Assembly: GCA_927443345.1 (NCBI GenBank)
Contig: CAKMKJ010000014.1
Location: forward strand, 1-64,000
Direction: 5' to 3'
DNA length: 64,000 nt
From: an uncultured Anaerolineaceae bacterium
Lineage (GTDB): Bacteria > Chloroflexota > Anaerolineae > Anaerolineales > Anaerolineaceae
The position numbers and the translations under genes are program-made. The notes under the pieces were generated by a model that did not search any database, had not been told where the DNA came from, and saw nothing but the letters and a program-made list of their open reading frames with translations. This document shows, piece by piece, positions 1-64,000 of the stretch (positions are counted from its first letter, which is position 1; every line of letters begins with the position of its first letter).

Positions 1-323
1 GCTTGCTGCACTGAAGACTCGATGTTCTGTTTCATAACTATGGATTGTTTGCGCATCCAGAACACCATCCAGGTTAAGATTCCAGCAGCCAGGAACATGG
101 TGATACCTTCAAATAACTCTTCACCCTTACCTTCAAATTCCGCCCCAATCCAATTGAGAACTAATGCTGCCAAAACGCTAACCAAAATTGCACTTAAAAC
201 CCCCATCCAAACTGCGGGGTTAAGTTTTTGGTGATTTGTTTTACGTAAAACACCAAAAACGATTCCGATGATGAGAGCTGCTTCCAATCCTTCACGTAAT
301 GCTAATAAGTAACTCGGCAACAT
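1..323 (-). CDS. FTR1-family high-affinity iron permease, 3' part outside window
   Basis: Partial leftward gene; the window holds the first 107 or so residues. The start ATG (321-323) follows AGGAGATTTG. Residues 10-14 read REGLE, the first of the two conserved R-E-G-x-E motifs of the FTR1/EfeU permeases, which bind ferric iron within the membrane. Hydrophobic segments at about residues 16-30 and 42-62 fit the first helices. In yeast the family works with a multicopper ferroxidase, and a multicopper oxidase gene lies at 26.3 kb under the same predicted promoter type. It is the last visible gene of a leftward series starting at 3476, but a 137-bp gap to its upstream neighbour leaves room for its own promoter. 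Family assignment is secure; substrate is inferred. Confidence 0.85.
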   Translation of the reverse strand, partial: MLPSYLLALREGLEAALIIGIVFGVLRKTNHQKLNPAVWMGVLSAILVSVLAALVLNWIGAEFEGKGEELFEGITMFLAAGILTWMVFWMRKQSIVMKQNIESSVQQ

Positions 324-460
324 AAAAAATCAAATCTCCTAAAATAGACACAAACTATCCGAATATATTTTACCCAAAAAAATCCTCTATGGATAAATAG
401 AATACAATACCCAAAAGAAATTCGATTCTTAATAATACTAGAGAATCATCGCACTAAAAA
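324..460. other. Intergenic gap with weak dyad
   Basis: AT-rich spacer between the L,D-transpeptidase and FTR1 genes. It contains a short dyad, GATTCT and AGAATC around a 12-nt loop at about 424-447, which may slow or end transcription leaving the transpeptidase gene. No U-rich tail is evident on the minus strand, so a terminator is not claimed. Confidence 0.3.
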
Positions 461-1543
461 TCAAGCCTCTATTACTTCTACACTCGTTCCTCCTGGCATG
501 CCGATCGTTAAATCTCCCGGGTCATAAGGAACAATTGGATTTGCCCAACGAAAAATCCATTTGGCATCTTCGGGTGCCGCATTCACGCAGCCGTGTGACA
601 TTTGCTCTCCAAAGTTGTTATGCCAGAATGTTCCATGAATAGCTACTCCATTGGCTTCAAACAGGCTAACCCAACTCACTCCAGGAAGGTCATACCCACC
701 TCCCGTGGATCCTCCAGACATATGAACCGAAAAGACTTTTCTCCAAATCGGCCATTTTCCAAGGGGAGTCTCCCATTGTGGTGTTCGAGCTCCATTCATA
801 TCTTCCTGAATTCCTGTTGAAACCAGTGCGAAATGGACCTCATTCTTGCCCTCAAAACAGGAAATCGTCTGGTGAGCAATATGTACGACTATCCTTTTGT
901 CTTCGACATCTGGGCGAATTGGTGCAATCTCGTCTTTTAGCAAAGGCCGAAAACCGTCTGCTTTGGCCCAAAAAATATCCCCGTAACCGTATCGCTCGTT
1001 TACCCGATACCAGGATTGCCCTTGTTCATCCTGTTTAATTTGGTCAATCCAGAAAACTTGTGAATAATATACCCGAGGGGTTTGATCTTCTTTTAACCAC
1101 GGAGAACGCGCTGGCGGATTAGCAATTATAAGATCAACAAATGGTACCGTTACCTCCATCCACATTCCAACTCCTATGCTGGTTTCTGGTAACAAGTTTA
1201 TTGATTTATTGGAATTATCTTTTACTGGCTGAAGATATGGTGCCCAGATGTACCCGTCTGGAGTCTCCACCCAACGTTGATTCTGCCGGTACGGCCGACG
1301 ACCTATTACTTCACGCAACCAGGGTACAACTGCATCCTCATAGACTTTTGAAATCGTCGGGCTGTCTGCATCAGGTTTGGCTTTGACTTCTGCCATTCCA
1401 ACTGTTACCCTACCCAAATTTTTTTCCTTAGGAAATGAAATCTGGGAGTACCAATTTTTGGGAGGAGACATAGCAATTACAGCCAATCCCCCTGCTGCTT
1501 TCTTCAGGAATTCACGACGGGAAAACTTAGGAGATGTAGTCAT
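461..1543 (-). CDS. L,D-transpeptidase with Tat-type signal
   Basis: 360-residue exported protein. The N-terminus carries a twin-arginine motif (SRREFLK) followed by a hydrophobic stretch, suggesting Tat export. The C-terminus has the YkuD catalytic signature, with HGTFWH about 12 residues before SHGCVN, whose Cys is the nucleophile. L,D-transpeptidases form 3-3 peptidoglycan crosslinks or attach proteins to the wall. The ATG at 1543 is preferred because GAAGG lies 8 nt upstream; a TTG 24 nt earlier has no good ribosome site. It follows the DUF1573 gene closely in the leftward series. It is a paralogue of the protein at 4075, and both sit beside metal genes, so a role in envelope remodelling or copper-tolerant crosslinking is possible but only inferred. 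Confidence 0.85.
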   Translation of the reverse strand: MTTSPKFSRREFLKKAAGGLAVIAMSPPKNWYSQISFPKEKNLGRVTVGMAEVKAKPDADSPTISKVYEDAVVPWLREVIGRRPYRQNQRWVETPDGYIWAPYLQPVKDNSNKSINLLPETSIGVGMWMEVTVPFVDLIIANPPARSPWLKEDQTPRVYYSQVFWIDQIKQDEQGQSWYRVNERYGYGDIFWAKADGFRPLLKDEIAPIRPDVEDKRIVVHIAHQTISCFEGKNEVHFALVSTGIQEDMNGARTPQWETPLGKWPIWRKVFSVHMSGGSTGGGYDLPGVSWVSLFEANGVAIHGTFWHNNFGEQMSHGCVNAAPEDAKWIFRWANPIVPYDPGDLTIGMPGGTSVEVIEA

Positions 1544-1568
1544 GTCAACCTTCAATAAAAAAGCCAAT

Positions 1569-2171
1569 TTAGCGGACAGTTGCCTGGACCCAGATTTCCT
1601 GAATGGGATGGTTAGGATCGTTAGACTCTATCATTACGCCTCGCCGGACAGTCGTGCCGCTCATCTCATGAAAGTTCGGATCAAATTGAAGGGTCATTAA
1701 TACAACTTTGCCAGGGGGAATTTCGTTTGCCGTGAAATCTGCCTTTGTACAGCCACATGTTGTGTAGGCTCGTTGAATAATCAGAACGGATTTACCTGTG
1801 TTAGCAATTACAAAAATGCGGGTCAATACTTGGGTAGAATTTACAAGGCCAAAATCATAATAATTTTCAGAGATCTGAATTCCAGGTTCCTCCGCAGGAT
1901 TTGAAATAGGTTGATTTATTGATGCCTTGGCTGGAATTTCACCCATTAAATGAATAGCAACTATTTTCTCACCATAGACTACATCAGACGGCAAATAGTT
2001 GATTTTTGAATTGTTGGTTCCAAATGCACCTAAACTGTAAAGTGAGAATCCGATGACAACAGCTCCAGCCAATCCGATTAAAACTCTTTTAATGGCGGGA
2101 TTGGTAATTAATTCCGATAAAGAGTTCAATCTATTGGTTTTTTTAGGTATGGCTGGAATTAATTCTTTCAT
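1569..2171 (-). CDS. DUF1573-domain membrane-anchored protein
   Basis: 200 residues with one transmembrane segment at about 32-52 and an outside Ig-like domain of the DUF1573 type (YDFGLVNS, then TCGCTKAD, then a beta-rich C-terminus). The Cys-x-Cys within TTCGCT is a plausible metal or thiol site. DUF1573 proteins are widespread surface proteins of unknown function. It lies 4 nt downstream of a DUF2933 gene and 25 nt upstream of the transpeptidase start, in a leftward operon with a predicted copper-type promoter at 3510-3578. A second DUF1573-like protein is encoded at 13526. Confidence 0.7.
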   Translation of the reverse strand: MKELIPAIPKKTNRLNSLSELITNPAIKRVLIGLAGAVVIGFSLYSLGAFGTNNSKINYLPSDVVYGEKIVAIHLMGEIPAKASINQPISNPAEEPGIQISENYYDFGLVNSTQVLTRIFVIANTGKSVLIIQRAYTTCGCTKADFTANEIPPGKVVLMTLQFDPNFHEMSGTTVRRGVMIESNDPNHPIQEIWVQATVR

Positions 2172-2175
2172 TCAA

Positions 2176-2400
2176 TTAATCCTTAGGAGTTACGTCGATA
2201 ATATTTTCTGATGAAGTATGGTGAGAATGATCTTCATGCTTCATTGAGCCCATCATCAGCACATGTGAAAGCGGGCATAATAATATTAACAAAAACGAAA
2301 AAAGGCCATTAATCTGCAAATTTAATAAGCGAATTGCTAAAAATGCCCCAATGGGGATCAAACAGCACAAAATCATGATCACAGTATGTTTTTTTGACAT
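2176..2400 (-). CDS. DUF2933-like small membrane protein
   Basis: 74 residues with two transmembrane segments, an N-terminal Cys pair (ILCCLIPIG), the LLCPLSH motif in the second helix and a Met/His-rich tail (MMGSMKHEDHSHH). This matches the small DUF2933 family, which often lies with copper and YHS genes. The His/Met-rich tail suggests soft-metal binding, which is an inference. The ATG is preceded by ACAGGAGATAAA. A longer relative lies at 25151, also with a His-rich tail and a predicted regulon promoter. Confidence 0.7.
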   Translation of the reverse strand: MSKKHTVIMILCCLIPIGAFLAIRLLNLQINGLFSFLLILLCPLSHVLMMGSMKHEDHSHHTSSENIIDVTPKD

Positions 2401-2412
2401 TTTATCTCCTGT

Positions 2413-2967
2413 TTAGAAATTTGACTGCCATGAGAATTGACGACTTGGAACATCCAAATCTTTGATGGTAATTGTGAAACTTTTTACATCAGTCAGTAGA
2501 TATTTTCCATCGTCTGTTGTTTTAAAGATTAACTTACCTGAAACATGATGTCCACCTCTAGTGGCATCCCAAGTGCTCGCCTGGATGACAATTCCTGTAT
2601 CTGTTGTAAGTGATGTTAGGGGTGCAAGGTCCATAGAAAGGTCTATTGAATGTGTATCCAGAATGACATTGAATATCAGAGTATCTCCTACCTGATTAAG
2701 GTTTTCAGGGGTTATTTCAACTGTAATTGAACCTTGCGAGTCAGTTTGTGTAAGAGAGGGTTCGGGGGTTGCGGTTGGGATTGCCACCAAAGTTGACGTA
2801 CCACTTGGATTAAGCTGACAAGCTGCTGGTTTATCACCATCAGGGGTCGAACAACTTGTGGTAGTAGGTTGTATCTTGACGTTTTTTGAGGGAAATTGAA
2901 GTTTTGCACACGAAACTAAGAAAAGCGCCACAATAAGGACTGACAAGAGTATTTTTGAAGATTTCAT
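2413..2967 (-). CDS. Lipoprotein of unknown function
   Basis: 184 residues with a lipoprotein signal ending in LVSCAK (lipobox Cys near residue 21), a Pro/Thr/Ser-rich linker to about residue 85 and then a beta-rich domain. The domain contains DTHSIDL and a GHHVSG motif whose paired His could bind metal. I do not recognise a named family. Its start overlaps the stop of the upstream membrane-protein gene by 4 nt, so the two are translationally coupled. Confidence 0.6.
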   Translation of the reverse strand: MKSSKILLSVLIVALFLVSCAKLQFPSKNVKIQPTTTSCSTPDGDKPAACQLNPSGTSTLVAIPTATPEPSLTQTDSQGSITVEITPENLNQVGDTLIFNVILDTHSIDLSMDLAPLTSLTTDTGIVIQASTWDATRGGHHVSGKLIFKTTDDGKYLLTDVKSFTITIKDLDVPSRQFSWQSNF

Positions 2968-3476
2968 AATAATTCCTTAGAAATTAATGGAGCAGAAAAA
3001 TTTTTTATGAATTTTTGTTTTTCTCTAATTAAGATGAATAACATATAAGCGATGCCCAAAATTGTAGAACCAAGACCTACAACCATGAACAGGATTCGAT
3101 ATTTAGCAAGGAACGTAGCCGCTGCTGCTAACCCAAGTATGGGAAGTACATCAGTTAGGTGGTGTGCACAACATGCCACCATTGCAATTGTGGAGGTAGT
3201 TCCACTCGCTCCGACACTAGGTCCACTTAACCCAACTTGACCTATTGGCAAGAATATTTTGAATTTGATTATGGTATACAGCGCAACTTGAATCCCAAAC
3301 CCTAAAATAATTGGGAGTACAATCCACCGATCTTGCCAAAAAAACTCAACCGCATGTTTGAAACTTTCTGCCCATGACACAATTCCAAAATATACCGCTG
3401 CTAGGAAGATAGAACCAATGAATCCTGAAATAATCGGGATAAATAATCTATTTTTTGAAATAGCAATCTTATTCAT
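2964..3476 (-). CDS. Integral membrane protein with CCAHH motif, possible metal transporter
   Basis: 170 residues with about five hydrophobic segments. A conserved-looking ACCAHHLTD motif lies between the third and fourth helices, reminiscent of the paired Cys of MerT/MerC-type uptake proteins, but I cannot assign it to either family. It is the first gene of the leftward operon; AGGATACTTGA precedes the ATG and a regulon-type promoter lies at 3510-3578. Position and paired Cys/His suggest movement or sensing of a soft metal; this is inference. Confidence 0.55.
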   Translation of the reverse strand: MNKIAISKNRLFIPIISGFIGSIFLAAVYFGIVSWAESFKHAVEFFWQDRWIVLPIILGFGIQVALYTIIKFKIFLPIGQVGLSGPSVGASGTTSTIAMVACCAHHLTDVLPILGLAAAATFLAKYRILFMVVGLGSTILGIAYMLFILIREKQKFIKNFSAPLISKELL

Positions 3477-3509
3477 TCAAGTATCCTATAAAACTAATAT
3501 TATGTTTGA

Positions 3510-3578
3510 ATCATACGAATAATGATCTATTGTGTCATCCGCAGAGTAGCTTGAAATTTACTAAGCATTAACGCCTAT
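3510..3578 (-). promoter_or_regulatory. Regulon promoter P1, leftward
   Basis: Minus-strand dyad ATAGGCGTTAATGCTTAG begins at 3578. A GC-N6-GC box starts 28 nt on (3550), and a -10 TATGAT begins 63 nt after the dyad start (3515-3510). No good -35 is seen. It drives the leftward metal operon and shares its dyad with the rightward promoter P2. Confidence 0.65.
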
Positions 3579-3629
3579 TAGGAACTGGGCTATAAGGCAC
3601 TATGGTCCTAATTTAGAACCTTGTATATT
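3561..3629 (+). promoter_or_regulatory. Regulon promoter P2, rightward
   Basis: The same dyad read on the plus strand (CTAAGCATTAACGCCTAT, 3561-3578) is followed by GC-N6-GC at 3589-3598 and a -10 TATATT at 3624-3629, exactly 63 nt after the dyad start. It drives the metal chaperone at 3722. Confidence 0.65.
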
Positions 3630-3635
3630 AGGTAC

Positions 3636-3720
3636 ATCCTTCTCCTCCTTAATCGACCGCCATTCACTTTCATAGGTGTGAATGGCGGTCGATGCGAATC
3701 ACAAATGAAAGGAAAGCCAA
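3636..3720 (+). promoter_or_regulatory. Leader hairpin A with CU-rich 5' tract
   Basis: Just after the predicted start of transcription is ACATCCTTCTCCTCCT. It is followed by a perfect 16-bp stem (3652-3667 with 3678-3693) closed by the loop TTTCATAGGT, then ACAAATGAAAGG leading to the ribosome site. A second leader at 8996-9070 has the same order of parts, a similar loop and different but complementary stem arms. There is no U-run after the stem, so it is not a terminator. Confidence 0.6.
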
Positions 3721-3721
3721 A

Positions 3722-4018
3722 GTGAATGATTCTTGTAATGTTGAACCCATTATTCAAACACCTTCAGAAGAAGAAAAAAACCTAGTTAAGTTTCTATATC
3801 TGGTTACTTCCGGATTAAATTGTCCCAACTGTGCAATGAGGGTAAGAAATGCTCTGATTTCCACATCAGGAATAATCGATGTAAAAATCGATTACTTTGA
3901 TGGAATGACTGAAGTGACTTACATCCCCAGTTTTATCGAACCCTCGACTGTGCCCGACTTAATTTCAAAAGCCGGAAATGGTGCCCATCATCAATACAGT
4001 GCACAAATCATAGGATAG
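3722..4018 (+). CDS. Heavy-metal-associated (HMA) chaperone-like protein
   Basis: 98 residues beginning at a GTG preceded by AAAGGAAAG; this is preferred over an ATG at 3692 that lies inside the leader hairpin. After about 30 N-terminal residues comes an HMA fold with the metal-binding LNCPNCAMR motif (CxxC) and the usual alternating beta-alpha pattern. HMA chaperones pass Cu(I) to P-type ATPases, of which three are encoded further on. It is followed 56 nt later by an L,D-transpeptidase gene. Confidence 0.75.
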   Translation: MNDSCNVEPIIQTPSEEEKNLVKFLYLVTSGLNCPNCAMRVRNALISTSGIIDVKIDYFDGMTEVTYIPSFIEPSTVPDLISKAGNGAHHQYSAQIIG

Positions 4019-4074
4019 AAACATAGACTTTATGATTTTTCCATTTATTCCTTGATACGAAAAATTGGAGCGCA

Positions 4075-5241
4075 ATGAAGAAGTTCCTTTCAGGATCAAT
4101 ACTTTTGTTGTTTCTGTTATCGATCCGACTATTTAATCCAACTAAAGTATTGGCAGAAAATAATCCAATTGTTGAAAATTCGACAAATTTTTTATGTATT
4201 CCTAGTGAGACAGACCTTTTCACGGTTAAGGACTGCAGCGTGGAAGGTCCTGTAAAAAGGTTGGATGATTTGGCCAAATATGGAATCACTTTCCCGCCCA
4301 TACCATTTCCGGGGATAAACCCACCGGTCGAGTTGAATAAAATACCTTTTTCTTATGCTGTGGTAACTAACGAGGAAGTTCCTCTTTATGCCTCGATTGA
4401 GGATGCTATCGCAGATAAACCATCTGGAAAATTAGGCGCAAGCCGAATAAAATATGTCTCGCTTATTCAAAAAGTAGCAACAGAAAAAGGTGTGTTCTAT
4501 CAGACTTCAATGTCAAAATGGATAAGCGCAGAAGTGATTACAAAGGTGGGAGTGCAATCATTTCAAGGCTTTGTTTTTAAAAGGAATCCCACTTTACCGT
4601 TTGGATGGGTGCTGACTGAAACAACATCCAGAAAAGGTCCTGGGTATGAATTCGACGAAACAGGCAAAACATATAAAAGATATGACATTATCAATATCTA
4701 TGATTCAAAAAAAGATAAAGATATCGAATGGGTCATGGTTGGACCAAACGAATGGATAGACCATCATGCAGTTGGTCGAGTTACTCCAAACTACGTCAAA
4801 CCTGCAGGAGTAACATCAGATCGATGGGTTGAGGTAAACCTTTATGAGCAAGTATTGATTGTGCATGAAAAAGATCGTATTGTCTTTGCGACATTGATTT
4901 CAAGTGGTGTTGATCCGTTCTTTACACAACCGGGAGTATTCAAGATCTACAAAAGGTTGGAGAATCAATATATGCAAGGCGCCTTTGAAGCAGATCGGTC
5001 AGATTATTACTATTTGGAGGATGTTCCGTTTATCCAGTATTATGATCAAGCGAGGGCATTACATGGTGCCTATTGGAATACTCTTTTTGGATATCAAAGA
5101 TCACACGGTTGCGTCAATTTATCAGTTGCCGATGCGCACTGGGTTTTTGATTGGGCAAACGAAGGCGATTACGTTTATGTCTGGGATCCTTCCGGAAAAA
5201 CACCAACAGATCCTTCCTTCTATGGTGCTGGAGGAGCATAA
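4075..5241 (+). CDS. L,D-transpeptidase, secreted
   Basis: 388 residues with a Sec signal peptide (hydrophobic residues 5-22) and a C-terminal YkuD domain. The catalytic region reads HGAYWN, then YQRSHGCVN with the nucleophilic Cys. The middle holds SH3-like beta-rich segments. The ATG follows TTGGAGCGC. It is a paralogue of the protein at 461-1543 (shared HG-x-W-N/H and SHGCVN blocks), although this one uses Sec rather than Tat. A terminator follows at 5274. Confidence 0.85.
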   Translation: MKKFLSGSILLLFLLSIRLFNPTKVLAENNPIVENSTNFLCIPSETDLFTVKDCSVEGPVKRLDDLAKYGITFPPIPFPGINPPVELNKIPFSYAVVTNEEVPLYASIEDAIADKPSGKLGASRIKYVSLIQKVATEKGVFYQTSMSKWISAEVITKVGVQSFQGFVFKRNPTLPFGWVLTETTSRKGPGYEFDETGKTYKRYDIINIYDSKKDKDIEWVMVGPNEWIDHHAVGRVTPNYVKPAGVTSDRWVEVNLYEQVLIVHEKDRIVFATLISSGVDPFFTQPGVFKIYKRLENQYMQGAFEADRSDYYYLEDVPFIQYYDQARALHGAYWNTLFGYQRSHGCVNLSVADAHWVFDWANEGDYVYVWDPSGKTPTDPSFYGAGGA

Positions 5242-5273
5242 GATACATATTATTCATAGATTTTGCGATATGT

Positions 5274-5312
5274 AAAAGGAGATTTTCTTGGAAAGTGAGA
5301 ATCTCCTTTTTG
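5274..5312 (+). terminator. Rho-independent terminator
   Basis: AAAAGGAGATT (5274-5284) pairs with AATCTCCTTTT (5300-5310), whose end provides the T run. It closes the chaperone/transpeptidase unit. Confidence 0.8.
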
Positions 5313-5390
5313 CTAACAACCACAGGAAAGCATAAAACACTAAATTCTTTTCATTGTGGGACCTATTTGCCCCGAACCATAAGATAAATT

Positions 5391-5445
5391 CTTTACAAAA
5401 ACTTTAGAATCGCTTCACAGTCTCTTTACCTCCAAAGGGTATCCT
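5391..5445 (+). promoter_or_regulatory. Four 11-bp-spaced direct repeats and -10, OmpR-type activator site
   Basis: CTTTACA, CTTTAGA, CTTCACA and CTTTACC start at 5391, 5402, 5413 and 5424, each exactly 11 bp apart (7 bp plus 4). A -10 TATCCT begins at 5440, 16 bp after the last repeat. Heptamer-N4 direct repeats are the classic target of OmpR/PhoB regulators, and one is encoded at 6353. The same arrangement lies at 8216. Confidence 0.65.
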
Positions 5446-5491
5446 AGAATCATAAGTTTGAAAATTATATGAGAGATTGGAGATTATCAAG

Positions 5492-6241
5492 ATGAATAAA
5501 ACTTTAGCAATAACGTTAATGGTTATCGGTGGACTTGTGTTGAGTGCCCTACTCTTCGGAGCAGGGTTGGTTGTAGGTCGTACTAATCTTGGATCAGTTG
5601 GTTCGGCATCAACAGGTATGATGAGACAAGGATATACCAACCAAGGCTATTCAATGATGGGTAATGGTTACAACATGATGGGCGGACCAGCAGCTTTGAA
5701 TAGTAAGCCTCTGACTGTTACGCAGGCTACTCAAGCTGTTGAGGGATACCTGAAGAATTTGAATAATTCTGATCTTGAACTCAAAGAAATTATGATTTTC
5801 AATAACAATGCCTATGCTCGAATTACTGAAAAAAGTACTGGAATTGGAGCAATGGAACTTTTGGTTGATCCTGTGAGTCTCAATGTAATTCCCGAATATG
5901 GTCCAAATATGATGTGGAATCTAAAATATGGTGGTATGGGCGCTTCCAATGGAATGATGAGCGGGCGTAATGGAATGATGAGTGGATTGAATACCAACGC
6001 TGAATCCGCATCATCAACAATGACAGTGACTTCAGAAGAAGCTTTAACTTTGGCCCAAACCTATTTGGATAAAGAGTATCCAGGATATAAGACTGCAACG
6101 GATGCAGATCCCTTTTATGGTTATTACACAATCGACATTACGAAAGATGGAAATGTGACTGGCATGCTTAGCGTCAATGGTTTCAACGGTCAAGTATTCC
6201 TACATACATGGCATGGAACTTTTATTGAGATGTCGGAATAG
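5492..6241 (+). CDS. Met-rich, membrane-anchored PepSY-like protein
   Basis: 249 residues. One N-terminal transmembrane anchor (about 5-27) is followed by Met/Gly/Tyr-rich stretches (SMMGNGYNMMGG; GMMSGRNGMMSG) around two PepSY-like units (about 60-125 and 180-249). Clustered Met motifs are typical of periplasmic Cu(I) binders. The ATG at 5492 has GGAG upstream. It lies directly before the OmpR-type two-component genes and behind the 11-bp direct repeats, so it is probably both a target and a neighbour of that system. Function is inferred from composition and place. Confidence 0.6.
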   Translation: MNKTLAITLMVIGGLVLSALLFGAGLVVGRTNLGSVGSASTGMMRQGYTNQGYSMMGNGYNMMGGPAALNSKPLTVTQATQAVEGYLKNLNNSDLELKEIMIFNNNAYARITEKSTGIGAMELLVDPVSLNVIPEYGPNMMWNLKYGGMGASNGMMSGRNGMMSGLNTNAESASSTMTVTSEEALTLAQTYLDKEYPGYKTATDADPFYGYYTIDITKDGNVTGMLSVNGFNGQVFLHTWHGTFIEMSE

Positions 6242-6267
6242 CCATACTATGGTGTGAAATTAATTCT

Positions 6268-6300
6268 CAGGGATCGGATATAACACCGGTCCCTGTTTGT
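6268..6300 (+). terminator. Probable terminator
   Basis: CAGGGATCGG pairs with CCGGTCCCTG (6268-6295, one G-T pair), followed by TTTGT. It separates the PepSY-like gene from the response regulator, possibly as a leaky terminator. Confidence 0.55.
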
Positions 6301-6352
6301 ATGTAAAATAGATCCATGATCAATTTGATTTTCTTTTTTGAAGGATATTCCA

Positions 6353-7036
6353 ATGGCAACACCAAAAATATTAATTATTGATGACGAACCCTCGATTCAT
6401 ACAGTAATCACAGCATATCTAAAAGCAGAAGGATATGATTACTTATCCGCTATGGATGGACAAACCGGTCTTCAAACTGCAAGAACGTTCAAACCGGATG
6501 TAATCATTCTGGATGTTATGCTACCTGGAATGGATGGCGTTGAGGTGCTTACCAATCTTCGACGAGAATCGAACGCGTATGTGATTATGCTCACTGCACG
6601 CGCAGAGGAAACCGATAAGATTGTAGGTTTATCCGTGGGTGCTGATGATTATTTGACCAAACCTTTTAGCCCAAGGGAATTAATTGCCAGGATAAAAGCG
6701 GTATTGCGTCGTCTTCAAAACACGAGGAACTTGGGCGATTCAAATTCCTCTTTTGTATTTTCTCACATCCATATTGATTCCTCTGCGCGGAGAGTCTGGG
6801 TGGATGAGCAATTAATCGATTTGACTGCGGTGGAATTTGACCTTTTAGTAGCTCTTGCACAACACCAAGGTATGGTATTAACCCGAGAACAATTGTTGGA
6901 GAAGGCATGGGGATATGATTATTTTGGTGACACAAGAGTTGTTGATGTCCATATAGGACATGTGAGACAAAAATTAGGGGAAGATCGCTTTATTGAGACA
7001 ATTCGTGGAGTAGGCTATCGTTTCGAAGATAAATAG
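6353..7036 (+). CDS. OmpR/PhoB-family response regulator
   Basis: 227 residues. Receiver domain with the acidic pair at 10-11, phosphoacceptor Asp54 (IILDVMLPG), a Thr near 81 and Lys103 (LTKPFSP), followed by a winged-helix DNA-binding domain (about 130-227). The ATG at 6353 follows GAAGGATATTCC. The kinase gene begins 8 nt later. The 11-bp direct repeats upstream of 5492 and 8317 fit this DNA-binding class, so it probably controls its own locus and the first SHOCT pair. The partner kinase has a Met-rich sensor loop, so copper or silver is a reasonable signal, inferred. Confidence 0.85.
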   Translation: MATPKILIIDDEPSIHTVITAYLKAEGYDYLSAMDGQTGLQTARTFKPDVIILDVMLPGMDGVEVLTNLRRESNAYVIMLTARAEETDKIVGLSVGADDYLTKPFSPRELIARIKAVLRRLQNTRNLGDSNSSFVFSHIHIDSSARRVWVDEQLIDLTAVEFDLLVALAQHQGMVLTREQLLEKAWGYDYFGDTRVVDVHIGHVRQKLGEDRFIETIRGVGYRFEDK

Positions 7037-7044
7037 GTGGTCAG

Positions 7045-8202
7045 ATGCTAAGTTTTATCCGCAAACATCTCTCTTGGAAATTATTTGTTTCCTATGTGAT
7101 CGTTATTATTATTGGAGTTGTTGTTCTTGCAACCGCAACGAGTGTGTCTATTCCAACTGCATTTAGTCGGCACATGTCTGGCATGAGCGCAATGATGCTA
7201 AATAATCCAACGATGGGATCAACTCAATCAATGGAAACCAAATTATTTGTTAATTACAAGGCAGCAGTAACTGAAGCCTTATCATTGGCAACAATAATTG
7301 CTCTTCTAGCAGCGGTTGTGGCTAGCTTTTTGATTAGTCGTCAAGTGGTGGAACCAATTCAAAGATTAATGAAGCTCAGTCGCAAAATAGCAGCTGGAGA
7401 ATATGAAGAACGATTACAAATCTCAGGTAATGTTCAAGGAAACCAACTTGATGAATTGGATCAATTGGCGCTTTCTTTCAATCAGATGGCTGATAAACTC
7501 GAAAAAACTGAAAGTATGCGCCGTCAATTGATCGGTGATGTAACGCACGAAATGCGAACTCCACTTTCAGCTATAAAAGGATATATGGAGGGCCTTATTG
7601 ATGGCGTTATTTCAGCAACGCCAGAAACCTACAATCAAGTTTATGCTGAAGCAGATCGTTTGCAGAGGCTTGTTAATGATCTACAAGAACTTAGCAGAGT
7701 TGAAGCTGGGACATATCAACTTAAAATTGAATCGGCGACACCAACTTTGTTAGTTGAAACTGTTGTAAATAATTTCAACCGGCAATTTGACGAAAAAGGA
7801 CTAATTCTAAAACATACATATGAAGCCAACCTTCCAAAAGTGTCTGTGGATAAAGACCGTATTGTGCAAGTGTTGACTAACCTGGTTGGAAACGCTTTGC
7901 AATATACACCGACTGGTGGAGTGGTAACGATTTCGGTTTCAAGAGTAAAAAATGAAGTAAATTTTGAAGTAACCGACACAGGTATTGGAATCTCGCCAGA
8001 ACACCTATCTTTGATATTTAATCGTTTCTATCGAACGGACAAATCACGAACACGTGCAAGCGGGGGAAGTGGCATAGGATTAACGATTGCGCAGGCTCTA
8101 GTTAAAGCTCATCATGGGCGAATTTGGGTTAAAAGTGCCGGTGAAGGGGAAGGTACCTCAATCTATTTCACATTGCCAATTTCCGAGCTTAATTCTAAAT
8201 AA
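7045..8202 (+). CDS. Sensor histidine kinase with Met-rich periplasmic loop
   Basis: 385 residues: transmembrane helix (about 12-34), a short outer loop, second helix (about 75-97), HAMP domain, HisKA with phosphoacceptor His168 (VTHEMRTP), and HATPase_c with N, G1 (DTGIGI) and G2 boxes. The outer loop carries HMSGMSAMM and a further NPTMGS segment, a Met/His cluster like those that bind Cu(I) or Ag(I). It is adjacent to and probably co-translated with the OmpR-type regulator. A CusS-like role is inferred from the loop and gene context. Confidence 0.85.
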   Translation: MLSFIRKHLSWKLFVSYVIVIIIGVVVLATATSVSIPTAFSRHMSGMSAMMLNNPTMGSTQSMETKLFVNYKAAVTEALSLATIIALLAAVVASFLISRQVVEPIQRLMKLSRKIAAGEYEERLQISGNVQGNQLDELDQLALSFNQMADKLEKTESMRRQLIGDVTHEMRTPLSAIKGYMEGLIDGVISATPETYNQVYAEADRLQRLVNDLQELSRVEAGTYQLKIESATPTLLVETVVNNFNRQFDEKGLILKHTYEANLPKVSVDKDRIVQVLTNLVGNALQYTPTGGVVTISVSRVKNEVNFEVTDTGIGISPEHLSLIFNRFYRTDKSRTRASGGSGIGLTIAQALVKAHHGRIWVKSAGEGEGTSIYFTLPISELNSK

Positions 8203-8215
8203 ATCTTTATCAAAG

Positions 8216-8259
8216 CTTTACATTGCCTTCAATATTCCTTCAATCTACTTTGTTAAGAT
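8216..8259 (+). promoter_or_regulatory. 11-bp direct repeats and -10 before SHOCT genes
   Basis: CTTTACA, CTTCAAT and CTTCAAT start at 8216, 8227 and 8238 (11-bp steps). A -10 TAAGAT begins at 8254, again 16 bp after the last repeat, matching the array at 5391. Confidence 0.6.
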
Positions 8260-8316
8260 GATTAAGTAAGTCAAAACAAAGTATGCGGATGAAAATCCAG
8301 AAAAGGAAGGTTCGTC

Positions 8317-8577
8317 ATGATGGGTAATTATGGATATGGGTTTGGTGGATTGGGTCTTGTCGGAATGATCCTTGGTTCAATTGTTGTGATTGGTATCATC
8401 GTAGGAGTTATCCTGTTGATCGTTTGGGCAGTTCGAAAGTCGAACGGAACCAGCAACCAATCGAACTCCCAGACAATTGCAAATCAGTCAGCCAAAGATA
8501 TTGCCCAAGCGCGTTATGCTAAAGGTGAGATCACTCGTGATGAATATCAGCGTATCCTTGCTGATCTTGAAAAGTAA
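8317..8577 (+). CDS. SHOCT-domain membrane protein, copy 1a
   Basis: 86 residues: a Gly-rich start, one long transmembrane helix (about 14-42), a polar linker and a C-terminal SHOCT motif (AQARYAKGEITRDEYQRI). SHOCT is a short domain placed at protein ends and thought to act in oligomerisation or interaction. AAAAGGAAGG precedes the ATG. Copy 2a at 9137 is a clear paralogue; the two-gene unit has been duplicated in tandem. Confidence 0.75.
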   Translation: MMGNYGYGFGGLGLVGMILGSIVVIGIIVGVILLIVWAVRKSNGTSNQSNSQTIANQSAKDIAQARYAKGEITRDEYQRILADLEK

Positions 8578-8588
8578 GAAGGTATAAA

Positions 8589-8786
8589 ATGATGTTTGGC
8601 GGAATGATGTTTTTCTCGGTCCTGATAATTGTTTTAGCCGTTTTGTTGGTGAAGAATCTTTTTCAATCGAAACAACCTACTCAGAAAAATACCGACTTGA
8701 CTTCCCGGCAAATTCTTGACCAGCGCTATGCAAGAGGTGAGATTGACCAGGAACAATATTTACTAATGGTCAGTGATTTAAAATAA
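8589..8786 (+). CDS. SHOCT-domain membrane protein, copy 1b
   Basis: 65 residues: Met-rich start (MMFGGMMFF), a transmembrane helix and a C-terminal SHOCT motif (QRYARGEIDQEQY). It begins 11 nt after copy 1a and is followed by a terminator. The paralogue lies at 9404. The two proteins of each unit may form a hetero-oligomer through their SHOCT ends, which is speculative. Confidence 0.7.
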   Translation: MMFGGMMFFSVLIIVLAVLLVKNLFQSKQPTQKNTDLTSRQILDQRYARGEIDQEQYLLMVSDLK

Positions 8787-8802
8787 TTTTATTACGTACA
8801 GC

Positions 8803-8840
8803 TTCCAAGCAGCTCATGGCAAATATGGGCTGCTTTTTAT
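8803..8840 (+). terminator. Rho-independent terminator
   Basis: AAGCAGCTCAT (8807-8817) pairs with ATGGGCTGCTT (about 8825-8835) and is followed by TTTTAT. It ends the first SHOCT unit. Confidence 0.75.
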
Positions 8841-8922
8841 ATATATGAGTCAATCCTATCGATTATTTTATTTATACTATTACTTTAAAAAAATAATAAT
8901 CTGTTTAACAACTTGGAGTTAA

Positions 8923-8991
8923 CTAAGCATTAACCCCTATTTGGTTTTGAGCCTAATAGCCGTGGTTTTGTACATGGGCAATGGGTATAGT
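8923..8991 (+). promoter_or_regulatory. Regulon promoter P3
   Basis: Dyad CTAAGCATTAACCCCTAT (8923-8940), GC-N6-GC box at 8951-8960 and -10 TATAGT at 8986-8991, 63 nt after the dyad start. It is nearly identical to P2 at the dyad and drives the second SHOCT unit. Confidence 0.65.
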
Positions 8992-8995
8992 TAAA

Positions 8996-9070
8996 ACATC
9001 TTCTCCTCCTACGCAGAGTAAGGCACCAATCATTCTCATAGGTGATGGATGGTGCCTTACAAATGCAAAG
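8996..9070 (+). promoter_or_regulatory. Leader hairpin B with CU-rich 5' tract
   Basis: ACATCTTCTCCTCCT lies at the predicted transcript start, followed by GTAAGGCACCA (9018-9028) pairing with TGGTGCCTTAC (9050-9060) around a loop containing TCTCATAGGTG, then AAATGCAAAG. Total hairpin length (43 nt) matches leader A (42 nt), although the stem arms are unrelated. A small second dyad, CAAACTG/CAGTTTG, lies at about 9095-9115 before the ribosome site. Confidence 0.6.
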
Positions 9071-9136
9071 AAGATTAAAAAAGTAATCCATGGTCAAACT
9101 GCAAAAGTCAGTTTGAATAGAAAAGGAAGGTTTAAA

Positions 9137-9391
9137 ATGATGGGATATTTGGGAAACGGTAGTTTTAGCTGGATCGGTATGTTAGTGAATATGGTGATCA
9201 TGCTCGCAATTGTTGTCGGATTCGTTCTCCTTGTAATCTGGGCAGTTCGACGTACAAGCGGAAATAATCACCAGCCTGTTATTCAAGGATCATCCAGTCC
9301 TACTGCCAAAGATATTGCCCAGGCTCGTTATGCCAAGGGTGAAATCACACGAGATGAATACCAACAGATCCTCACCGATCTGACAAAATAA
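9137..9391 (+). CDS. SHOCT-domain membrane protein, copy 2a
   Basis: 84 residues. The ATG at 9137 (AAAAGGAAGG upstream) is chosen over a far-upstream in-frame start that would run through the leader hairpin. One transmembrane helix (about 13-40) and a C-terminal SHOCT motif almost identical to copy 1a (AQARYAKGEITRDEYQQI). It differs in control: copy 1 has the OmpR-type repeats, this copy the ATAGGCA-type promoter, so the duplicate appears to have been moved to the other regulon. Confidence 0.75.
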   Translation: MMGYLGNGSFSWIGMLVNMVIMLAIVVGFVLLVIWAVRRTSGNNHQPVIQGSSSPTAKDIAQARYAKGEITRDEYQQILTDLTK

Positions 9392-9403
9392 GAAAGGATC
9401 ATA

Positions 9404-9610
9404 ATGATAATGATGGGTTTTGGTGGAATGATGTTATTCGGAATTGCAGTATTGTTTGCTGTAGTGTTACTTGTGAATGAAACTCCTCAACCGATTGGAC
9501 AACCTGAACGTGTTCAGCCGGTCAGTGCCCGACAAATCCTAGATCGGCAATACGCCAAAGGAGAAATAACCCAGGAGCAATATTATTCGATGATCAATGA
9601 TATCAAGTAA
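9404..9610 (+). CDS. SHOCT-domain membrane protein, copy 2b
   Basis: 68 residues: Met-rich start, one helix, SHOCT motif (RQYAKGEITQEQYYSM). It follows copy 2a by 12 nt with AGAAAGGATCATA before the ATG, and is the paralogue of 8589-8786. A strong terminator follows. Confidence 0.7.
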   Translation: MIMMGFGGMMLFGIAVLFAVVLLVNETPQPIGQPERVQPVSARQILDRQYAKGEITQEQYYSMINDIK

Positions 9611-9628
9611 CTTTTGCACAATACATTG

Positions 9629-9660
9629 AACAACCCACCAAGTCGGTGGGTTGTTCTTTT
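9629..9660 (+). terminator. Rho-independent terminator
   Basis: AACAACCCACC (9629-9639) pairs perfectly with GGTGGGTTGTT (9645-9655), followed by CTTTT. It ends the second SHOCT unit and faces the leftward sortase gene. Confidence 0.85.
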
Positions 9661-9690
9661 ATGATCAATAAGAATCAAGGTCTAAAGATT

Positions 9691-10365
9691 TCATTCAACC
9701 TGTAACCGGGCGGTAACAATGATCCGCTGAGTATCAATAAGATACGGATAACAGGAAATCAAGGTCACACTTTCGTAAGGGGTTGGATCCATAACATCCA
9801 CTTGATCGGGGTTAACCAACGACCATCCTTCAACAATGTAGGTGTATGATCGAGTGAAGGTATAGATGATAACCTTGTCCCCGACTTTCAATTGATCCAG
9901 ATAACGAAAGACTTCGCCAAAAGTGTCATTGTGGCCTGAAAGCACCATGTTTCCAATTTCACCCGGATTTGCAGTACCAATGTGTTGTCCAACACCTTTT
10001 TTCAATTGTTCTGGTCCATCTCCACGGACTATCGGAGCATCAATATTCAAGGCTGGGATCTGAATTCGAACACCATTATGGGGTGCAGGTGTTTGATATT
10101 GAATATTCAAATCTGATTTGACAAAGGGTTTGATATTCAGAGGAATCTGACTTGAAGAGACCTGGTTTTCGATATACGAGCTTGGAGAGGTATTTCCTCC
10201 AGGCAAAATAAGCGCCCTAATCAATGCAGTAGGGGTTAGAGTTGGCAGCGACCAGTTATTTTTCGATACATTATTCAGCTTCAGAAGACTCATACCAGCA
10301 TAACCAAATATTCCCAGCAAGGCAATAATAATCAACCCCTCAATAAATCGCAGAAATTGATTCAC
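9691..10365 (-). CDS. Sortase (class D/E-like)
   Basis: 224 residues: N-terminal transmembrane anchor (about 8-28), a Pro/Ser-rich linker, then a sortase beta-barrel. The catalytic triad is visible: His in LSGHND, Cys in TLISCYP and Arg in QRIIVTAR. Sortases join surface proteins to the envelope through a C-terminal sorting signal; no LPxTG-type substrate is seen next to it. It is transcribed with, and 28 nt downstream of, the Agl23-like gene. In Chloroflexota such single-domain sortases are common, but their substrates are mostly unknown. Confidence 0.85.
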   Translation of the reverse strand: MNQFLRFIEGLIIIALLGIFGYAGMSLLKLNNVSKNNWSLPTLTPTALIRALILPGGNTSPSSYIENQVSSSQIPLNIKPFVKSDLNIQYQTPAPHNGVRIQIPALNIDAPIVRGDGPEQLKKGVGQHIGTANPGEIGNMVLSGHNDTFGEVFRYLDQLKVGDKVIIYTFTRSYTYIVEGWSLVNPDQVDVMDPTPYESVTLISCYPYLIDTQRIIVTARLQVE

Positions 10366-10393
10366 TTATTTCCTCTCATAAAAACCTGTTTAC

Positions 10394-13327
10394 TCATGGT
10401 TGATTAATTGAGAAACGTACGAACCTGTTGTTACCGGCATCAGCAATCCAAACATACCCTGAAGAATCCAGGGCAACGCCATTGGGCAAGCCGAAAGCAT
10501 TTTCTTCCGGCCCGTATTTGCCAAAAACGAACTGCGGGTTTCCTTGTGAGGAGAAGACAAGTACTCGATAACCTTCAGGATCGGTGACGATGACCCTGCC
10601 TTCTTGATCAACCGCGATATAGGGTTTGTTATCCATTGAATCGCTGTTCCAACCTTTAACTTCAAAACTTGATATAAATTGCCCTTCTGGCGAGTAGATG
10701 GCAACCCGCATATTCCATGTGTCAGCTACGTAGACATTTCCGTCGGGTCCGATTGCGATGCCAACGGGTTCATCAAGACTCGCATCACCCGTTTTATCGA
10801 ATTCAAATAAAGGTTTACCATCTGAAGTAAAAACCATAACGCGCTTATTGCCAGTATCAGTCACATAGATTTTTCCATCTTTCGAAACAGCCAATCCCCG
10901 TGGACCCCAAAGACGATCCAAACCATCTTCTGCCGTTCCAGCAATTCCCCATCGGTTAAGGAACTTGCCGTTTTGATCAAATTTTTGAATACGGTGATTC
11001 CATGTATCCGCCACCAGTACATTCCCATTTTGATCAAGGGCAATACCCCAGGGTTCATTAAAGGTTCCAGAATTTGCTGGTGTTTGTCCATTTGAGGTCA
11101 GAGTCCCCCATGTGGTTAGTAATTCACCTTGAGCGTTATATTTCACCACGCGTGCATTTCCACTATCTAAAACATAAATAATGCCGTCTTTGCCAACGAC
11201 CATATTACGTGGGGTGTTTAAACCTCCAATACTTATGATCTTATCCGGTGTCAGGTCTCGTTGAAGATTTGCATACACATCCACCGAAGGTGCGGTCTCT
11301 GGCAGTATAGTGGAACCCAAACTAAAACTGAGCATTTGTAAAGCAATATCTTTTCGCACATAAACGCGCATCTTTTCAGCCAAAGGCCATTGTGTGGGAG
11401 GCACCAGGTCTGCTCCAGTCAGTTTGGCGTATTGGTTGTAATCTCGCTGCCAGAGAATATCCAGGATCGCATTTCTCATCTCTTTATCTTTAAGCGCCTT
11501 CCAAATGCGACCCCAGGTCAAATTCCTGTAATCTTCAAGTGGCCACCATAGCCGGATTACTTCGAAACGATGATAATTGGAACCCAAAAGTAACTCGACT
11601 TTTTTCCAGTTCTTAGGTCCGGCAAGAACAACTGGAGCATTAAGGGCATCCCTGTTGGGTTGAGCACCAAAAAAAGCTCTGTTTGGATAATTCCTTAAAT
11701 ACCAGCTCATTGGCCAGGAAACCTCATCATCAAAGGCGATTTTTAGGTTTTTACCCTCTCCCGTGTGGTTTGCGATGGCTTCAATGTCATTCAATACCCA
11801 TTTGACCCCTGGTGCACCATGAGCGTAATCAATGAACTCAGTGGAGTAGTCGTAATTCACATAATTGACCATGAATGAGGTACGCAGCGTGAGTAAAAAC
11901 AAGATTCCAATACCTATTAATCCAACCTTGATGAACCATTCATGGCGTTTTTTATAGTTTTGATATTCTCTCCAATTTCCTTCAAGAAGTTGTCCGATCC
12001 ACCAGGCAGATAAAAGGATAAAAGGAACGATGATGTGGGTTGAATGCCAGGGCATTTTTTCGCCTGAAAGCGTTAATGCGGCAAATATTCCAATCGCCCA
12101 CCAAAGTGTAAAGGGGACCATAACATTGGCTAACTCGGAGAGGTATTTGCGTTTAGTAAAGTAATGGATGGCTGCACCAACCCCGCCAATAAGCGGGAGG
12201 TATTCGTAGATCGGCACAACAATCAGGAAGTAATACCAGGGCTGTCCACCCCGGGCAACTGCTTGTTGTGAAAGCCAGTAACCAAGTGAACCGGTAAAGC
12301 CGCTGGCCAATCCTGCGGGATTGGTAAAGAATGAGCTGAATAATGGGATACTAATTGCAAGGAACAATCCCGCAAGTTTCAACCAACGTAACTTTCCCCA
12401 AGCGAAACCAATCACTGCACTAAGAATAGTAAAACCACCCAAGAGCCCAAATAAACGGATACCGTGTACCCCTTTAATCCATTCTGTGCCTTGACTTCCT
12501 AAAACTGCATTATCTACAAAAGGAATTCCAGTTGCTTTAACAAAAAATGGATTTAACAGCGGTATAAGAATTGGAGATGAGAAAAATGCTCCCAGCGTGA
12601 TCATTAAGATAAGCAAATCAAATTCGGCTGACGTCTTGATCGCTTTCCAATGCCAACCATGGATAGTAAACATCCGCATAAAAAGAAAGAATGCAAAAAT
12701 TGCTAGATAGATAAATGTAATTTCCATGGTGGAAAACATGAGCGCCAAAGCGGTCACAAAGAGAGCCAGATACTTTTCTTTGCGATCGTGCAGGTAAGCG
12801 AGAATTGCAAAAACCATCAAAAGCATCCAGGCAATCACCATGATGTCGTGACGAATGTACCTGGAGTAATATAAAATATATGGGGATACCAATAATAAAA
12901 TGGAGCCAATCATTGCGCCAAATCTTCCAATCCAGGGTTTAAAAAGCTTAGGGATGAGGATGACAATCAAGATGCCCATGATCGCAGGTACCAACCGTGA
13001 GGCAAAGTCATTGGCGCCGAAGAGTAGATTTATCAACGCTGTGGATTCAAACAAGAATGGACCGTGCATCATTGGCGAATGGAGATATCCGCCACCGGTT
13101 GTGATCAACCATGAGTAAAAAACATGCAGACTTTCATCGTGACTCATGACTCGCGACCCCAACCCCACCAGTCGCGTAAGAATTGCGGCTAAATAGATGA
13201 AGGCATATACAATCCCTTCCCACGTTAATAAGAAGGGTTGTTCGAATTTATTATGCAATTTGGTAAACACGTTTACAGAAGAAGGATGCTCGTTTTCAAG
13301 AGGTTCTTGATCGCTTGGTTTATCCAC
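10394..13327 (-). CDS. Agl23/TIGR03663-like membrane protein with C-terminal NHL repeats
   Basis: 977 residues. The N-terminal part (about 35-500) has a dozen or so transmembrane helices with the early DESLH motif typical of GT-C type glycosyltransferases and TIGR03663 flippase-associated proteins. The last 290 residues form an NHL-type beta-propeller with repeated P-x-G-[IV]-A-[VL]-D and VADTWNHRI-like units. The likely role is surface glycan transfer or lipid-linked sugar handling. The start is GTG, with GGAG about 12 nt upstream. It forms a unit with the sortase downstream, pointing to cell-envelope decoration. Family name is recognised from the helices and DESLH block; enzymatic activity is not shown. 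Confidence 0.75.
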   Translation of the reverse strand: MDKPSDQEPLENEHPSSVNVFTKLHNKFEQPFLLTWEGIVYAFIYLAAILTRLVGLGSRVMSHDESLHVFYSWLITTGGGYLHSPMMHGPFLFESTALINLLFGANDFASRLVPAIMGILIVILIPKLFKPWIGRFGAMIGSILLLVSPYILYYSRYIRHDIMVIAWMLLMVFAILAYLHDRKEKYLALFVTALALMFSTMEITFIYLAIFAFFLFMRMFTIHGWHWKAIKTSAEFDLLILMITLGAFFSSPILIPLLNPFFVKATGIPFVDNAVLGSQGTEWIKGVHGIRLFGLLGGFTILSAVIGFAWGKLRWLKLAGLFLAISIPLFSSFFTNPAGLASGFTGSLGYWLSQQAVARGGQPWYYFLIVVPIYEYLPLIGGVGAAIHYFTKRKYLSELANVMVPFTLWWAIGIFAALTLSGEKMPWHSTHIIVPFILLSAWWIGQLLEGNWREYQNYKKRHEWFIKVGLIGIGILFLLTLRTSFMVNYVNYDYSTEFIDYAHGAPGVKWVLNDIEAIANHTGEGKNLKIAFDDEVSWPMSWYLRNYPNRAFFGAQPNRDALNAPVVLAGPKNWKKVELLLGSNYHRFEVIRLWWPLEDYRNLTWGRIWKALKDKEMRNAILDILWQRDYNQYAKLTGADLVPPTQWPLAEKMRVYVRKDIALQMLSFSLGSTILPETAPSVDVYANLQRDLTPDKIISIGGLNTPRNMVVGKDGIIYVLDSGNARVVKYNAQGELLTTWGTLTSNGQTPANSGTFNEPWGIALDQNGNVLVADTWNHRIQKFDQNGKFLNRWGIAGTAEDGLDRLWGPRGLAVSKDGKIYVTDTGNKRVMVFTSDGKPLFEFDKTGDASLDEPVGIAIGPDGNVYVADTWNMRVAIYSPEGQFISSFEVKGWNSDSMDNKPYIAVDQEGRVIVTDPEGYRVLVFSSQGNPQFVFGKYGPEENAFGLPNGVALDSSGYVWIADAGNNRFVRFSINQP

Positions 13328-13525
13328 GTAATTGTTTTCTCCAGTGATTATGAGATGCCACCCTGATTATGATAGCAAAAATGCATAAAACCCCAAAGGC
13401 AATCTTGCGTACCTATTGGCGCGCACTATTACCTAGCTAAAACCCAGCTAAATGGCCTATTGTGGAGGATAGGTTTGTCTCATACAATTTTTCAAAATCA
13501 GAAAATATTAAAAGGAGGGGTACGA
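13328..13525. promoter_or_regulatory. Divergent intergenic region
   Basis: It separates the leftward Agl23-like gene from the rightward DUF1573-like gene. It holds AGCTAAAAC and AGCTAAATG direct repeats followed by GGCCTAT (13454-13460), a partial match to the island dyad, but no -10 lies at the 63-nt position, so it is not counted as a regulon promoter. AAAGGAGGGG before 13526 is a strong ribosome site. Confidence 0.35.
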
Positions 13526-14020
13526 ATGGCAAACAAGAAACCTTATTCAACAAAACGCCAACAACCCCAAAAAAGAAGTCGAAAAAATTCCTGGGTGTAT
13601 GTTATCGCTGTTTTATTGGTTGTAACAACAACGCTGACTGTCGTATTGCAGAAAAAAGCTCAACCTTATACCCCTGAATTTACGGGAGGGCCAAGTTTAA
13701 AAGTGAACAAAGAATCACTTGACTTGGGAAATCAAAAAAATTTGGTTCCGGTATTGGTGTCATTTGAGTTATCAAATGTTGGCGATCAATCTCTTATTTT
13801 TACAGAGGCTCCATACATTGAAGTAGTAAAAGGATGTTGTCCACCTACCCCCGAAATTGGAACAATGACGTTACAACCTGGTCAAAAGACAACGCTTTCT
13901 TTTAAGCTGATGATGCATGAAGGGATGGATGGGTTCCATGATTTCAAGGTGCACATTCCAAACAATGACCCTGCGAAAAAAGACCAAACCCTTGAAGTAC
14001 TCTCAAATTGGGTTCCTTAA
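13526..14020 (+). CDS. DUF1573-like membrane-anchored protein with CC motif
   Basis: 164 residues. A basic N-terminus and one transmembrane helix (about 24-43) are followed by an Ig-like domain resembling DUF1573 (LDLGNQKN, SFELSNVGD) with the unusual GCCPPTPE motif. The ATG at 13526 is chosen for its ideal ribosome site. It stands alone with a terminator downstream and an unrelated leftward gene upstream. The vicinal Cys pair could be a disulfide or metal site. Function unknown. Confidence 0.6.
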   Translation: MANKKPYSTKRQQPQKRSRKNSWVYVIAVLLVVTTTLTVVLQKKAQPYTPEFTGGPSLKVNKESLDLGNQKNLVPVLVSFELSNVGDQSLIFTEAPYIEVVKGCCPPTPEIGTMTLQPGQKTTLSFKLMMHEGMDGFHDFKVHIPNNDPAKKDQTLEVLSNWVP

Positions 14021-14054
14021 TTCACAAAAGTCAAATTATTAATTCAAACAAAAA

Positions 14055-14092
14055 TAAACAAAGGCAGTGATTATCACACTGCCTTTGTTTTG
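14055..14092 (+). terminator. Rho-independent terminator
   Basis: AACAAAGGCAGTG (about 14057-14069) pairs with CACTGCCTTTGTT (14077-14089), followed by TTGTT. Confidence 0.75.
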
Positions 14093-14112
14093 TTATTCCT
14101 CGACCATGATTC

Positions 14113-14181
14113 GTAGGCAAAACGGCCTATCTTCACGCACGCTGTTTCGCCCTAAAGGTATGTAAGCTATCTTCATATACT
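14113..14181 (+). promoter_or_regulatory. Regulon promoter P4
   Basis: Dyad GTAGGCAAAACGGCCTAT (14113-14130), GC-N6-GC box at 14141-14150 and -10 TATACT at 14176-14181, 63 nt after the dyad start. It drives the PCYCGC/CuA operon. Confidence 0.65.
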
Positions 14182-14223
14182 AAGAGCAGATGATTATCTT
14201 TTACATGTCAGAAGGAGCGATCT

Positions 14224-14703
14224 ATGGAAAAAAATTCAGTCGGGAATAAATCTCGAAAACGATGGATTTTATCAATTTTAGTAATCATTCCGCTGGCTGT
14301 TTTTTTGGCAGCTTGCAGCAGTACGCCGGTAGCGTCCATCAAGGAACCCACTAAAGCGCTGCCGCCTATTGATGTTAAAGCAGAGATTCTCAAGTCCCCG
14401 GCGAACGTCCAGGCGGCATATCAATTTGCCATCACAAACCCGGATGCTTTGAAAAATGTGCCATGCTACTGTGGATGCGGTGCAGTGGGTCACACATCCA
14501 ATTACTCGTGCTACGTAAAGGAAGTCAAACCCTCGGGTGAAGTAGTCAACGATCCGCATTCTCTTTATTGCTACTTATGTGTTCGGATAAATGAAGATAC
14601 CCAAAAGATGACGAAAGAAGGAAAAACACCCGCAGAAATTCGTGCAGCGATTGATACAACGTATTCAAAGTATGGTCAATCGAACATGCCGCCGGTAAAA
14701 TGA
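14224..14703 (+). CDS. PCYCGC-motif lipoprotein
   Basis: 159 residues: lipoprotein signal with lipobox LAACS, then a domain carrying PCYCGCGAVGH and further conserved Cys (YSCYVKE; YCYLCVRIN). PCYCGC proteins are small exported lipoproteins thought to bind copper through their Cys cluster; biochemical proof is scarce. GAAGGAGCG lies upstream of the ATG. Its stop overlaps the next start (ATGA), coupling it to the CuA-domain protein. The regulon promoter at 14113 and the copper-site neighbours make copper delivery to those CuA sites an attractive inference. Confidence 0.8.
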   Translation: MEKNSVGNKSRKRWILSILVIIPLAVFLAACSSTPVASIKEPTKALPPIDVKAEILKSPANVQAAYQFAITNPDALKNVPCYCGCGAVGHTSNYSCYVKEVKPSGEVVNDPHSLYCYLCVRINEDTQKMTKEGKTPAEIRAAIDTTYSKYGQSNMPPVK

Positions 14704-15218
14704 TGGAAGAACTCCTGTCCACTCAAGAAGAGTTAAACCATCAATCTCTACAAACAAAATGGCGGTTGATGGTATTAATCAGTCAGTGTGCTTTATTGAT
14801 CCTTTTTTTACCAATACCACTGGTGACGCCCAAGCCAATTGATCGATTGATCCATATTGACGCCACCAGTTTTCAGTTCACACCTGCAGAAATAAAGGTC
14901 AACCAGGGCGACCGAGTAACGATCGAGTTCGTCTCCACGGATGTGGTTCACGGAATCTCTATCGATGGGTATGATTTTCAACTTACTTCGGACCCTGGTC
15001 AGCCCGTAACAGGGACCTTTGTTGCTTCCTGGCCTGGCATGTTTCGCTTTCGCTGTTCTGTTGCCTGCGGCAACCTACATCCGTTCATGATCGGAAAACT
15101 CTGGGTCGGACCGAATTTGATATTGATCCGCGGGGTGCTGCTTGGAATTTTGGCTGTTGTGGCAGCTATTTTTTCTTTGAAGAAATCTAAAGTATTAAAA
15201 ACAGGAAAAACATCATGA
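14700..15218 (+). CDS. Membrane-anchored CuA-type cupredoxin (COX2-like), first copy
   Basis: 172 residues: transmembrane helix at about 22-43, an outer cupredoxin domain, and a second helix at about 140-160. The full binuclear CuA ligand set is present: His84 (DVVHGI), then C119-x3-C123-x3-H127-x2-M130 (CSVACGNLHPFM). CuA centres take electrons in cytochrome oxidase subunit II and N2O reductase, but no catalytic partner (CoxA or NosZ) lies nearby. The start overlaps the upstream stop, and the stop overlaps the next start. Confidence 0.8.
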   Translation: MMEELLSTQEELNHQSLQTKWRLMVLISQCALLILFLPIPLVTPKPIDRLIHIDATSFQFTPAEIKVNQGDRVTIEFVSTDVVHGISIDGYDFQLTSDPGQPVTGTFVASWPGMFRFRCSVACGNLHPFMIGKLWVGPNLILIRGVLLGILAVVAAIFSLKKSKVLKTGKTS

Positions 15219-16540
15219 ACCGGCTGGATCTTACCCGTACAAGATGGACAAATTTTCTTATAAGAAATCGGTGGCCGCAATTCTTAATTCGCGCCATTAC
15301 TTTGGCAGGGTTTATCTTTACGATCCTGGCTGGTTTATTGGGTTCCGTCGTTGGCAGTCATAATTTTGCGATCATCTTTGTGTGGATTGCCTGGTGGACT
15401 GCTCTAAAATTATTCTTCATCCCCTTTGGAGGCCGCTCCTGGTGCAGTATTTGCCCCATCCCGATGCCGGGTGAGTGGATTCAAAATGGAGGAATCCTTC
15501 AACCCAGAGGTAAAAATTTTGGTCTTGGAAAACGTTGGCCCAAATTCCTGCGTGGACGGTGGTTACAAGCAGGTGGGTTTATGCTTGTGGGTCTTTTTGG
15601 CGTAATCACATTAACCTCACCAAGTGTGACTTCAATTGTATTATTAATCATCCTTTTACTGGCATTTGTACTTGCCCTGGTTTTTGAACGCAGGTCTTTC
15701 TGCAATTACCTCTGTCCAATTGGAGGCTTTACCGGATTATATGCACAAGCCGCCCCTGTGGAAGTGAGAGTCAAGAACCCGGAAATTTGCTCAACGCATG
15801 CTCAAAAAAGTTGTTATGAAGCTTGCCCATGGGGTGTGTACCCCCTGGCATTGAAGTCCAGCGCCAATTGCGGTTTGTGCATGGAATGTCTGCGTGTCTG
15901 CCCATCTGATAACCTGGCTGTGAACTTGCGTCCATGGGGGAGCGATCTTGGACCAGAAACAAAACACTCTCTTGACGAAGCATTTCTTGGATTGGTCATG
16001 GTCTCCAGTGCATTAATGGACTCGGCAATTTTTCTTGGCCCGTGGGGGCAGCTAAAAATGGCGGCTTATGCGATAGGCACCGGATCGTGGTTCTTATTTG
16101 CCGGATTATTCCTCGTCATTGCCTTGATGCTTGTTCCAGGGATATATACGTTAGCTGTTTGGATTGCCAATAAACTTGGTGAGCAGAAAATGAACCTGCG
16201 AAAGGCACTTGCCCATCAAAGCCAGGTATTGGTTCCATTGGGGTTGACAGCCTGGATTGCATTTACGATTTCTTTTGCATTGGCCAAGTTCTCATACGTT
16301 TTACCGGTGGTTTCTGACCCGTTTGGGTGGGGCTGGAATTTACTAGGCACAGTGGCAAAACCCTGGGTGGGACAATCTACACTCACGAGTATGCTCTTGC
16401 AAGTGATTGTTTTAGCGCTCGGACAGTTTTGGTCCAGCCGGGTTGCCATAAAAATTTCAGGTTCGTTGAAACAGGCGCTGCCCATGATTGTTTTTTCAGC
16501 CATGACCATGGTTGGTATGCTCTGGTTATTGATCGGATAA
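15215..16540 (+). CDS. NosR/NapH-like polytopic membrane Fe-S protein
   Basis: 441 residues with about seven transmembrane helices. Cytoplasmic Cys motifs WCSICPIPMP and FCNYLCPIGG are followed by a 2[4Fe-4S] ferredoxin-like segment (about 190-235) ending CGLCMECLRVCP. This is the membrane core shared by NosR, NapH and CcoG/RdxA proteins, which move electrons across the membrane or assist Cu/haem protein maturation. Here it lies between two CuA proteins with overlapping start codons, suggesting a quinol- or ferredoxin-to-CuA electron route. Closest named subfamily cannot be fixed without a tree. Confidence 0.75.
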   Translation: MNRLDLTRTRWTNFLIRNRWPQFLIRAITLAGFIFTILAGLLGSVVGSHNFAIIFVWIAWWTALKLFFIPFGGRSWCSICPIPMPGEWIQNGGILQPRGKNFGLGKRWPKFLRGRWLQAGGFMLVGLFGVITLTSPSVTSIVLLIILLLAFVLALVFERRSFCNYLCPIGGFTGLYAQAAPVEVRVKNPEICSTHAQKSCYEACPWGVYPLALKSSANCGLCMECLRVCPSDNLAVNLRPWGSDLGPETKHSLDEAFLGLVMVSSALMDSAIFLGPWGQLKMAAYAIGTGSWFLFAGLFLVIALMLVPGIYTLAVWIANKLGEQKMNLRKALAHQSQVLVPLGLTAWIAFTISFALAKFSYVLPVVSDPFGWGWNLLGTVAKPWVGQSTLTSMLLQVIVLALGQFWSSRVAIKISGSLKQALPMIVFSAMTMVGMLWLLIG

Positions 16541-16547
16541 TAAATCG

Positions 16548-16934
16548 ATGAAAAAAGAGATACTCGCTCGTTCGTTGGTGGTTTTTTTCATAATTATTGC
16601 AATTTCCATCCCCTTTGTGGGGCGGTGGCTGATCAGTCGTAAACAGGGAACCATAATTGATCTCCATGCGCGTACTTTCGAAAATGGCGGCTGGTCAATG
16701 GATACCCTCCAAACCAGGGTTGGGGTTCCGATTCGTATCCGTATGACCAGTGAAGATGTCGTTCACGGTTTCGCAATCGGGGGCTATGAGATGATTCCAC
16801 TAGAGGTGCCACCAGGTGAATTCGTTGAAACGACGCTCACCTTTGATAAACCTGGTGAATACACCTTTTTCTGCAACCGCTGGTGCAGCCCGAATCACAC
16901 CAGAATGCGCGGGATCATTGAAGTTATGCCTTAG
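16548..16934 (+). CDS. Membrane-anchored CuA-type cupredoxin, second copy
   Basis: 128 residues: one N-terminal helix (about 8-28), then a cupredoxin domain with His73 (EDVVHGF) and C109-x3-C113-x3-H117-x2-M120 (CNRWCSPNHTRM), again a complete CuA set. It starts 7 nt after the Fe-S protein and is a distant paralogue of the first CuA protein, with which it shares the VVHGxxIxGY block. Two CuA proteins flanking one Fe-S membrane protein is the distinctive feature of this operon. Confidence 0.8.
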   Translation: MKKEILARSLVVFFIIIAISIPFVGRWLISRKQGTIIDLHARTFENGGWSMDTLQTRVGVPIRIRMTSEDVVHGFAIGGYEMIPLEVPPGEFVETTLTFDKPGEYTFFCNRWCSPNHTRMRGIIEVMP

Positions 16935-17030
16935 GTAAACAATTGCTCAAGGAGTTTTTTCTTTCAGTGCAATTAGGAAAAAAAGAACAGTTCTAGTGAA
17001 TATCCATTCTGTGAGTATAATTATCAAATA

Positions 17031-17705
17031 ATGACAAATCTATCTCAATCTACTATTCGTGTTTTATTGGCCGATGATCATGTGGTCGTGAGGGCTGGCA
17101 TTCGTCAGTTTCTTGAGCAAAGCCCGGATATTCAGGTAATCGCTGAAGCTTCCAATGGTCAGGAAGCCTGTGAGTTGCTTGAAAAAAATAAACCCGATGT
17201 CGCTGTTCTGGATATTCAGATGCCGATTATGAGTGGGATTGAAGTAACCCGTTGGATACGCTCAAATCGTTTATCTATCGGTATATTGGTATTAACAGCC
17301 TATGATGATGAACCATTTGTTCAAGCCGTCCTTCAGGCAGGAGCAAATGGGTATGTATTAAAAACCGCTGAACCTCAAGAGATTGTTGATGCGGTTAAAG
17401 ATGTGTTCCACGGCAAATCCGTGCTGGATGCTGCCCTTGCTCAAAAACTGATTGCCAAACTTTCTGGCAAAACAGAAACGAACATGGTTGAAGCGCTAAC
17501 TGAACGAGAGCTTCAGATATTGACCCTAACTGCAAAGGGTTTTACGAATAAGGCCATCGGCGTCCAATTATCGATCAGTGACCGTACAGTTCAAAACCAC
17601 CTGGCAAATGTCTTTCAAAAAATGAATGCTGAAAGCCGCACAGAAGCAGTGATGAAAGCTGTTTCGCTTGGACTTATTTCGGCAAACATCGCTGAAAATT
17701 CATAG
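17031..17705 (+). CDS. NarL/LuxR-family response regulator
   Basis: 224 residues. Receiver domain with Asp15-Asp16, phosphoacceptor Asp61 (VLDIQMPIMSG) and the conserved Lys (VLKTAEP), then a LuxR-type helix-turn-helix (about 150-210; LTERELQIL, TNKAIGVQL, RTVQNHL). Such regulators bind short inverted repeats as dimers, often at tandem sites near -42 and further upstream. That is the geometry of the island promoters P1-P11, so this is the best regulator candidate encoded in the window, by inference only. The kinase gene follows directly. Confidence 0.85.
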   Translation: MTNLSQSTIRVLLADDHVVVRAGIRQFLEQSPDIQVIAEASNGQEACELLEKNKPDVAVLDIQMPIMSGIEVTRWIRSNRLSIGILVLTAYDDEPFVQAVLQAGANGYVLKTAEPQEIVDAVKDVFHGKSVLDAALAQKLIAKLSGKTETNMVEALTERELQILTLTAKGFTNKAIGVQLSISDRTVQNHLANVFQKMNAESRTEAVMKAVSLGLISANIAENS

Positions 17706-17757
17706 GATTTGTTTTCCATGATGGATCTATTTGGTTCTTTATGGAAAAAGGGATGTC

Positions 17758-19518
17758 TTGAATAAAACTCCCCAACCTTCTTTGAATAAAAAAACTCTCA
17801 AAGCGCGGCCCTCTGGTTTAAGAGGGTTCACGCTACAATTATTCTTGTTTATCGTCCTTCCGTTAACCATCTTGGTTCTTGTTGTTGCTTTTGGAAGTCA
17901 ATCTCTCCATCACGAAGCTATGCGTAGCCTGGTCGGAGATCGGGACCTAAAAACTGTACAGGCTGCAGCAAGCTCTTTGGAACGGGAAATTTTTCATGTT
18001 GGCAGTACGATTCAGATTTTGTCTCGAACTCTTGAAGGTAAAACGGATTTCAATTCCCTAATATTGACATCAGATGAAATTGCATCCACATTTGATGGAG
18101 GCTTAGCCCTGTTTGCAAATGATGGAAGCTTGATCCGTTCCTCCTCTTCAAAAGTGGAGTGGATTTACCTTCCAAAACAAATTCCTGCTTCATTCGAACC
18201 TGGTGAAAAGGCATATACTCCAAAATTCTCGACTCTGATCAACTCGGGTGTAGATTCCAATACTTATATTTTTGTTAGTGTAGGCACCGTCCGGAAAGAA
18301 ATCCTGGTAGGGGCTTTTTCACCTGGTCGAATGATAGATGAATCTATTGGGTCACTTTCCAATTCAGGTCAAACCACAGTGATGGTAATAAGTCCTTCTG
18401 GTATTAAAGGAAAGTTCGATGTCCTTTACCATGGTGGTCCAATAAAGATCGACGAGAGCCTACCTACTCATCCCGGGATAGAAGATGTTCTAAACGGCGA
18501 AAGCGGGATAAATTATTTTCAGAGCAGTGAAGGTGAACATGTTGTTGCGTTTAGTCCCATTCAAATTACTGGCTGGGGATTGATTATTGAAGAGGCATGG
18601 GAGGATATTGCTAATCCCAATTTAGTTAATACCCAGGCAGCGCCGTTAATTTTAGTCCCCGTTTTTCTTTTGGCTTTGCTGGCAATCTGGTTTGGGGCCC
18701 GCCGTATTGTTACGCCTTTACAGAAATTGGAAAAACAGGCTTCTAACCTGGCAGCAGGCGATTTTGATTCCATAAACCAACCTGTTGGCGGAATTGAAGA
18801 GATTCGCAACCTACAAGCAGAATTAATAGAAATGGCAGAGAAGTTGAAGACCGCCCAACAGTCTTTGCACAATTATATTGGTGCCATTACCGCTGGTGTA
18901 GAAAGTGAACGAAAAAGTTTGGCTCGTGAACTGCATGATGATACTATTCAAGCTTTGATAGCTCTTAATCAAAGGATCCAATTAGCTGTATTGAACACAC
19001 CAAAAACACAAAGCGGTGAAATGAGTGAGCTTCAAACTCTTGTTCAACAAACGATGACCAACCTGCGGCGTATGATCCGTGGATTGAGACCTATTTACCT
19101 CGAAGACTTGGGGTTAGTCGCTTCTTTGGAAATGTTAGTACGTGAAATGGAGCAATCATCAAATCTTCCAATTGCATTTAATTCAAAGGGGCAGGAAAAG
19201 AGGCTCGATGCTAAAAGTGAAATGTCCATTTATCGCATGGTTCAAGAATCTTTAAATAATGTAATCCATCATGCCAACGCCGCACATGCCTGGGTAGAGC
19301 TTGATTTCAGAGAAAATCGTCTTATCGTCATGATCCGAGATGATGGCAAGGGATTCGTTGTTTCTGGAAACCCTGTCGAATTTCCTGAAAAAGGTCATTT
19401 TGGCTTGTTAGGTTTATCTGAACGAGCGGAACTTATTGATGCAGAATTGGAAATCAATTCCATTCTTGGTAAAGGCACAACCATTTTAATTAAAACGGCA
19501 AACCCCAACAGTCAATAG
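17758..19518 (+). CDS. NarL-type sensor histidine kinase with extracellular sensor
   Basis: 586 residues from a TTG preceded by AAAAAGGGATG; an in-frame TTG at 17731 lacks a ribosome site. Transmembrane helix (about 22-44), a large extracellular region of about 240 residues (Cache-like by size and pattern), second helix (about 288-306), HAMP, then HisKA_3 with the ARELHDD box and a HATPase_c domain (RDDGKGF). HisKA_3 kinases pair with NarL/LuxR regulators, as here. The ligand is unknown; there is no Met- or His-rich cluster in the sensor region, unlike the kinase at 7045. Confidence 0.85.
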   Translation: MNKTPQPSLNKKTLKARPSGLRGFTLQLFLFIVLPLTILVLVVAFGSQSLHHEAMRSLVGDRDLKTVQAAASSLEREIFHVGSTIQILSRTLEGKTDFNSLILTSDEIASTFDGGLALFANDGSLIRSSSSKVEWIYLPKQIPASFEPGEKAYTPKFSTLINSGVDSNTYIFVSVGTVRKEILVGAFSPGRMIDESIGSLSNSGQTTVMVISPSGIKGKFDVLYHGGPIKIDESLPTHPGIEDVLNGESGINYFQSSEGEHVVAFSPIQITGWGLIIEEAWEDIANPNLVNTQAAPLILVPVFLLALLAIWFGARRIVTPLQKLEKQASNLAAGDFDSINQPVGGIEEIRNLQAELIEMAEKLKTAQQSLHNYIGAITAGVESERKSLARELHDDTIQALIALNQRIQLAVLNTPKTQSGEMSELQTLVQQTMTNLRRMIRGLRPIYLEDLGLVASLEMLVREMEQSSNLPIAFNSKGQEKRLDAKSEMSIYRMVQESLNNVIHHANAAHAWVELDFRENRLIVMIRDDGKGFVVSGNPVEFPEKGHFGLLGLSERAELIDAELEINSILGKGTTILIKTANPNSQ

Positions 19519-19620
19519 GCAAATCAAAAAGATCATTATTGATTTCAATGGTCAGTGACAATAGAAAAATGGAATTTTATTTTAATTGATTCCCATTGGA
19601 TTTTCCTTTTCGGGATAAAT

Positions 19621-19688
19621 ATAGGCATTATTGCTTACTTGAATAATAGCAACTTGGCCTGCAATTCTCTTAAAATTCACCGTATACT
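19621..19688 (+). promoter_or_regulatory. Regulon promoter P5
   Basis: Dyad ATAGGCATTATTGCTTAC (19621-19638), box GCAACTTGGC at 19649-19658 and -10 TATACT at 19683-19688 (62 nt after the dyad start). Much of the promoter, including ATTCACCGTATACT, is shared word for word with P6. The next gene is V-ATPase subunit I, about 480 nt on. Confidence 0.65.
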
Positions 19689-19817
19689 ATAAATGTAGGA
19701 AATTACAACAAGTTGGTATTGTGTTTCTAGAAAACGGGAAAATATAAGGAGATAAAAATCCAGTTCAAAATAAAGAAATAATTTAAAAAATTTTTTACAG
19801 AAATTTATGGATTTTTT

Positions 19818-20009
19818 CTAATCAAAGGTTGTATTATTTATTGGAAAAGTTAACCAAAATGTGAAGCAAAACCAAAAAATTAATACCATTATAAGTATAA
19901 GAGACAGGCCATTGCAGTTTATTCCAATAAATATGAAGGAGAAAACGGCTGCAAACAGAATTGATCTGACAATTCTACATGGATAAAGTGCTTCTGCATT
20001 TTTACACAA
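19818..20009 (-). CDS. Possible small membrane protein, doubtful
   Basis: A 63-residue leftward frame with an N-terminal CRIVRSILF segment and two hydrophobic stretches, faintly like DUF2892 inner-membrane proteins. It starts at TTG with no ribosome site and lacks the family's usual CPLY motif. It may be a decayed gene or chance frame; kept at low confidence because the hydrophobic pattern is regular. Confidence 0.2.
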   Translation of the reverse strand: MCKNAEALYPCRIVRSILFAAVFSFIFIGINCNGLSLILIMVLIFWFCFTFWLTFPINNTTFD

Positions 20010-20170
20010 GTTACCAAGGCTGAGATGAGGCTTGAAAAGCGGGTCACTTATAAAACCATATAGGTTTTAAAGGCAATCTTTTTCAAATTGGTATTGGTGA
20101 GGAAACAAGTGATGCAGGATTATGAAATCTGTGATTTGATCATATTTATTTTTATACCAACGGAGAGAAT

Positions 20171-22129
20171 ATGTTCTATCCGCAAGAAATGACTGAGATC
20201 GAAATTATTGCACCCACCAAAGACCTTATTGCCGTTACCAAGGTCTTGAGTGGACAAGGTGTTTTTAGTCAGACCGATGTTAATTATTTGGGTACTGATA
20301 AAAACCATCCTCAGGCAAACCTGTGGCAGGAAAAAGCCGCAGCCTACTCCATCCTTGAACGTAGACTTCATTCAATTTTTCTTTCATTGGGTGTTGAAAA
20401 GACAAGCCCATTACAGAAGGATTACGATGAACTGATCGACGCGGAAAAAGCCAAAGGCATTGTTGATGAAGTTGAAAAACAGGTCAAGGAACTGGTTGAT
20501 AAGATCAATCTTGAGACCAAGAAAATTGATCACCTGAAGACGGTTTTGATGCAGATCGAACCGCTTTCGGGAATAGATGTAGATTTCTCTCAATTACAGA
20601 ATGCAAGATACGTAGCGTCCATCATCGGGATCATCCCCAATGAGCATATTGAACGCCTTGGAACTAGTCTTGAACGAATTCCTCATGAATTGTTCACCCT
20701 CAGCCAAAAACCTCAAAAATCAGTGGTTTGGCTGGCTGCCAGCCGTGATAATTTGGATATTATTGACCGGGCAGCTAAGAGCGCTTACTTGGATCCGATA
20801 AGCCTTCCCCAGGATTACAAGGGAACTCCCGCCGAAATTACGGAATCGGTCAAGACGACCATCCATGAGTCTGAAGCTAAGATCGTAAAACTCAAAGAAC
20901 CGCTGGCCGAAATCCGCAAAGCTAAAGAAACTGAACTCACAAATCTATTATGGGAAATTAAATGCAGCCACCTAACCACCAACGCGATCTTGAAATACGG
21001 CCGACTTAAATACACTTACATCATCGTAGGATGGGTATTCTCATCCCAGGTTGAAAACTTAAGAATCAAGTTGAAAAACATCGCAGAAAATATCATACTT
21101 GAAGCACATGTTGCAAAGCGTGAAATAGACAGCAGTGAAGTCCCAATTGCCCTAAACAACCCAAGAATGTTGCGACCCTTCCAGATGCTGGTGTCAAATT
21201 ACGCCGAACCAAAATATGGTGAACTTGATCCTACACCCTTGGTTGCAATTATGTTCCCGTTTTTGTTTGGAGCCATGTTTGGAGACGTAGGTCAAGGGTT
21301 AATCATCACCCTTTTTGGTTTCCTGGGAATGACCAAGAGACTTAAGATCATGAAGGGTCTTGGGGGTTTAAATCCGATTATTTTCGCCTGCGGTATCATG
21401 TCCACTATTTTTGGTTTTCTGTACGGAAGTATCCTTGGATTTGAACATGTAATCCCGGCGTTGTGGCTTCGCCCTGCTGAAGATATTATGACAATCCTGA
21501 TCATCACCATTATCGCGGGTGTTGGTGTGCTTTCAATTGGGTATCTACTGAATATCTTTAACCTGATCAAGGTTAAAGATTGGCCGAATATGATTTTCTC
21601 AAAGAACGGCATTGCAGGTCTTTGGTTATATTGGTCCTTAATTGGAACCGGTCTTGCGCTTGCCATGCCAGCTTTTAGCCTGCCGAAAATTCCATTTATC
21701 GTTGCCACCAGCATTGGTTTAATTGCTATTGGCGGAGCTGAAGTCTTTATCCGCCTCATGGGAGGCCACCGACCGTTGATTCATGGCGGAGTTGGCATGT
21801 TTGCGGTGCAGGTCTTCTTTGAATTGCTCGAAGTAATGATCAGTTATTTAAGCAATAGCCTCTCCTTCGTTCGTGTAGGCGCTTTTGCAGTGGCTCACAG
21901 TAACCTAAGTGGTGTGTTTTTCATCCTGGGAGATATGGTCAGTCCGTCTCACGGGATTGGTTATTGGGTCATGTTTCTCGTCGGTTTGGTATTCATTATT
22001 GGATTCGAAGGTTTAATTGTCGGTATTCAGACGATGAGACTTACCTATTATGAAATCTTTGGTAAATTCTTTAACGGTGGTGGCAAGAGGTTTGAACCAC
22101 TTTCTCTCCATCCTATCGAAAAAGACTAG
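20171..22129 (+). CDS. A/V-type ATPase subunit I (a subunit)
   Basis: 652 residues: a long N-terminal cytoplasmic part with coiled-coil stretches (about 60-130 and 215-260), then about seven transmembrane helices from residue 355 on. The family's essential arginine appears in NSLSFVRVGAFAVAHS, where it faces the proteolipid ring and carries protons or sodium ions. No other V-ATPase subunit is encoded in the window, so it is an orphan here. CGGAGAGAAT precedes the ATG. It may serve an enzyme encoded elsewhere or be a regulated spare subunit. Confidence 0.85.
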   Translation: MFYPQEMTEIEIIAPTKDLIAVTKVLSGQGVFSQTDVNYLGTDKNHPQANLWQEKAAAYSILERRLHSIFLSLGVEKTSPLQKDYDELIDAEKAKGIVDEVEKQVKELVDKINLETKKIDHLKTVLMQIEPLSGIDVDFSQLQNARYVASIIGIIPNEHIERLGTSLERIPHELFTLSQKPQKSVVWLAASRDNLDIIDRAAKSAYLDPISLPQDYKGTPAEITESVKTTIHESEAKIVKLKEPLAEIRKAKETELTNLLWEIKCSHLTTNAILKYGRLKYTYIIVGWVFSSQVENLRIKLKNIAENIILEAHVAKREIDSSEVPIALNNPRMLRPFQMLVSNYAEPKYGELDPTPLVAIMFPFLFGAMFGDVGQGLIITLFGFLGMTKRLKIMKGLGGLNPIIFACGIMSTIFGFLYGSILGFEHVIPALWLRPAEDIMTILIITIIAGVGVLSIGYLLNIFNLIKVKDWPNMIFSKNGIAGLWLYWSLIGTGLALAMPAFSLPKIPFIVATSIGLIAIGGAEVFIRLMGGHRPLIHGGVGMFAVQVFFELLEVMISYLSNSLSFVRVGAFAVAHSNLSGVFFILGDMVSPSHGIGYWVMFLVGLVFIIGFEGLIVGIQTMRLTYYEIFGKFFNGGGKRFEPLSLHPIEKD

Positions 22130-22197
22130 GCTTTACGGTAAAAATACGTAAATCTAAACGTAGGAATTCCTGTTTGATTCTTTTTTTTGAGATAAAT

Positions 22198-22266
22198 ATA
22201 GGCAAAAATACTTATATTCATTCCAGCAACTTGGCGCTGTGATTCTCTTGTGATTCACCGTATACT
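22198..22266 (+). promoter_or_regulatory. Regulon promoter P6
   Basis: Dyad ATAGGCAAAAATACTTAT (22198-22215), box GCAACTTGGC at 22226-22235 and -10 TATACT at 22261-22266 (63 nt). A GTGATTC-N4-GTGATTC repeat sits just before the -10. It drives the YHS gene and probably lgt behind it. Confidence 0.65.
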
Positions 22267-22326
22267 GACATCTATAAGGTACCAACAATTCAATCAGGTT
22301 TTAGATGTTACTAAAGGAGATATAAA

Positions 22327-22494
22327 ATGACAAAAGATCCTGTATGCGGCATGGATGTTGATCCCAAAACAGCCACTGAGAAGTCTGAGTATAAGGAAAA
22401 AACCTATTATTTTTGCTCGGCTGGCTGCAAAAAATCATTTGACAAAGAACCCCAGAAATATGTAACCGAACCAGAAGCCAGTCACAAACATTAA
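22327..22494 (+). CDS. Stand-alone YHS-domain protein
   Basis: 55 residues, short enough to be missed by length filters. It starts at ATG after AAAGGAGATATAAA and reads TKDPVCGMDVDP, then YYFCSAGCKKSFDK, ending SHKH. The YHS domain binds metal through CGM and the C-x3-C pair and is common beside or within copper ATPases. The same domain is fused to the N-terminus of the ATPase at 29524 ([11 protein letters not shown]). It is likely a small cytoplasmic Cu(I) carrier, inferred. Confidence 0.85.
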   Translation: MTKDPVCGMDVDPKTATEKSEYKEKTYYFCSAGCKKSFDKEPQKYVTEPEASHKH

Positions 22495-22507
22495 TAACAA
22501 TAACACT

Positions 22508-22556
22508 CCTCCCTAGATTCCCCGTTTGCTGGATAGGCTAACGGGGAAAAAAAAGG
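22508..22556 (+). promoter_or_regulatory. Hairpin between YHS and lgt genes
   Basis: CTCCTCCC is followed by TTCCCCGTT (22518-22526) pairing with AACGGGGAA (22540-22548) around a loop containing GGATAGGCT, then an A-run and the ribosome site of lgt. The CU-rich tract plus a loop with ATAGG resembles leaders A and B, but the match is looser. The A-run argues against a terminator on the plus strand. Confidence 0.4.
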
Positions 22557-22560
22557 TCAT

Positions 22561-23340
22561 ATGATTACTATTTCGATTGATCCAATTATTTTTTCAATTG
22601 GTCACTTTCATTTGCGTTGGTACAGCTTGATTGTGATTTCTGCCATATTTATTGGTATATGGCTGGCATTAAAAGAAGCTGAGCATAAAGGATTTAATAA
22701 AGACAAGATCACCGACAGTCTTATTTGGATTATTGTGGCCGGGCTCATCGGCGCCCGTTTATTCCATGTCATTGATCATTGGTCGGATGAATTCGCTGCA
22801 AATCCTCTTAGAGCGTTCAAAATTTGGGAAGGTGGTCTTGCAATCTGGGGTGGGGTAATTGGCGGCATGATTGCCGCAGCCATTCTTGCCCGTATTCAAC
22901 GCTGGAAATTACCGCGCTTGCTTGATGCTTTTGTGCCGGCGTTAGTGTTAGCCCAGGCGATAGGACGTGTTGCCTGCATTATCACTGGTGATGCAATTGG
23001 AAAGCCCACTACAGGACCTTTTGGTTTTGCTTATACAAGCCCAAATGCCATGGTCCCCCAACTGGGTGTCTACTACACACCCACACCTGTTTATGAAATC
23101 ATAATGAATCTTCTTATTTTTGCGTTGTTATGGCAATTACGCAAGAAAAATTTGCGAGACGGAATGCTCACTCTGATCTATTTATCTCTATATTCCTTGT
23201 TGCGCTTTTTCGTAGCTTTTACAAGCTCTTACAAGGTCATTGCACTGGGGTTGAATCAGGCACAGATTGTCAGTGTTTTGGTGTTTGCAATCAGTATGCC
23301 CCTAATAGCCATCTTGACTCTAAAAAACAACAGGTCGTAA
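22561..23340 (+). CDS. lgt: Prolipoprotein diacylglyceryl transferase-like protein
   Basis: 259 residues with seven or so transmembrane helices. Recognisable Lgt features: LRWYSLIVISA, the GLIGARLFHV segment with the conserved Gly-Ala-Arg, and QAIGRVACIITGD at the place of the family signature G-R-x-x-N-F-x-N, here diverged. Lgt attaches diacylglycerol to the lipobox Cys of exported lipoproteins. Divergence and placement in a metal operon suggest an extra copy rather than the housekeeping enzyme; several lipoproteins of this island (2413, 14224, 26292, 27377, 41979) could be clients. It is followed by a methyltransferase gene 32 nt on. Confidence 0.75.
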   Translation: MITISIDPIIFSIGHFHLRWYSLIVISAIFIGIWLALKEAEHKGFNKDKITDSLIWIIVAGLIGARLFHVIDHWSDEFAANPLRAFKIWEGGLAIWGGVIGGMIAAAILARIQRWKLPRLLDAFVPALVLAQAIGRVACIITGDAIGKPTTGPFGFAYTSPNAMVPQLGVYYTPTPVYEIIMNLLIFALLWQLRKKNLRDGMLTLIYLSLYSLLRFFVAFTSSYKVIALGLNQAQIVSVLVFAISMPLIAILTLKNNRS

Positions 23341-23372
23341 AAACCATTAGAGATTTAATAAGGGAAGCTAAA

Positions 23373-24014
23373 ATGACGAAAAAAGAAAAATACATTCCGG
23401 CATTAAACCAAAATTGGTTAACCCCACTATATGATTCAGTACTCAAGTGGGGAATGCGCGAAGAAACTTTTAAAGGTTACCTGATAGAAAAAGCCCATTT
23501 GAAACCTGGTCATAAAGTATTAGATCTGGGGTGTGGAACAGGCACGTTGACTATTCAAATGAAACAACTCTCGCCACGTATTGATTTGACCGGATTGGAC
23601 GGAGATCAAAGAGTTTTATCCATTGCGAAAGAAAAAGCAGAGGCTGTAGGAGCGGTGATTAATTGGAAATACGGATTGGCGTTCGATCTGTCTTTTGAGG
23701 AGGCATCATTTGACCGGGTTGTTTCCAGCTTAATGATCCACCATTTGACGACGGTGAATAAAAGAAAAGCATTCCAAGAAGTCTTTCGTGTCTTGAAACC
23801 CGGGGGTGAGTTCCACCTCATTGATTTCGGAAAACCCACAAGTTTTGTTATGCGTCTCGTCGCTATTCCAATTTCTCATATGGAAGAGGCTGGGGATAAT
23901 ATCCGGGGCCTCTTGTTTGACATGCTTCGCCAAGCAGGTTTTTCAACAATCCTTGAAAACAAACATTTCAAAACAATTTTTGGAGAATTGATCTACTATC
24001 GATCGATCAAATAG
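23373..24014 (+). CDS. Class I SAM-dependent methyltransferase
   Basis: 213 residues from an ATG preceded by AAGGGAAGC. Motif I is VLDLGCGTGT (about 46-55), then LDGDQRVL at the motif II position and a DRVVSSLMIHH segment near motif IV/post-I, with LKPGGEFHLID later. This is the UbiE/MenG-like methyltransferase_11 pattern. No substrate is evident. It is in an apparent operon YHS-lgt-methyltransferase-AAA-like. Confidence 0.8.
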   Translation: MTKKEKYIPALNQNWLTPLYDSVLKWGMREETFKGYLIEKAHLKPGHKVLDLGCGTGTLTIQMKQLSPRIDLTGLDGDQRVLSIAKEKAEAVGAVINWKYGLAFDLSFEEASFDRVVSSLMIHHLTTVNKRKAFQEVFRVLKPGGEFHLIDFGKPTSFVMRLVAIPISHMEEAGDNIRGLLFDMLRQAGFSTILENKHFKTIFGELIYYRSIK

Positions 24015-24015
24015 T

Positions 24016-25065
24016 ATGAGAAAAGTTGAAAATTCAATAGATCAAGATTTTGAGCTTAACATCATCAATAATACTTTGGCTAAAATTGAACAATATGGAA
24101 TTTCTACTACTCCAATTTGGGTGGGTAATCTTCTTGTAGCCTTAAAATCCAAACCTTTGATTCTATTGACTGGTTTAATGGAATCAGTTAAAGAAACTAT
24201 GGTAAGTTGCTTTAGTAACATACTCACAATGGGTAATTTGATTCAATATCAAACCATGATGGGCCATCCTTGGTGGGCTTCGAATAATGCCGATGGCGAT
24301 ACTTTAATCAGAGCACATTCGCGGTTTACTACCCTTAAATTAGAATCTATAATTGAAGAAGCAAGTCTGCCCCAAAATAAGGATCGGTACTTTGTTGCCG
24401 AATTGATAAGAATTAGTCCTAGTGAATTGGATGAGTATTTTTCTGAAACTGCTTTTCAACTTCAGCATAAAGAAATAATGCGCCTTCCTACATCGCATTT
24501 CTCTGAGCCAATCCCATTTCCCTCAAATTTGTCAATCGTTGGAACGATAGATTCCATTAAAACCAACTGGTTGGACCTGAATTTACTTTCCCAGGCAACG
24601 ATCATAAATTGTGATCTGATAAACAGAATCTCTGGTTTACCTTCAGAGAATACTTCACTGAATCACTCAAGTGAAAGGGGAATCCTACACTCTTCAATTC
24701 GGGATCCCCAACAGGCTTTTTGGAAATTGTCAAAAATATTATTCGGTTATCCTTCCGGATTGTTGCCTTTTTTACAAGTAAAACAAATACTGCAGGAAAT
24801 CCGATCAGTGAGGTTCGGTAATTCATTTTTTGAAGGAATAATTTACCTCGCAAATTCATGGTCGTATAATGGCGTGGGTTTATTTGATCGAGATATACAA
24901 AAGAATTTACAGGTCGCATTAGATCTGGCAATTTCTCAATCACTCCTCTTACCACGCCTTGAAAAGATCAGTAAATCAGTGAAAATTCAAAAAAAGCTGC
25001 ATAAAATTCTTGATAGTGGATTTCCTCTTGCTTGCAGTTATCTCAGTAAGGTAGAAGAAATATAG
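24016..25065 (+). CDS. McrB-like AAA+ protein with degenerate nucleotide site
   Basis: 349 residues beginning 1 nt after the methyltransferase stop, with no ribosome site of its own. KPLILLTGLMESVKETM (about 46-62) sits where McrB-type AAA+ proteins have a Walker A loop but lacks the G-x-G-K-S/T glycines. FVAELIRISPSELDEYFSE resembles the McrB Walker B and following helix with the first Asp replaced. NLSIVGTIDS (about 172-181) matches the sensor-1 strand (NLxIIGTMN). I read it as a catalytically dead McrB-like module, possibly a structural partner. The family call rests on these three blocks only. Confidence 0.4.
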   Translation: MRKVENSIDQDFELNIINNTLAKIEQYGISTTPIWVGNLLVALKSKPLILLTGLMESVKETMVSCFSNILTMGNLIQYQTMMGHPWWASNNADGDTLIRAHSRFTTLKLESIIEEASLPQNKDRYFVAELIRISPSELDEYFSETAFQLQHKEIMRLPTSHFSEPIPFPSNLSIVGTIDSIKTNWLDLNLLSQATIINCDLINRISGLPSENTSLNHSSERGILHSSIRDPQQAFWKLSKILFGYPSGLLPFLQVKQILQEIRSVRFGNSFFEGIIYLANSWSYNGVGLFDRDIQKNLQVALDLAISQSLLLPRLEKISKSVKIQKKLHKILDSGFPLACSYLSKVEEI

Positions 25066-25130
25066 GCAGAACGACTGATATACCGATACGCTAAATTACT
25101 CTGGTCATCATCATTTTCCTCCACTATAGT
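25062..25130 (+). promoter_or_regulatory. Regulon promoter P7
   Basis: Dyad ATAGGCAGAACGACTGAT (25062-25079) overlaps the preceding stop codon. Box GCTAAATTAC at 25090-25099 and -10 TATAGT at 25125-25130 (63 nt). It drives the DUF2933-like gene at 25151. Confidence 0.6.
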
Positions 25131-25150
25131 GTACATAATAAAGGAGAAAA

Positions 25151-25450
25151 ATGAAAATGATTGGTAAAAATAAATTTAGGATTCCCATGTGGAGCCTTGC
25201 TGCCCTGGCTGGAATAATGATCGCTTTGGTAGCAATTTTTGTATACAAAATTCCCTTAAGTCTGGTTTTGAGTTATGGCTTAATTGCTGTAATGTTACTT
25301 AGTCATATATTTATGCATTCAGGACACAGTACCCATGGTGATCATCAGGAACAGGATAAACAGTCTAACTTACAAAATCCCTCAGTTGAATACCACACTG
25401 TTCCAGATAATAAAGCCGAAGAAAATAAGCGTAGCCATGGTTGCCATTAA
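25151..25450 (+). CDS. DUF2933-like membrane protein with His-rich tail
   Basis: 99 residues: two transmembrane helices (about 13-31 and 35-55) and a His-rich C-terminal half (MHSGHSTHGDHQEQ, ending SHGCH). It resembles the DUF2933 protein at 2176 in layout (LLSHIFMH against LCPLSHVLMM). AAAGGAGAAAA precedes the ATG. It has its own regulon promoter overlapping the end of the McrB-like gene. Probably a small copper- or zinc-binding membrane protein; inferred from composition. Confidence 0.6.
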   Translation: MKMIGKNKFRIPMWSLAALAGIMIALVAIFVYKIPLSLVLSYGLIAVMLLSHIFMHSGHSTHGDHQEQDKQSNLQNPSVEYHTVPDNKAEENKRSHGCH

Positions 25451-25518
25451 TAGGCAATATAGCTTATAGACATCCCAGCAGTATTACACTGGTTGGGGAT
25501 GCCTCATTTTTTTATACT
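25450..25518 (+). promoter_or_regulatory. Regulon promoter P8
   Basis: Dyad ATAGGCAATATAGCTTAT (25450-25467), box GCAGTATTAC at 25478-25487 and -10 TATACT at 25513-25518 (63 nt). The predicted 5' leader of the next gene is only about a dozen nt. Confidence 0.6.
25471..25514 (+). terminator. Terminator embedded in promoter P8
   Basis: CATCCC (25471-25476) pairs with GGGATG (25497-25502), with an inner CCAG/CTGG match, and a run of seven T follows. It ends the DUF2933-like gene while lying inside the next promoter. Confidence 0.55.
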
Positions 25519-25535
25519 ATATCTGGAGATTGCTT

Positions 25536-25931
25536 ATGAATGCGTCGAACCAATTACTCTTCGTCCTTCAAAAGGATTGCGATTCTGCGGAACTTGAGGT
25601 TTCAACTGTCTTAAGATCTGAAGGATATTTGGTTTTAAAAACTTTCGATTTGCATTCTGCTTTACTTGATCATAAAAGTACTCCCTCATGCAGCTGCCAG
25701 ATGGCTGTACTGATGATTTATCCTCAAGTAGGTCCTTCAACGAATCTGATCTTGGATGGTGATTCCTATGAAACTGCAGTATATCTGGTAAATGATTTAC
25801 AGCATCCCAGACAAGATTTCCTGATTAAAAATCTTACCAAGCATATTCCAGGAACGGTACTAGCTATAAATCCTCTTAATTCCAACACGAAATTATTTTG
25901 TATATCGTTTTCTAACGAAAACCCGCATTAG
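25536..25931 (+). CDS. Hypothetical protein, soluble
   Basis: 131 residues starting at ATG 25536 behind GGAGA; a TTG 6 nt earlier is less likely. No signal peptide or helix. It opens with LLFVLQKDCDSAELEV and has a CSCQMAVLMIYPQ segment with a Cys-x-Cys. I do not recognise a family; the alpha/beta pattern is vaguely like DUF302 but the match is not convincing. It has a regulon-type promoter, so a role in metal handling is likely by association. Confidence 0.5.
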   Translation: MNASNQLLFVLQKDCDSAELEVSTVLRSEGYLVLKTFDLHSALLDHKSTPSCSCQMAVLMIYPQVGPSTNLILDGDSYETAVYLVNDLQHPRQDFLIKNLTKHIPGTVLAINPLNSNTKLFCISFSNENPH

Positions 25932-26291
25932 TATTGTCCCGAGTTAGGACATTTGGGTTTTACTAGTTCGTTGATACCGAATTTGCGTTTTTATAAAGGT
26001 TACAAGTACTAACACCTGTCCTCTTTTTGTCTGGATATTACCTTGTTTGGATCTATTTACTGACATATTTAAAAAAATATTGGATAGAAACGCACAAATA
26101 AATTAAATCAGGCAGTTGTGATTGTTGAGGGTTAGGAGATAATATACAATCTGCCCAAGATATCAATATCTACAAACAAGATAAAAATAGGCATAATAGC
26201 TTATATTTATTTACGCAATTATGCTCTTATTTTCACTTTCGAAATAATCTATCCTTTGTTTAATGTATTTATGTTAAATGGAGGTTAGATC
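25932..26291. other. Intergenic region upstream of the multicopper oxidase
   Basis: 360 nt without a gene. The first 250 nt are AT-rich with nothing identifiable; promoter P9 occupies 26187-26255 and GGAGG (26280-26284) is the ribosome site of the oxidase. Confidence 0.6.
26187..26255 (+). promoter_or_regulatory. Regulon promoter P9
   Basis: Dyad ATAGGCATAATAGCTTAT (26187-26204), box GCAATTATGC at 26215-26224 and -10 TATCCT at 26250-26255 (63 nt). It drives the multicopper oxidase and the lipoprotein behind it. Confidence 0.65.
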
Positions 26292-27365
26292 TTGAAAAAA
26301 AATCAAAATATTTTAATGGTAATTATATTTGGAGTTTTTATATTAGTTGCTTGTTCACCTAGTAATTCTCCTAAATATTCTACAAGTGTTGATTCTGAAA
26401 ACGGTAAAATTCCAACTGCAACACCCGGAACAATGTCATCTTCGTCGGGCAGTTCACACATGATGGAGCCAATCGGTGGTGAGAGCATTCAAAAAGCTAT
26501 TGAAACTAATGGTGGTCAACTTCTCGATTATTACTTAGATGATGAAATAAAAGTATTTGAATTAACCGCAAAACCAATTAGTTGGCCAATAACAAAAGAT
26601 ATTTCGGTAACAGCTTGGACTTATAACGATACTGTACCTGGTCCTATGATTCGTGTAACAGAAGGAGATGCTGTTCGAATCATAATTAAAAATGAATTAC
26701 CGGAACCTACTACTATTCATTGGCATGGAATTGCCGTGCCAAATGCGATGGATGGAATTCCAAACGTTACTCAAAAACCAATTCAACCTGGTGAATCATT
26801 TGTATATGAGTTTGTAGCTAAACCTGCTGGTTCATATATGTACCATTCACATTACGAAGGCGATATTCAGGTTTCTGCAGGGTTGTACGCACCGTTCATT
26901 ATTGACCCCAAAGAAGCAGAAGTACCGAAGCCGGATGTCGATATCACCTTAATGATTTCCGAATGGTTATTCAAAGATGGGAAAACCTGGGCTTCCATGC
27001 CTATGGCAGGAATGGAACCCAATTATTTTACATTTAATGGTAAGGCCTTTCCTGATACAGAAATTATAAATGTAAAGAAAGGACAACTTGTTCGTTTGCG
27101 CCTGATGGGGATTGGACAATTCGTTCATCCAATCCATTTACATGGCGTCCCATTTAAAATTGTTGCAACAGATGGACATCCGGTTCCTATAGATGCTCAA
27201 CTAACAAAGGACACTGTTTTAGTCTCTCCAGGAGAACGATATGATATAGAGTTTATTGCCGCTGAAACAGGGCAATGGATGCTACATTGTCATATTCTTC
27301 ACCATACAACCAATGATAATGTCGAACCGGGTGGTTTGATGTTAATGATTAATGTTACAGATTAA
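26292..27365 (+). CDS. Multicopper oxidase, lipoprotein
   Basis: 357 residues from a TTG start 8 nt after GGAGG. Lipobox LVACS near residue 19, then two cupredoxin domains. Copper ligands are all visible: HWHG (about 143), YHSHYEG, HPIHLHG (about 278) and HCHILHH (about 334-340), the last with the type 1 Cys and the His pair of the trinuclear site. Such enzymes oxidise Cu(I) or Fe(II) using O2, protecting the envelope. A lipoprotein anchor keeps it on the outer face. With FTR1 under a similar promoter, ferroxidase-permease cooperation is possible. Confidence 0.85.
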   Translation: MKKNQNILMVIIFGVFILVACSPSNSPKYSTSVDSENGKIPTATPGTMSSSSGSSHMMEPIGGESIQKAIETNGGQLLDYYLDDEIKVFELTAKPISWPITKDISVTAWTYNDTVPGPMIRVTEGDAVRIIIKNELPEPTTIHWHGIAVPNAMDGIPNVTQKPIQPGESFVYEFVAKPAGSYMYHSHYEGDIQVSAGLYAPFIIDPKEAEVPKPDVDITLMISEWLFKDGKTWASMPMAGMEPNYFTFNGKAFPDTEIINVKKGQLVRLRLMGIGQFVHPIHLHGVPFKIVATDGHPVPIDAQLTKDTVLVSPGERYDIEFIAAETGQWMLHCHILHHTTNDNVEPGGLMLMINVTD

Positions 27366-27376
27366 GCGAGGAAAAA

Positions 27377-27769
27377 ATGATAACACTTCGAAAATGTTTT
27401 ACTATGATATTAATTGTATCAGTACTCATAACTGCTTGTAGCAATGTAACAACGGGGCAAAATCCTCCAGCTCAAACAGTAAGTATTACCCTTAATACTG
27501 ACCCAATAACGCCTGTTGTTGGAAGTAATATAGTTATTGTGGATATTCAAAATAACAATGGACAACCCTTATCTGGTGCAAAAGTAGATGTCAGCGCAGA
27601 TCATAAGGATATGTCAGGTATGAGTATGACTGGCTTGGCCACTGAACAATCCAGTGGTAGGTATTCGATTACTGCTGATTTCAGTATGTCAGGGAAGTGG
27701 AACATCAATGTAGTAGTGCAAAAAGAAAGTTTGGTTTATGAGAAAGATTTTGAGTTGATTATTCCATAA
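27377..27769 (+). CDS. YtkA/FixH-like lipoprotein
   Basis: 130 residues: lipobox LITACS, then one Ig-like domain with DPITPVVGSNIV, GQPLSGAKV and a Met-rich ADHKDMSGMSMTG loop, ending in a beta-strand-rich SGKWNINVVVQ segment. This is the YtkA-like/FixH pattern, often found with copper proteins. The Met-rich loop suggests Cu(I) binding. It starts 11 nt after the multicopper oxidase with GAGGAAAAA upstream, so it is co-transcribed and could hand copper to or from the oxidase. Confidence 0.7.
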   Translation: MITLRKCFTMILIVSVLITACSNVTTGQNPPAQTVSITLNTDPITPVVGSNIVIVDIQNNNGQPLSGAKVDVSADHKDMSGMSMTGLATEQSSGRYSITADFSMSGKWNINVVVQKESLVYEKDFELIIP

Positions 27770-27842
27770 AAGATTACAAGCAATTAAAAATATTTGAGTC
27801 GAGTTTAGGTAATTAACATACTCCAAACCGGAGAAGGTTATT

Positions 27843-27875
27843 ATGACATCATTCACAAATAATATAAAAGTCTAG
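27843..27875 (+). CDS. Ten-residue upstream open frame
   Basis: ATG with GGAGAAGG about 5 nt upstream encodes MTSFTNNIKV and stops with TAG immediately before the ATG of the next gene. The downstream gene has no ribosome site of its own, so this short frame may bring ribosomes to it by reinitiation. Function as a regulatory leader is inferred. Confidence 0.4.
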   Translation: MTSFTNNIKV

Positions 27876-28679
27876 ATGAGAAAATTGGATATCTTTTCCA
27901 TCTGGCTGGCAAAACATTGGATATTAACGATCAGTTTATTTATGGGGGTTATTGTTGTGACTCCACTGCTTGCACCTCTATTTATGTCAATTGGATGGTT
28001 TTTACCAGCAAAAACCATCTATTGGATTTACTCTTTTCTATGTCATCAATTGCCTGAAAGGTCATATTTTCTTTTTGGTCCTCAAATCTCTTACTCGTTA
28101 ACAGAAATTCAATCCGTATGGATGAACACATTAGATGTGGGAATCCTAAGACAATTTATTGGGAATTCACAAATGGGCTGGAAAGTAGCTTGGTCTGACC
28201 GTATGGTATCAATGTTCACCAGTATTTGGGTGTTTGGAATTATTTGGGCGATCCTCAAGAAAAAAATTGGTAAACTTCAGTGGTGGGGGGCGTTCTTATT
28301 GATTCTGCCAATGGCCATTGACGGCACGACGCACCTTATTAGTGATTTCGCAGGCATTGGGCAAGGTTTCAGAGATTCAAATTTTTGGTTGGCGATATTG
28401 ACCAACCAGAGTCTTCCTTCTACTTTTTATTCAGGTGATGCCTGGGGATCTTTCAATGCCTGGATGCGTTTGATTTCAGGAGTTTTGTTTGGTTTGAGCA
28501 GTGTCTGGTTTGGATTCCCATTATTACAAGAATGGATAACAAACTCCGTGAAGGTTATCGAAGACAAATATGAGTACCGAAGATTAATCGTAAACGAAAA
28601 TGAGCGACTGGTTAATTTACGCATATCAAGGATACAGGAAAAAACTGGCGAAGAACCTAAAATTAATGCGCAGAGATAA
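27876..28679 (+). CDS. DUF2085 membrane protein
   Basis: 267 residues with five or so transmembrane helices and the DUF2085 hallmark FLCHQLPERSYF early on, followed by CxxH-lacking outer loops and IDGTTHLI in a later helix. The C-terminus is a charged cytoplasmic tail. DUF2085 proteins are of unknown function. The start codon abuts the stop of a ten-residue frame that carries the only ribosome site. Confidence 0.7.
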   Translation: MRKLDIFSIWLAKHWILTISLFMGVIVVTPLLAPLFMSIGWFLPAKTIYWIYSFLCHQLPERSYFLFGPQISYSLTEIQSVWMNTLDVGILRQFIGNSQMGWKVAWSDRMVSMFTSIWVFGIIWAILKKKIGKLQWWGAFLLILPMAIDGTTHLISDFAGIGQGFRDSNFWLAILTNQSLPSTFYSGDAWGSFNAWMRLISGVLFGLSSVWFGFPLLQEWITNSVKVIEDKYEYRRLIVNENERLVNLRISRIQEKTGEEPKINAQR

Positions 28680-29415
28680 ATTTCGTGTTTGAACACACCC
28701 CCTTGTTACGCGTACCTCTGGCTGAGGATTATGCTATGGCACGAGCTGGGATCCATCTTTTTTGAGTAGGCAGGTGTTATGAAAAATACTGGTAAATTTG
28801 CTTTGGCGTACAAGCCGTTGAGAGGATTTATCAATTGACATTATATATATCAGTGTTTAACATTCAAATGAGGGAAGCCAAATCATTAATAACAACTCGC
28901 GCAAAACTAGCAAAGCACTTAATTTAGCTGGGTACTCAGAATCACTTTCTACGAAGTTGATGCATTATTGTTATAGACTTTACTTAGGGTTTTGGTCTTA
29001 AAATGGTCAATTCAAATTATAAAACTTATGTAGTCAGGGATATTCATCATTTTAAGGCTGTTTTGTAATTGATAATCGTCCCAAATGTTTTTACCCAGTT
29101 ATTTGATCCAATTCAAACGCTGGTTTTGATTTACTTTTTGCACGCTAATATGAAATACTAGTCGTAAAGGGGGTATTAAAAATAAAGTTGTCGATAGAAA
29201 CCTAAAAATCAGTGACTGTATAGTGCTAGGTCATATTGCCTGAAAATTTGAAAAAATTCAAGTGTGTAGCCTAACAAAACCTATAAAGAAAATCTCCTTG
29301 GCCTTAATTCAACTTCAAATAGAACCTAAGCAAGAACTCATTTTTGAATAATTTCTCTTGTAAACAAAGAACATTCTCAGATTAATTTCATAATTGAGCA
29401 TTTTTGCCTATATTT
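28680..29415. other. Gene-poor AT-rich stretch
   Basis: About 735 nt with no frame over 60 codons. Short pieces with ATG and usable codons (near 28780 and 28870) stop quickly and give no recognisable protein. It may hold a decayed gene, but I see nothing that identifies it. Confidence 0.5.
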
Positions 29416-29484
29416 AAATGGATTTATGCTTATAAATATACATGCTGATTGACGCATATCAGGTAGGCTGTAAAGTGCTATCAT
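29416..29484 (+). promoter_or_regulatory. Regulon promoter P10
   Basis: Weaker left half but perfect right half: AAATGGATTTATGCTTAT (29416-29433), box GCTGATTGAC at 29444-29453, -10 TATCAT at 29479-29484 (63 nt). A TGCCTATA half site lies just upstream at 29405. It drives the YHS-fused copper ATPase. Confidence 0.55.
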
Positions 29485-29523
29485 AAACTAGATGATTTAT
29501 TCGATTAATACATGAGGTGCTAA

Positions 29524-32181
29524 ATGGTTAAAGATCCGGTATGCGGAATGGAAATTGATCCAAATGTGGCTTTTGAATCAAGAGAACACATGGAGCATAA
29601 ATATTTCTTTTGTTCTGAAAGTTGTTTACAAAAATTTGACAACAATCCACATCAATATGTGCTCATGACTGAGGACCCAATTGGCTCAGCCACTACTGGT
29701 TTTAATCCTAACACCAGAGTACTTCAAATTGAGTTACCTATCCTAGAGTTAGCTAAGGAGGGGCAACCTGGTGGTGAATTGATAAAGAAGGCATTAAAAA
29801 AACTCAATGGTATTGATAGAGTCATCGTAAATTCTACATCTGGGATAGTAGTAGTCGATTTTGATAATCAAGTTATCCAGATTCAAGAAATCGTGGGTGT
29901 TATTAAGAAAACAGGATATCTAGTAGGCGGTTCGAAAACGAGAATAGGAATTGAAAATATTCGCTGCACTTCATGTGTGGGTTTTATTGAAACGGAATTA
30001 AAGGCAACGCCAGGTGTGTTGGATGCTTCCGTTAATATAGCTACTCAAGAAGCTACCATAGACTATTTGCCAGAACAGACAACGCTCCATCGATTAAACT
30101 CGGCAATAGAGGATTGGGGTTATAAGACAAGACCTGCATTAAGTGAGGAGTCAGTTGATCAACAGCAAGCAGCTCATGAGAAAGAGTATAAGCGGTTGAT
30201 GAACCGTTTTTGGTTTGCTGCAATAATTTCAATACCAGTACTAATTACAGCCTATCCCAAATTCATACCACTTGTACGGGATTGGTCCATGACAACTTTA
30301 CGTGTTTCATGGTTTTTTGCCGCGTTATTAACTTTACCCGTTCTATTATGGTCTGGAGGCGACTTCTTTAATGGCGCTTGGGCAGCTCTGAAACACAGGG
30401 CAGCCAATATGAACACTTTAATCGCATTAGGCACGGGGGCAGCTTGGCTCTATTCAACGGTTGCAATTGGTTTCCCCGGCATATTTCCTGAGGGGACATC
30501 AGAACCCTTTTATGATGTCGTGGCTGTTGTCATCGCGCTTGTTGTTTTAGGTCAAGCATTGGAATTGCGAGCAAAAGGCCGAACAAGTGAGGCAATAAAG
30601 AAACTGATGGGCTTGCAGGCAAAAACCGCCCGCGTCATTCGAAATGGTGTTGAAATTGATATTCCTGTTGAAGAGGTTTTAGTTGGAGATACCGTTCAAG
30701 TGCGTCCAGGTGAAAAGATACCAGTTGATGGAGTAATTTTAGAAGGAAGTTCTGCTGTTGATGAATCTATGTTGACTGGTGAGAGTTTACCTTCGTCCAA
30801 GAAAGTGGGCGATGATGTAATTGGTGCCACATTAAATAAGACTGGTGCATTCAAATTCCGAACAACTAAAGTTGGTAAGGATACAGCACTAGCCCAGATC
30901 GTGAAAATGGTTCAGGATGCTCAGAATAGTAAGGCGCCGATCGCACGGTTGGCGGACACTATTTCAGGTTACTTTGTTCCAATTGTAATGATCCTTGCGG
31001 TGGTCACTTTTGTAATTTGGTTTGATTTTGGTCCAAAGCCGCAACTTATTTACGGATTAGTTACAGCAGTATCGGTATTGATTATTGCATGCCCTTGCGC
31101 ACTTGGACTTGCGACGCCGATGAGTTTAATGGTCGGAATTGGAAAAGGAGCTGAAAACGGTATCCTGATACGATCTGGCGAAGCTTTACAAACTGCACAA
31201 GGAATTAAAACCGTTGTTCTTGATAAAACCGGAACGATCACAAAAGGAAAACCGGAATTGACCGATTTATTGGTCGTAGATAAACAACAAGTTACTAGGG
31301 ATGAAATGTTGAGGCTAGCAGCTTCAGTAGAATCAATAAGTGAACATCCATTAGCCGAGGCCATTGTGGAAGGCGCTAGAAACAAAGGTTTATCGATTGG
31401 GAAACCAGAAGCTTTTGAAGCAGTCCCTGGACATGGTGTAATTGCCACAGTTGAAGGACAAAGGGTTGTACTGGGCAATCTGAAAATGATGAAACGGGAA
31501 AATGTAGATCTGGTTGATTTGGAAGTGAAATCTGAAGCGCTTGCTAATGATGGAAAAACGCCGATGTTTATAGCTTTGAATGGGAAGGCAGCAGGTATTA
31601 TCGCGGTCGCAGATACGGTAAAAGAAGATTCAAAAGAGGCTATTGCAGTTTTGCATAAGATGGGCATTGAAGTGGTTATGATTACTGGTGATAACCGCCG
31701 CACTGCAGAAGCCATCGCTCGTCAAGTTGGCGTGGATCGGGTTTTAGCTGAAGTATTACCTGAAGATAAAGCCCTTAACGTTCACTTATTGCAGGCCGAA
31801 GGAAAGAAAGTGGCTATGGTTGGAGATGGAATTAATGATGCTCCCGCATTAGCCCAAGCAGATGTTGGTTTAGCCATTGGCACTGGTACTGATGTCGCAA
31901 TAGAAGCATCTGATATTACTCTGATAAAGGGTAGTTTGAAAGGAGTTGTAACTGCTATTGAAGTAAGCAGAGCCACTATGCGTAATATCAAGCAGAATCT
32001 GGTAGGCGCGTTTATTTACAACATATTAGGAGTCCCTATTGCTATGGGAGTATTATTCCCATTCTTTGGAGTGCTTCTTAGTCCATTACTGGCTGGCGCA
32101 GCTATGGCGTTCTCTTCAGTTACTGTTGTTGGCAATGCCAACCGGCTGCGTGCTTTTCATCCAAAATTTAGTTCCCGTTAG
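29524..32181 (+). CDS. copA: Copper-exporting P1B-type ATPase with N-terminal YHS domain
   Basis: 885 residues. Order: YHS domain (1-45; DPVCGM, CSESC), an HMA-like fold lacking any Cys (about 70-135), an HMA with CTSC (about 148-210), then the eight-helix ATPase core. Core motifs: TGES actuator, ACPCALG in helix 6 (CPC, Cu(I) type), DKTGT, SEHPLAE and GDGINDAP. The enzyme exports Cu(I) from the cytoplasm. The Cys-free first HMA is an oddity suggesting a structural or regulatory role. It is followed 5 nt later by a cupredoxin that could receive the metal outside. Confidence 0.9.
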
Positions 32182-32186
32182 GAGAA

Positions 32187-32570
32187 TTGAACATGACAAC
32201 CCCTCAAATTATTGTAATGATCGGTGGAATACTGCTCATTCTATTTATTGCCTGGTTTTTCTGGTTATCTCCAAAAGAACAAACCCGAATATCTACCAAT
32301 AATAATGGCACACAGGAAGTAGCAATTACCGTAAAAGGTGGTTATACCCCGGATATTATTGTTGTCAAAGCGGGGCAACCCTTACGTATGCGTTTTACTA
32401 GACAGGAAAGTTCGTCCTGTTCTGAAACTGTAACCTTCCCTGATTTCAACAAAAGCGCGAAATTGCCAGAAGGACAAGAAGTAATTGTGGAGTTTACACC
32501 TGACAAACCGGGTGAATACGGTTTCCAATGCCTGATGGGTATGCTTCGTGGAAAATTGATTGTTGAATAA
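32187..32570 (+). CDS. Membrane-anchored cupredoxin-like protein (C...CxMGM type)
   Basis: 127 residues: N-terminal helix (about 7-27), then a cupredoxin-like domain (VVKAGQPLRMRF, SSCSETV, FQCLMGMLRG). The Cys-x-Met-Gly-Met motif together with an upstream SCS is shared with the C-terminal domain of the SafE fusion at 38193 (SCSRAF, CSMGMYGG). It probably binds Cu(I) delivered by the ATPase encoded immediately upstream; a canonical type 1 site (His-Cys-His-Met) is not present. Confidence 0.7.
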   Translation: MNMTTPQIIVMIGGILLILFIAWFFWLSPKEQTRISTNNNGTQEVAITVKGGYTPDIIVVKAGQPLRMRFTRQESSSCSETVTFPDFNKSAKLPEGQEVIVEFTPDKPGEYGFQCLMGMLRGKLIVE

Positions 32571-32676
32571 ACTAACAGGTTATTGGTTGTAGATTAATGG
32601 TTGATAATGAATCACCTGTTCAATTCTTAAAGAAACAGGATAGGTGATTGAAAATAATGAGATTCAAGGACGGATC

Positions 32677-33834
32677 ATGGAAAGAATAATCAAAGGATTG
32701 AGATCGAAGGATCGTCACATTTCTATAGATAGGGCGATTCTTATTGCTCTCGGTTTACTTGCCTTCTGGTTCATAGCATTGATGACTTTTATGGAAAACG
32801 GAAAGAATCATGCGATTAACATCGCATTTGTTAGTGTTTTGATGGTTTTGTTAATCGGACTCACTAGAGCACTAAAGAAAAATAAATATCAGGGTTATTT
32901 GATTGCTTTTGCCGCGGTAATGATTGCTGTTATAGGGTATTTCAGATTAAGTTCATTTTTTGTCCATACTGAAATTATTTTTACAATAGCAATAATTGGC
33001 GTTTCTGCCCGGTGGGGAACTCGCCAGGGTATTTTCTCTGCAGTCCTCGCCATGACAAGTAATGGATTATTGCATATTTTCTACGAACAAATGGGAATTG
33101 ATTTTGGAATATTTGCCATTGGCGGTTTTTTTCTTGCATCCGCTTTTATTATTGGCGCATTGAGTAAACAGCGGGAATCGGCTCTACAATCACGTGCTGA
33201 TATCAGTGAAGAATTGAACCAATCATATAATGAAACCTTGCATGCATTGGTCAAAGCTTTGGATACGCGTGATAATGAAACCGGAGGCCATTCTGAAAGG
33301 GTTACATTAATCGCTCTTTCGATCGCTCAGCAAATGAATTTAGACGAAAAACAGATTCAACAAATTCATTGGGGTGCATTGTTGCACGACGTAGGCAAGA
33401 TCGGAATTCCGGATAATATACTTCGAAAACCCGGAAAACTAACTGAAGAAGAGTGGAAAATCATGCGTTCACATCCGCAAACCGGATATGAAATGTTAAA
33501 AGGAATACCCTTTCTAGCACCTGCATTGGATGTTGTCCTCCACCATCATGAGCGGTTTGATGGCTCTGGCTACCCTTCAGGTTTGGCTGGAAAGGACATC
33601 CCCCTCTCGGCACGGATTTTTACAATTGCAGATACTTTTGATGCCATGACTAATGATCGACCATACAGGAAAGCATTTGCTCTAGAAATAGCGTTAGACG
33701 AGATTCAAAAATGTGCAAACACTCAATTTGATCCTGAGATAGTCAATGTTTTTCTCAAGGGTAATAAATCATTTATTACTGAAACTTCGAAAGAAGTATT
33801 AAGTAAAACAGTTAATTCATTTGGAGAAAAATGA
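32677..33834 (+). CDS. Membrane-bound HD-GYP phosphodiesterase
   Basis: 385 residues from ATG 32677 (AAGGACGGATC upstream); a GTG at 32644 is less likely. Five or so transmembrane helices (about 15-165) precede an HD-GYP domain with HSERV, LLHDVGKIG, HHHERFDGSGYP and DTFDAMTNDRPYR. HD-GYP enzymes hydrolyse cyclic-di-GMP. Key residues are intact. Its stop overlaps the start of a diguanylate cyclase gene, so both opposing activities are made together. Confidence 0.85.
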   Translation: MERIIKGLRSKDRHISIDRAILIALGLLAFWFIALMTFMENGKNHAINIAFVSVLMVLLIGLTRALKKNKYQGYLIAFAAVMIAVIGYFRLSSFFVHTEIIFTIAIIGVSARWGTRQGIFSAVLAMTSNGLLHIFYEQMGIDFGIFAIGGFFLASAFIIGALSKQRESALQSRADISEELNQSYNETLHALVKALDTRDNETGGHSERVTLIALSIAQQMNLDEKQIQQIHWGALLHDVGKIGIPDNILRKPGKLTEEEWKIMRSHPQTGYEMLKGIPFLAPALDVVLHHHERFDGSGYPSGLAGKDIPLSARIFTIADTFDAMTNDRPYRKAFALEIALDEIQKCANTQFDPEIVNVFLKGNKSFITETSKEVLSKTVNSFGEK

Positions 33835-34682
33835 AACAACTAACCCAGAGGAAAAATAAATTGAGCGATTCACCTAAACATGCATTATTAAATGATGTCT
33901 TAATCGCATTGGTATGGGCATTATTGGTTGGTGTACCACTTTTTGTGGTTCATATGGTGCTTTTTGATTTTGAACACAGCCAACACATGGATGAATCCTA
34001 CTCATTCATCCAATCAATTACTTCTTCAGTTCCTCACCATCCTATAAGTCTTAGCCTCTGGCTATCGGCTATATTTATAGCAACCTTTGCTATACGGCGA
34101 TCATTTCAACAAAAAATATTTTTAACACACGTTCAAGCGGAATTAACATTATCCCAAACTCAAGCCCTTAGCGATGGTTTGACTGGAACTTGGAACAGGG
34201 CTGGATTTGATCAATTATTTGAGATGAACCTTAAACGAGGCCAAGAACAAAATCGTTTTTTTTCTGTTATTTTAGGCGATGTCGATGGATTAAAAGAATA
34301 TAACGACACTTATGGTCATCCAGCTGCAGATGAGGCATTGAAAGCTGTTACAAAGATCCTTTCTGAGCAATGCCGAGCAATTGATGAGCTCGCTAGATAT
34401 GGTGGGGATGAATTTGCCCTATTTTGCATAGATATTGATCAACGTGGGGCTGAGATATTAATAACTAGGTTGCGGGAGGCGTTAAAGAACGCACCAGTTT
34501 CTATGAGTTTTGGAACAGCCACATTTCCGACTGATGGCGTAGACAGGCATACACTACTTGGTAAGGCGGATGTTACGCTTTATGCTGCAAAATCAAAAGT
34601 ACCATCACATAACGAGGCCATTGAAAATTGTGAATGTGAGGTCTGCAACCAAAAGAAACATTTTAAGAGAAGTGGTGCTTGA
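33831..34682 (+). CDS. GGDEF diguanylate cyclase, membrane-bound
   Basis: 283 residues: two transmembrane helices (about 20-42 and 76-90), a periplasmic loop with clustered His (EHSQHMDE, VPHHP), then a GGDEF domain (about 115-265) with RYGGDEFALF intact and DGLTGTWNRAGF at its start. It makes cyclic-di-GMP. An ATGA overlap couples it to the HD-GYP gene. The short His-rich loop could sense metal, a guess. The C-terminus ends with CECEVC, a further possible thiol site. Confidence 0.8.
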   Translation: MKQLTQRKNKLSDSPKHALLNDVLIALVWALLVGVPLFVVHMVLFDFEHSQHMDESYSFIQSITSSVPHHPISLSLWLSAIFIATFAIRRSFQQKIFLTHVQAELTLSQTQALSDGLTGTWNRAGFDQLFEMNLKRGQEQNRFFSVILGDVDGLKEYNDTYGHPAADEALKAVTKILSEQCRAIDELARYGGDEFALFCIDIDQRGAEILITRLREALKNAPVSMSFGTATFPTDGVDRHTLLGKADVTLYAAKSKVPSHNEAIENCECEVCNQKKHFKRSGA

Positions 34683-34808
34683 ATCAATGCAGTTTCAGAT
34701 AATAACCTGAACTATTAAGATTTGTGTGGTCAAAACCATTGACCGAATTAAAGGCAGATTTGTTTGTTGCAATTAAGATTTAGAAATTTAGGATATAATT
34801 GCCCTATT

Positions 34809-34895
34809 ATGAAATCGAAAAGTTTTGGCCAATTGATTGTTTGTTGCTCCTGTATCCGGCGGGGATGCTCTTTACCGCCTGGTTATCGTTCCTGA
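34809..34895 (+). CDS. Cys-rich leader peptide
   Basis: 28 codons starting ATG AAA TCG and ending TCC TGA. Cys occurs at positions 12, 13, 15 and 20 (VCCSCI, then RGCSL). The ATG lies about 10 nt after the -10, so the transcript would be nearly leaderless, and no ribosome site is seen. Cys-rich leaders control cysteine genes by ribosome stalling in Actinobacteria; here the same logic would act through the terminator at 34918-34976. Coding status is inferred from the Cys clustering and position. Confidence 0.55.
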   Translation: MKSKSFGQLIVCCSCIRRGCSLPPGYRS

Positions 34896-34917
34896 CGATT
34901 ATTAGCCAACTGCCCGG

Positions 34918-34976
34918 CGGCAGACAGTTTCCCCGCAAAATTACTTTTGTTACGGTGAAACTTTCTGCCGTTTTTT
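34918..34976 (+). terminator. Attenuator terminator before cystathionine beta-synthase gene
   Basis: CGGCAGACAGTTTC (34918-34931) pairs with GAAACTTTCTGCCG (34957-34970) with one mismatch, followed by six T. It lies 41 nt before the start codon at 35017, so it can only act as a regulated terminator if the gene is to be expressed from the upstream promoter. Confidence 0.75.
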
Positions 34977-35016
34977 ATTCCAGTTGGCTATAGTAAAAAT
35001 ATCGATAGGTGACGAA

Positions 35017-36471
35017 ATGACGAACACAACTGTTCAAACCATTATGGGTGTGGCAACCCAAAATACTCAACCTCAATTTAGCAAGAATATATTGGAAACC
35101 ATCGGTAATACCCCCTTGGTGCGCCTTAATCAAATTGTATTCGGCAACTGCTCTGCAACCATCCTTGCCAAAGTGGAATTCTTCAACCCGGCAGGCTCAA
35201 TCAAGGACCGCATTGGGTTGAGCATTATTGAGAACGCTGAAAAAGAAGGCTGCTTGCTGCCTGGCGGCACCATAGTTGAAGCTACCTCCGGCAACACAGG
35301 GGCAGGCCTGGCACTGGCTGCTTCGATCAAAGGCTATAAAACCATTTTTGTCATGCCAGACAAGATGAGCGATGAAAAGATCCGCTTTTTACGCGCTTTC
35401 GGCGCCCGGGTGGTGATTACACCGACAGCCGTCGCGCCGGAAGATCCGCGCAGTTACTACAGTGTGGCTGCCCGCATCGTAAAAGAAACACCTAACAGCA
35501 TGCTGGCGAATCAATACCATAACCAATCAAACCCCGAAGCTCATTACCAATTCACGGGGCCTGAGTTGTGGGAACAAACCGCTGGAAAAATAGATGTATT
35601 GGTGGCGGGTATGGGCACAGGCGGAACGATCACTGGTACCGCACGCTACTTAAAGGAACAAAACCCCAACATCAAAGTGGTGGGTGTGGATATCGAAGGC
35701 TCTCTCTTGCTTGAAACCTGGAAAGAGGGCAAGATGCCGAGTGATCCGCATCCCAAGACCTACAAGATCGAAGGTATAGGTGAGGATTTCCTCCCAAGCA
35801 CGCTGGACCTTTCGCTGGTGGACGAAGTGGTTCAGGTCAGCGATAAAGAATCTTTCCAACTCGCGAGGCGCCTGGTTCGCGAAGAGGGCATTTTTGCAGG
35901 CGGGTCATCAGGGTCAGCTGTTGCAGGAGTGTTAAAATCTGAAATAGTACGATCACTCAAACCGGGGCAAATTGTTGTGGTCATCCTGCCGGATTCTGGC
36001 AATCGCTACCTGTCGAAATTATTTGATGACAACTGGATGCGCGAAAACAGCTTTTTACCGGATAACAAGGTGACTGATAGCGTGATGACGCTCATCGAAA
36101 CCCACCAAAAACTCCCATTGGTCGTGACGCGTTCTGATGAGGAAATGAACGTGGTGGTCAGCAAAATGAATCAATATGACATTTCTCAGTTGCCCGTGGT
36201 GGATGATCAGGATAAATTGATTGGCATGGTGGGTGAAGCGGATGTGCTTGACCATTTGTTGAAATCCACACATGTGCATGATCCGCTGGAGACGATTGCT
36301 TCGATCATCAATCCCAATGTACTGTCTGTCACTCCGGAATCAAGCATCGAAAAGGTACTTCCCGCTTTTGAGCGCGGTAAAGTGGTAATCGTTGTTAATA
36401 ATGAAGGGCAGCCGGTGGGTATGCTTACAAAGATCGATCTGATCGATTACTTGACTGGCAAGATCAACTAA
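35017..36471 (+). CDS. Cystathionine beta-synthase-type PLP enzyme with CBS domain pair
   Basis: 484 residues. N-terminal fold-type II PLP domain: NTPLVRLN, the PLP Lys in GSIKDRIG (about 62), TSGNTG substrate loop and GTGGTITG phosphate loop. The C-terminal 125 residues hold two CBS domains (VTDSVMT..., NVLSVTP...), usual in cystathionine beta-synthases, where they can bind adenosyl ligands. It joins Ser or activated Ser with homocysteine, or makes Cys from sulfide; the PLP core alone does not decide. AGGTGA precedes the ATG at 35017. Paired with the convergent gamma-type enzyme it suggests transsulfuration from Met to Cys. Confidence 0.85.
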   Translation: MTNTTVQTIMGVATQNTQPQFSKNILETIGNTPLVRLNQIVFGNCSATILAKVEFFNPAGSIKDRIGLSIIENAEKEGCLLPGGTIVEATSGNTGAGLALAASIKGYKTIFVMPDKMSDEKIRFLRAFGARVVITPTAVAPEDPRSYYSVAARIVKETPNSMLANQYHNQSNPEAHYQFTGPELWEQTAGKIDVLVAGMGTGGTITGTARYLKEQNPNIKVVGVDIEGSLLLETWKEGKMPSDPHPKTYKIEGIGEDFLPSTLDLSLVDEVVQVSDKESFQLARRLVREEGIFAGGSSGSAVAGVLKSEIVRSLKPGQIVVVILPDSGNRYLSKLFDDNWMRENSFLPDNKVTDSVMTLIETHQKLPLVVTRSDEEMNVVVSKMNQYDISQLPVVDDQDKLIGMVGEADVLDHLLKSTHVHDPLETIASIINPNVLSVTPESSIEKVLPAFERGKVVIVVNNEGQPVGMLTKIDLIDYLTGKIN

Positions 36472-36484
36472 ATTCCAAAAATTC

Positions 36485-36528
36485 AACAGAACAGGCACTC
36501 TTGAAGAAACCAAGTGCCTGTTCTGTCC
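36485..36528. terminator. Bidirectional terminator between convergent genes
   Basis: CAGAACAGGCACT (36487-36499) pairs perfectly with AGTGCCTGTTCTG (36513-36525). It sits between two genes that converge, so it probably serves both. Confidence 0.75.
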
Positions 36529-36543
36529 ATCGGTAAAAACTAG

Positions 36544-37710
36544 TTACAGCGTTGCTAATGCTTGATCCAAATCCTGGATCAAGTCTTCTATGTTTTCAAT
36601 GCCAACTGAGAGCCGCACCAATCCGGCGGGGACTTCGAGAGCACTGCCGGCCACAGAGGCGTGCGTCATCAAGGCAGGCACTTCGATCAAAGATTCCACG
36701 CCGCCCAGGCTTTCGGCCAGAGTGAATATTTTGGTCGCTTCAACCAATTTTTTGGCTGCAGGTGCGCCGCCTTTAAGAATAACGGAGAGCATGCCGCCAT
36801 ACAGCTTCATTTGTTTCTTAGCCACGAGATGCCCGGGGTGACTCTCAAGACCTGGATAGATCACCCGTTCAATCACGGGATGAGTGACGAGATATTTGGC
36901 TACCTCGGCCGCGTTGACTGAATGGCGCTCCATGCGCAGGGCGAGGGTCTTGATACCTCTCAAGGTCAACCAGCTATCTTGCGGTCCGGGGACTGCGCCG
37001 ATAGCATTCTGAAGGAACTTCAATTTCTCATAATGTGCTTTGTTTTTAATAATGATAGCTCCGCCGACCACATCGGAATGTCCGCCAAGGTATTTGGTGG
37101 TCGAGTGCACCACAAAATCTGCGCCAAGACCCAGAGGCTGCTGAAGATAGGGGGACGCGAAAGTATTATCCACGGCCACCAGAATTTGAGTGGAATGCGC
37201 TTTTACGCGTTTGGATATTTCTGCAATATCGGCGATCTTGAGCAGCGGGTTGGTGGGGGTCTCGATCCAGACCAGGCGGGTTTCAGGTTTAAGTGCAGCC
37301 TCGATCAGGCTGGGATCGGTGATATCCACATAGGAGAATTGAATGCCATAGTCTTTCAGCACCTTGTCAAACAAGCGGAAGGTGCCGCCGTACACATCAT
37401 TGGATGCAAGCACATGCTCACCGGGTTTGATCAGGCGTAGCAGCGTATCCGTGGCGGCCAGGCCGGAGGAGAATGCCAAACCATATGCAGGGTGATTCTG
37501 ATCGGGGCTTTCGAGGGCAGCCAAACATTGTTCCAATGCCTGGCGGGTGGGGTTGTCAGATCGGCTGTAGTCAAACCCCTTGGTCACTCCCACGGCGACT
37601 TGCGCATAGGTGGAGGTTTGATAGATTGGGGTAATAACGGCGCCCGTGGCCGTATCAGGTGCCTGGCCTGCGTGGATGGCAAGTGTTTCGAAATGAGGTT
37701 CAAGTTTCAT
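36544..37710 (-). CDS. Cystathionine gamma-synthase/lyase family PLP enzyme
   Basis: 388 residues. Fold-type I Cys/Met metabolism enzyme: YSRSDNPTR, ASNDVYGGTF, the PLP Asp/Ser region VAVDNTFASPYLQ, and the PLP Lys in HSTTKYLGGH. ATG 37710 is chosen because AGG lies 9 nt upstream; an ATG 6 nt earlier is too close to it. The family includes cystathionine gamma-synthase and gamma-lyase, which sequence alone does not separate. Next to a beta-synthase-type gene, a gamma-lyase role in reverse transsulfuration is the simpler reading. Confidence 0.85.
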   Translation of the reverse strand: MKLEPHFETLAIHAGQAPDTATGAVITPIYQTSTYAQVAVGVTKGFDYSRSDNPTRQALEQCLAALESPDQNHPAYGLAFSSGLAATDTLLRLIKPGEHVLASNDVYGGTFRLFDKVLKDYGIQFSYVDITDPSLIEAALKPETRLVWIETPTNPLLKIADIAEISKRVKAHSTQILVAVDNTFASPYLQQPLGLGADFVVHSTTKYLGGHSDVVGGAIIIKNKAHYEKLKFLQNAIGAVPGPQDSWLTLRGIKTLALRMERHSVNAAEVAKYLVTHPVIERVIYPGLESHPGHLVAKKQMKLYGGMLSVILKGGAPAAKKLVEATKIFTLAESLGGVESLIEVPALMTHASVAGSALEVPAGLVRLSVGIENIEDLIQDLDQALATL

Positions 37711-37716
37711 TTGCAT

Positions 37717-37964
37717 TTTCCTAAAGAGGCCGTTAACTTTAAATGATTTGCTTTGGGTATTCTACTTTATTTATTGATAAAAAATATATTTTACTTATTA
37801 TTGAATGACTACACTGTTTATTGAAATTACTGCAGCAAAACCTTTAAAAAGAATTATTGTTGAAAAGTAAGTAAATCCCATAAAAACCTATTAGCAGATT
37901 GTTATATCCTATAAGTGAAAATTAGGTTTTATCATTCTTCCAGAAGAAAAATTAGTTAACATTA
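37717..37964. other. AT-rich intergenic region
   Basis: Upstream region of the leftward gamma-type enzyme and downstream of a leftward chaperone. AAAACCTA (about 37883-37890) and TAGGTTTT (37923-37930) could pair across a 32-nt loop, a weak terminator for the chaperone. No other element is clear. Confidence 0.35.
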
Positions 37965-38183
37965 TTAGATACCATCGGCAACCTCATACCCCATTCGTTT
38001 TACTTCAGCTTTGATCTGATCTTTTGAAAGCAACGATTCTTCATATTCAACTATCAATTGCGTTTTTCGATAACTGGCCTCAGCCGACTTAACTCCTTTT
38101 AGCTTATCCTCAATCCCTTCAAGGATCATGGCGCAATTCGGACATTCCATTCCGTTAATCTTCAAGGTTATTTGTTTTATCAT
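37965..38183 (-). CDS. Copper chaperone (HMA domain)
   Basis: 72 residues, a complete HMA fold with metal site MECPNCAMI (CxxC at about 13-16) and the usual closing GYEV strand. CopZ-like by size: it would carry Cu(I) to the copper ATPases. It lies 9 nt downstream of the SafE-cupredoxin gene in the same direction, so the pair is likely an operon divergent from the copper ATPase at 39526. Confidence 0.8.
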   Translation of the reverse strand: MIKQITLKINGMECPNCAMILEGIEDKLKGVKSAEASYRKTQLIVEYEESLLSKDQIKAEVKRMGYEVADGI

Positions 38184-38192
38184 ACTATCCTC

Positions 38193-39329
38193 TTAGAGAT
38201 CAAAGATTATTGTTCCACCATACATACCCATGGAACAGGAAAAATAGATTTGTGTGCCACTGATTTGAGCAGGTATTTGAATCATAGCTTGACCGGTTTC
38301 ATCAAGGATTTGCTGTACACCTAATGAAGGAATTATAAAAGCTCGAGAACAAGACTGAACATTATCTGTAATCAACTTTAATGTGACAGGAATTCCAGCC
38401 TTGGCATGGACTTCATTTGGATAGTAACCCGAGTTTTGTACATTGATGGTTAACAATCTTCCTTCTGAGTCAGAAGAACCTGTTATCGTCTCGTCTGTAA
38501 AAGGTTCAGTAGATTGTGCCACTTGATCAGTGGCAACGGCTGCCACATTCTGCGGCTTGGGGAAAACACTGTTTGCCAGCCGTGAGAATGTATAGGGCGA
38601 ACCAGCCAGGGTGAGCCCGCTGTTGATGGTCACAAGTGCTAATACCAAAACCACGATAGCTACAAAGCGCATGAAGTATTTTTCGAGCTTTTGGCCCAAT
38701 TGTGTGGCGAAATAGGATACTGCAAAGAAGACCGGGCTTGTACCTAAAGTAAAGGCGAACATCAATGCAGCTCCTTGGATCGGATCGCCCGTCCCTAAAG
38801 CAACAGCCATCATAGCCTGGGCTACACCACAAGGAATGAGTACGGTCATGAATCCTAAAAAGGCGGGTGTTACAAGGGTTGAATTATCTGCCTCTTTGGA
38901 TGTTTTTCGTATAAAGCGGCGAAGAAACGTTGGAGGTTCAAAAACAAAAATCCTAAAAATAGGGTGAACATTTAACATGCGTAAAGCAGAGCCAAGCATG
39001 AAGATACCAATCCCGATTTGTAGAAATGCACGTGCAATTGGAGAAAGTTGAAAAGCCTGTCCGACTAAACCCAACAAGAAACCAAGAATGGAATATGCTA
39101 ATAACTTAGCAATTAGAAAAACCAAAATAGGAAGCGCAAGCTTTGATCTTGAGGGCTTGATATTCTTCTTGTTTCTTCCTTTTCTTTGGCCTGCATTTTG
39201 AAAATCTTTTTCAATCTGGTTTTCGAGAGAACTTGCAAGAAGCCCTCCTTGAACAGCCAAACAACTTAATCCGCCTGAAGTAAGACCTGTGACAAAAGCA
39301 ATCAGAATATTATTCAATTTGTTCTCCAT
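38193..39329 (-). CDS. SafE/DsbD-like membrane protein fused to cupredoxin domain
   Basis: 378 residues. N-terminal six-helix membrane part of the TauE/SafE or CcdA/DsbD type (SGGLSCLAVQGG early, VLIPCGVAQAMM later, each with a Cys near a helix end), then from about residue 275 a cupredoxin-like domain with SCSRAF and YFSCSMGMYGGT. SafE-like proteins of this kind (UreH/CcdA-like) are often linked to copper supply for oxidases. The fused domain resembles the stand-alone protein at 32187. It is divergent from copA and shares its dyad. Confidence 0.75.
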   Translation of the reverse strand: MENKLNNILIAFVTGLTSGGLSCLAVQGGLLASSLENQIEKDFQNAGQRKGRNKKNIKPSRSKLALPILVFLIAKLLAYSILGFLLGLVGQAFQLSPIARAFLQIGIGIFMLGSALRMLNVHPIFRIFVFEPPTFLRRFIRKTSKEADNSTLVTPAFLGFMTVLIPCGVAQAMMAVALGTGDPIQGAALMFAFTLGTSPVFFAVSYFATQLGQKLEKYFMRFVAIVVLVLALVTINSGLTLAGSPYTFSRLANSVFPKPQNVAAVATDQVAQSTEPFTDETITGSSDSEGRLLTINVQNSGYYPNEVHAKAGIPVTLKLITDNVQSCSRAFIIPSLGVQQILDETGQAMIQIPAQISGTQIYFSCSMGMYGGTIIFDL

Positions 39330-39403
39330 TATTAAATATTAAATCAATAAAAACAAAATTCAATTCATCTGGTTGAGTCTAACATTTCAGCTCTAACTAA
39401 TGA

Positions 39404-39471
39404 ATAGGCATAATTGCCTGTTGATAATGGGGGTATGGCCTATTGAAGCAATCAATTCTTTTGAATAAGAT
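39404..39471 (+). promoter_or_regulatory. Regulon promoter P11
   Basis: The best dyad of the set, ATAGGCATAATTGCCTGT (39404-39421; AGGCA-N4-TGCCT), with -10 TAAGAT at 39466-39471 (62 nt). The second GC-N6-RC box is not well kept here. It lies between the divergent SafE fusion and copA genes and could serve both, but no -10 at matching distance is clear on the minus strand. Confidence 0.6.
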
Positions 39472-39525
39472 TGATTGCGATCAATGAGCTTTATTTTTAT
39501 AAATTTATCTTACAACGAGGACTTT

Positions 39526-41952
39526 ATGACCGATATTCGACTGATTACTCTCCCCATAACCGGCATGACTTGTGCCAATTGTTCTGCCGCCGTAGAGCGT
39601 TCACTAAAGAAAGCTACCGGAGTGAAAAGCGCTTCAGTAAACCTTTCATCAGAACGTGCGACTGTTGAGTTTGACCCGCAGGCATCCACATTAATCGATT
39701 TGGTAGGTCGTGTGCAGCATGCAGGCTATGGAATCGCCGAAGGTGAAGCAGATTTGATCATTAAGCGCATGAGCGATGACAATGATGCGCGTCGTTTAGA
39801 AAAGGCGCTTTCTTCAATAGAAGGTGTCAGTGAAGTGCACGTCAGCTTTACAACAGAAAAAGTTCAACTGCGTTACATCCCCACATTGGTAAGCCAAACC
39901 GACCTGCGCCGCGCAATTTCAGCGGCAGGTTTTGAAGCACTTGAAACAGGTGGCGATGCAGAAGATGCTGAAGCTATGGCGCGGCAGAAAGAGATCGACC
40001 AACAAAAAAGGCAATTGACGATCGGTTTGATTTTCACTGTCCCTCTATTTGTAATTGCCATGTCGGGAGATCTTGGATTACTGCCGATGCAAATTTCACA
40101 CTCGACCTGGATCAAGTGGATCATGCTCGTCTTGGCTCTGCCGGTTCAGTTCTACGTTGGATGGCAATACTATGTTGGTGCATTCAAGTCGCTACGCAAC
40201 GGCTCTGCGAACATGGATGTACTCGTATCACTCGGTACTTCCGCTGCCTTCCTTTATTCGCTGCCAGTAACCTTTGGTCTGTTGTCTGGGCATGTTTATT
40301 TCGAAACCGCCGCTGTGATCATTGTTTTGATCAAACTGGGTAAGTTGTTGGAAGTTCGTGCCAAGGGACGTACCAGCGAAGCCATCAAGAAGCTAATGGG
40401 ACTTCGTGCTAAAAGTGCCCGTATCATCCGCAATGGACAAGAGATGGAAGTGCCGGTTGAGGATGTGTTGGTGGGTGATGTGATCATTGTACGACCTGGC
40501 GAGAAGATCCCGGTGGACGGCGTGGTTGTTGAAGGCCGTTCATCAGTGGATGAGTCCATGTTAACCGGTGAATCCATGCCGGTTGAAAAGGGACCAGGTG
40601 CGGCGGTTATCGGTGCGACCCTGAACAAACTAGGGATGATCAAATTCGAAGCCACCAAAATTGGAAAAGAAACTGCCCTGGCGCAGATTATTCGCCTCGT
40701 GGAAGAAGCCCAAGGGTCCAAAGCCCCTATCCAAAAGTTGGTGGACCGCATCTCAGGTTATTTTGTTCCTGCTGTTATTGGTATGGCTCTACTCACTTTT
40801 GCAGCCTGGATGTTTTTTGGTCCACCCCTCTCGATCAATTCTGATGTGAGCGTGTTTACCCGTGCATTGATAGTCATGGTCGCAGTACTTGTGATCGCCT
40901 GCCCATGCGCCATGGGCTTGGCTACCCCCACGGCGGTTATGGTGGGGACTGGCAGAGGCGCTGAAATGGGTGTGTTGCTCAAAACATCCGAAGCCCTTGA
41001 ACGTGCCGGACACGTGAAGATGATTGTCTTGGATAAAACTGGCACGATTACCAAAGGCCAGCCCTCGGTTACAGATATAGTGGTCACAAATGCACGCTTC
41101 AAAGAGAATGACATTTTACGGATGGCGGCTTCAGTAGAAAAAGGATCCGAACATCCATTGGGTGAGGCTGTGGTTGCTGAGGCAAGCAATCGAGACTTGA
41201 AGCTTTCCGAACCGCAAGGCTTTAGCGCCACTGCCGGCCACGGTGTCGAAGCTCAGGTGGATGGATTGCAGGTGCTGGTTGGCAGTCCGCGCATGATGAC
41301 AGAACGACAGCTTGATACCAGTGCATTTGATGCTGAGGTTTCGCGACTGCAAGGCGAAGGAAAAACCACGGTGCTAGTAGCAATCGATAATGTCGTGTCT
41401 GGCGCAATCGCAATTGCTGATACAGTCAAAGAAGGTTCCATCGAGGCCATTCAACAGTTTCACAAGATGGGTATCAAAGTGGCCATGCTAACTGGGGATA
41501 ATCAACAAACTGCCCAGGCCATCGCCAAACAAGTGGGCATTGACCAGGTGTTTGCAGAAGTCCTGCCGGGAGACAAGGCTGCTGAAGTCAAGAAACTTCA
41601 GGCGCAAGGGTATGTAACCGCCATGGTGGGGGATGGTGTCAATGACGCGCCCGCTTTGGCTCAATCCGATGTGGGCATCGCTATCGGAACTGGTGCGGAT
41701 GTGGCCATGGCTTCTGCACCCGTGGTTCTAATCAGCGGAGATTTGCGAGGGGCCGCAAGAGCAATCCAGCTCTCACGCGTCACAATGACCACCATCAAGC
41801 AGAACCTGTTCTGGGCGTTTATCTACAACATCATCCTCATCCCCGCAGCGGCGCTGGGTTATCTGGTGCCAGTATTGGCGGCAGGTGCAATGGCATTCAG
41901 CAGCGTATTTGTGGTCACCAACAGCCTCCGGCTGCGTACAAAGAAAATCTAA
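39526..41952 (+). CDS. copA: Copper-exporting P1B-type ATPase
   Basis: 808 residues from ATG 39526 (AACGAGGAC upstream). First HMA with MTCANCS (about 12-18), a second HMA fold without CxxC (about 78-140), then eight helices. Core motifs: [14 protein letters not shown] (Cu(I) type CPC), DKTGT, SEHPLGE and GDGVNDAP. It exports Cu(I). It is richer in GC than the ATPase at 29524, suggesting a different origin for the two copies. It is followed by a lipoprotein gene 26 nt on. Confidence 0.9.
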
Positions 41953-41978
41953 TTATTCACTTTTATAGGAGTCTACAA

Positions 41979-42506
41979 ATGTTCAAATCAAAACGTGTCA
42001 AGGTAATAATCTTTTCGGTCATCGTTCTTTCCTTATTGTTAGCGGCTTGCAGCACACAACCACAGGGCACCGGTACCTTTGCCCAGGTGCCGGCAGGACG
42101 GGCTTATGCCGAGGGTCAAGAGATCTACTTTACCCATACTGAAGCATCCGATGCAGGGATAGCGGACAAACTTACTAATATGATGAAATCACCGGTACTC
42201 TTTGTGCCTGCCTTGGCGGATGTCCCTGAATCCGCTTTGGCTAATGTCTACGTTTTTGAAAACGGAATTACCGGCAAGGGACCACTGGGATTCCAACCTG
42301 ACGTATTCAACAATCCTCCCGGCACAGACGGATATTCACCTCTTCGCCAGATCATTCTAACCAAGTGGGCAGATGGCGCTAAAGCAGTTGAAATGAAGTC
42401 CGAAGCTGAGATCCTTCAAGCTGAAAAAGATGGAAATCTGACCACGACCAAAGCGGGAATTGTAGTAAACATGCCCTTCCTCGTTTGGGATGGTGGGAAA
42501 AGATAA
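41979..42506 (+). CDS. Lipoprotein, DUF7482-like
   Basis: 175 residues: lipobox LLAACST, then a domain with AYAEGQEIYFTHTEASD, MMKSPVLFVPAL, YVFENGITGKGPLGFQPDVF and a closing NMPFLVWDGG. This layout resembles the DUF7482 family of uncharacterised exported proteins; the family name is given with modest confidence. It is co-directional with copA and followed by a terminator, so it is likely in the copper operon. Conserved His/Met/Glu residues around THTE could bind metal. Confidence 0.6.
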   Translation: MFKSKRVKVIIFSVIVLSLLLAACSTQPQGTGTFAQVPAGRAYAEGQEIYFTHTEASDAGIADKLTNMMKSPVLFVPALADVPESALANVYVFENGITGKGPLGFQPDVFNNPPGTDGYSPLRQIILTKWADGAKAVEMKSEAEILQAEKDGNLTTTKAGIVVNMPFLVWDGGKR

Positions 42507-42518
42507 GTTTGTAGAAAT

Positions 42519-42552
42519 ATCGGGCTGCTGGTTTTTTGCAGCCCGATTTATG
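42519..42552 (+). terminator. Rho-independent terminator
   Basis: ATCGGGCTGC (42519-42528) pairs with GCAGCCCGAT (42538-42547), followed by TTATG. It ends the copA-lipoprotein unit. Confidence 0.75.
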
Positions 42553-42838
42553 TCATATATTCATTGATGTCTTTTATCTGATTCGGTTTTAATAAGACAA
42601 CAAGTCTATAAATGGAAAGTATAAGAGTGAATGTGGATTAAGACAATTGCCACATTCATTCTGTGTGTTCTCGAAATCATCGCATCTGATTATTTGTATT
42701 GGAATAATCATCTATTTACCCAGTTTTTATTTATATTGGAAGAGAATTGTCGTACAAATAATTTGTGATAAGTTTTTAAAAATGGAAAAAATTATTGTAT
42801 TACTTGTTGGAAATTAAAAAATAATAAGGATGATAATC
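42553..42838. other. AT-rich upstream region of the chemoreceptor
   Basis: It contains a dyad GAATGTGG/CCACATTC (about 42631-42659) of unknown role. The remainder is AT-rich with no clear promoter match to the island consensus. Confidence 0.35.
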
Positions 42839-45277
42839 GTGAAAAAAAAGTTCTTAAATCTAAAGACTATTCAACTAAAACTTGTTTTTGCCGTAGGATT
42901 AATACTGATAATTATAGGGGGAACAATTATTGTTTATTCATCGATTACATCCCAACAAGCAGCGTTAAAAAGTGCAAAAGAAATCACTCTCGGACAAGCG
43001 AGTTTTGAAGCCAGCCAAATTGATGCTGCCATCGAAGTCGCAATGGATGCATCCAGAACCCTCGCACAATCCTTAGCGTCGGTAAAAGACCCCCGAAATA
43101 ACGAAAAATTAACTCGAGTACAAGCTAATGCCATGATGAAGGAAATTTTAAAGAACAATCCAGAATTTCTGGGGGTTTATACCGTTTGGGAACCTAATGC
43201 TTTTGATGGAATGGATTCCGATTTTGTAAATACTGATGGAACAGATTCAAGTGGTAGGTTTATTCCATATTGGGTTCGGTCCAACAACGATGGTGCTATT
43301 GAATTGACTGCATTAGTTGATTATGAAACTGAAGGACTAGGCGAGTATTATCTTTGCACAAAAAGAACTAAAAACGAATGCATAATTGATCCATATTTAT
43401 ATGACATTAATGGAACAAATGTGCTGTTAACTTCTACTACAGTCCCCATTATATATAATGGGGAATTTTATGGAATGGCTGGGGTCGATATTAAACTTGA
43501 TTTTCTACAGATGCATGTTGATAATTTTAGCCTATATAACAATACTGCAATTTTGGACATAATCAGTAACAACGGAACCATTGCGGCAGTAAAAGGACAG
43601 CCAGAATTAAGTGGGACCCCCTTAAGTAAAATACAAACTGATTTTGAACATGATATAAAAATAGTTCAGGCAGGAATAAAAACAGTATCCGAAGAAGGTG
43701 ACTTGCTTCACGCTTTTGCACCAATTTTGATTGGAAATACTACCACACCATGGGCAATCCAATTAAATGTTCCTCTCAAAGAGATTACCAGAGCATCTTC
43801 TCAGCAAGCATTAATAAGTATTCTATTATCGAGCGGATTAATTCTTGTCGGATTAATTGCTATTTGGTTTGTATCAGGGTCTATCGTAAGTAAACCGATC
43901 AAAACTCTCACAAAAGGTGCCGAACTGTTATCTGTTGGAGATGCAGAGCTTACAGGCATGAACCGTAAAGAAACCGAAAAAATTGATTTTCGTGCTGATG
44001 AAATTGGTGCAATAGGTAGAGCATTTACGAAGATTATTACTTATTATAAAGAAATGACAAATCATGCAATGAAAATTGCTGATGGTGATTTAACGATTAG
44101 TGTTGAGCCCAAAGGTGATACAGACTTATTAGGAAACACTTTTGCAAAAATGGTGGTTAGTTTAGAGTCTACTGTAAATCAAGTATCACAAAATGCAATA
44201 GAGTTAACAACAGCATCAGGACAATTAGCAATTGCTGCAAACCAAGCTGGGCAAGCGACAAGTCAAATTGCTGCGACAGTACAACAAGTCGCAAAAGGAA
44301 CAACGGATCAAACAGAAGCGGTTACAAAAACAGCAAACGCAGTCGATCAGATGAGTCAAGCCATCGAGGGTGTTGCGAAGGGAGCACAGGAACAAAGTTC
44401 ATCTGTATTAAAAGTATCAAATGCCACCGACCAAATTAACTCAGAAATCCTCCAAGTTACTGGAAATGCAGCAGCTGTAATGAGTGATTCTGCAACAGCA
44501 GCTGAAGCAGCTCGCAAAGGATCTGAAACAGTTAAGAGAACCCTAAATGGAATGCAACGTATTAAGACTAAAGTGGGAGTATCGGCTGATAAAGTACAAG
44601 AAATGGGAAAGCGTTCTGAAGAGATAGGTAAGATAGTAGAAACAATCGAAGACATTGCATCTCAAACCAACCTTTTGGCACTTAATGCCGCAATCGAAGC
44701 GGCACGTGCGGGTGAACATGGTAAAGGGTTTGCGGTAGTCGCAGATGAAGTGCGAAAACTCGCAGAAAGATCTTCATTAGCCACAAAAGAGATTGGCGGA
44801 TTAATTGGTGGGATTTTGGAAACCGTATCAGAGGCAGTAAAAGCCATGGAAGAAGGAGCAAAGGAAGTTGAGCTGGGAGTAATAAGCGCTAATGATGCTG
44901 GATTAGCCTTAACTGAAATTCTTTCTGCAGCAGAAGCAGTTAATAAACAAGCGACAATGGCGGCTGAAGCGAGCGGTCGTATGAAAGCAGCGTCAGAAGA
45001 ATTGGTCTTTGCTGTCGATTCTGTTTCAGCTATCGTTGAAGAAAATACCGCTTCAACAGAACAAATGGCAGCAAATTCTTCTGAAGTAACCCGAGCTATT
45101 GATAGCATTGCCAGCGTTAGCGAAGAAAACAGTGCCGCAATAGAAGAGGTAAGCGCGAGCGCAGAAGAAATGAGTGCTCAGGTTGAGGAAGTTACAGCTT
45201 CTGCATCTAGCCTTGCTGACATGGCTAAAGTATTACAATCTGTTGTTGCCAAATTCAAAATAAAGAGTAACCTGTAG
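42839..45277 (+). CDS. Methyl-accepting chemotaxis protein
   Basis: 812 residues from GTG 42839 (AAGGA 8 nt upstream; the ATG at 42830 abuts that site). Transmembrane helix (about 12-35), a large extracellular double-Cache-like region (about 40-320; [28 protein letters not shown]), second helix (about 325-345), HAMP, a second HAMP-like linker, and a signalling domain with the invariant hairpin tip ([14 protein letters not shown]). It senses an external ligand and signals through CheA. No che genes are in the window. Confidence 0.85.
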
Positions 45278-45545
45278 TAAGTACAAATCATCGTCGGTGA
45301 TGTAATTAATTATTTTCCTAATTACTCTATATCTCTACATTATTTTTTTCGGGACTAGTGCCTATACCCCACTAGTCCCGACTCTCTTATTTGAGAAAAT
45401 TTGCACCAAGGTAGTGGGGAAGAATGTAAAACTAATAAATCTTTTCCTGTGTTTGCCTCATGGATTTATTTATACGCAAAATGGAGGATCACACCTGAAT
45501 TTTATAGGTTTGAGGTTGGCGATTTACGTCAAATCGATGGCGCAC
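45278..45545. other. Intergenic region with inverted repeat
   Basis: CGGGACTAGTG (45350-45360) and CACTAGTCCCG (45370-45380) form a perfect 11-bp stem around CCTATACCC. It follows, rather than precedes, a T run on the plus strand, so it is not a normal terminator for the chemoreceptor gene. No gene is supported in the remaining 160 nt. Confidence 0.4.
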
Positions 45546-45597
45546 TTGACAAATGCCATTGAGAGGTATAATATATCAGCGTATCATGATATATGAA
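45546..45597 (+). promoter_or_regulatory. Promoter with dyad operator of the ArsR-family gene
   Basis: TTGACA (about 45548) is followed by TATAAT/TAATAT 15-17 bp on, then ATATATCA-N8-TGATATAT directly at the expected transcript start. AT-rich dyads of this shape over the start site are typical ArsR/SmtB operators. Confidence 0.6.
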
Positions 45598-45619
45598 TAT
45601 ATGGTCTATGGAGTCAATT

Positions 45620-45997
45620 ATGCTTAATGTCACAAATTCAGAAGGTGTTCAGCTTCAAGCTAAGTTGTTTCGAGGCTTTAGTGATCCTGCACGATTGGCA
45701 ATTCTTCAAGCTCTTCAGAATGGGCCTCAGACAGTTACAGATATCGTTGCTACAACGGGAATGAGCCAGCCGAATACTTCTAACCACCTTGGTTGTCTCC
45801 GCGACTGTGGTCTTGTTATAGCAGAACAACAAGGACGATTTGTTACATATCATTTGAGTGATGATAGGGTAGGTGATTTGTTAGCTTTGGCAAGTTCGTT
45901 GCTTGCTGATGTAGCACGAGGTGTGTACGATTGCACCCGTTATACAAGTAGGGATGAATTACGGACTAAATTAATTAAGGAACACATCAATGACTAA
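45620..45997 (+). CDS. CmtR-like ArsR-family metal repressor
   Basis: 125 residues from ATG 45620 (GGAG upstream; two earlier in-frame ATGs lack one). Winged helix-turn-helix of the ArsR family with Cys59-x3-Cys63 in the recognition helix (GCLRDCGL) and Cys105 near the C-terminus (YDCTRY). The same pattern forms the Cd(II)/Pb(II) site of mycobacterial CmtR. Metal binding would release DNA and open the operon. It overlaps the metal ATPase gene by 8 nt, and the dyad at 45573-45597 is the likely operator. Confidence 0.8.
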   Translation: MLNVTNSEGVQLQAKLFRGFSDPARLAILQALQNGPQTVTDIVATTGMSQPNTSNHLGCLRDCGLVIAEQQGRFVTYHLSDDRVGDLLALASSLLADVARGVYDCTRYTSRDELRTKLIKEHIND

Positions 45998-48080
45998 TCT
46001 GAGAACGCTTGAAGTTCCCGTCGTTGGAATGGACTGCACTGAATGTACCATGCATGTACAACATGCTATTAAAGAGCTTCCTGGAGTGAAGTCTGTTACC
46101 GTACTTCTTGCTGCCGAAAAGGCAACTGTTCAGTTTGATCCAGCCCAAGTCGATCTCGCTATGATCAGTAAAGCTGTTGCTGGAGCTGGATATAAGGTTC
46201 CTGATACAGCTTCCGATCAGGCTCCGAACTCTCGCACACTTCAGGACTTTACTAAACCTATTCTTACTATATTTGGTGTCGTCTTTGGTGTGATCCTGTT
46301 TGTGGTCGTCTTTGGAGAATGGTTGGGATGGTTTGAAAAGATTACTGCCTGGGTTCCCTGGCCGGTTGGATTCGCCTTGGTATTGATTTTCGGTTACCCG
46401 GTATTCAAGAATGTATTACAGGCTACTTTACGTCGGCAGGTGATTTCGCACACCCTGATGACCGTTGGCGTCATAGCGGCACTAGTGGTTGGCGAATGGG
46501 CAACGGCAGTGGTGGTCGTGTTTTTCATGCGGGTGGGTGATTACGCCGAAAAATTTACCACAGACCACGCTCGCAAGGCTGTACGGGATCTGACTTCGAT
46601 GTCCCCTCAAACTGCCCGTTTGGAAAGAAATGGCAGCGAAGTGGATGTTCCAATCAACGAAGTTCAACCTGGAGATATCGTCGTTGTCCGACCTGGGGAA
46701 AAGATACCTGTCGATGGGTTGGTATTAGATGGTCAGGCGACTGTTAATCAAGCTGCCATAACTGGTGAATCAATGCCAGTTGAAGTTGGCCAGGGTGCAA
46801 AAGTTTTCGCTGCAACGATAGCCCAAATGGGTAGCCTGCGTGTGCAAACGACACTTGTGGGACCTGATACGACATTTGGAAAGATTGTCCGTATGGTCGA
46901 AGAAGCCGAAGCGAACCGCGCTGAAGTCCAGCGGATTGGCGACAAGGTTTCAGGGTATTATTTGCCAGTCGTTGCGGTTATTGCTGTGATCACTTACTTG
47001 ATTAGTAGAGATCCCCTGTCGACCGCAGCAGTGTTGTTGGTTGCGTGTTCCTGCTCTTTCGCTCTAGCTACACCAATTGCCATGCTGGCTTCCATTGGCG
47101 CTGCAGCTAAACATGGCTTGTTAATCAAGGGCGGCCGTTACATTGAACTGCTAGCAAAAGCCGATACAGTGTTGATTGACAAAACAGGAACCCTCACCAC
47201 CGGAAAACCACGTCTGACTGATGTGGTATGCCTAAATGGATTGAGCGAGGAACGTCTTCTCACTCTGGCTGCTTCGGCTGAACGTTATTCCGAACATCCT
47301 CTGGCGGAGGCTGTACGCCAAGCGGCTCGGGACAAAGAATTGCGCTTATCGGAACCAAAGGAATTTGTGGCCGAGCCAGGCCGCGGCGTGCATGCCCGCG
47401 TTGGTGAAACACTGGTTGAAGTGGGCAGCTGGCGTATCCAGGGAGATCACTCTATTCCTTTAGAAGCAGTTGAGTTGGAAAAACAAGGAAAAACACTTCT
47501 CTTTGTCCGGGTCAATCAAGAATTGGCGGGAATATTGGCAGCTTCTGATACGTTGCGACCAGAAACACCCGCTGCGCTCGCGGAGTTGAAACGTTTGGGC
47601 GTTCGTAGAATCGAGTTATTGACCGGTGACAATGAGCGCACGGCAGCAGCCGTATCCAGTCAATTAGGGATTGATTATCGCGCCAACCTCCTCCCGGAGG
47701 ATAAAATCCGAATTGTGAAAGAATACCAGGCACAGAATCATATTGTCGTGATGGTGGGGGATGGGGTCAATGATGCGCCAGCCCTGGCTCAGGCAAATGT
47801 GGGCATTGCGATGGGGGCTGGCGGAACGGATGTGGCGATTGAAGCGGCGCATATTGCCTTGATGCGTGAGGACTGGACTCTACTTCCCCGTGCCTTTCAG
47901 ATTGCTCAACGAACAATGCGAGTAGTGAAAATGAACCTGGGATTTACGATGATCTACAACATCATAGGTTTGACACTGGCGGCGTTTGGATTCCTACCCC
48001 CGATTCTGGCAGCTGCGGCTCAGTCGTTGCCTGATTTGGGTATCCTCGGGAATTCCTCCAGGTTGCTACGTCAGAAGTGA
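45990..48080 (+). CDS. Zn/Cd/Pb-type P1B ATPase with CSC metal motif
   Basis: 696 residues. One HMA domain with MDCTECT (about 10-16), then eight helices. Core motifs: [32 protein letters not shown] and a final helix with SLPDLGILGN, whose Asp fits the Zn/Cd/Pb class. The membrane metal motif reads ACSCSFA: Cys353-Ser-Cys355 instead of Cys-Pro-Cys. With a CmtR-like repressor in front, Cd, Pb or Zn is the likely substrate. Loss of the helix-breaking Pro is unusual and may shift metal selectivity. Confidence 0.8.
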   Translation: MTNLRTLEVPVVGMDCTECTMHVQHAIKELPGVKSVTVLLAAEKATVQFDPAQVDLAMISKAVAGAGYKVPDTASDQAPNSRTLQDFTKPILTIFGVVFGVILFVVVFGEWLGWFEKITAWVPWPVGFALVLIFGYPVFKNVLQATLRRQVISHTLMTVGVIAALVVGEWATAVVVVFFMRVGDYAEKFTTDHARKAVRDLTSMSPQTARLERNGSEVDVPINEVQPGDIVVVRPGEKIPVDGLVLDGQATVNQAAITGESMPVEVGQGAKVFAATIAQMGSLRVQTTLVGPDTTFGKIVRMVEEAEANRAEVQRIGDKVSGYYLPVVAVIAVITYLISRDPLSTAAVLLVACSCSFALATPIAMLASIGAAAKHGLLIKGGRYIELLAKADTVLIDKTGTLTTGKPRLTDVVCLNGLSEERLLTLAASAERYSEHPLAEAVRQAARDKELRLSEPKEFVAEPGRGVHARVGETLVEVGSWRIQGDHSIPLEAVELEKQGKTLLFVRVNQELAGILAASDTLRPETPAALAELKRLGVRRIELLTGDNERTAAAVSSQLGIDYRANLLPEDKIRIVKEYQAQNHIVVMVGDGVNDAPALAQANVGIAMGAGGTDVAIEAAHIALMREDWTLLPRAFQIAQRTMRVVKMNLGFTMIYNIIGLTLAAFGFLPPILAAAAQSLPDLGILGNSSRLLRQK

Positions 48081-48388
48081 TAGAAAATAATATTAAAACC
48101 AACACCACTTACAATATCATATGTGGGATGGTATATTTATGGGAGTACCGGATAAGATCTTTATAATCGACCATGAAACCACAACCACCCCTCAAGCTTT
48201 AGCTTTTACTATGGTAGGCGGGTTACATAACTATAATGACGAGGGTGGGGAGCTGACATGTAGCTCCCCACCCTCGTTGTCTAGAGGCTTGATACGTTAC
48301 CAGGTTGAGAGACCAATTAGTGTATTTATCCATCCAAGATAATTTCCAGGATAGAACCGCAGAAATACATCTAATGATGGGCCCATTT
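48081..48388. other. Intergenic boundary with long perfect hairpin
   Basis: ACGAGGGTGGGGAGCT (48239-48254) pairs perfectly with AGCTCCCCACCCTCGT (48262-48277) around GACATGT. The T tail is weak (TGTCT). It lies between the convergent ends of the metal ATPase gene and the first leftward gene of the accessory element, so it may act as a two-way terminator or mark the boundary. Confidence 0.5.
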
Positions 48389-48865
48389 TTACCTCGCCCT
48401 GGTTAGAACTTGTCTAAACTTACAACCATAAGCTGCCGGCTTACCCACCATCGTCCAAGATAATCTTTCAACCGTATTCCACCAAATACCAGGCACTTCA
48501 TACCACTTCGCGCCGGCTACATCCTTTGGGATATCTGGATCAGAGGCAGTACCACGAGCAAGGAACCCATCTGGGTGAATTCCAACTTCGGTATAAACGA
48601 ATGAATAGATGGGACCTAGGGCGACCAGTGATAGCATCATTCCCCAACCACATCGGGAGGGCTCAACCGTTTTTGCAGCATCAATTCGGTCGGCAATAAA
48701 ATCGAAGTAGGTCATCCCCTTTGAAGCCAGGGGAACCTGCATGGGCTGATTACCCTTATAGGCGACGAACAAGATGCTGGAGCAAATCGCCAGGATAACC
48801 GTAGTCTTGATAATACTCCCAATCAACTTAAGAAACATTCCGATGAATTTCATTTTCTCCTTCAT
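48389..48865 (-). CDS. Membrane-anchored protein of unknown function
   Basis: 158 residues with a transmembrane helix at about 16-38 and an outside domain containing CGWGMMLSL (a second hydrophobic stretch), KWYEVPGIWWNTVERL and AAYGCKF. I do not recognise a family. The start overlaps the RHH gene by 38 nt; an internal ATG at 48853 has GGAG in front and is also possible. Gene order suggests it is controlled by the RHH protein. Confidence 0.45.
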   Translation of the reverse strand: MKEKMKFIGMFLKLIGSIIKTTVILAICSSILFVAYKGNQPMQVPLASKGMTYFDFIADRIDAAKTVEPSRCGWGMMLSLVALGPIYSFVYTEVGIHPDGFLARGTASDPDIPKDVAGAKWYEVPGIWWNTVERLSWTMVGKPAAYGCKFRQVLTRAR

Positions 48866-49082
48866 TTCCTTTATCTGTCTGATACAGATCTTCTAGTTGG
48901 GCACTCTCTCGTAGAACCCGGTTGTAACGAATTTCCTCCCGATACATTCGGTCCAAGGCCACTTCAATCACATCGCTTTCACTCCGTCCCATCACGCTTG
49001 CCATTGTTCTTAATTGACTCACGCCTTCTGGACTTATTCGAAAAGAACGTACTGGTTTACTGGCAGAATTTGTTTTCGGCAT
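48828..49082 (-). CDS. Ribbon-helix-helix transcription factor
   Basis: 84 residues from ATG 49082 (AAGG 9 nt upstream; the ATG at 49088 is too close). Short strand VRSFRISPEG, then two helices (QLRTMASVMG, SESDVIEVALDRMYREE), the layout of CopG/MetJ-like DNA-binding proteins. A 14-bp dyad sits between -35 and -10 of its own promoter, so it probably represses itself and the downstream membrane-protein gene. It could also act on the rightward secretion genes 300 bp away. Confidence 0.65.
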   Translation of the reverse strand: MPKTNSASKPVRSFRISPEGVSQLRTMASVMGRSESDVIEVALDRMYREEIRYNRVLRESAQLEDLYQTDKGNEGENEIHRNVS

Positions 49083-49113
49083 GCTCATTTTCCTTATCGG
49101 GTATATTATTTAT

Positions 49114-49142
49114 AATGTAATACTCTAGTATTTCTTTGTCAA
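49114..49142 (-). promoter_or_regulatory. RHH gene promoter with dyad in the spacer
   Basis: Minus strand: TTGACA, 17-bp spacer, TACATT. The spacer contains the perfect dyad AATACT-AG-AGTATT (49119-49132), a likely operator for the RHH protein. Confidence 0.6.
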
Positions 49143-49181
49143 GTTAAAACCTCACTTTTTCCGAAAATTCATTGAATTTGA

Positions 49182-49215
49182 CCCCCTAGGATAAATGGTT
49201 TCCTCTTGCTATGAT
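49182..49215 (+). promoter_or_regulatory. Element promoter copy 1 (CCCCCTAGGATAAA type)
   Basis: CCCCCTAGGATAAA (49182-49195) and a -10 TATGAT at 49210-49215, 28 bp from the first C. The same order and spacing recur at 62535-62568. It drives the secretion genes from 49401. Confidence 0.6.
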
Positions 49216-49400
49216 TGGAGTTACAACCAAATATCTGTTCGGTCGCTGATAATCATCAGCTGTCCCAAATAATCCTTGGAGCGACCATCAACGTCTTTTC
49301 TGTTTACGCCTTCAATCAAGGTGCATACAGGGTTGAAGACTTGACTGGTCGCTTTAGTTTTAACCATCTTTTGAACCCGCTAATCGGGAAAGGAGAAAAA

Positions 49401-49961
49401 TTGAAAGAAATTCCAGTCTCAAAACGCAATCTGATTGTTGCAGTCATCTTGGCCGTGGTCATCGCTGTAGGAATCCTGGTGATCGAAAACTGGCCTCTTC
49501 ATACAGAGCAAGGTTCAACAGCATCAACCAGTGAAGACAGTCTGGTTTCTGCTGCAGCCGTCAATGCCATTGAAAAGGTTTTTCAGGTGAACTACCAAGA
49601 AGGAAAAGAAGTCTGGCTCAATCGCATTTGCGAGCTTAGCACGCCTGCTGGATGTGAGTTGTTTTCAGCCGGCGCAGATCGTATGTGGGAAAAATATGTG
49701 GATGCCAAGTCTGTGGTCACAGCTGCCATGCAGGCAGTGGAAAAGATAGCAGACAACGGTTCCGAGCAAGTATGGCGGATGACCATAATGCTATCTTCCC
49801 CTCTACCAGGTAGTAATAAAACCCAGGATACAGCGTATGTTGTTCTCGCGAAAACGGATAGCGGTTGGAATTTTGATCGTTTCCTGATGGAGGCGGAAAT
49901 CAATGCCATCCTCGATCGCGAAAAAACTCCCACCACAACAGTAGAAGAAGGAAAGAAGTAG
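49401..49961 (+). CDS. VirB8/NTF2-like membrane-anchored protein
   Basis: 186 residues from TTG 49401 behind AAAGGAG. One transmembrane helix (about 11-30), then an outer domain with mixed helix and strand (KEVWLNRICELSTPAGC, WRMTIMLSSPL, GWNFDRFLME). Size, topology and place before a VirB4-like ATPase fit a VirB8-type scaffold protein, but sequence similarity is only structural in feel. About 185 nt separate the promoter from the start. Confidence 0.45.
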   Translation: MKEIPVSKRNLIVAVILAVVIAVGILVIENWPLHTEQGSTASTSEDSLVSAAAVNAIEKVFQVNYQEGKEVWLNRICELSTPAGCELFSAGADRMWEKYVDAKSVVTAAMQAVEKIADNGSEQVWRMTIMLSSPLPGSNKTQDTAYVVLAKTDSGWNFDRFLMEAEINAILDREKTPTTTVEEGKK

Positions 49962-51253
49962 TGAAGAGATTTTTCTTAATCATTGTCGTATTGACCTTGC
50001 TCATTCCAACAGCTGTTTATGCTCAGGGTAACGATCCCTGGTCTGAGGTCTTTCAACCAGACGGCAACCTGAATCCTGATTTGATTGACCTGGGAGTTAC
50101 CACTGAACATCCCGACTGGATGTCGATTGAACTACCCTTTGGGCAATCGCTTGACCTCGATGCTAATTACCATCGCTACCAGACCCCCAGTGGGAATATT
50201 GTTGTTTTGCCTTCCGCTTCAACTTTGTTTTTTATGGCCATGAATCCTCAGGAAAGTGGCCTAACAAACTCTAATGGATCCCTGGGCAATGGGTACGGTA
50301 GCCTAATCTCTTTTCTCGGTCTGGCAGCTGGCGATAACCTGGATTGGAACCGGATACAGGCAGAACACCCGGAATATACCAGCCCGGATCAATTCTGGGG
50401 TGCTGTTCTTAATGGAAATCAGGATGTGTGGACATATTTCTCCGGGTGGGGATTCATCACCAATCTGTTGCAGATGACCTGGAATGATGGGGCTCTGCGT
50501 TCCTTGTACTTGCTATACCTGAATGGCACACAAAATTGTGCATCCATTCCGGGTGGTTGTTCGGGAGTAGTCACTCCACCTCCACCTCCTCGGGAATGTC
50601 CTGATCCGAGTGTATCCATGCAGCAGCCCGTGTTAACCATCCAAAAGACTGCTCCGAATAATCCACTGGTCGTTGGGCAAGATACTGAAACTCGGCGTGG
50701 AGCAGATATTCAAGCCAGGGTGACAGTCCCTCCAGTGATCTTCACCTGGTATGAACCCATCTACGAGGAACGGGATGTTTGCCGGTCAGCCAATGTGGGG
50801 GAAACCCCGAACTGCAAAACAAGCTCAGGATTAACCATCAATGATGGAGTCTCGGATACGGAGAGGGTGTTCAAGGAATGCCGGATGCATGTAGAACATC
50901 TGCCAGACGCAGTAGCTTCCTTACAAGCAACCGCCGCCCTGGATGCCGCCAGCCAAGATTGGATTACAGGCAAACTGGGTCAAACGCATTATGAAGCTTA
51001 CATTCACCAAGCAAATTTCACTCTCATTCCGGGAATAGGATCATGGACGGGGGGATGTGATGGTGGTGGAACCTGTACGGCAACCGGACAGGCACTTCGA
51101 GTTCCATTTGCAGATCCGGGAACCTTCAACTTGCGTTTGGACGTGGTTACAACGGGCACACGCTTCCGGGGTATTCCGATCACCCAACCGAGACGGGTAG
51201 GGATCGATGGAACGATGAAAGTCTATGTAACTCTTCCGGCGTTGGTGCCATAA
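49961..51253 (+). CDS. Exported protein of the secretion cluster
   Basis: 430 residues from a GTG that overlaps the previous stop by 1 nt (GAAGGAAAG upstream). Sec signal peptide (cleavage near VYAQG). The first half is alpha/beta with a Trp-rich middle (DVWTYFSGWGF); a Pro-rich linker (TPPPPPRE) leads to a beta-rich second half with paired Cys (DVCRSANVGETPNC; GCDGGGTC), perhaps disulfides. It ends without a membrane anchor. Likely an outer component of the apparatus; no family recognised. Confidence 0.5.
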   Translation: MKRFFLIIVVLTLLIPTAVYAQGNDPWSEVFQPDGNLNPDLIDLGVTTEHPDWMSIELPFGQSLDLDANYHRYQTPSGNIVVLPSASTLFFMAMNPQESGLTNSNGSLGNGYGSLISFLGLAAGDNLDWNRIQAEHPEYTSPDQFWGAVLNGNQDVWTYFSGWGFITNLLQMTWNDGALRSLYLLYLNGTQNCASIPGGCSGVVTPPPPPRECPDPSVSMQQPVLTIQKTAPNNPLVVGQDTETRRGADIQARVTVPPVIFTWYEPIYEERDVCRSANVGETPNCKTSSGLTINDGVSDTERVFKECRMHVEHLPDAVASLQATAALDAASQDWITGKLGQTHYEAYIHQANFTLIPGIGSWTGGCDGGGTCTATGQALRVPFADPGTFNLRLDVVTTGTRFRGIPITQPRRVGIDGTMKVYVTLPALVP

Positions 51254-51262
51254 AAGGTCAAT

Positions 51263-51382
51263 GTGCAGATTGTATGGATAGCGGTCAGTGTGTTGCTGAC
51301 AGTCTTCCTAGGTTTCATGGTAGTCGTTTATCTGCTGTTGGTTATTGGCCTGTGGTGCCCAAGTAATAATTATGACGAGTAA
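51263..51382 (+). CDS. Single-helix micro-protein (39 residues)
   Basis: A GTG with AAAGG 5 nt upstream opens a 40-codon frame encoding almost only a transmembrane helix, ending LWCPSNNYDE. Its stop overlaps the ribosome site of the next gene (TAAGGAGG). Intact frame, ribosome site and tight packing in the operon support it as real. Confidence 0.55.
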   Translation: MQIVWIAVSVLLTVFLGFMVVVYLLLVIGLWCPSNNYDE

Positions 51383-51396
51383 GGAGGCAGTGTTTT

Positions 51397-52080
51397 ATGA
51401 CAGATTATTTTGTTGTCTTTGGGGATTTCCTCGCCGCACTGCCTACTTACTTATTGAATGGTGTACTGGCAACTGTCTACTGGCTTGGTGAATCCGGAGC
51501 TGCCCTGGTAAGCATTCTTTGTGCAGGTTTGATCATTCGCTTTGTTGATCAACGCGTGCAATCCAGGGCAGCTTTCCGTCCTGGCCGTAGTGGACGGGAG
51601 GCGGCTACTCCGGATTTATACACTGCACAGATCACCACGGCAATCATCTTGGTGATGTGGGTAATCAGCCAATGGGGAATGGGTGCACCAGTTCCCTGGC
51701 TGGGTGCAGCGATGTGGCTGACCGGTACCATCATTGTTCTGCTGGTGCACATGCAAGAACATACATTGCTTTGGAATATGAAATCAGGCATTGCTATTTA
51801 TTCCTTGGCCGTCATTGGCAGCCGGCTCTACCTGGCATACACCGCTCAATTATCAGCAGATCAGTGGGCTGCCCTGATCGGTACTTCAGAAAGCGCTGCG
51901 GCTGTAATTGCCAATACTCGCGGTAATGTAACCACGATTATTTTATGGGCTTTATGGTTGGTAATCCCGTTGGGTTACTTCGCGATGTTACTGCAGCAAG
52001 TCTTGATCAACCCGATGTCATTGGTCAATCCACTGGCAGGAGCCAGTGAGTTGATCAATCGTTATCGAACCAGAAGATAG
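51397..52080 (+). CDS. Polytopic membrane protein of the secretion cluster
   Basis: 227 residues with about five helices (12-30, 35-48, 75-92, 100-118, 128-145, 180-205). A basic cytoplasmic loop (RVQSRAAFRPGRSGRE) follows the second. Number of helices and place before a VirB4-like ATPase would suit a VirB6/VirB3-like channel component, but no motif confirms it. TAAGGAGGCAG precedes the ATG. Confidence 0.5.
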   Translation: MTDYFVVFGDFLAALPTYLLNGVLATVYWLGESGAALVSILCAGLIIRFVDQRVQSRAAFRPGRSGREAATPDLYTAQITTAIILVMWVISQWGMGAPVPWLGAAMWLTGTIIVLLVHMQEHTLLWNMKSGIAIYSLAVIGSRLYLAYTAQLSADQWAALIGTSESAAAVIANTRGNVTTIILWALWLVIPLGYFAMLLQQVLINPMSLVNPLAGASELINRYRTRR

Positions 52081-52212
52081 GGTGATAGATGAAACCAGCA
52101 CACAAAATCGTGGGCTTGCTTGATTTATTACTCTACCTTTTTAGGTGAGAGTTTTATGAACGTTGGTTGGTTTTTCAAACGTCAGATTTTATTTCAACGA
52201 TTGGAGGTCAAT

Positions 52213-52545
52213 ATGTCACAACTGATGGATTTGCTGCGTGGACCTGCTTTAGGAGTGATTTCTATGATCATCTTGATGGCAGGCGTCCTCATCATCACTG
52301 CATTTGCGGCGCTGATTGCTCAAATGAGTCTCTTGTTCCGTCTTCGGCCCTGGAACACTTCCGAAAAGCGAAGTGAAACCGGGAAAGAAGGTTACCCGCA
52401 AGAATCCTATGAACAACGTTCCTCAGCTCGTGAAAACCAGCGGGCATCATCCCAAAGTCGCCAACGCTCACCACAGGTGGTGGTTGTCGAGCCAAATGCG
52501 AACGAGGTGATTGATGCAGTCTGGTGGGAAACAGTGAAGCAATAG
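52213..52545 (+). CDS. Small single-pass protein of the secretion cluster
   Basis: 110 residues from ATG 52213 (TTGGAGGTC upstream). A transmembrane helix (about 13-42) is followed by a highly charged Gln/Arg/Ser-rich tail and an ending VVEPNANEVIDAVWW. Unknown family. It lies directly before the ATPase gene and overlaps its possible longest start, so it is probably a membrane anchor or adaptor. Confidence 0.5.
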   Translation: MSQLMDLLRGPALGVISMIILMAGVLIITAFAALIAQMSLLFRLRPWNTSEKRSETGKEGYPQESYEQRSSARENQRASSQSRQRSPQVVVVEPNANEVIDAVWWETVKQ

Positions 52546-52652
52546 CAATCCAGGGCTTCTTTTGCGCAAGCAAAAGCGGCCTCACGAATTCACCAGCTGA
52601 TCTAGTTGGCGAATTGATGAGGCAGAACGCCAAGTACGGAGAAAAGAGAACG

Positions 52653-55600
52653 ATGATTATTGGAAAACTGACCGAAAAAATACCCTGGCTGAGAACGAAA
52701 GACTCTCTCTCCATTCCTAATGACCTGGAAGTGGAAGGCACAGAGCTACATTTCAACGACCGAAATGAGCTTGACTATCTGGTTTTTCGTGTCACAGAGC
52801 GGGAAGGTGCGCGGGAATACCAGGGATATCGGGCAGTCCGTCTGCTGCAATTGCGCTATATCTCGCTGGAAGCTCGCCGGGATGCCGGCTTGCTGCAGAA
52901 GATGCGCACGGTCTTACGCGGTTTATATGGCGCTCAAGTTGATCTAGTATATCTGGCTGCTGGTGTTTTTAAGAATCCAAATATTGGGATCGTTCAATGT
53001 TATGGGGTAGCTGCATTTGCTCCAAAGAAAGAAGAAGCCATCCAGCACTCTTTACGGGATCTTTCAGCTTTACGTGCAGGATTGGTCGGTGCTTACCGTC
53101 AGATCCGCCTGGAGCCGCTTTCGACTGAAGTGGCTCAATGGTTGGCGCGTTCGTTGGAGCAGATGCCTTATGCCATTGTGGCTGTTGGGCATCCGGATCC
53201 ACGCGAAAACGCTCGTGGTGGTGATTCTTCGATGCGGGATCCATTGTTGTCCGGTAGTCAGGGTGCTCAACAATATTCCATTCAACAGAATGAACTGCTC
53301 TTTCGCGGTATGAGCAGCCTGGAAGAAGAATTCCTGTTGATGCTGCTTACCAATCATGTTCGTTTGGAAGATATTACGCGCATGTTGGCTGGTATGTTGG
53401 AAGATACATCCGTTTACGCTTCCCGTCAGTTGGGAACTCGGGCAGCCTCCTTCGGGATCAGCCTACCAGCGATTCTGACCGGTGGGCTGGCAGAAAACGC
53501 TTCCCAATCTTATGGCACAAACCATTCGAGTGGCGTTACTCACGGAGAAGCTGCTACCGATGGCGTGGCGGACAGTCAAGGCCAGGCCCATACGGTCGGG
53601 CATGCCAGTACGAGCGGTTGGGCGCACACGGTCGGAGTCTCTGAGACAGACACGGTTGGTTCATCTTCCACGGTTGGAACGGCAGTCAGTCAGGGGACAG
53701 CTCATACAGAAGGCTCAGCTGTAACAGACGGATCATCGCACTCCGATTCCTCTGGCGTGGCGAACTCACATACCGACAGCTCTTCCTACGGTGTTAACGG
53801 CGGCGTAGGCGGGAGTGTTGCTCCGGCTGGTGTAGGGGTGTCCGCCAATGTCGGCGGTAGCGCCAACTGGGGTACGGCTGATGGTGTGGTTAACAGCAGT
53901 GGTTCATCTGACTCGAGTATGCATTCGGCAACCTCAAGTCAATCGGATACCGTTTCTCAAAGCACTACCCAAAGCCAATCCAACACAAATTCTCAAAGCC
54001 ACTCGTCGACCCAATCGGAGGCCTGGACGACCTCAGGCTCTGAGACTGATTCTGTAGCGGATACCAACAGCACCTCTACCACCCAGAGCCATGCGGACAC
54101 AAAAAGCACAGCCCGCTCCGTGGCGGATGGGGTCAGTTTGGGACAAAGTATTGGGCGCGGAATTAGCGCTGGCATGAGCGTGGGAGTTGCGCCATCCTTT
54201 TCCCTTTCCAACGCCTACCAATGGCAGGATGATCCTTATATCCTCCTTACCGATATCATGCGCACCCAACGCAAGTTGTTGGACATTGCCAGTCGGGAAG
54301 GCGCTTTTTATACAGATCTATATGCATTGGCTCGCAGCGAACAGGGTGTACACGCCTTGATGGGACTCATCCCAGAAGCCTTTCATGGAACGGAAGACGT
54401 GGTGGCAGGTGTACAAACACGTGCGTTAACAGATCCCGAACAGGCTTACATCGGCCTGCATGCCCGGGCTTTCACTCCATCCACCCGAATTGAGAATATT
54501 CCCGAAGCTATGAGTGGGTATGCTGATTCGACTCTTCTGACCATGTTGCAGGTAGCGGCTTACACCGCTCCGGGAATGTTCGAGCAGGGGTCGGCACTCA
54601 CCACCCAGGAAGAAACGCCAGCATTTGCGTTCTATCCGGATATCCCGGGGAATATTACCCTGGCCAGGCAGTGGTCGAGCGAAACGGGTCTCCTAACGGA
54701 TACATTTTTGAAGCTAGTTCCTGACCGTCATTTTCACACAGCCTTTGTTGGGGATACCGGTTTTGGAAAATCCATCGCTGCTGAGCGCCTGGCTTATGAA
54801 ACTACCCGCTTCTGGCATTATCGCACTATCGTATTGGACTTTGGACAGGGTTGGCGTAAGGCTATGAACTGGCCAGGGGTTGGTCAGAAGGGTTCAGAAG
54901 ACGGTTTAGGTCATGTTGATATCCGTCAGCTCTATCCTGGTTCTCCTCGTCCACTGCGTTGGAATATTCTGCAAGTGCCGCGCCGTATTGATCCGGGTCG
55001 TTACCGCAGCATGGTCGCTGAGCTCTTTGCCAACGCCGGCAGATTGGGAGCCAGGCAGTTGGGTTTCATGCGCCGCGCACTGACCGAATTGTATTTTGAA
55101 GCGGGAGTCCTGACTGGTGATCCCAAGCTGCAGAATGGTCCCTTGGGACATCTCCAGGATGATCGGGAGGTGCAGCTAATTCAGAATGTACGTCAGAGCT
55201 CCGGTGAAAACCTGAATGAACCTCATCCTGGGACATTGTTAGAATGCCTTTCTCCTTCAGAACTACAAGTCCTGGCAGTCTACCGCAGTCGTAAACTGGA
55301 TGTTTCCAAATGGGTAGACCGTCTTCGAACCTACAAAGAGAAATTAGAACGTGACCAGGTCAGTCGTACAAGTCTGGAAGGCGTCCTCTTGCGACTAGAG
55401 CAGTTTTCCGAAGGTCATATGGCTCGCCAATATGGACCCTCAGCCAGTGGAATCGGCGTGGAAGACCTGGGATTGATGGGCAGCCCTGAAAATCCATGGG
55501 GTATCACTGTCATTGAAGGTGGCGCTGAAATGGACGAATACTCCAAAGCGGCATTACTTTCTTTGTTGGCCAGCATCCTGTACTCGGACGCAGTCGCTCG

Positions 55601-56141
55601 CCGGCGCGAAATGTTGGGTGGCAAACACTTCCCGCCCATGCAGATCTTTTTTGAGGAAGCCAATAAAGTTCTGACTGGGGTCTCAGGTGGTGCTGCTTCC
55701 GACCAAGGTTCAGGAGAATCGAGCAATCCGGTCAGCCATCTCTTTCAAACGATGTGGCGGGATGGACGAAAGTACAGCATTTTCCTGCATTTGATGGCTC
55801 AAACCGTGAGCGAGCTGCCCTCGGGCATCCTTTCTTCGTGCGCGAATGTCTTTGTGTTTCAGACCAAAGACCCCAAAGATCGTGACTTAATCCTGCCACA
55901 TTTGGGACGCTCCGAAAAAGGTCTGGTCAACACCGAATACAAACGCTACCTGGCGCGCATTCCACGCACTTATGCAATTGCCAAGTTAGGATACAGCGAT
56001 GATGTATTCTGGCTGGAACCGGTGCTGGTGCGCCCTCTAATCATTCGCTGTAATGAACCCTCTGATCTTGAGATTACCCAAGAATTGGGTGCTGTTTCCC
56101 TGGAACGGACAGCATCCGACATCCTGGCCTCTAATCCATAA
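52653..56141 (+). CDS. VirB4/TraC-like ATPase with Ser-rich insertion
   Basis: 1162 residues from ATG 52653 (ACGGAGAAAAGAG upstream; the exact start is uncertain and may be earlier). The N-terminal domain (1-280) is followed by an extraordinary low-complexity tract (about 285-505) of Ser, Thr, Gly, His, Gln and Asp, then a conserved linker and a P-loop ATPase: Walker A GDTGFGKS at 700-707, Walker B MQIFFEEANK near 998, and a late QTKDPKDRDL segment. VirB4-type ATPases power conjugation and type IV secretion. The tract inserted in a cytosolic motor is unusual. Confidence 0.7.
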   Translation: MIIGKLTEKIPWLRTKDSLSIPNDLEVEGTELHFNDRNELDYLVFRVTEREGAREYQGYRAVRLLQLRYISLEARRDAGLLQKMRTVLRGLYGAQVDLVYLAAGVFKNPNIGIVQCYGVAAFAPKKEEAIQHSLRDLSALRAGLVGAYRQIRLEPLSTEVAQWLARSLEQMPYAIVAVGHPDPRENARGGDSSMRDPLLSGSQGAQQYSIQQNELLFRGMSSLEEEFLLMLLTNHVRLEDITRMLAGMLEDTSVYASRQLGTRAASFGISLPAILTGGLAENASQSYGTNHSSGVTHGEAATDGVADSQGQAHTVGHASTSGWAHTVGVSETDTVGSSSTVGTAVSQGTAHTEGSAVTDGSSHSDSSGVANSHTDSSSYGVNGGVGGSVAPAGVGVSANVGGSANWGTADGVVNSSGSSDSSMHSATSSQSDTVSQSTTQSQSNTNSQSHSSTQSEAWTTSGSETDSVADTNSTSTTQSHADTKSTARSVADGVSLGQSIGRGISAGMSVGVAPSFSLSNAYQWQDDPYILLTDIMRTQRKLLDIASREGAFYTDLYALARSEQGVHALMGLIPEAFHGTEDVVAGVQTRALTDPEQAYIGLHARAFTPSTRIENIPEAMSGYADSTLLTMLQVAAYTAPGMFEQGSALTTQEETPAFAFYPDIPGNITLARQWSSETGLLTDTFLKLVPDRHFHTAFVGDTGFGKSIAAERLAYETTRFWHYRTIVLDFGQGWRKAMNWPGVGQKGSEDGLGHVDIRQLYPGSPRPLRWNILQVPRRIDPGRYRSMVAELFANAGRLGARQLGFMRRALTELYFEAGVLTGDPKLQNGPLGHLQDDREVQLIQNVRQSSGENLNEPHPGTLLECLSPSELQVLAVYRSRKLDVSKWVDRLRTYKEKLERDQVSRTSLEGVLLRLEQFSEGHMARQYGPSASGIGVEDLGLMGSPENPWGITVIEGGAEMDEYSKAALLSLLASILYSDAVARRREMLGGKHFPPMQIFFEEANKVLTGVSGGAASDQGSGESSNPVSHLFQTMWRDGRKYSIFLHLMAQTVSELPSGILSSCANVFVFQTKDPKDRDLILPHLGRSEKGLVNTEYKRYLARIPRTYAIAKLGYSDDVFWLEPVLVRPLIIRCNEPSDLEITQELGAVSLERTASDILASNP

Positions 56142-56173
56142 TCTATTAATTTCGAAAAGGAGAATTATCATAC

Positions 56174-57079
56174 ATGCAAAGCAAAAAACGTTCCCCCATC
56201 GCCGCCATTGTGCTGGCAGTTGTCATCGGTCTTCTCGTGATCGCTCTGTTGAACGGTGTTATTCGCCCAACCCAAGTAGTGGTCGCAAAAGTCGCCATCG
56301 CGCCTGGCACTCTTTTGACCGATCAACTGGTCGAACTGCGTACCATTCCGATGGGAGCTAAACCGGCGGATGCCATCGCTAAGATAGAAGAAGTGAATGG
56401 CAAAATGTTGGCGGTAGGCCGCGCTCCGGGTGACCTGATTGTTACCTCTGTTTTAGGTGAGATCGCCGGCGCAGGCATTCCTGCTGAATTACCGGAAGGT
56501 CACGTAGCCCTGGCGATCCATGTCGACCTGGCCAGTGGCGTGGCGGGACTGCTCCGCCCTGGACAGACTGTGACCGTAATCGGTATGATTTCCCCCGATA
56601 TTCTGAAAACGAGCAACGCCAGCGTATTTACGGCTCCGATTTCGGAATTTACCTCACCGATCGTTTCCCTCACTCCGGGTGCAGCCGCAACACCTACCCC
56701 AACCCCCACACCTGCTCCGCCTTCTTCTCCTCTGGCTCGACTGGTCATTACCGGCGTGCGTGTTTTGATGGTTCCGCAATCTTTCCGCTATGAAGAGATT
56801 CCAGCGGGTGCCAGTGAAGAAGAGCTGTTTTCTTCGGCACGCACCAGCGTGTCCGCCCAGGAGGGCAGTGTCATCGTTCTGGATGTTCCCACCGGGCTGG
56901 TAGAAGTGACGCCAGGATTCAAGGTTGATCCGGCGACCTTGCTGGCGACTCTAGACCAATACGGCATCATCCATCTGGCTTTGGAACCAACCTCAGGATT
57001 GGAATTGGATGTGGCGGATGTGATCACCCTCAATCTGGGTGAACTTTATAACGAGATGAATGAATATCGAAAGAAATAG
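56174..57079 (+). CDS. cpaB: CpaB/RcpC-like SAF-domain pilus assembly protein
   Basis: 301 residues: N-terminal helix (about 10-29), SAF-type domain (about 34-95; KVAIAPGTLLTDQLVE), the RcpC region (HVALAIHVDLASG, LLRPGQTVTVIG), a Pro/Thr linker and a beta-rich end. In Tad systems CpaB/RcpC lines the outer channel. GGAG lies upstream of the ATG. It is the first of three Tad genes following the VirB4-like ATPase. Confidence 0.8.
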   Translation: MQSKKRSPIAAIVLAVVIGLLVIALLNGVIRPTQVVVAKVAIAPGTLLTDQLVELRTIPMGAKPADAIAKIEEVNGKMLAVGRAPGDLIVTSVLGEIAGAGIPAELPEGHVALAIHVDLASGVAGLLRPGQTVTVIGMISPDILKTSNASVFTAPISEFTSPIVSLTPGAAATPTPTPTPAPPSSPLARLVITGVRVLMVPQSFRYEEIPAGASEEELFSSARTSVSAQEGSVIVLDVPTGLVEVTPGFKVDPATLLATLDQYGIIHLALEPTSGLELDVADVITLNLGELYNEMNEYRKK

Positions 57080-57085
57080 GCCAAA

Positions 57086-58399
57086 ATGAGCGACAACGCT
57101 TACCAAACCAATAAAATCACGGTGATGTTAGCCGGGGCAGGCCATGACGTCGTCTACTATCAGATGCAGCAGCCGATCCTGACAGACCAACGCTTCATGA
57201 TCTCGGGTCATGCAGCTCAGTGGTCTATGTTTGAAACCAACCTGAATAACTTACGACCAGACCTGGTAATTGTCCAGGCGGATATTGCTCCAGATCCCGA
57301 CACACTGATCCGTACTCTCCAGAAAATTTCAGCCTGGCGAGGGGTTGCAATTGTGGTTCTCCCTTTACCGCAGAAGGATTTTCAGGGAGCTTTCGCTAAG
57401 ATAGATACCGTCCGTGGGGTCTTTGTAGCCCCTGTCAATTGGAACGAGGTTATTCAGGCTGCCTATGGGGCAGCGATGACTGCCCGTGCCAGTCTTAGCC
57501 AGGCTGCCCCCATGCAACAAGGAGTATCCGGTTATTCTCCCAGTGGGGCTTCTGCTTATATCACTGGGACCAAGCGGATTGCTGTGCTCTCCCATGCTGG
57601 TGGTTCTGGCTGTTCCACCATTGCAGAAAATCTGGCGTATGAATTATCAGTCCGGCTCAGCGTGAAGACCTTGCTAGTCTCAATGGGATTGCCGCCTTCA
57701 GCTGCACCCCACTTAGGACTACGCTATGTGCCGAACCTTACCGAATACTTTGACCGTCCCGGTAAGGCTGCCTTTCAGGCTGCGATCCAGCGCAAGGAAA
57801 ATCTGGAGGTTTTGCTTGCGCCTGAATCTTCCCTTGAACACATGCATATTCTGGAAAGCTCTAATAAAGGTACTGGAGAAGGAACGATCAATGGAATGTT
57901 GATAGATTCTGAAGACGGACGTTACGCAGCCATCGTGATGGATGTGCCAACAACCGAGGATTTGTGGATGATGCATTCAATCATCTTCGCAAATTATGCC
58001 CTGATTGTCACCCGTCCTACACTAGCTGACCTGACTGCTATTCGCCATACCCTAACGTTGTTACTGACTGGCTTAAAGAGTGAAAAACGACTAGCCAGAG
58101 ATTCAATTTACTTGGTTTTGAACCAGACCTCCGAGCGTAGCAGTTTCACCCCTCGGATCTTTCAGGAAGAACTTTCCAAATCTCTGGGTTGGGCTCCGCC
58201 TATCGCCGCAATCGTCCCCTTTGATCCGGGCGTCTCGCAGGCGCAAGATGATGGAATTCTGCCAGTGACCCGTGGAGATGAGTTTTCCAAAGGCATTCGC
58301 GCTATCGTTAACACCTTGTTTCCCATGGTGGATAACAATCTAGATCGTACCGATGGGAAAAAGGGTATTCTGCGATTACCAAAGATACGCTTCACTTGA
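57086..58399 (+). CDS. cpaE: CpaE/TadZ-like pilus localisation ATPase
   Basis: 437 residues: an N-terminal receiver-like domain without clear phosphoacceptor (about 10-135), then a MinD/ParA-type domain whose P-loop reads HAGGSGCST, lacking the usual Lys. Such atypical Walker A loops are known in TadZ/CpaE proteins that mark the pilus site. It lies 6 nt after cpaB and before cpaF. Conserved MDVP at the Walker B place. Confidence 0.75.
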   Translation: MSDNAYQTNKITVMLAGAGHDVVYYQMQQPILTDQRFMISGHAAQWSMFETNLNNLRPDLVIVQADIAPDPDTLIRTLQKISAWRGVAIVVLPLPQKDFQGAFAKIDTVRGVFVAPVNWNEVIQAAYGAAMTARASLSQAAPMQQGVSGYSPSGASAYITGTKRIAVLSHAGGSGCSTIAENLAYELSVRLSVKTLLVSMGLPPSAAPHLGLRYVPNLTEYFDRPGKAAFQAAIQRKENLEVLLAPESSLEHMHILESSNKGTGEGTINGMLIDSEDGRYAAIVMDVPTTEDLWMMHSIIFANYALIVTRPTLADLTAIRHTLTLLLTGLKSEKRLARDSIYLVLNQTSERSSFTPRIFQEELSKSLGWAPPIAAIVPFDPGVSQAQDDGILPVTRGDEFSKGIRAIVNTLFPMVDNNLDRTDGKKGILRLPKIRFT

Positions 58400-58442
58400 G
58401 CATCTTTTGAGACAGAGAGTTTCTAAAAATTGGAGGAGTGAC

Positions 58443-59726
58443 ATGCCTGGGATTTTGGGTTTGTACGACACAGCCACTAATGTAAATAACCTGGATGAAA
58501 CCACCCGATCCGAGGTGTTCAATGAAGTGATCGATCAGATCAATCACGAGTTTCCCTCTACCGTGTTGCAAGGTCCGAGTGATGCCGACCGGCAACGCAT
58601 CCGGGAGCGGGTTGAGGCACAAATTTCTGCTGCTTTACGCAAGCGCAACTGTCGTCCAGGTGTACAACTGGAAGGCGCAATCGCGGAAGAACTCACCCGA
58701 CGCATTCTAGGATTGGGTTTCCTGGATTTACTTTTGCCGCCGGCGCGTACGGATATCTCGGAAATCACAATTTATTCGAGCGGGTTACTGCAAATCATGC
58801 TCAAAGGTTCTGTGCGTTGGGAATCAATTGACCTGCATCCTGGGGCGGGTGAGATCTGGCGGGTGCTGGATCGTCTGATCGGACCGCAAAACAAGACGCT
58901 GAACGAAACCAACCCCAGTATTAATGCAAAGCTGCCGGCAACGTTGCACAATCCGGGTGGGGGGCGCATCAAAGCCCTCCACCCTGTAATTGCTCCTCCA
59001 GGTCGCAACCCATCTATCAATATTCGCCTGTATGAGCAAAAACCGGTCAAACCAGATTGGTTATTGGAGCGTGGAATGATGAGTTCCGAGATGATGGATC
59101 TTCTTCGCAAGGCGATGGAAGGTGGAAAGAGAATTTTGATCTCAGGTGGAACCCGTACCGGGAAAACTACGTTGCTAAGCGCCCTATGTAATTTTTTGCC
59201 ATCGATCTGGCGCATTGTGAAGATCGAAGATCCGGAGGAAATTTGGGTAGACCGCCCCACGGTACAGACTGTCGAAGCCCGACCGCAAGCAGTTGGTACG
59301 GATGTTCGCCCTTACACTTTGGCGGACGGGGTGGATGATGCCATGCGTATGTCCCCAGACTACCTGGTGATCGGTGAGGTTCGTGATGGTATAGCAGCCA
59401 TGAGTTTGTTTCGGGCTTTGATGACGGGGCACAGCGGAGCTTGCACCTTTCACGCAGACAGTCCGCGTGAAGCTGCTCGCCGCCTAGCCACTGTCATGGG
59501 TGCGGATGCTGGAGTAAAACCGCATGAAGCCAATCAAATGATTTCCGACGCGGTGGATTTGTTGGTACAGATAGGCATCCGGCACGAGGTCCGGCGAGTG
59601 ACTGCGATTTCAAATATTGCCAAGGATCTGAAAAACGGCGATGTGTTCTTCGAACCGATTTATCGGTACATTGAAGAATCGTCTGCGAAAGAACCAAGGT
59701 GGGAGCAAGTAAATTTGCCTGTTTGA
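58443..59726 (+). CDS. tadA: CpaF/TadA-family secretion ATPase
   Basis: 427 residues from ATG 58443 (TTGGAGGAGTGAC upstream). N-terminal helical domain, then the ATPase: Walker A GGTRTGKTT (usual GGTGSGKTT with Arg), EDPEEIW Asp box, Walker B YLVIGEVRD and the His box TGHSGACTFHAD. It powers Tad/Flp pilus assembly or a related secretion system. Its coding style (GC-rich) ends abruptly at 59726, where an AT-rich block with toxin-antitoxin genes begins. Confidence 0.85.
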   Translation: MPGILGLYDTATNVNNLDETTRSEVFNEVIDQINHEFPSTVLQGPSDADRQRIRERVEAQISAALRKRNCRPGVQLEGAIAEELTRRILGLGFLDLLLPPARTDISEITIYSSGLLQIMLKGSVRWESIDLHPGAGEIWRVLDRLIGPQNKTLNETNPSINAKLPATLHNPGGGRIKALHPVIAPPGRNPSINIRLYEQKPVKPDWLLERGMMSSEMMDLLRKAMEGGKRILISGGTRTGKTTLLSALCNFLPSIWRIVKIEDPEEIWVDRPTVQTVEARPQAVGTDVRPYTLADGVDDAMRMSPDYLVIGEVRDGIAAMSLFRALMTGHSGACTFHADSPREAARRLATVMGADAGVKPHEANQMISDAVDLLVQIGIRHEVRRVTAISNIAKDLKNGDVFFEPIYRYIEESSAKEPRWEQVNLPV

Positions 59727-59920
59727 ATATTTCCTGGCTATATTCTTTTATAGATTTTCAGGTTTATTAAAATAGTGTTTTGGAAATCAATCACCTTTAA
59801 GTCTATCAATTTTTCATTGAGCCGAGTTATTCTTTATCTGATATACTGATATAAATTTCGTAATTCGTCACTAAATGGCTAAAAGTGACGAATTACGAAA
59901 ATTCAATAACTGGTGGCGCA
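59727..59920 (+). promoter_or_regulatory. AbiE promoter region with 17-bp inverted repeat
   Basis: TTTCGTAATTCGTCACT (59856-59872) and AGTGACGAATTACGAAA (59884-59900) are perfect inverted copies 11 bp apart, just before the AbiEi start. -10-like TATACT and TATAAA lie just upstream. AbiEi antitoxins repress their own promoters by binding such repeats. Confidence 0.7.
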
Positions 59921-60712
59921 ATGAAAACAAATATGTCGACTTTAGCAATCCCAGAATTGAAGATGAAATTCTCTAACCGGGGATCTGTGCGCAAAGTTGA
60001 GTTATGGAATTTCTATCATTTACAAAATTCCGATTTGACCGAGCAGGCATTCCGGCGAATTTTGTATTCTTTGGAAAAAGAAAGACTCATTACCCCGATA
60101 GGTGCAGGAATCTATGTGCTGTTAAATCCATTTCTCGCATCTAATAAAAAGAAATTTGTTCCCAGTCTTTCCCCAACTGCTCAGCAATTAAGCTTAGACG
60201 TAAGAAAGAATTTTCCTTATACCCAGTATCTAATATGGGAAACCGGAGCTCTTCATGAATTCATGACTCATCAACCAAGCCAGAGCCAAATCATCTTGGA
60301 AATTGAAAAAGAAGCTACCGAATCCGTTTTCAACAAGTTGAAAGAACAATCATCTGGAAATATTTTTCTAGAACCTGACAGAGTGACCTATGAGCGCTAC
60401 ATCATTGATGCCCCTGAAAGTATTCTGCTCCTTCAATTGGTCACACAATCTCCCAAGATGAAAACGAAAGGCGTAGTCTCTGCCCGGTTAGAGAAAATCC
60501 TTGTGGATATTTTTTCGGATGAGGATCGATTCTTTACCTTTCATGGACAGGAAATGATAAATATCTTTGAAAATGCATTCTCCATGTATTGGATAAATAC
60601 GAAAACTTTATTCCGTTACGCTGGAAGGCGGAAAGTAGTAGAAAGATTGAAAAATTTCATTAATACCCGGACACAGATCGAATTATCAACGCTTTTGGAG
60701 AATATTGAATGA
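59921..60712 (+). CDS. AbiEi-like antitoxin (DUF6577 type)
   Basis: 263 residues from ATG 59921 (GGTGGCG upstream), past the inverted repeat. N-terminal winged helix (about 15-55; RRILYSLEKERLITPIGAGIYVL) and a C-terminal region typical of AbiEi/DUF6577 (YTQYLIWETGALHEFM). In type IV systems AbiEi represses the operon and counters the nucleotidyltransferase toxin without direct binding. It overlaps the toxin gene by 4 nt. Confidence 0.75.
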   Translation: MKTNMSTLAIPELKMKFSNRGSVRKVELWNFYHLQNSDLTEQAFRRILYSLEKERLITPIGAGIYVLLNPFLASNKKKFVPSLSPTAQQLSLDVRKNFPYTQYLIWETGALHEFMTHQPSQSQIILEIEKEATESVFNKLKEQSSGNIFLEPDRVTYERYIIDAPESILLLQLVTQSPKMKTKGVVSARLEKILVDIFSDEDRFFTFHGQEMINIFENAFSMYWINTKTLFRYAGRRKVVERLKNFINTRTQIELSTLLENIE

Positions 60713-61761
60713 TTTCTACTCAATCGCGCACCAAAGAATGGATTATGGGAGTCCGAGAGGTGTCTCCAGGAAAAGATCCAATTTTGATTGAAAAAATGAT
60801 CATGGCATTAACCCTGGTTGAAAATCTGAAGAAAGCAGGATTGGATTTTATTTTCAAGGGAGGTACTTCTTTACTTTTATTGTTGGAGTCACCTCTACGG
60901 TTCTCGATTGATATTGATATCGTCCTGCCAGACACGACAAATCTTGACGAGTGCTTCGTGGACGTATTACGGCAGGGCATATTTGCACGCATAGAGGAAA
61001 GTAAGCGTTCCGGGCAGTTGCCCAAGCAACATTTCAAATTCTTTTTTCAAAGTGTAATTGAAGAGAAAGAGAGTCATATTTTACTGGATATTCTCATTGA
61101 GAAAAGCCCATACCCAATTCTGCATTCTATTGAGATCCAATCAACGTTAATTGCATTGGATGGGCAAGCGACAAAAGTTGTTTGTCCATCGAAAGAGTGT
61201 CTACTAGGCGATAAATTGACAGCTTACGCTCCGCATACAACCGGGATCCCATATGGAAAAGGTAAAGAACTTGAAATGGCTAAACAATTATTTGACGTAG
61301 CCGCGCTTTTCGATGTGTGTGATGACATAAGGATGGTTAGAACTACTTTTCAAAAAATTGCTCCCCAAGAATTGGCTTATCGTGGAATGAAAGATTTAAC
61401 CTCTAATGATGTTTTATGGGATGCTTTTCATACGTCTGTGTTCATCGGTACCCGGGGTGCAGCGTCCGACAAAGAATATGCAGAACTTGTTGACGGTTTT
61501 AGGAAAATGGCTGGTTTTGTGTATTCCGGGTTCTTTTCACTTGATTCGGCTATTCTTTGTGCCTCTAAAGCAGCATATCTCACAGCGTTGATTTTGGGAA
61601 ATATTGAAACGGTTGACCGAATTGAAAAGAACTTTGACATTTCAGTCTGGACAATAACCAATCAGGATTACAACAAATTGAACAAGCTTAAGAAAACAAG
61701 TCCGGAAGCATTTTATTATTTTTTTCGGGCACTCACCTTACTTGGGTTGAATGAAATCTAA
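60709..61761 (+). CDS. AbiEii-family nucleotidyltransferase toxin
   Basis: 350 residues. The nucleotidyltransferase signature is intact: KGGTSLLLL (about 50-58) and FSIDIDIVLP with the catalytic Asp pair. Later LLGDKLTAYAP matches the family's motif III region (GDKL). AbiEii enzymes transfer nucleotides to tRNA or other targets, halting growth during phage infection. Translation is coupled to the antitoxin gene by an ATGA overlap. Confidence 0.8.
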   Translation: MISTQSRTKEWIMGVREVSPGKDPILIEKMIMALTLVENLKKAGLDFIFKGGTSLLLLLESPLRFSIDIDIVLPDTTNLDECFVDVLRQGIFARIEESKRSGQLPKQHFKFFFQSVIEEKESHILLDILIEKSPYPILHSIEIQSTLIALDGQATKVVCPSKECLLGDKLTAYAPHTTGIPYGKGKELEMAKQLFDVAALFDVCDDIRMVRTTFQKIAPQELAYRGMKDLTSNDVLWDAFHTSVFIGTRGAASDKEYAELVDGFRKMAGFVYSGFFSLDSAILCASKAAYLTALILGNIETVDRIEKNFDISVWTITNQDYNKLNKLKKTSPEAFYYFFRALTLLGLNEI

Positions 61762-61873
61762 GCCATACCAAGTTCTGAGAGTTACTATTAAAAGAATCAC
61801 CTTTGATCGAGGGTCAGAAAAGTCTTTTCCTTCATACACCATTGACCACTTCAACCAAATCTTCTGAAGATAT

Positions 61874-61925
61874 TGTTTTACAATCAGACTCATTTTAACT
61901 ATAATTTGAGTATGGTTGTAAAACA
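61874..61925 (+). promoter_or_regulatory. Operator dyad over the solo AbiEi start
   Basis: TGTTTTACAA (61874-61883) and ACTCA (61888-61892) are mirrored by TGAGT (61907-61911) and TTGTAAAACA (61916-61925). Between them lies a -10 TATAAT (61899-61904), only 8 nt before the ATG at 61912, so the transcript would be nearly leaderless. Confidence 0.6.
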
Positions 61926-62523
61926 TGAATTATCGCAATTAGAAAGAATAAGAAAACTTCTAGACGGCCAACATGGAACACTTTTAACCTCCGATCTGGC
62001 TAAGTTCAATATTCCTAGAATCTACCTTTCAATCATGGAACATAACGGTGAGATTGAACGGGTTTCAAGAGGAATTTATAGGTTGGTTGCTTCTATCGAC
62101 GATGAAATGTTTACCTTCCAAGTCAGATACAAGTCGTCAATATTCTCACATGAAACTGCTCTCTACCTTCACGATTTGACGGATAGAACCCCATTGTCCT
62201 ATTCGATTTCTATACCAGATGGTTATCATTCAATTTCATTAAACGAGAGTGGACATAAAATGTTTTATGTAAATCGCGAGCTATTTGCTTTGGGGGTCAT
62301 TTTGATGAAATCACCTCATGGAAATGAAATCAGGACCACAAATCTCGAAAGGACGATCTGCGATGTATTGCGGAGCAGGAACCAGGTCGATGTTCAATTC
62401 GTGAACGAGGCCTTGAAAAAATATATAGTACATAAGGAAAAGAATATTGACCAGCTCTACAACTATGCCTCACGATTCAGAATCCAAAAAATTGTTCGAA
62501 CTTATATTGAGATTCTTCTCTAA
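61912..62523 (+). CDS. Solo AbiEi-like regulator
   Basis: 203 residues from ATG 61912. N-terminal winged helix (LLDGQHGTLLTSDLAKFNIPRIYLSIMEHNGEIERV region, residues about 12-50), then the AbiEi core (IFSHETALYLHDLTD, TNLERTICDVLR). No nucleotidyltransferase gene follows; the next gene is tadB. It is either an orphan antitoxin or a regulator of neighbouring genes, perhaps protecting against loss of, or competing with, other AbiE systems. The start lies within an operator-like dyad. Confidence 0.7.
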   Translation: MVVKHELSQLERIRKLLDGQHGTLLTSDLAKFNIPRIYLSIMEHNGEIERVSRGIYRLVASIDDEMFTFQVRYKSSIFSHETALYLHDLTDRTPLSYSISIPDGYHSISLNESGHKMFYVNRELFALGVILMKSPHGNEIRTTNLERTICDVLRSRNQVDVQFVNEALKKYIVHKEKNIDQLYNYASRFRIQKIVRTYIEILL

Positions 62524-62534
62524 GAATTAGTTGT

Positions 62535-62568
62535 CCCCCTAGGATAAACCCTTTTCTCTCGCTATACT
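62535..62568 (+). promoter_or_regulatory. Element promoter copy 2 (CCCCCTAGGATAAA type)
   Basis: CCCCCTAGGATAAA (62535-62548) and -10 TATACT at 62563-62568, 28 bp from the first C, as in copy 1 at 49182. ACAACCAAATA follows in both copies a few bases on. It drives tadB and tadC. Confidence 0.6.
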
Positions 62569-62699
62569 CAAAATAATCTGACAACCAAATAAACTATTCT
62601 TTCAATCGTTGGCTGGACTCTACCTGCTGGATGCACGCTCCAAAGGCGCGCAAAGCACGAGTGTCCGGCTTTTGTATTTAAAACTTACGTGGAGGATGC

Positions 62700-63581
62700 A
62701 TGACGATATTAATTCCGGTGGTGGGTGTTTTATGCACCACGTTATTCCTTTTACTGTGGTATCCGAAGCAGATCAAAACAGGCAGATTGGCCGCCCTTTA
62801 TACGGTTGATTCTGCACGCTCATTGTCTTCCCTGGATCCGAAATCACTAGAGTACAAACTGTTGGCCTCTGGGTTGATCCTAAAGCCCATTACCTTTCGT
62901 TTACTGCGCATTGCTTCCGGTGTATGTGGGATGGTTATCGCCTGGTTGTTTTTGCCAGGTTTGCCGGCGATTGTGATTGGCGGAATTCTTTTTTATGTTC
63001 CTGGAGCCTGGTTGGATGATCGGGTGAAAAGTCGCGGACGAAACATCGATCAACTACTTCCCATTGCCATTGGCCGCACTGCTGCAGGGCTGCTGGCAGG
63101 TGGTTCTGTGCCGGATGTCCTTCAGCAAGTTGGAGAGTCGTTGGAGCTGGAAAAAACCAATCCGCTCACACCCGAATTTGTTCTCACCGCTTCAGAAATG
63201 CGCATTAAGGACCGGGTAGAAGCGCTCCGAAGTCTTGCGTCTCGCAGTCCTTCGGTATCCCTGTCCAATCTTGCTCAATTACTGGAAGGATACACCGAGT
63301 CAGGTGGACGCGCCTATACCGGAATTCTCATGGATATTTCTAGCCGTGTCCAACAAATCCTGATTGCCCGCAACCGCGCCCAAGCCAAAGCTGGCGATTC
63401 ACTAGTCTCTGCTAAAGTGTTGCCGGTTGTCTTGATCTTTATCTTGATTTATCTCAGTCAGGATCCAATGGTGCGTTCTTCTTTGATTGCCCTACCCGTT
63501 CAAATCGTAATTGGGGTCACGATGGCAGCTATGGTGGGTGGATATTTCATCATTCGTTCAATGATCATGGAGGCTGTTTAG
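62700..63581 (+). CDS. tadB: TadB-like pilus assembly membrane protein
   Basis: 293 residues: N-terminal helix, two central helices (about 78-105), the T2SF/GspF-like cytoplasmic domain (LLPIAIGRTAAGLLAGGSVPDVLQQ region, about 122-230) and two C-terminal helices. TadB and TadC form the inner-membrane platform turned by TadA. GGAGG precedes the ATG. It is separated from tadA by the AbiE block and has its own promoter. Confidence 0.8.
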   Translation: MTILIPVVGVLCTTLFLLLWYPKQIKTGRLAALYTVDSARSLSSLDPKSLEYKLLASGLILKPITFRLLRIASGVCGMVIAWLFLPGLPAIVIGGILFYVPGAWLDDRVKSRGRNIDQLLPIAIGRTAAGLLAGGSVPDVLQQVGESLELEKTNPLTPEFVLTASEMRIKDRVEALRSLASRSPSVSLSNLAQLLEGYTESGGRAYTGILMDISSRVQQILIARNRAQAKAGDSLVSAKVLPVVLIFILIYLSQDPMVRSSLIALPVQIVIGVTMAAMVGGYFIIRSMIMEAV

Positions 63582-64000
63582 ATGACCGCTTTGATTTACC
63601 TCACCGGGATTGCTGTCTTTGCGTTGGTCATCTACCTGACGCTTGAACTGGCGCCTGCTGCACCTACCGGGCGTTTGTCTGAGATTCTTACTCCTGCGGA
63701 TGGCGTCGTCCTGACCGGGTGGCGCAAATCCCTGTCTCCCCTGGATAAACCGGTCTCTAAATGGACGCCAGTTGGTTTTCTTAGAAAAACGCGTGCAGAT
63801 TTGTATTGGGCGCATATTGGAGAGCGTTGGAATGATTGGAACGAAGTGCAATTTACCTCCCTGCGAGTGGCTTTAGCCGTAGCAGGATTTGGATTAGGAA
63901 TGGTTGCTACTGCAGAACCTGTGTTAGCGCTGGTAGGTGGGTTGGTCGGGTTTCAATATCCTGCCATGTCAATGGGTGGCGTTGCCCGCCGTTATCGTCG
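63582..64000 (+). CDS. tadC: TadC-like pilus assembly membrane protein, truncated by window end
   Basis: The first 139 residues are present; the gene runs off the window. The ATG directly follows the tadB stop, with GGAGG 9 nt upstream. N-terminal helix (about 4-22), a cytoplasmic stretch, then a hydrophobic pair (about 96-130). Arrangement and neighbour suggest TadC, the second platform protein; the diagnostic T2SF domain lies outside the window. Confidence 0.65.
   Translation, partial: MTALIYLTGIAVFALVIYLTLELAPAAPTGRLSEILTPADGVVLTGWRKSLSPLDKPVSKWTPVGFLRKTRADLYWAHIGERWNDWNEVQFTSLRVALAVAGFGLGMVATAEPVLALVGGLVGFQYPAMSMGGVARRYR

Follow-up and report, generated by a model that had tools for sequence, protein, structure and literature searches.

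A candidate cysteine-responsive transcription attenuator upstream of cysteine and sulphur genes in Anaerolineales (Chloroflexota)

The leader locus and its features

The window, i.e. the whole 64-kb stretch of DNA analysed here, carries on its forward strand a gene for a cystathionine beta-synthase/cysteine synthase-type enzyme with CBS domains (PALP, E value 9.6e-79; CBS, E value 3e-19). Upstream, a GGDEF gene on the same strand ends at 34682, and the sequence between the two genes holds a short Cys-rich ORF followed by a predicted terminator. The features of this leader and of the gene behind it are as follows:

34794–34799, + strand: TATAAT, −10 box of a presumed promoter, as read from the sequence
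34809–34895, + strand: leader ORF MKSKSFGQLIVCCSCIRRGCSLPPGYRS, 28 codons plus TGA, with Cys at codons 12, 13, 15 and 20
34845–34853, + strand: putative core control codons TGC-TCC-TGT (Cys-X-Cys), codons 13 to 15
34859–34876, + strand: region 1(+2), predicted 5′ strand of the antiterminator, beginning 14 nt past the first core Cys codon
34875–34879, + strand: region 2, CCGCC, a possible partner of the GGCGG in region 1 (hairpin 1:2) or of that in region 3
34905–34912 and 34981–34988, + strand: outer helix GCCAACTG/CAGTTGGC around the terminator, from an RNAalifold consensus of 11 leaders
34910–34923, + strand: small hairpin CTGCC-CGGC-GGCAG, found in CBS-type leaders
34916–34937, + strand: regions 3 and 3′ (GGCGGCAGACAGTTTCCCCGCA), predicted 3′ strand of the antiterminator, which also supplies the left arm of the terminator
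34918–34976, + strand: predicted intrinsic terminator, stem 34918–34931/34957–34970, then TTTTTT at 34971–34976
35017–36471, + strand: presumed regulated gene, the cystathionine beta-synthase/cysteine synthase-type enzyme with CBS domains

The initial annotation of this DNA had described a 28-codon frame starting about 10 nt past TATAAT, a small hairpin overlapping the left arm of a 14-bp terminator stem, six T after that stem and a cystathionine beta-synthase-type gene next in line. The frame and its four Cys codons agree with that description base for base (ATG at 34809, nine bases past TATAAT; TGA at 34893–34895), the small hairpin lies where it had been placed and overlaps the left arm of the stem (34918–34931), the stem and its six T are present, with 13 of the 14 stem positions pairing when the two arms are compared, and the gene with PALP and CBS domains begins at the ATG at 35017.

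The terminator has a predicted energy of −27.2 kcal/mol, and the antiterminator duplex formed by 34859–34876 and 34918–34937 one of −20.8 kcal/mol. Folding of the strand 34806–34980 gave −52.9 kcal/mol, a value equalled by none of 200 dinucleotide shuffles (z −3.28). In several of the 11 relatives, T runs stand behind the right arm of the outer helix; the window has none there.

By prediction, the window ORF is leaderless or nearly so. Its presumed promoter has a weak −35 match (2/6 positions), and the −10 box is absent from the output of a simple consensus scan; TATAAT also stands 8–9 nt 5′ of the ATG in two related leaders (L112 and L195). The window peptide returned no Pfam family at E ≤ 0.001, and four leader peptides of at least 20 residues returned no NCBIfam family at E ≤ 10.

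The surroundings of the CBS-type gene (29524–41952) include cupredoxin-like and DsbD-like genes, an opposite-strand Cys/Met-metabolism PLP enzyme (36544–37716) and frames that by eye resemble metal-transport ATPases.

Related leaders, their reading frame and downstream genes

A protein search of the genome collection with the window enzyme, from which the best 80 of 570 loci were kept, revealed the same leader upstream of the closest CBS orthologues (L032–L040, L044 and L045) and of L047. On inspection of L002–L099 and the window, the leader was not seen before most orthologues of less than about 65 % identity, nor before L041–L043 (66–69 %). Leaders of relatives were aligned, as the initial annotation had proposed, and the Cys codons, the frame and the stems were all found to be kept: across 11 leaders (alignment A1), Cys-X-Cys followed by GGCGGG and CCGCC is invariable, GGCGGCAGACAG, CCCCGC and the T run are kept with few changes, and the first codons are variable.

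A covariance model (R1) built from A1 matched 76 of 151 genomes, the window's own included (E ≤ 1). Of its 99 matches, 83 leaders were tabulated, leaving out eight partial matches, one that is identical to the window leader (G001:C40) and the seven weakest (E 0.126–0.84); two genomes of these weakest matches (G099 and G116) were later positive by pattern search. The 83 leaders fall into 50 clusters at 70 % identity, and the named relatives are mostly MAGs. In the window genome itself, a second copy of the leader (L148; contig C84, 12193–12395) precedes a 310-residue cysK-type gene.

All 83 leaders encode Cys-X-Cys in a short frame, which takes the form CxCxRRG in 51/83 and CxCxxRG in 71/83 (e.g. 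MELCVCLGRGLSQPPRI and MKQTCLCTRRGTI). When the Cys frame is followed in the 5′ direction from the core, it reaches an ATG before any stop in 82/83 leaders, compared with 1/83 and 7/83 in the other two frames (49/50 vs 1/50 and 4/50 after 70 % clustering). With this ATG in 82/83 and Cys-X-Cys in 83/83, the leaders appear to possess what characterises an amino-acid leader, namely a short frame in which the regulated amino acid is encoded.

Leaders differ in the length and sequence of their 5′ part, and their first codons are not kept. The starts appear to be of two kinds: in 11/82 leaders the ATG lies 4–13 nt past the predicted −10 box, with 6–16 codons before the core, while in 68/82 it lies at least 20 nt past the predicted −10, typically with 3–5 codons before the core (three are intermediate). 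The distance from the predicted −10 to the core is alike in both kinds (mean 44 and 48 nt), the boxes being predictions from a search confined to the stretch 22–80 nt 5′ of the core, so that only a limited span of distances could be detected. Since an SD-like motif is present in 45 of the 82 leaders with an in-frame ATG, the earlier description 'nearly leaderless' holds for the window and for a minority of its relatives (the 11/82 above) and does not extend to the family as a whole.

The next long frame behind the leader is of PALP type (cysK/CBS), with similarity to the window enzyme at E ≤ 1e-5, in 75/83 cases. Serine acetyltransferase-like frames follow L130, L187 and L189 (SATase_N domain) and L191 (hexapeptide repeats only); a rhodanese and then SufE follow L139; a sulphur-transport protein and then a rhodanese follow L192; and DUF4395 proteins (Pfam) follow L180 and L190, the frame after that of L190 having a thioredoxin match below the curated cut-off. 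This association suggests that DUF4395 has a role in cysteine or sulphur metabolism.

Class, phylum and order searches with pattern filtering yielded 38 further leader places (loci L196–L272), of which 28 precede cysteine or sulphur genes of the above types; in nine of these 28, the next frame in line is cysE-like. Of the remaining ten, seven lack an in-frame ATG (L242, L244, L245, L246, L251, L264 and L271), and L265 has an in-frame ATG but no long frame downstream. L243 has a nitrite/sulphite reductase downstream, and in L272 (G129) a leader-like frame, MNNSWCMCIGRGHIFASI, stands before a lipoprotein-like frame, 60 residues of which gave no Pfam match. L196 and L233 also precede DUF4395 proteins, as assigned by similarity. 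The parts of the leader, their conservation, its reading frame and its link to cysteine and sulphur genes are thus directly legible in these sequences.

With respect to distribution, 24 of 396 genomes in a class-wide draw matched at E ≤ 0.01, and 23 of these belong to the same order. A strict pattern matched 21/36 genomes of the order and 5/364 others in a phylum sample; since the reversed control matches as many genomes (5/400), there is no excess outside the order. When either Cys codon was allowed, 80 of 251 genomes drawn from the order were positive, against eight for the reversed control. The class-wide draw and the pattern searches therefore indicate that the leader element is mainly confined to one order, the Anaerolineales, where it does not occur in every genome. 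One of the five out-of-order pattern matches is leader-like, namely L243 (G164, another order of the class), a likely outlier with the leader MLYFIHCICMRRGQQIPRLQ and a GCGGGGACA/TGTCCCCGC match. A wider spread was rejected: L073 belongs to G1015, a genome titled Armatimonadetes, and in 43 genomes from its phylum one match was obtained, compared with two control-positive genomes.

Locus L047 (Chloroflexus sp. isolate DR5_57_13) has a clear leader, MCMCMRRGL, before a CBS-type gene and would lie outside the order if its Chloroflexus label is correct; the same genome holds a second R1 match. Another genome carries the CBS-type gene with its leader twice on contig JAKAFP010000004.1 (L032 and L034), about 49 kb apart, and the sequence 5′ of the leader differs between the two. 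From such sequences, the leader and the CBS-type gene seem to move or duplicate together as a unit.

Alternative helices and ribosome position

A terminator-like hairpin of −20 kcal/mol or lower is predicted in 65/83 leaders, compared with 4/83 shuffled sequences; when a hairpin of any energy is accepted, the figures are 80/83 and 64/83. The general antiterminator is, by prediction, a long helix whose 5′ strand begins 14 nt past the first core Cys codon and runs from GCGGGG to about CCGCC, and whose partner is the left arm of the terminator together with the adjoining CCCCGC. The antiterminator and the terminator, which share this left arm, are mutually exclusive helices as read from the sequences.

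Comparison of native with swapped partners lent support to this helix. Across the 83 leaders, native sequences pair better in region 1 (z −8.9), region 2 (z −8.2) and the 1:2 hairpin (z −6.7), with none of 2000 permutations as good for any of the three, whereas the controls do not (Cys zone, z +0.8; 5′ control, z +1.5). The 50 cluster representatives gave similar values (region 1, z −8.7; region 2, −6.2; 1:2, −6.6; controls, +0.7 and +0.6), again with 0/2000 permutations as good for region 1. All six core antiterminator pairs are complete in 72/83 leaders, compared with 31/83 when the downstream sequence is reversed (75/83 vs 43/83 with a 3-nt shift permitted); as the reversed control is also high and base composition explains much, this G/C-rich core helix is weak evidence when taken alone. 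The antiterminator case is helped by changed pairs, for example A-T for G-C in L181 and L190.

Pair counts were made on representatives kept by script (38/50; terminator of −15 kcal/mol or lower, 60–95 nt past the core), after which leaders with an insertion or a displaced terminator arm were removed by hand (L180 and L190 from alignment A3; L136, L180, L190, L192 and L194 from A4). Owing to this selection by terminator and the removal by hand, the sample is biased towards structure. In A3 (36 leaders, approximate away from the core), 84.3 % of antiterminator cells are paired, compared with 42–56 % when the helix is slid, and 18 cells are double-changed, compared with 8.9 in shuffles that do not account for relatedness among the leaders (1/500 as high; covariation score, 7/500). 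There is no excess in the number of pairs with a double change (230/500 shuffles as high) or of pair types (102/500), and slid versions of the antiterminator reach an equal number of pairs with a double change. The double changes are confined to the four extension pairs; the six core pairs have none.

For the terminator, A4 (33 leaders, likewise approximate away from the core) has 79.7 % of cells paired, compared with 30–66 % when slid, and 23 double-changed cells, compared with 10.9 in the same kind of shuffles (2/500 as high; covariation score, 1/500); pairs with a double change (60/500) and pair types (33/500) did not beat the shuffles. The 1:2 hairpin, a candidate for the protector or pause hairpin of such attenuators, is 83.9 % paired, with two double-changed cells only and covariation measures for which 26 to 191 of 500 shuffles were as high. 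Predicted hairpins and pair counts together point to the intrinsic terminator expected of an attenuator.

The small hairpin at 34910–34923 had been put forward as the element that switches the terminator. A hairpin at this position was found in 11/74 leaders, including nine CBS-type leaders whose stem reads (C)TGCC/GGCA(G), and this rarity rules it out as a general switch; the alternative retained is the pairing of 34859–34876 with 34918–34937.

A ribosome covers 13 nt ahead of the start of its A-site codon. Taking this as the assumed ribosome edge, we folded only the RNA ahead of the ribosome, at equilibrium, for the 73/83 leaders with an ATG and a terminator of −15 kcal/mol or lower. Before region 4 (the right arm of the terminator) emerges, the model gives the antiterminator an occupancy of 0.74 when the A site holds the first Cys codon (at least 0.4 in 73/73 leaders), 0.54 when it holds the second (68/73) and 0.06 when it holds the stop codon (0/73); with no ribosome it is 0.72 (68/73). 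In full-length RNA, the occupancy of the terminator is 0.40 with the ribosome at the first Cys codon, 0.30 one codon on, 0.53 at the second Cys codon and 0.82–0.83 from +24 onward; in 61/82 leaders the stop codon is found at +24 or +27. Without a ribosome the full-length terminator reaches 0.50, close to the 0.53 of the second Cys codon. Given this value and the antiterminator occupancy of 0.72 in ribosome-free RNA, the model does not explain how expression would stay low when the leader is untranslated, nor how stalling at the second Cys codon would act.

The window leader is longer (stop at +48), and its full-length terminator has an occupancy of 0.87–0.88 in every state. As the terminator wins the full-length equilibrium throughout, a switch in the window would have to be kinetic, with the antiterminator forming first. 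Since a masked strand is unable to pair by design, the simulation is a test of consistency and not of function. The pairing counts and the ribosome-position folding are, in silico, consistent with a mutually exclusive antiterminator that would be released by stalling.

Proposed attenuation, its alternatives and codon order

From the sequence comparisons and the modelled folding, we consider it highly probable that the leader controls transcription by ribosome-mediated attenuation in response to charged tRNA-Cys. Transcription would start a few bases 5′ of the leader ATG, and a ribosome trailing the RNA polymerase would translate the leader. When charged tRNA-Cys is scarce, the ribosome would stall on the Cys-X-Cys codons, with its front edge approximately 13 nt ahead, just 5′ of the GCGGGG strand (34859). 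The free strand starting there would pair with the left arm of the terminator (34918–34937) and, with this arm taken by the antiterminator, the terminator would be blocked and the cysteine gene transcribed. When cysteine is plentiful, the ribosome would reach the stop codon and cover the 5′ strand of the antiterminator, in which case the terminator (34918–34976) would form and transcription would end. The use of the promoter, the translation of the leader, the stalling and the resulting change in transcription are the inferred steps of this scheme. The initial annotation had likewise proposed a cysteine attenuator; its Cys-codon frame and intrinsic terminator are kept in relatives, while its scheme of hairpins was only partly right.

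Mycobacterial polycysteine leaderless short ORFs, reportedly the subject of a study by Canestrari (2020), offer a different model, namely translation attenuation, in which a ribosome stalled at Cys codons would free the ribosome-binding site of the downstream gene, the stem-loop being mere mRNA structure. In the portions available of PMC9031893 and PMC13236596, such ORFs are cited as translation attenuators of cysteine genes, acting on downstream translation, and they resemble the window leader in their Cys-codon frame, leaderless initiation (nearly leaderless, by prediction, in the window) and control of cysteine genes (presumed in the window). We regard this explanation as improbable for the Chloroflexota leaders, which, unlike the mycobacterial ORFs described in those portions, keep a terminator and a competing antiterminator and have an SD-like motif in 45/82 cases: a stable hairpin with a T run is present in 65/83 leaders vs 4/83 shuffled sequences, and it is the left arm of the terminator that changes partner.

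Direct sensing by the RNA, in the manner of a riboswitch or T-box, with TGCNNNTGT as the binding motif and the frame secondary, would account for the near-invariance of TGC and TGT in leaders of genomes whose long frames use both codons. However, the frame is open to an ATG in 82/83 leaders vs 1/83 and 7/83 in control frames, the X codon varies, the 5′ part is variable in length and sequence, and the Cys zone has no native pairing downstream, making a sensor of this kind very unlikely. At gathering score, the window and 20 related loci gave 0 Rfam matches, and at E ≤ 5 the leader region gave one weak snoRNA match only (E 0.49); a riboswitch, T-box or other catalogued RNA was rejected for want of a match at gathering score. 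Finally, the GGDEF gene that ends at 34682 is on the same strand, but the chance that its ordinary terminator merely stands beside an accidental Cys-rich frame is negligible, as this is contradicted by conservation of the leader unit across 50 clusters at 70 % identity and by its presence before the CBS-type gene of L034, where the upstream sequence is another, and before the cysK-type gene elsewhere in the window genome (L148).

The attenuator reading can be set beside known systems. In the trp attenuator, region 1 lies under the stalled ribosome and region 2 is thereby freed. The Chloroflexota leader shares control codons, alternative hairpins and a U-tract terminator with the trp/his-type enteric attenuators but differs from trp in that the strand just ahead of the stalled ribosome would be the 5′ part of the antiterminator. 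The known system nearest in kind, on the available part of PMC8632094, is the uORFC-8-2 motif before cysS in Rhodobacterales, for which ribosome-mediated attenuation is predicted and which likewise has a short uORF, two conserved Cys codons and an intrinsic terminator. There, the Cys codons are in tandem (usually 14 and 15), with UGC dominant and UGU also seen, and are contained in the first stem, whereas the Chloroflexota leader has Cys-X-Cys with TGC then TGT, an antiterminator past the Cys codons and cysteine/sulphur genes downstream. In Actinobacteria, Seliverstov et al. 2005 (PMC1262725, in the part available) describe runs of Cys codons in short ORFs before the cys operons of Mycobacterium and Propionibacterium acnes and before Bifidobacterium longum cbs, a likeness to the leaders studied here; unlike in these leaders, no conserved terminator-capable hairpins were found in the Mycobacterium regions, and other attenuator elements are called missing.

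In the open-licence literature, nothing was found joining Chloroflexi, transcription attenuation and leader peptides; among the matches listed for related topics, none appeared to treat a Chloroflexota cysteine leader, and the main text of PMC2965389 (premature terminators) is without cysK or Chloroflexi. The remark in the initial annotation that no description was known in Chloroflexota is uncontradicted in this literature, and a cysteine attenuator of this kind is apparently undescribed in the phylum. The variant would be set apart by Cys-X-Cys with a near-fixed codon order and by an antiterminator that begins where the leading edge of a stalled ribosome is expected, and is predicted to serve several cysteine and sulphur genes within one order of the Chloroflexota. 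For this phylum, which has few genetic tools, it would provide a predicted cysteine-responsive regulon legible directly from sequence, tie poorly known genes (DUF4395, the sulphur-transport protein and the rhodanese–SufE pairs) to cysteine supply and allow a natural comparison of leaderless and SD-led starts inside one attenuator family.

The codon order itself was striking. The first core Cys codon is TGC in 82/83 leaders and the second TGT in 83/83 (49/50 and 50/50 after 70 % clustering), counts that are biased because R1 was trained on leaders with these codons; the X codon between them varies. Long frames have 40 TGC and 44 TGT in the window and 101 TGC and 40 TGT in the fetched loci, and as TGC is the commoner in the latter, the invariant TGT is the more surprising of the two. 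An order-wide pattern allowing both codons in both places listed 94 matches, with 83 TGC..TGT, five TGT..TGT, six TGC..TGC and no TGT..TGC, several of which are presumably due to chance since the reversed control yields nine; of the six TGC..TGC matches four were examined, and none of these precedes a cysteine-type gene. Pairing with downstream sequence was rejected as the cause of the invariance, as the Cys zone has no excess of native pairing, and silent swaps change folding little on average (C2 to T, +0.24 kcal/mol, sd 1.10; T8 to C, +0.12 kcal/mol, sd 1.69).

UGU is read by wobble by tRNA-Cys(GCA), and this is a possible reason for the fixed order; the weaker modelled switch with the second Cys codon in the A site counts against it. 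It is conceivable, although we lean against it, that the ordered UGC-UGU pair is part of the sensor, with UGU as a tuned slow site and UGC as the first stall site. If so, codon identity and not the amino acid alone would be under selection in an order-wide cysteine and sulphur regulon, and the near-invariant TGC/TGT order makes such codon-level tuning of attenuators directly testable. The UGU codon stands 8 nt, and the UGC codon 14 nt, before the antiterminator strand.
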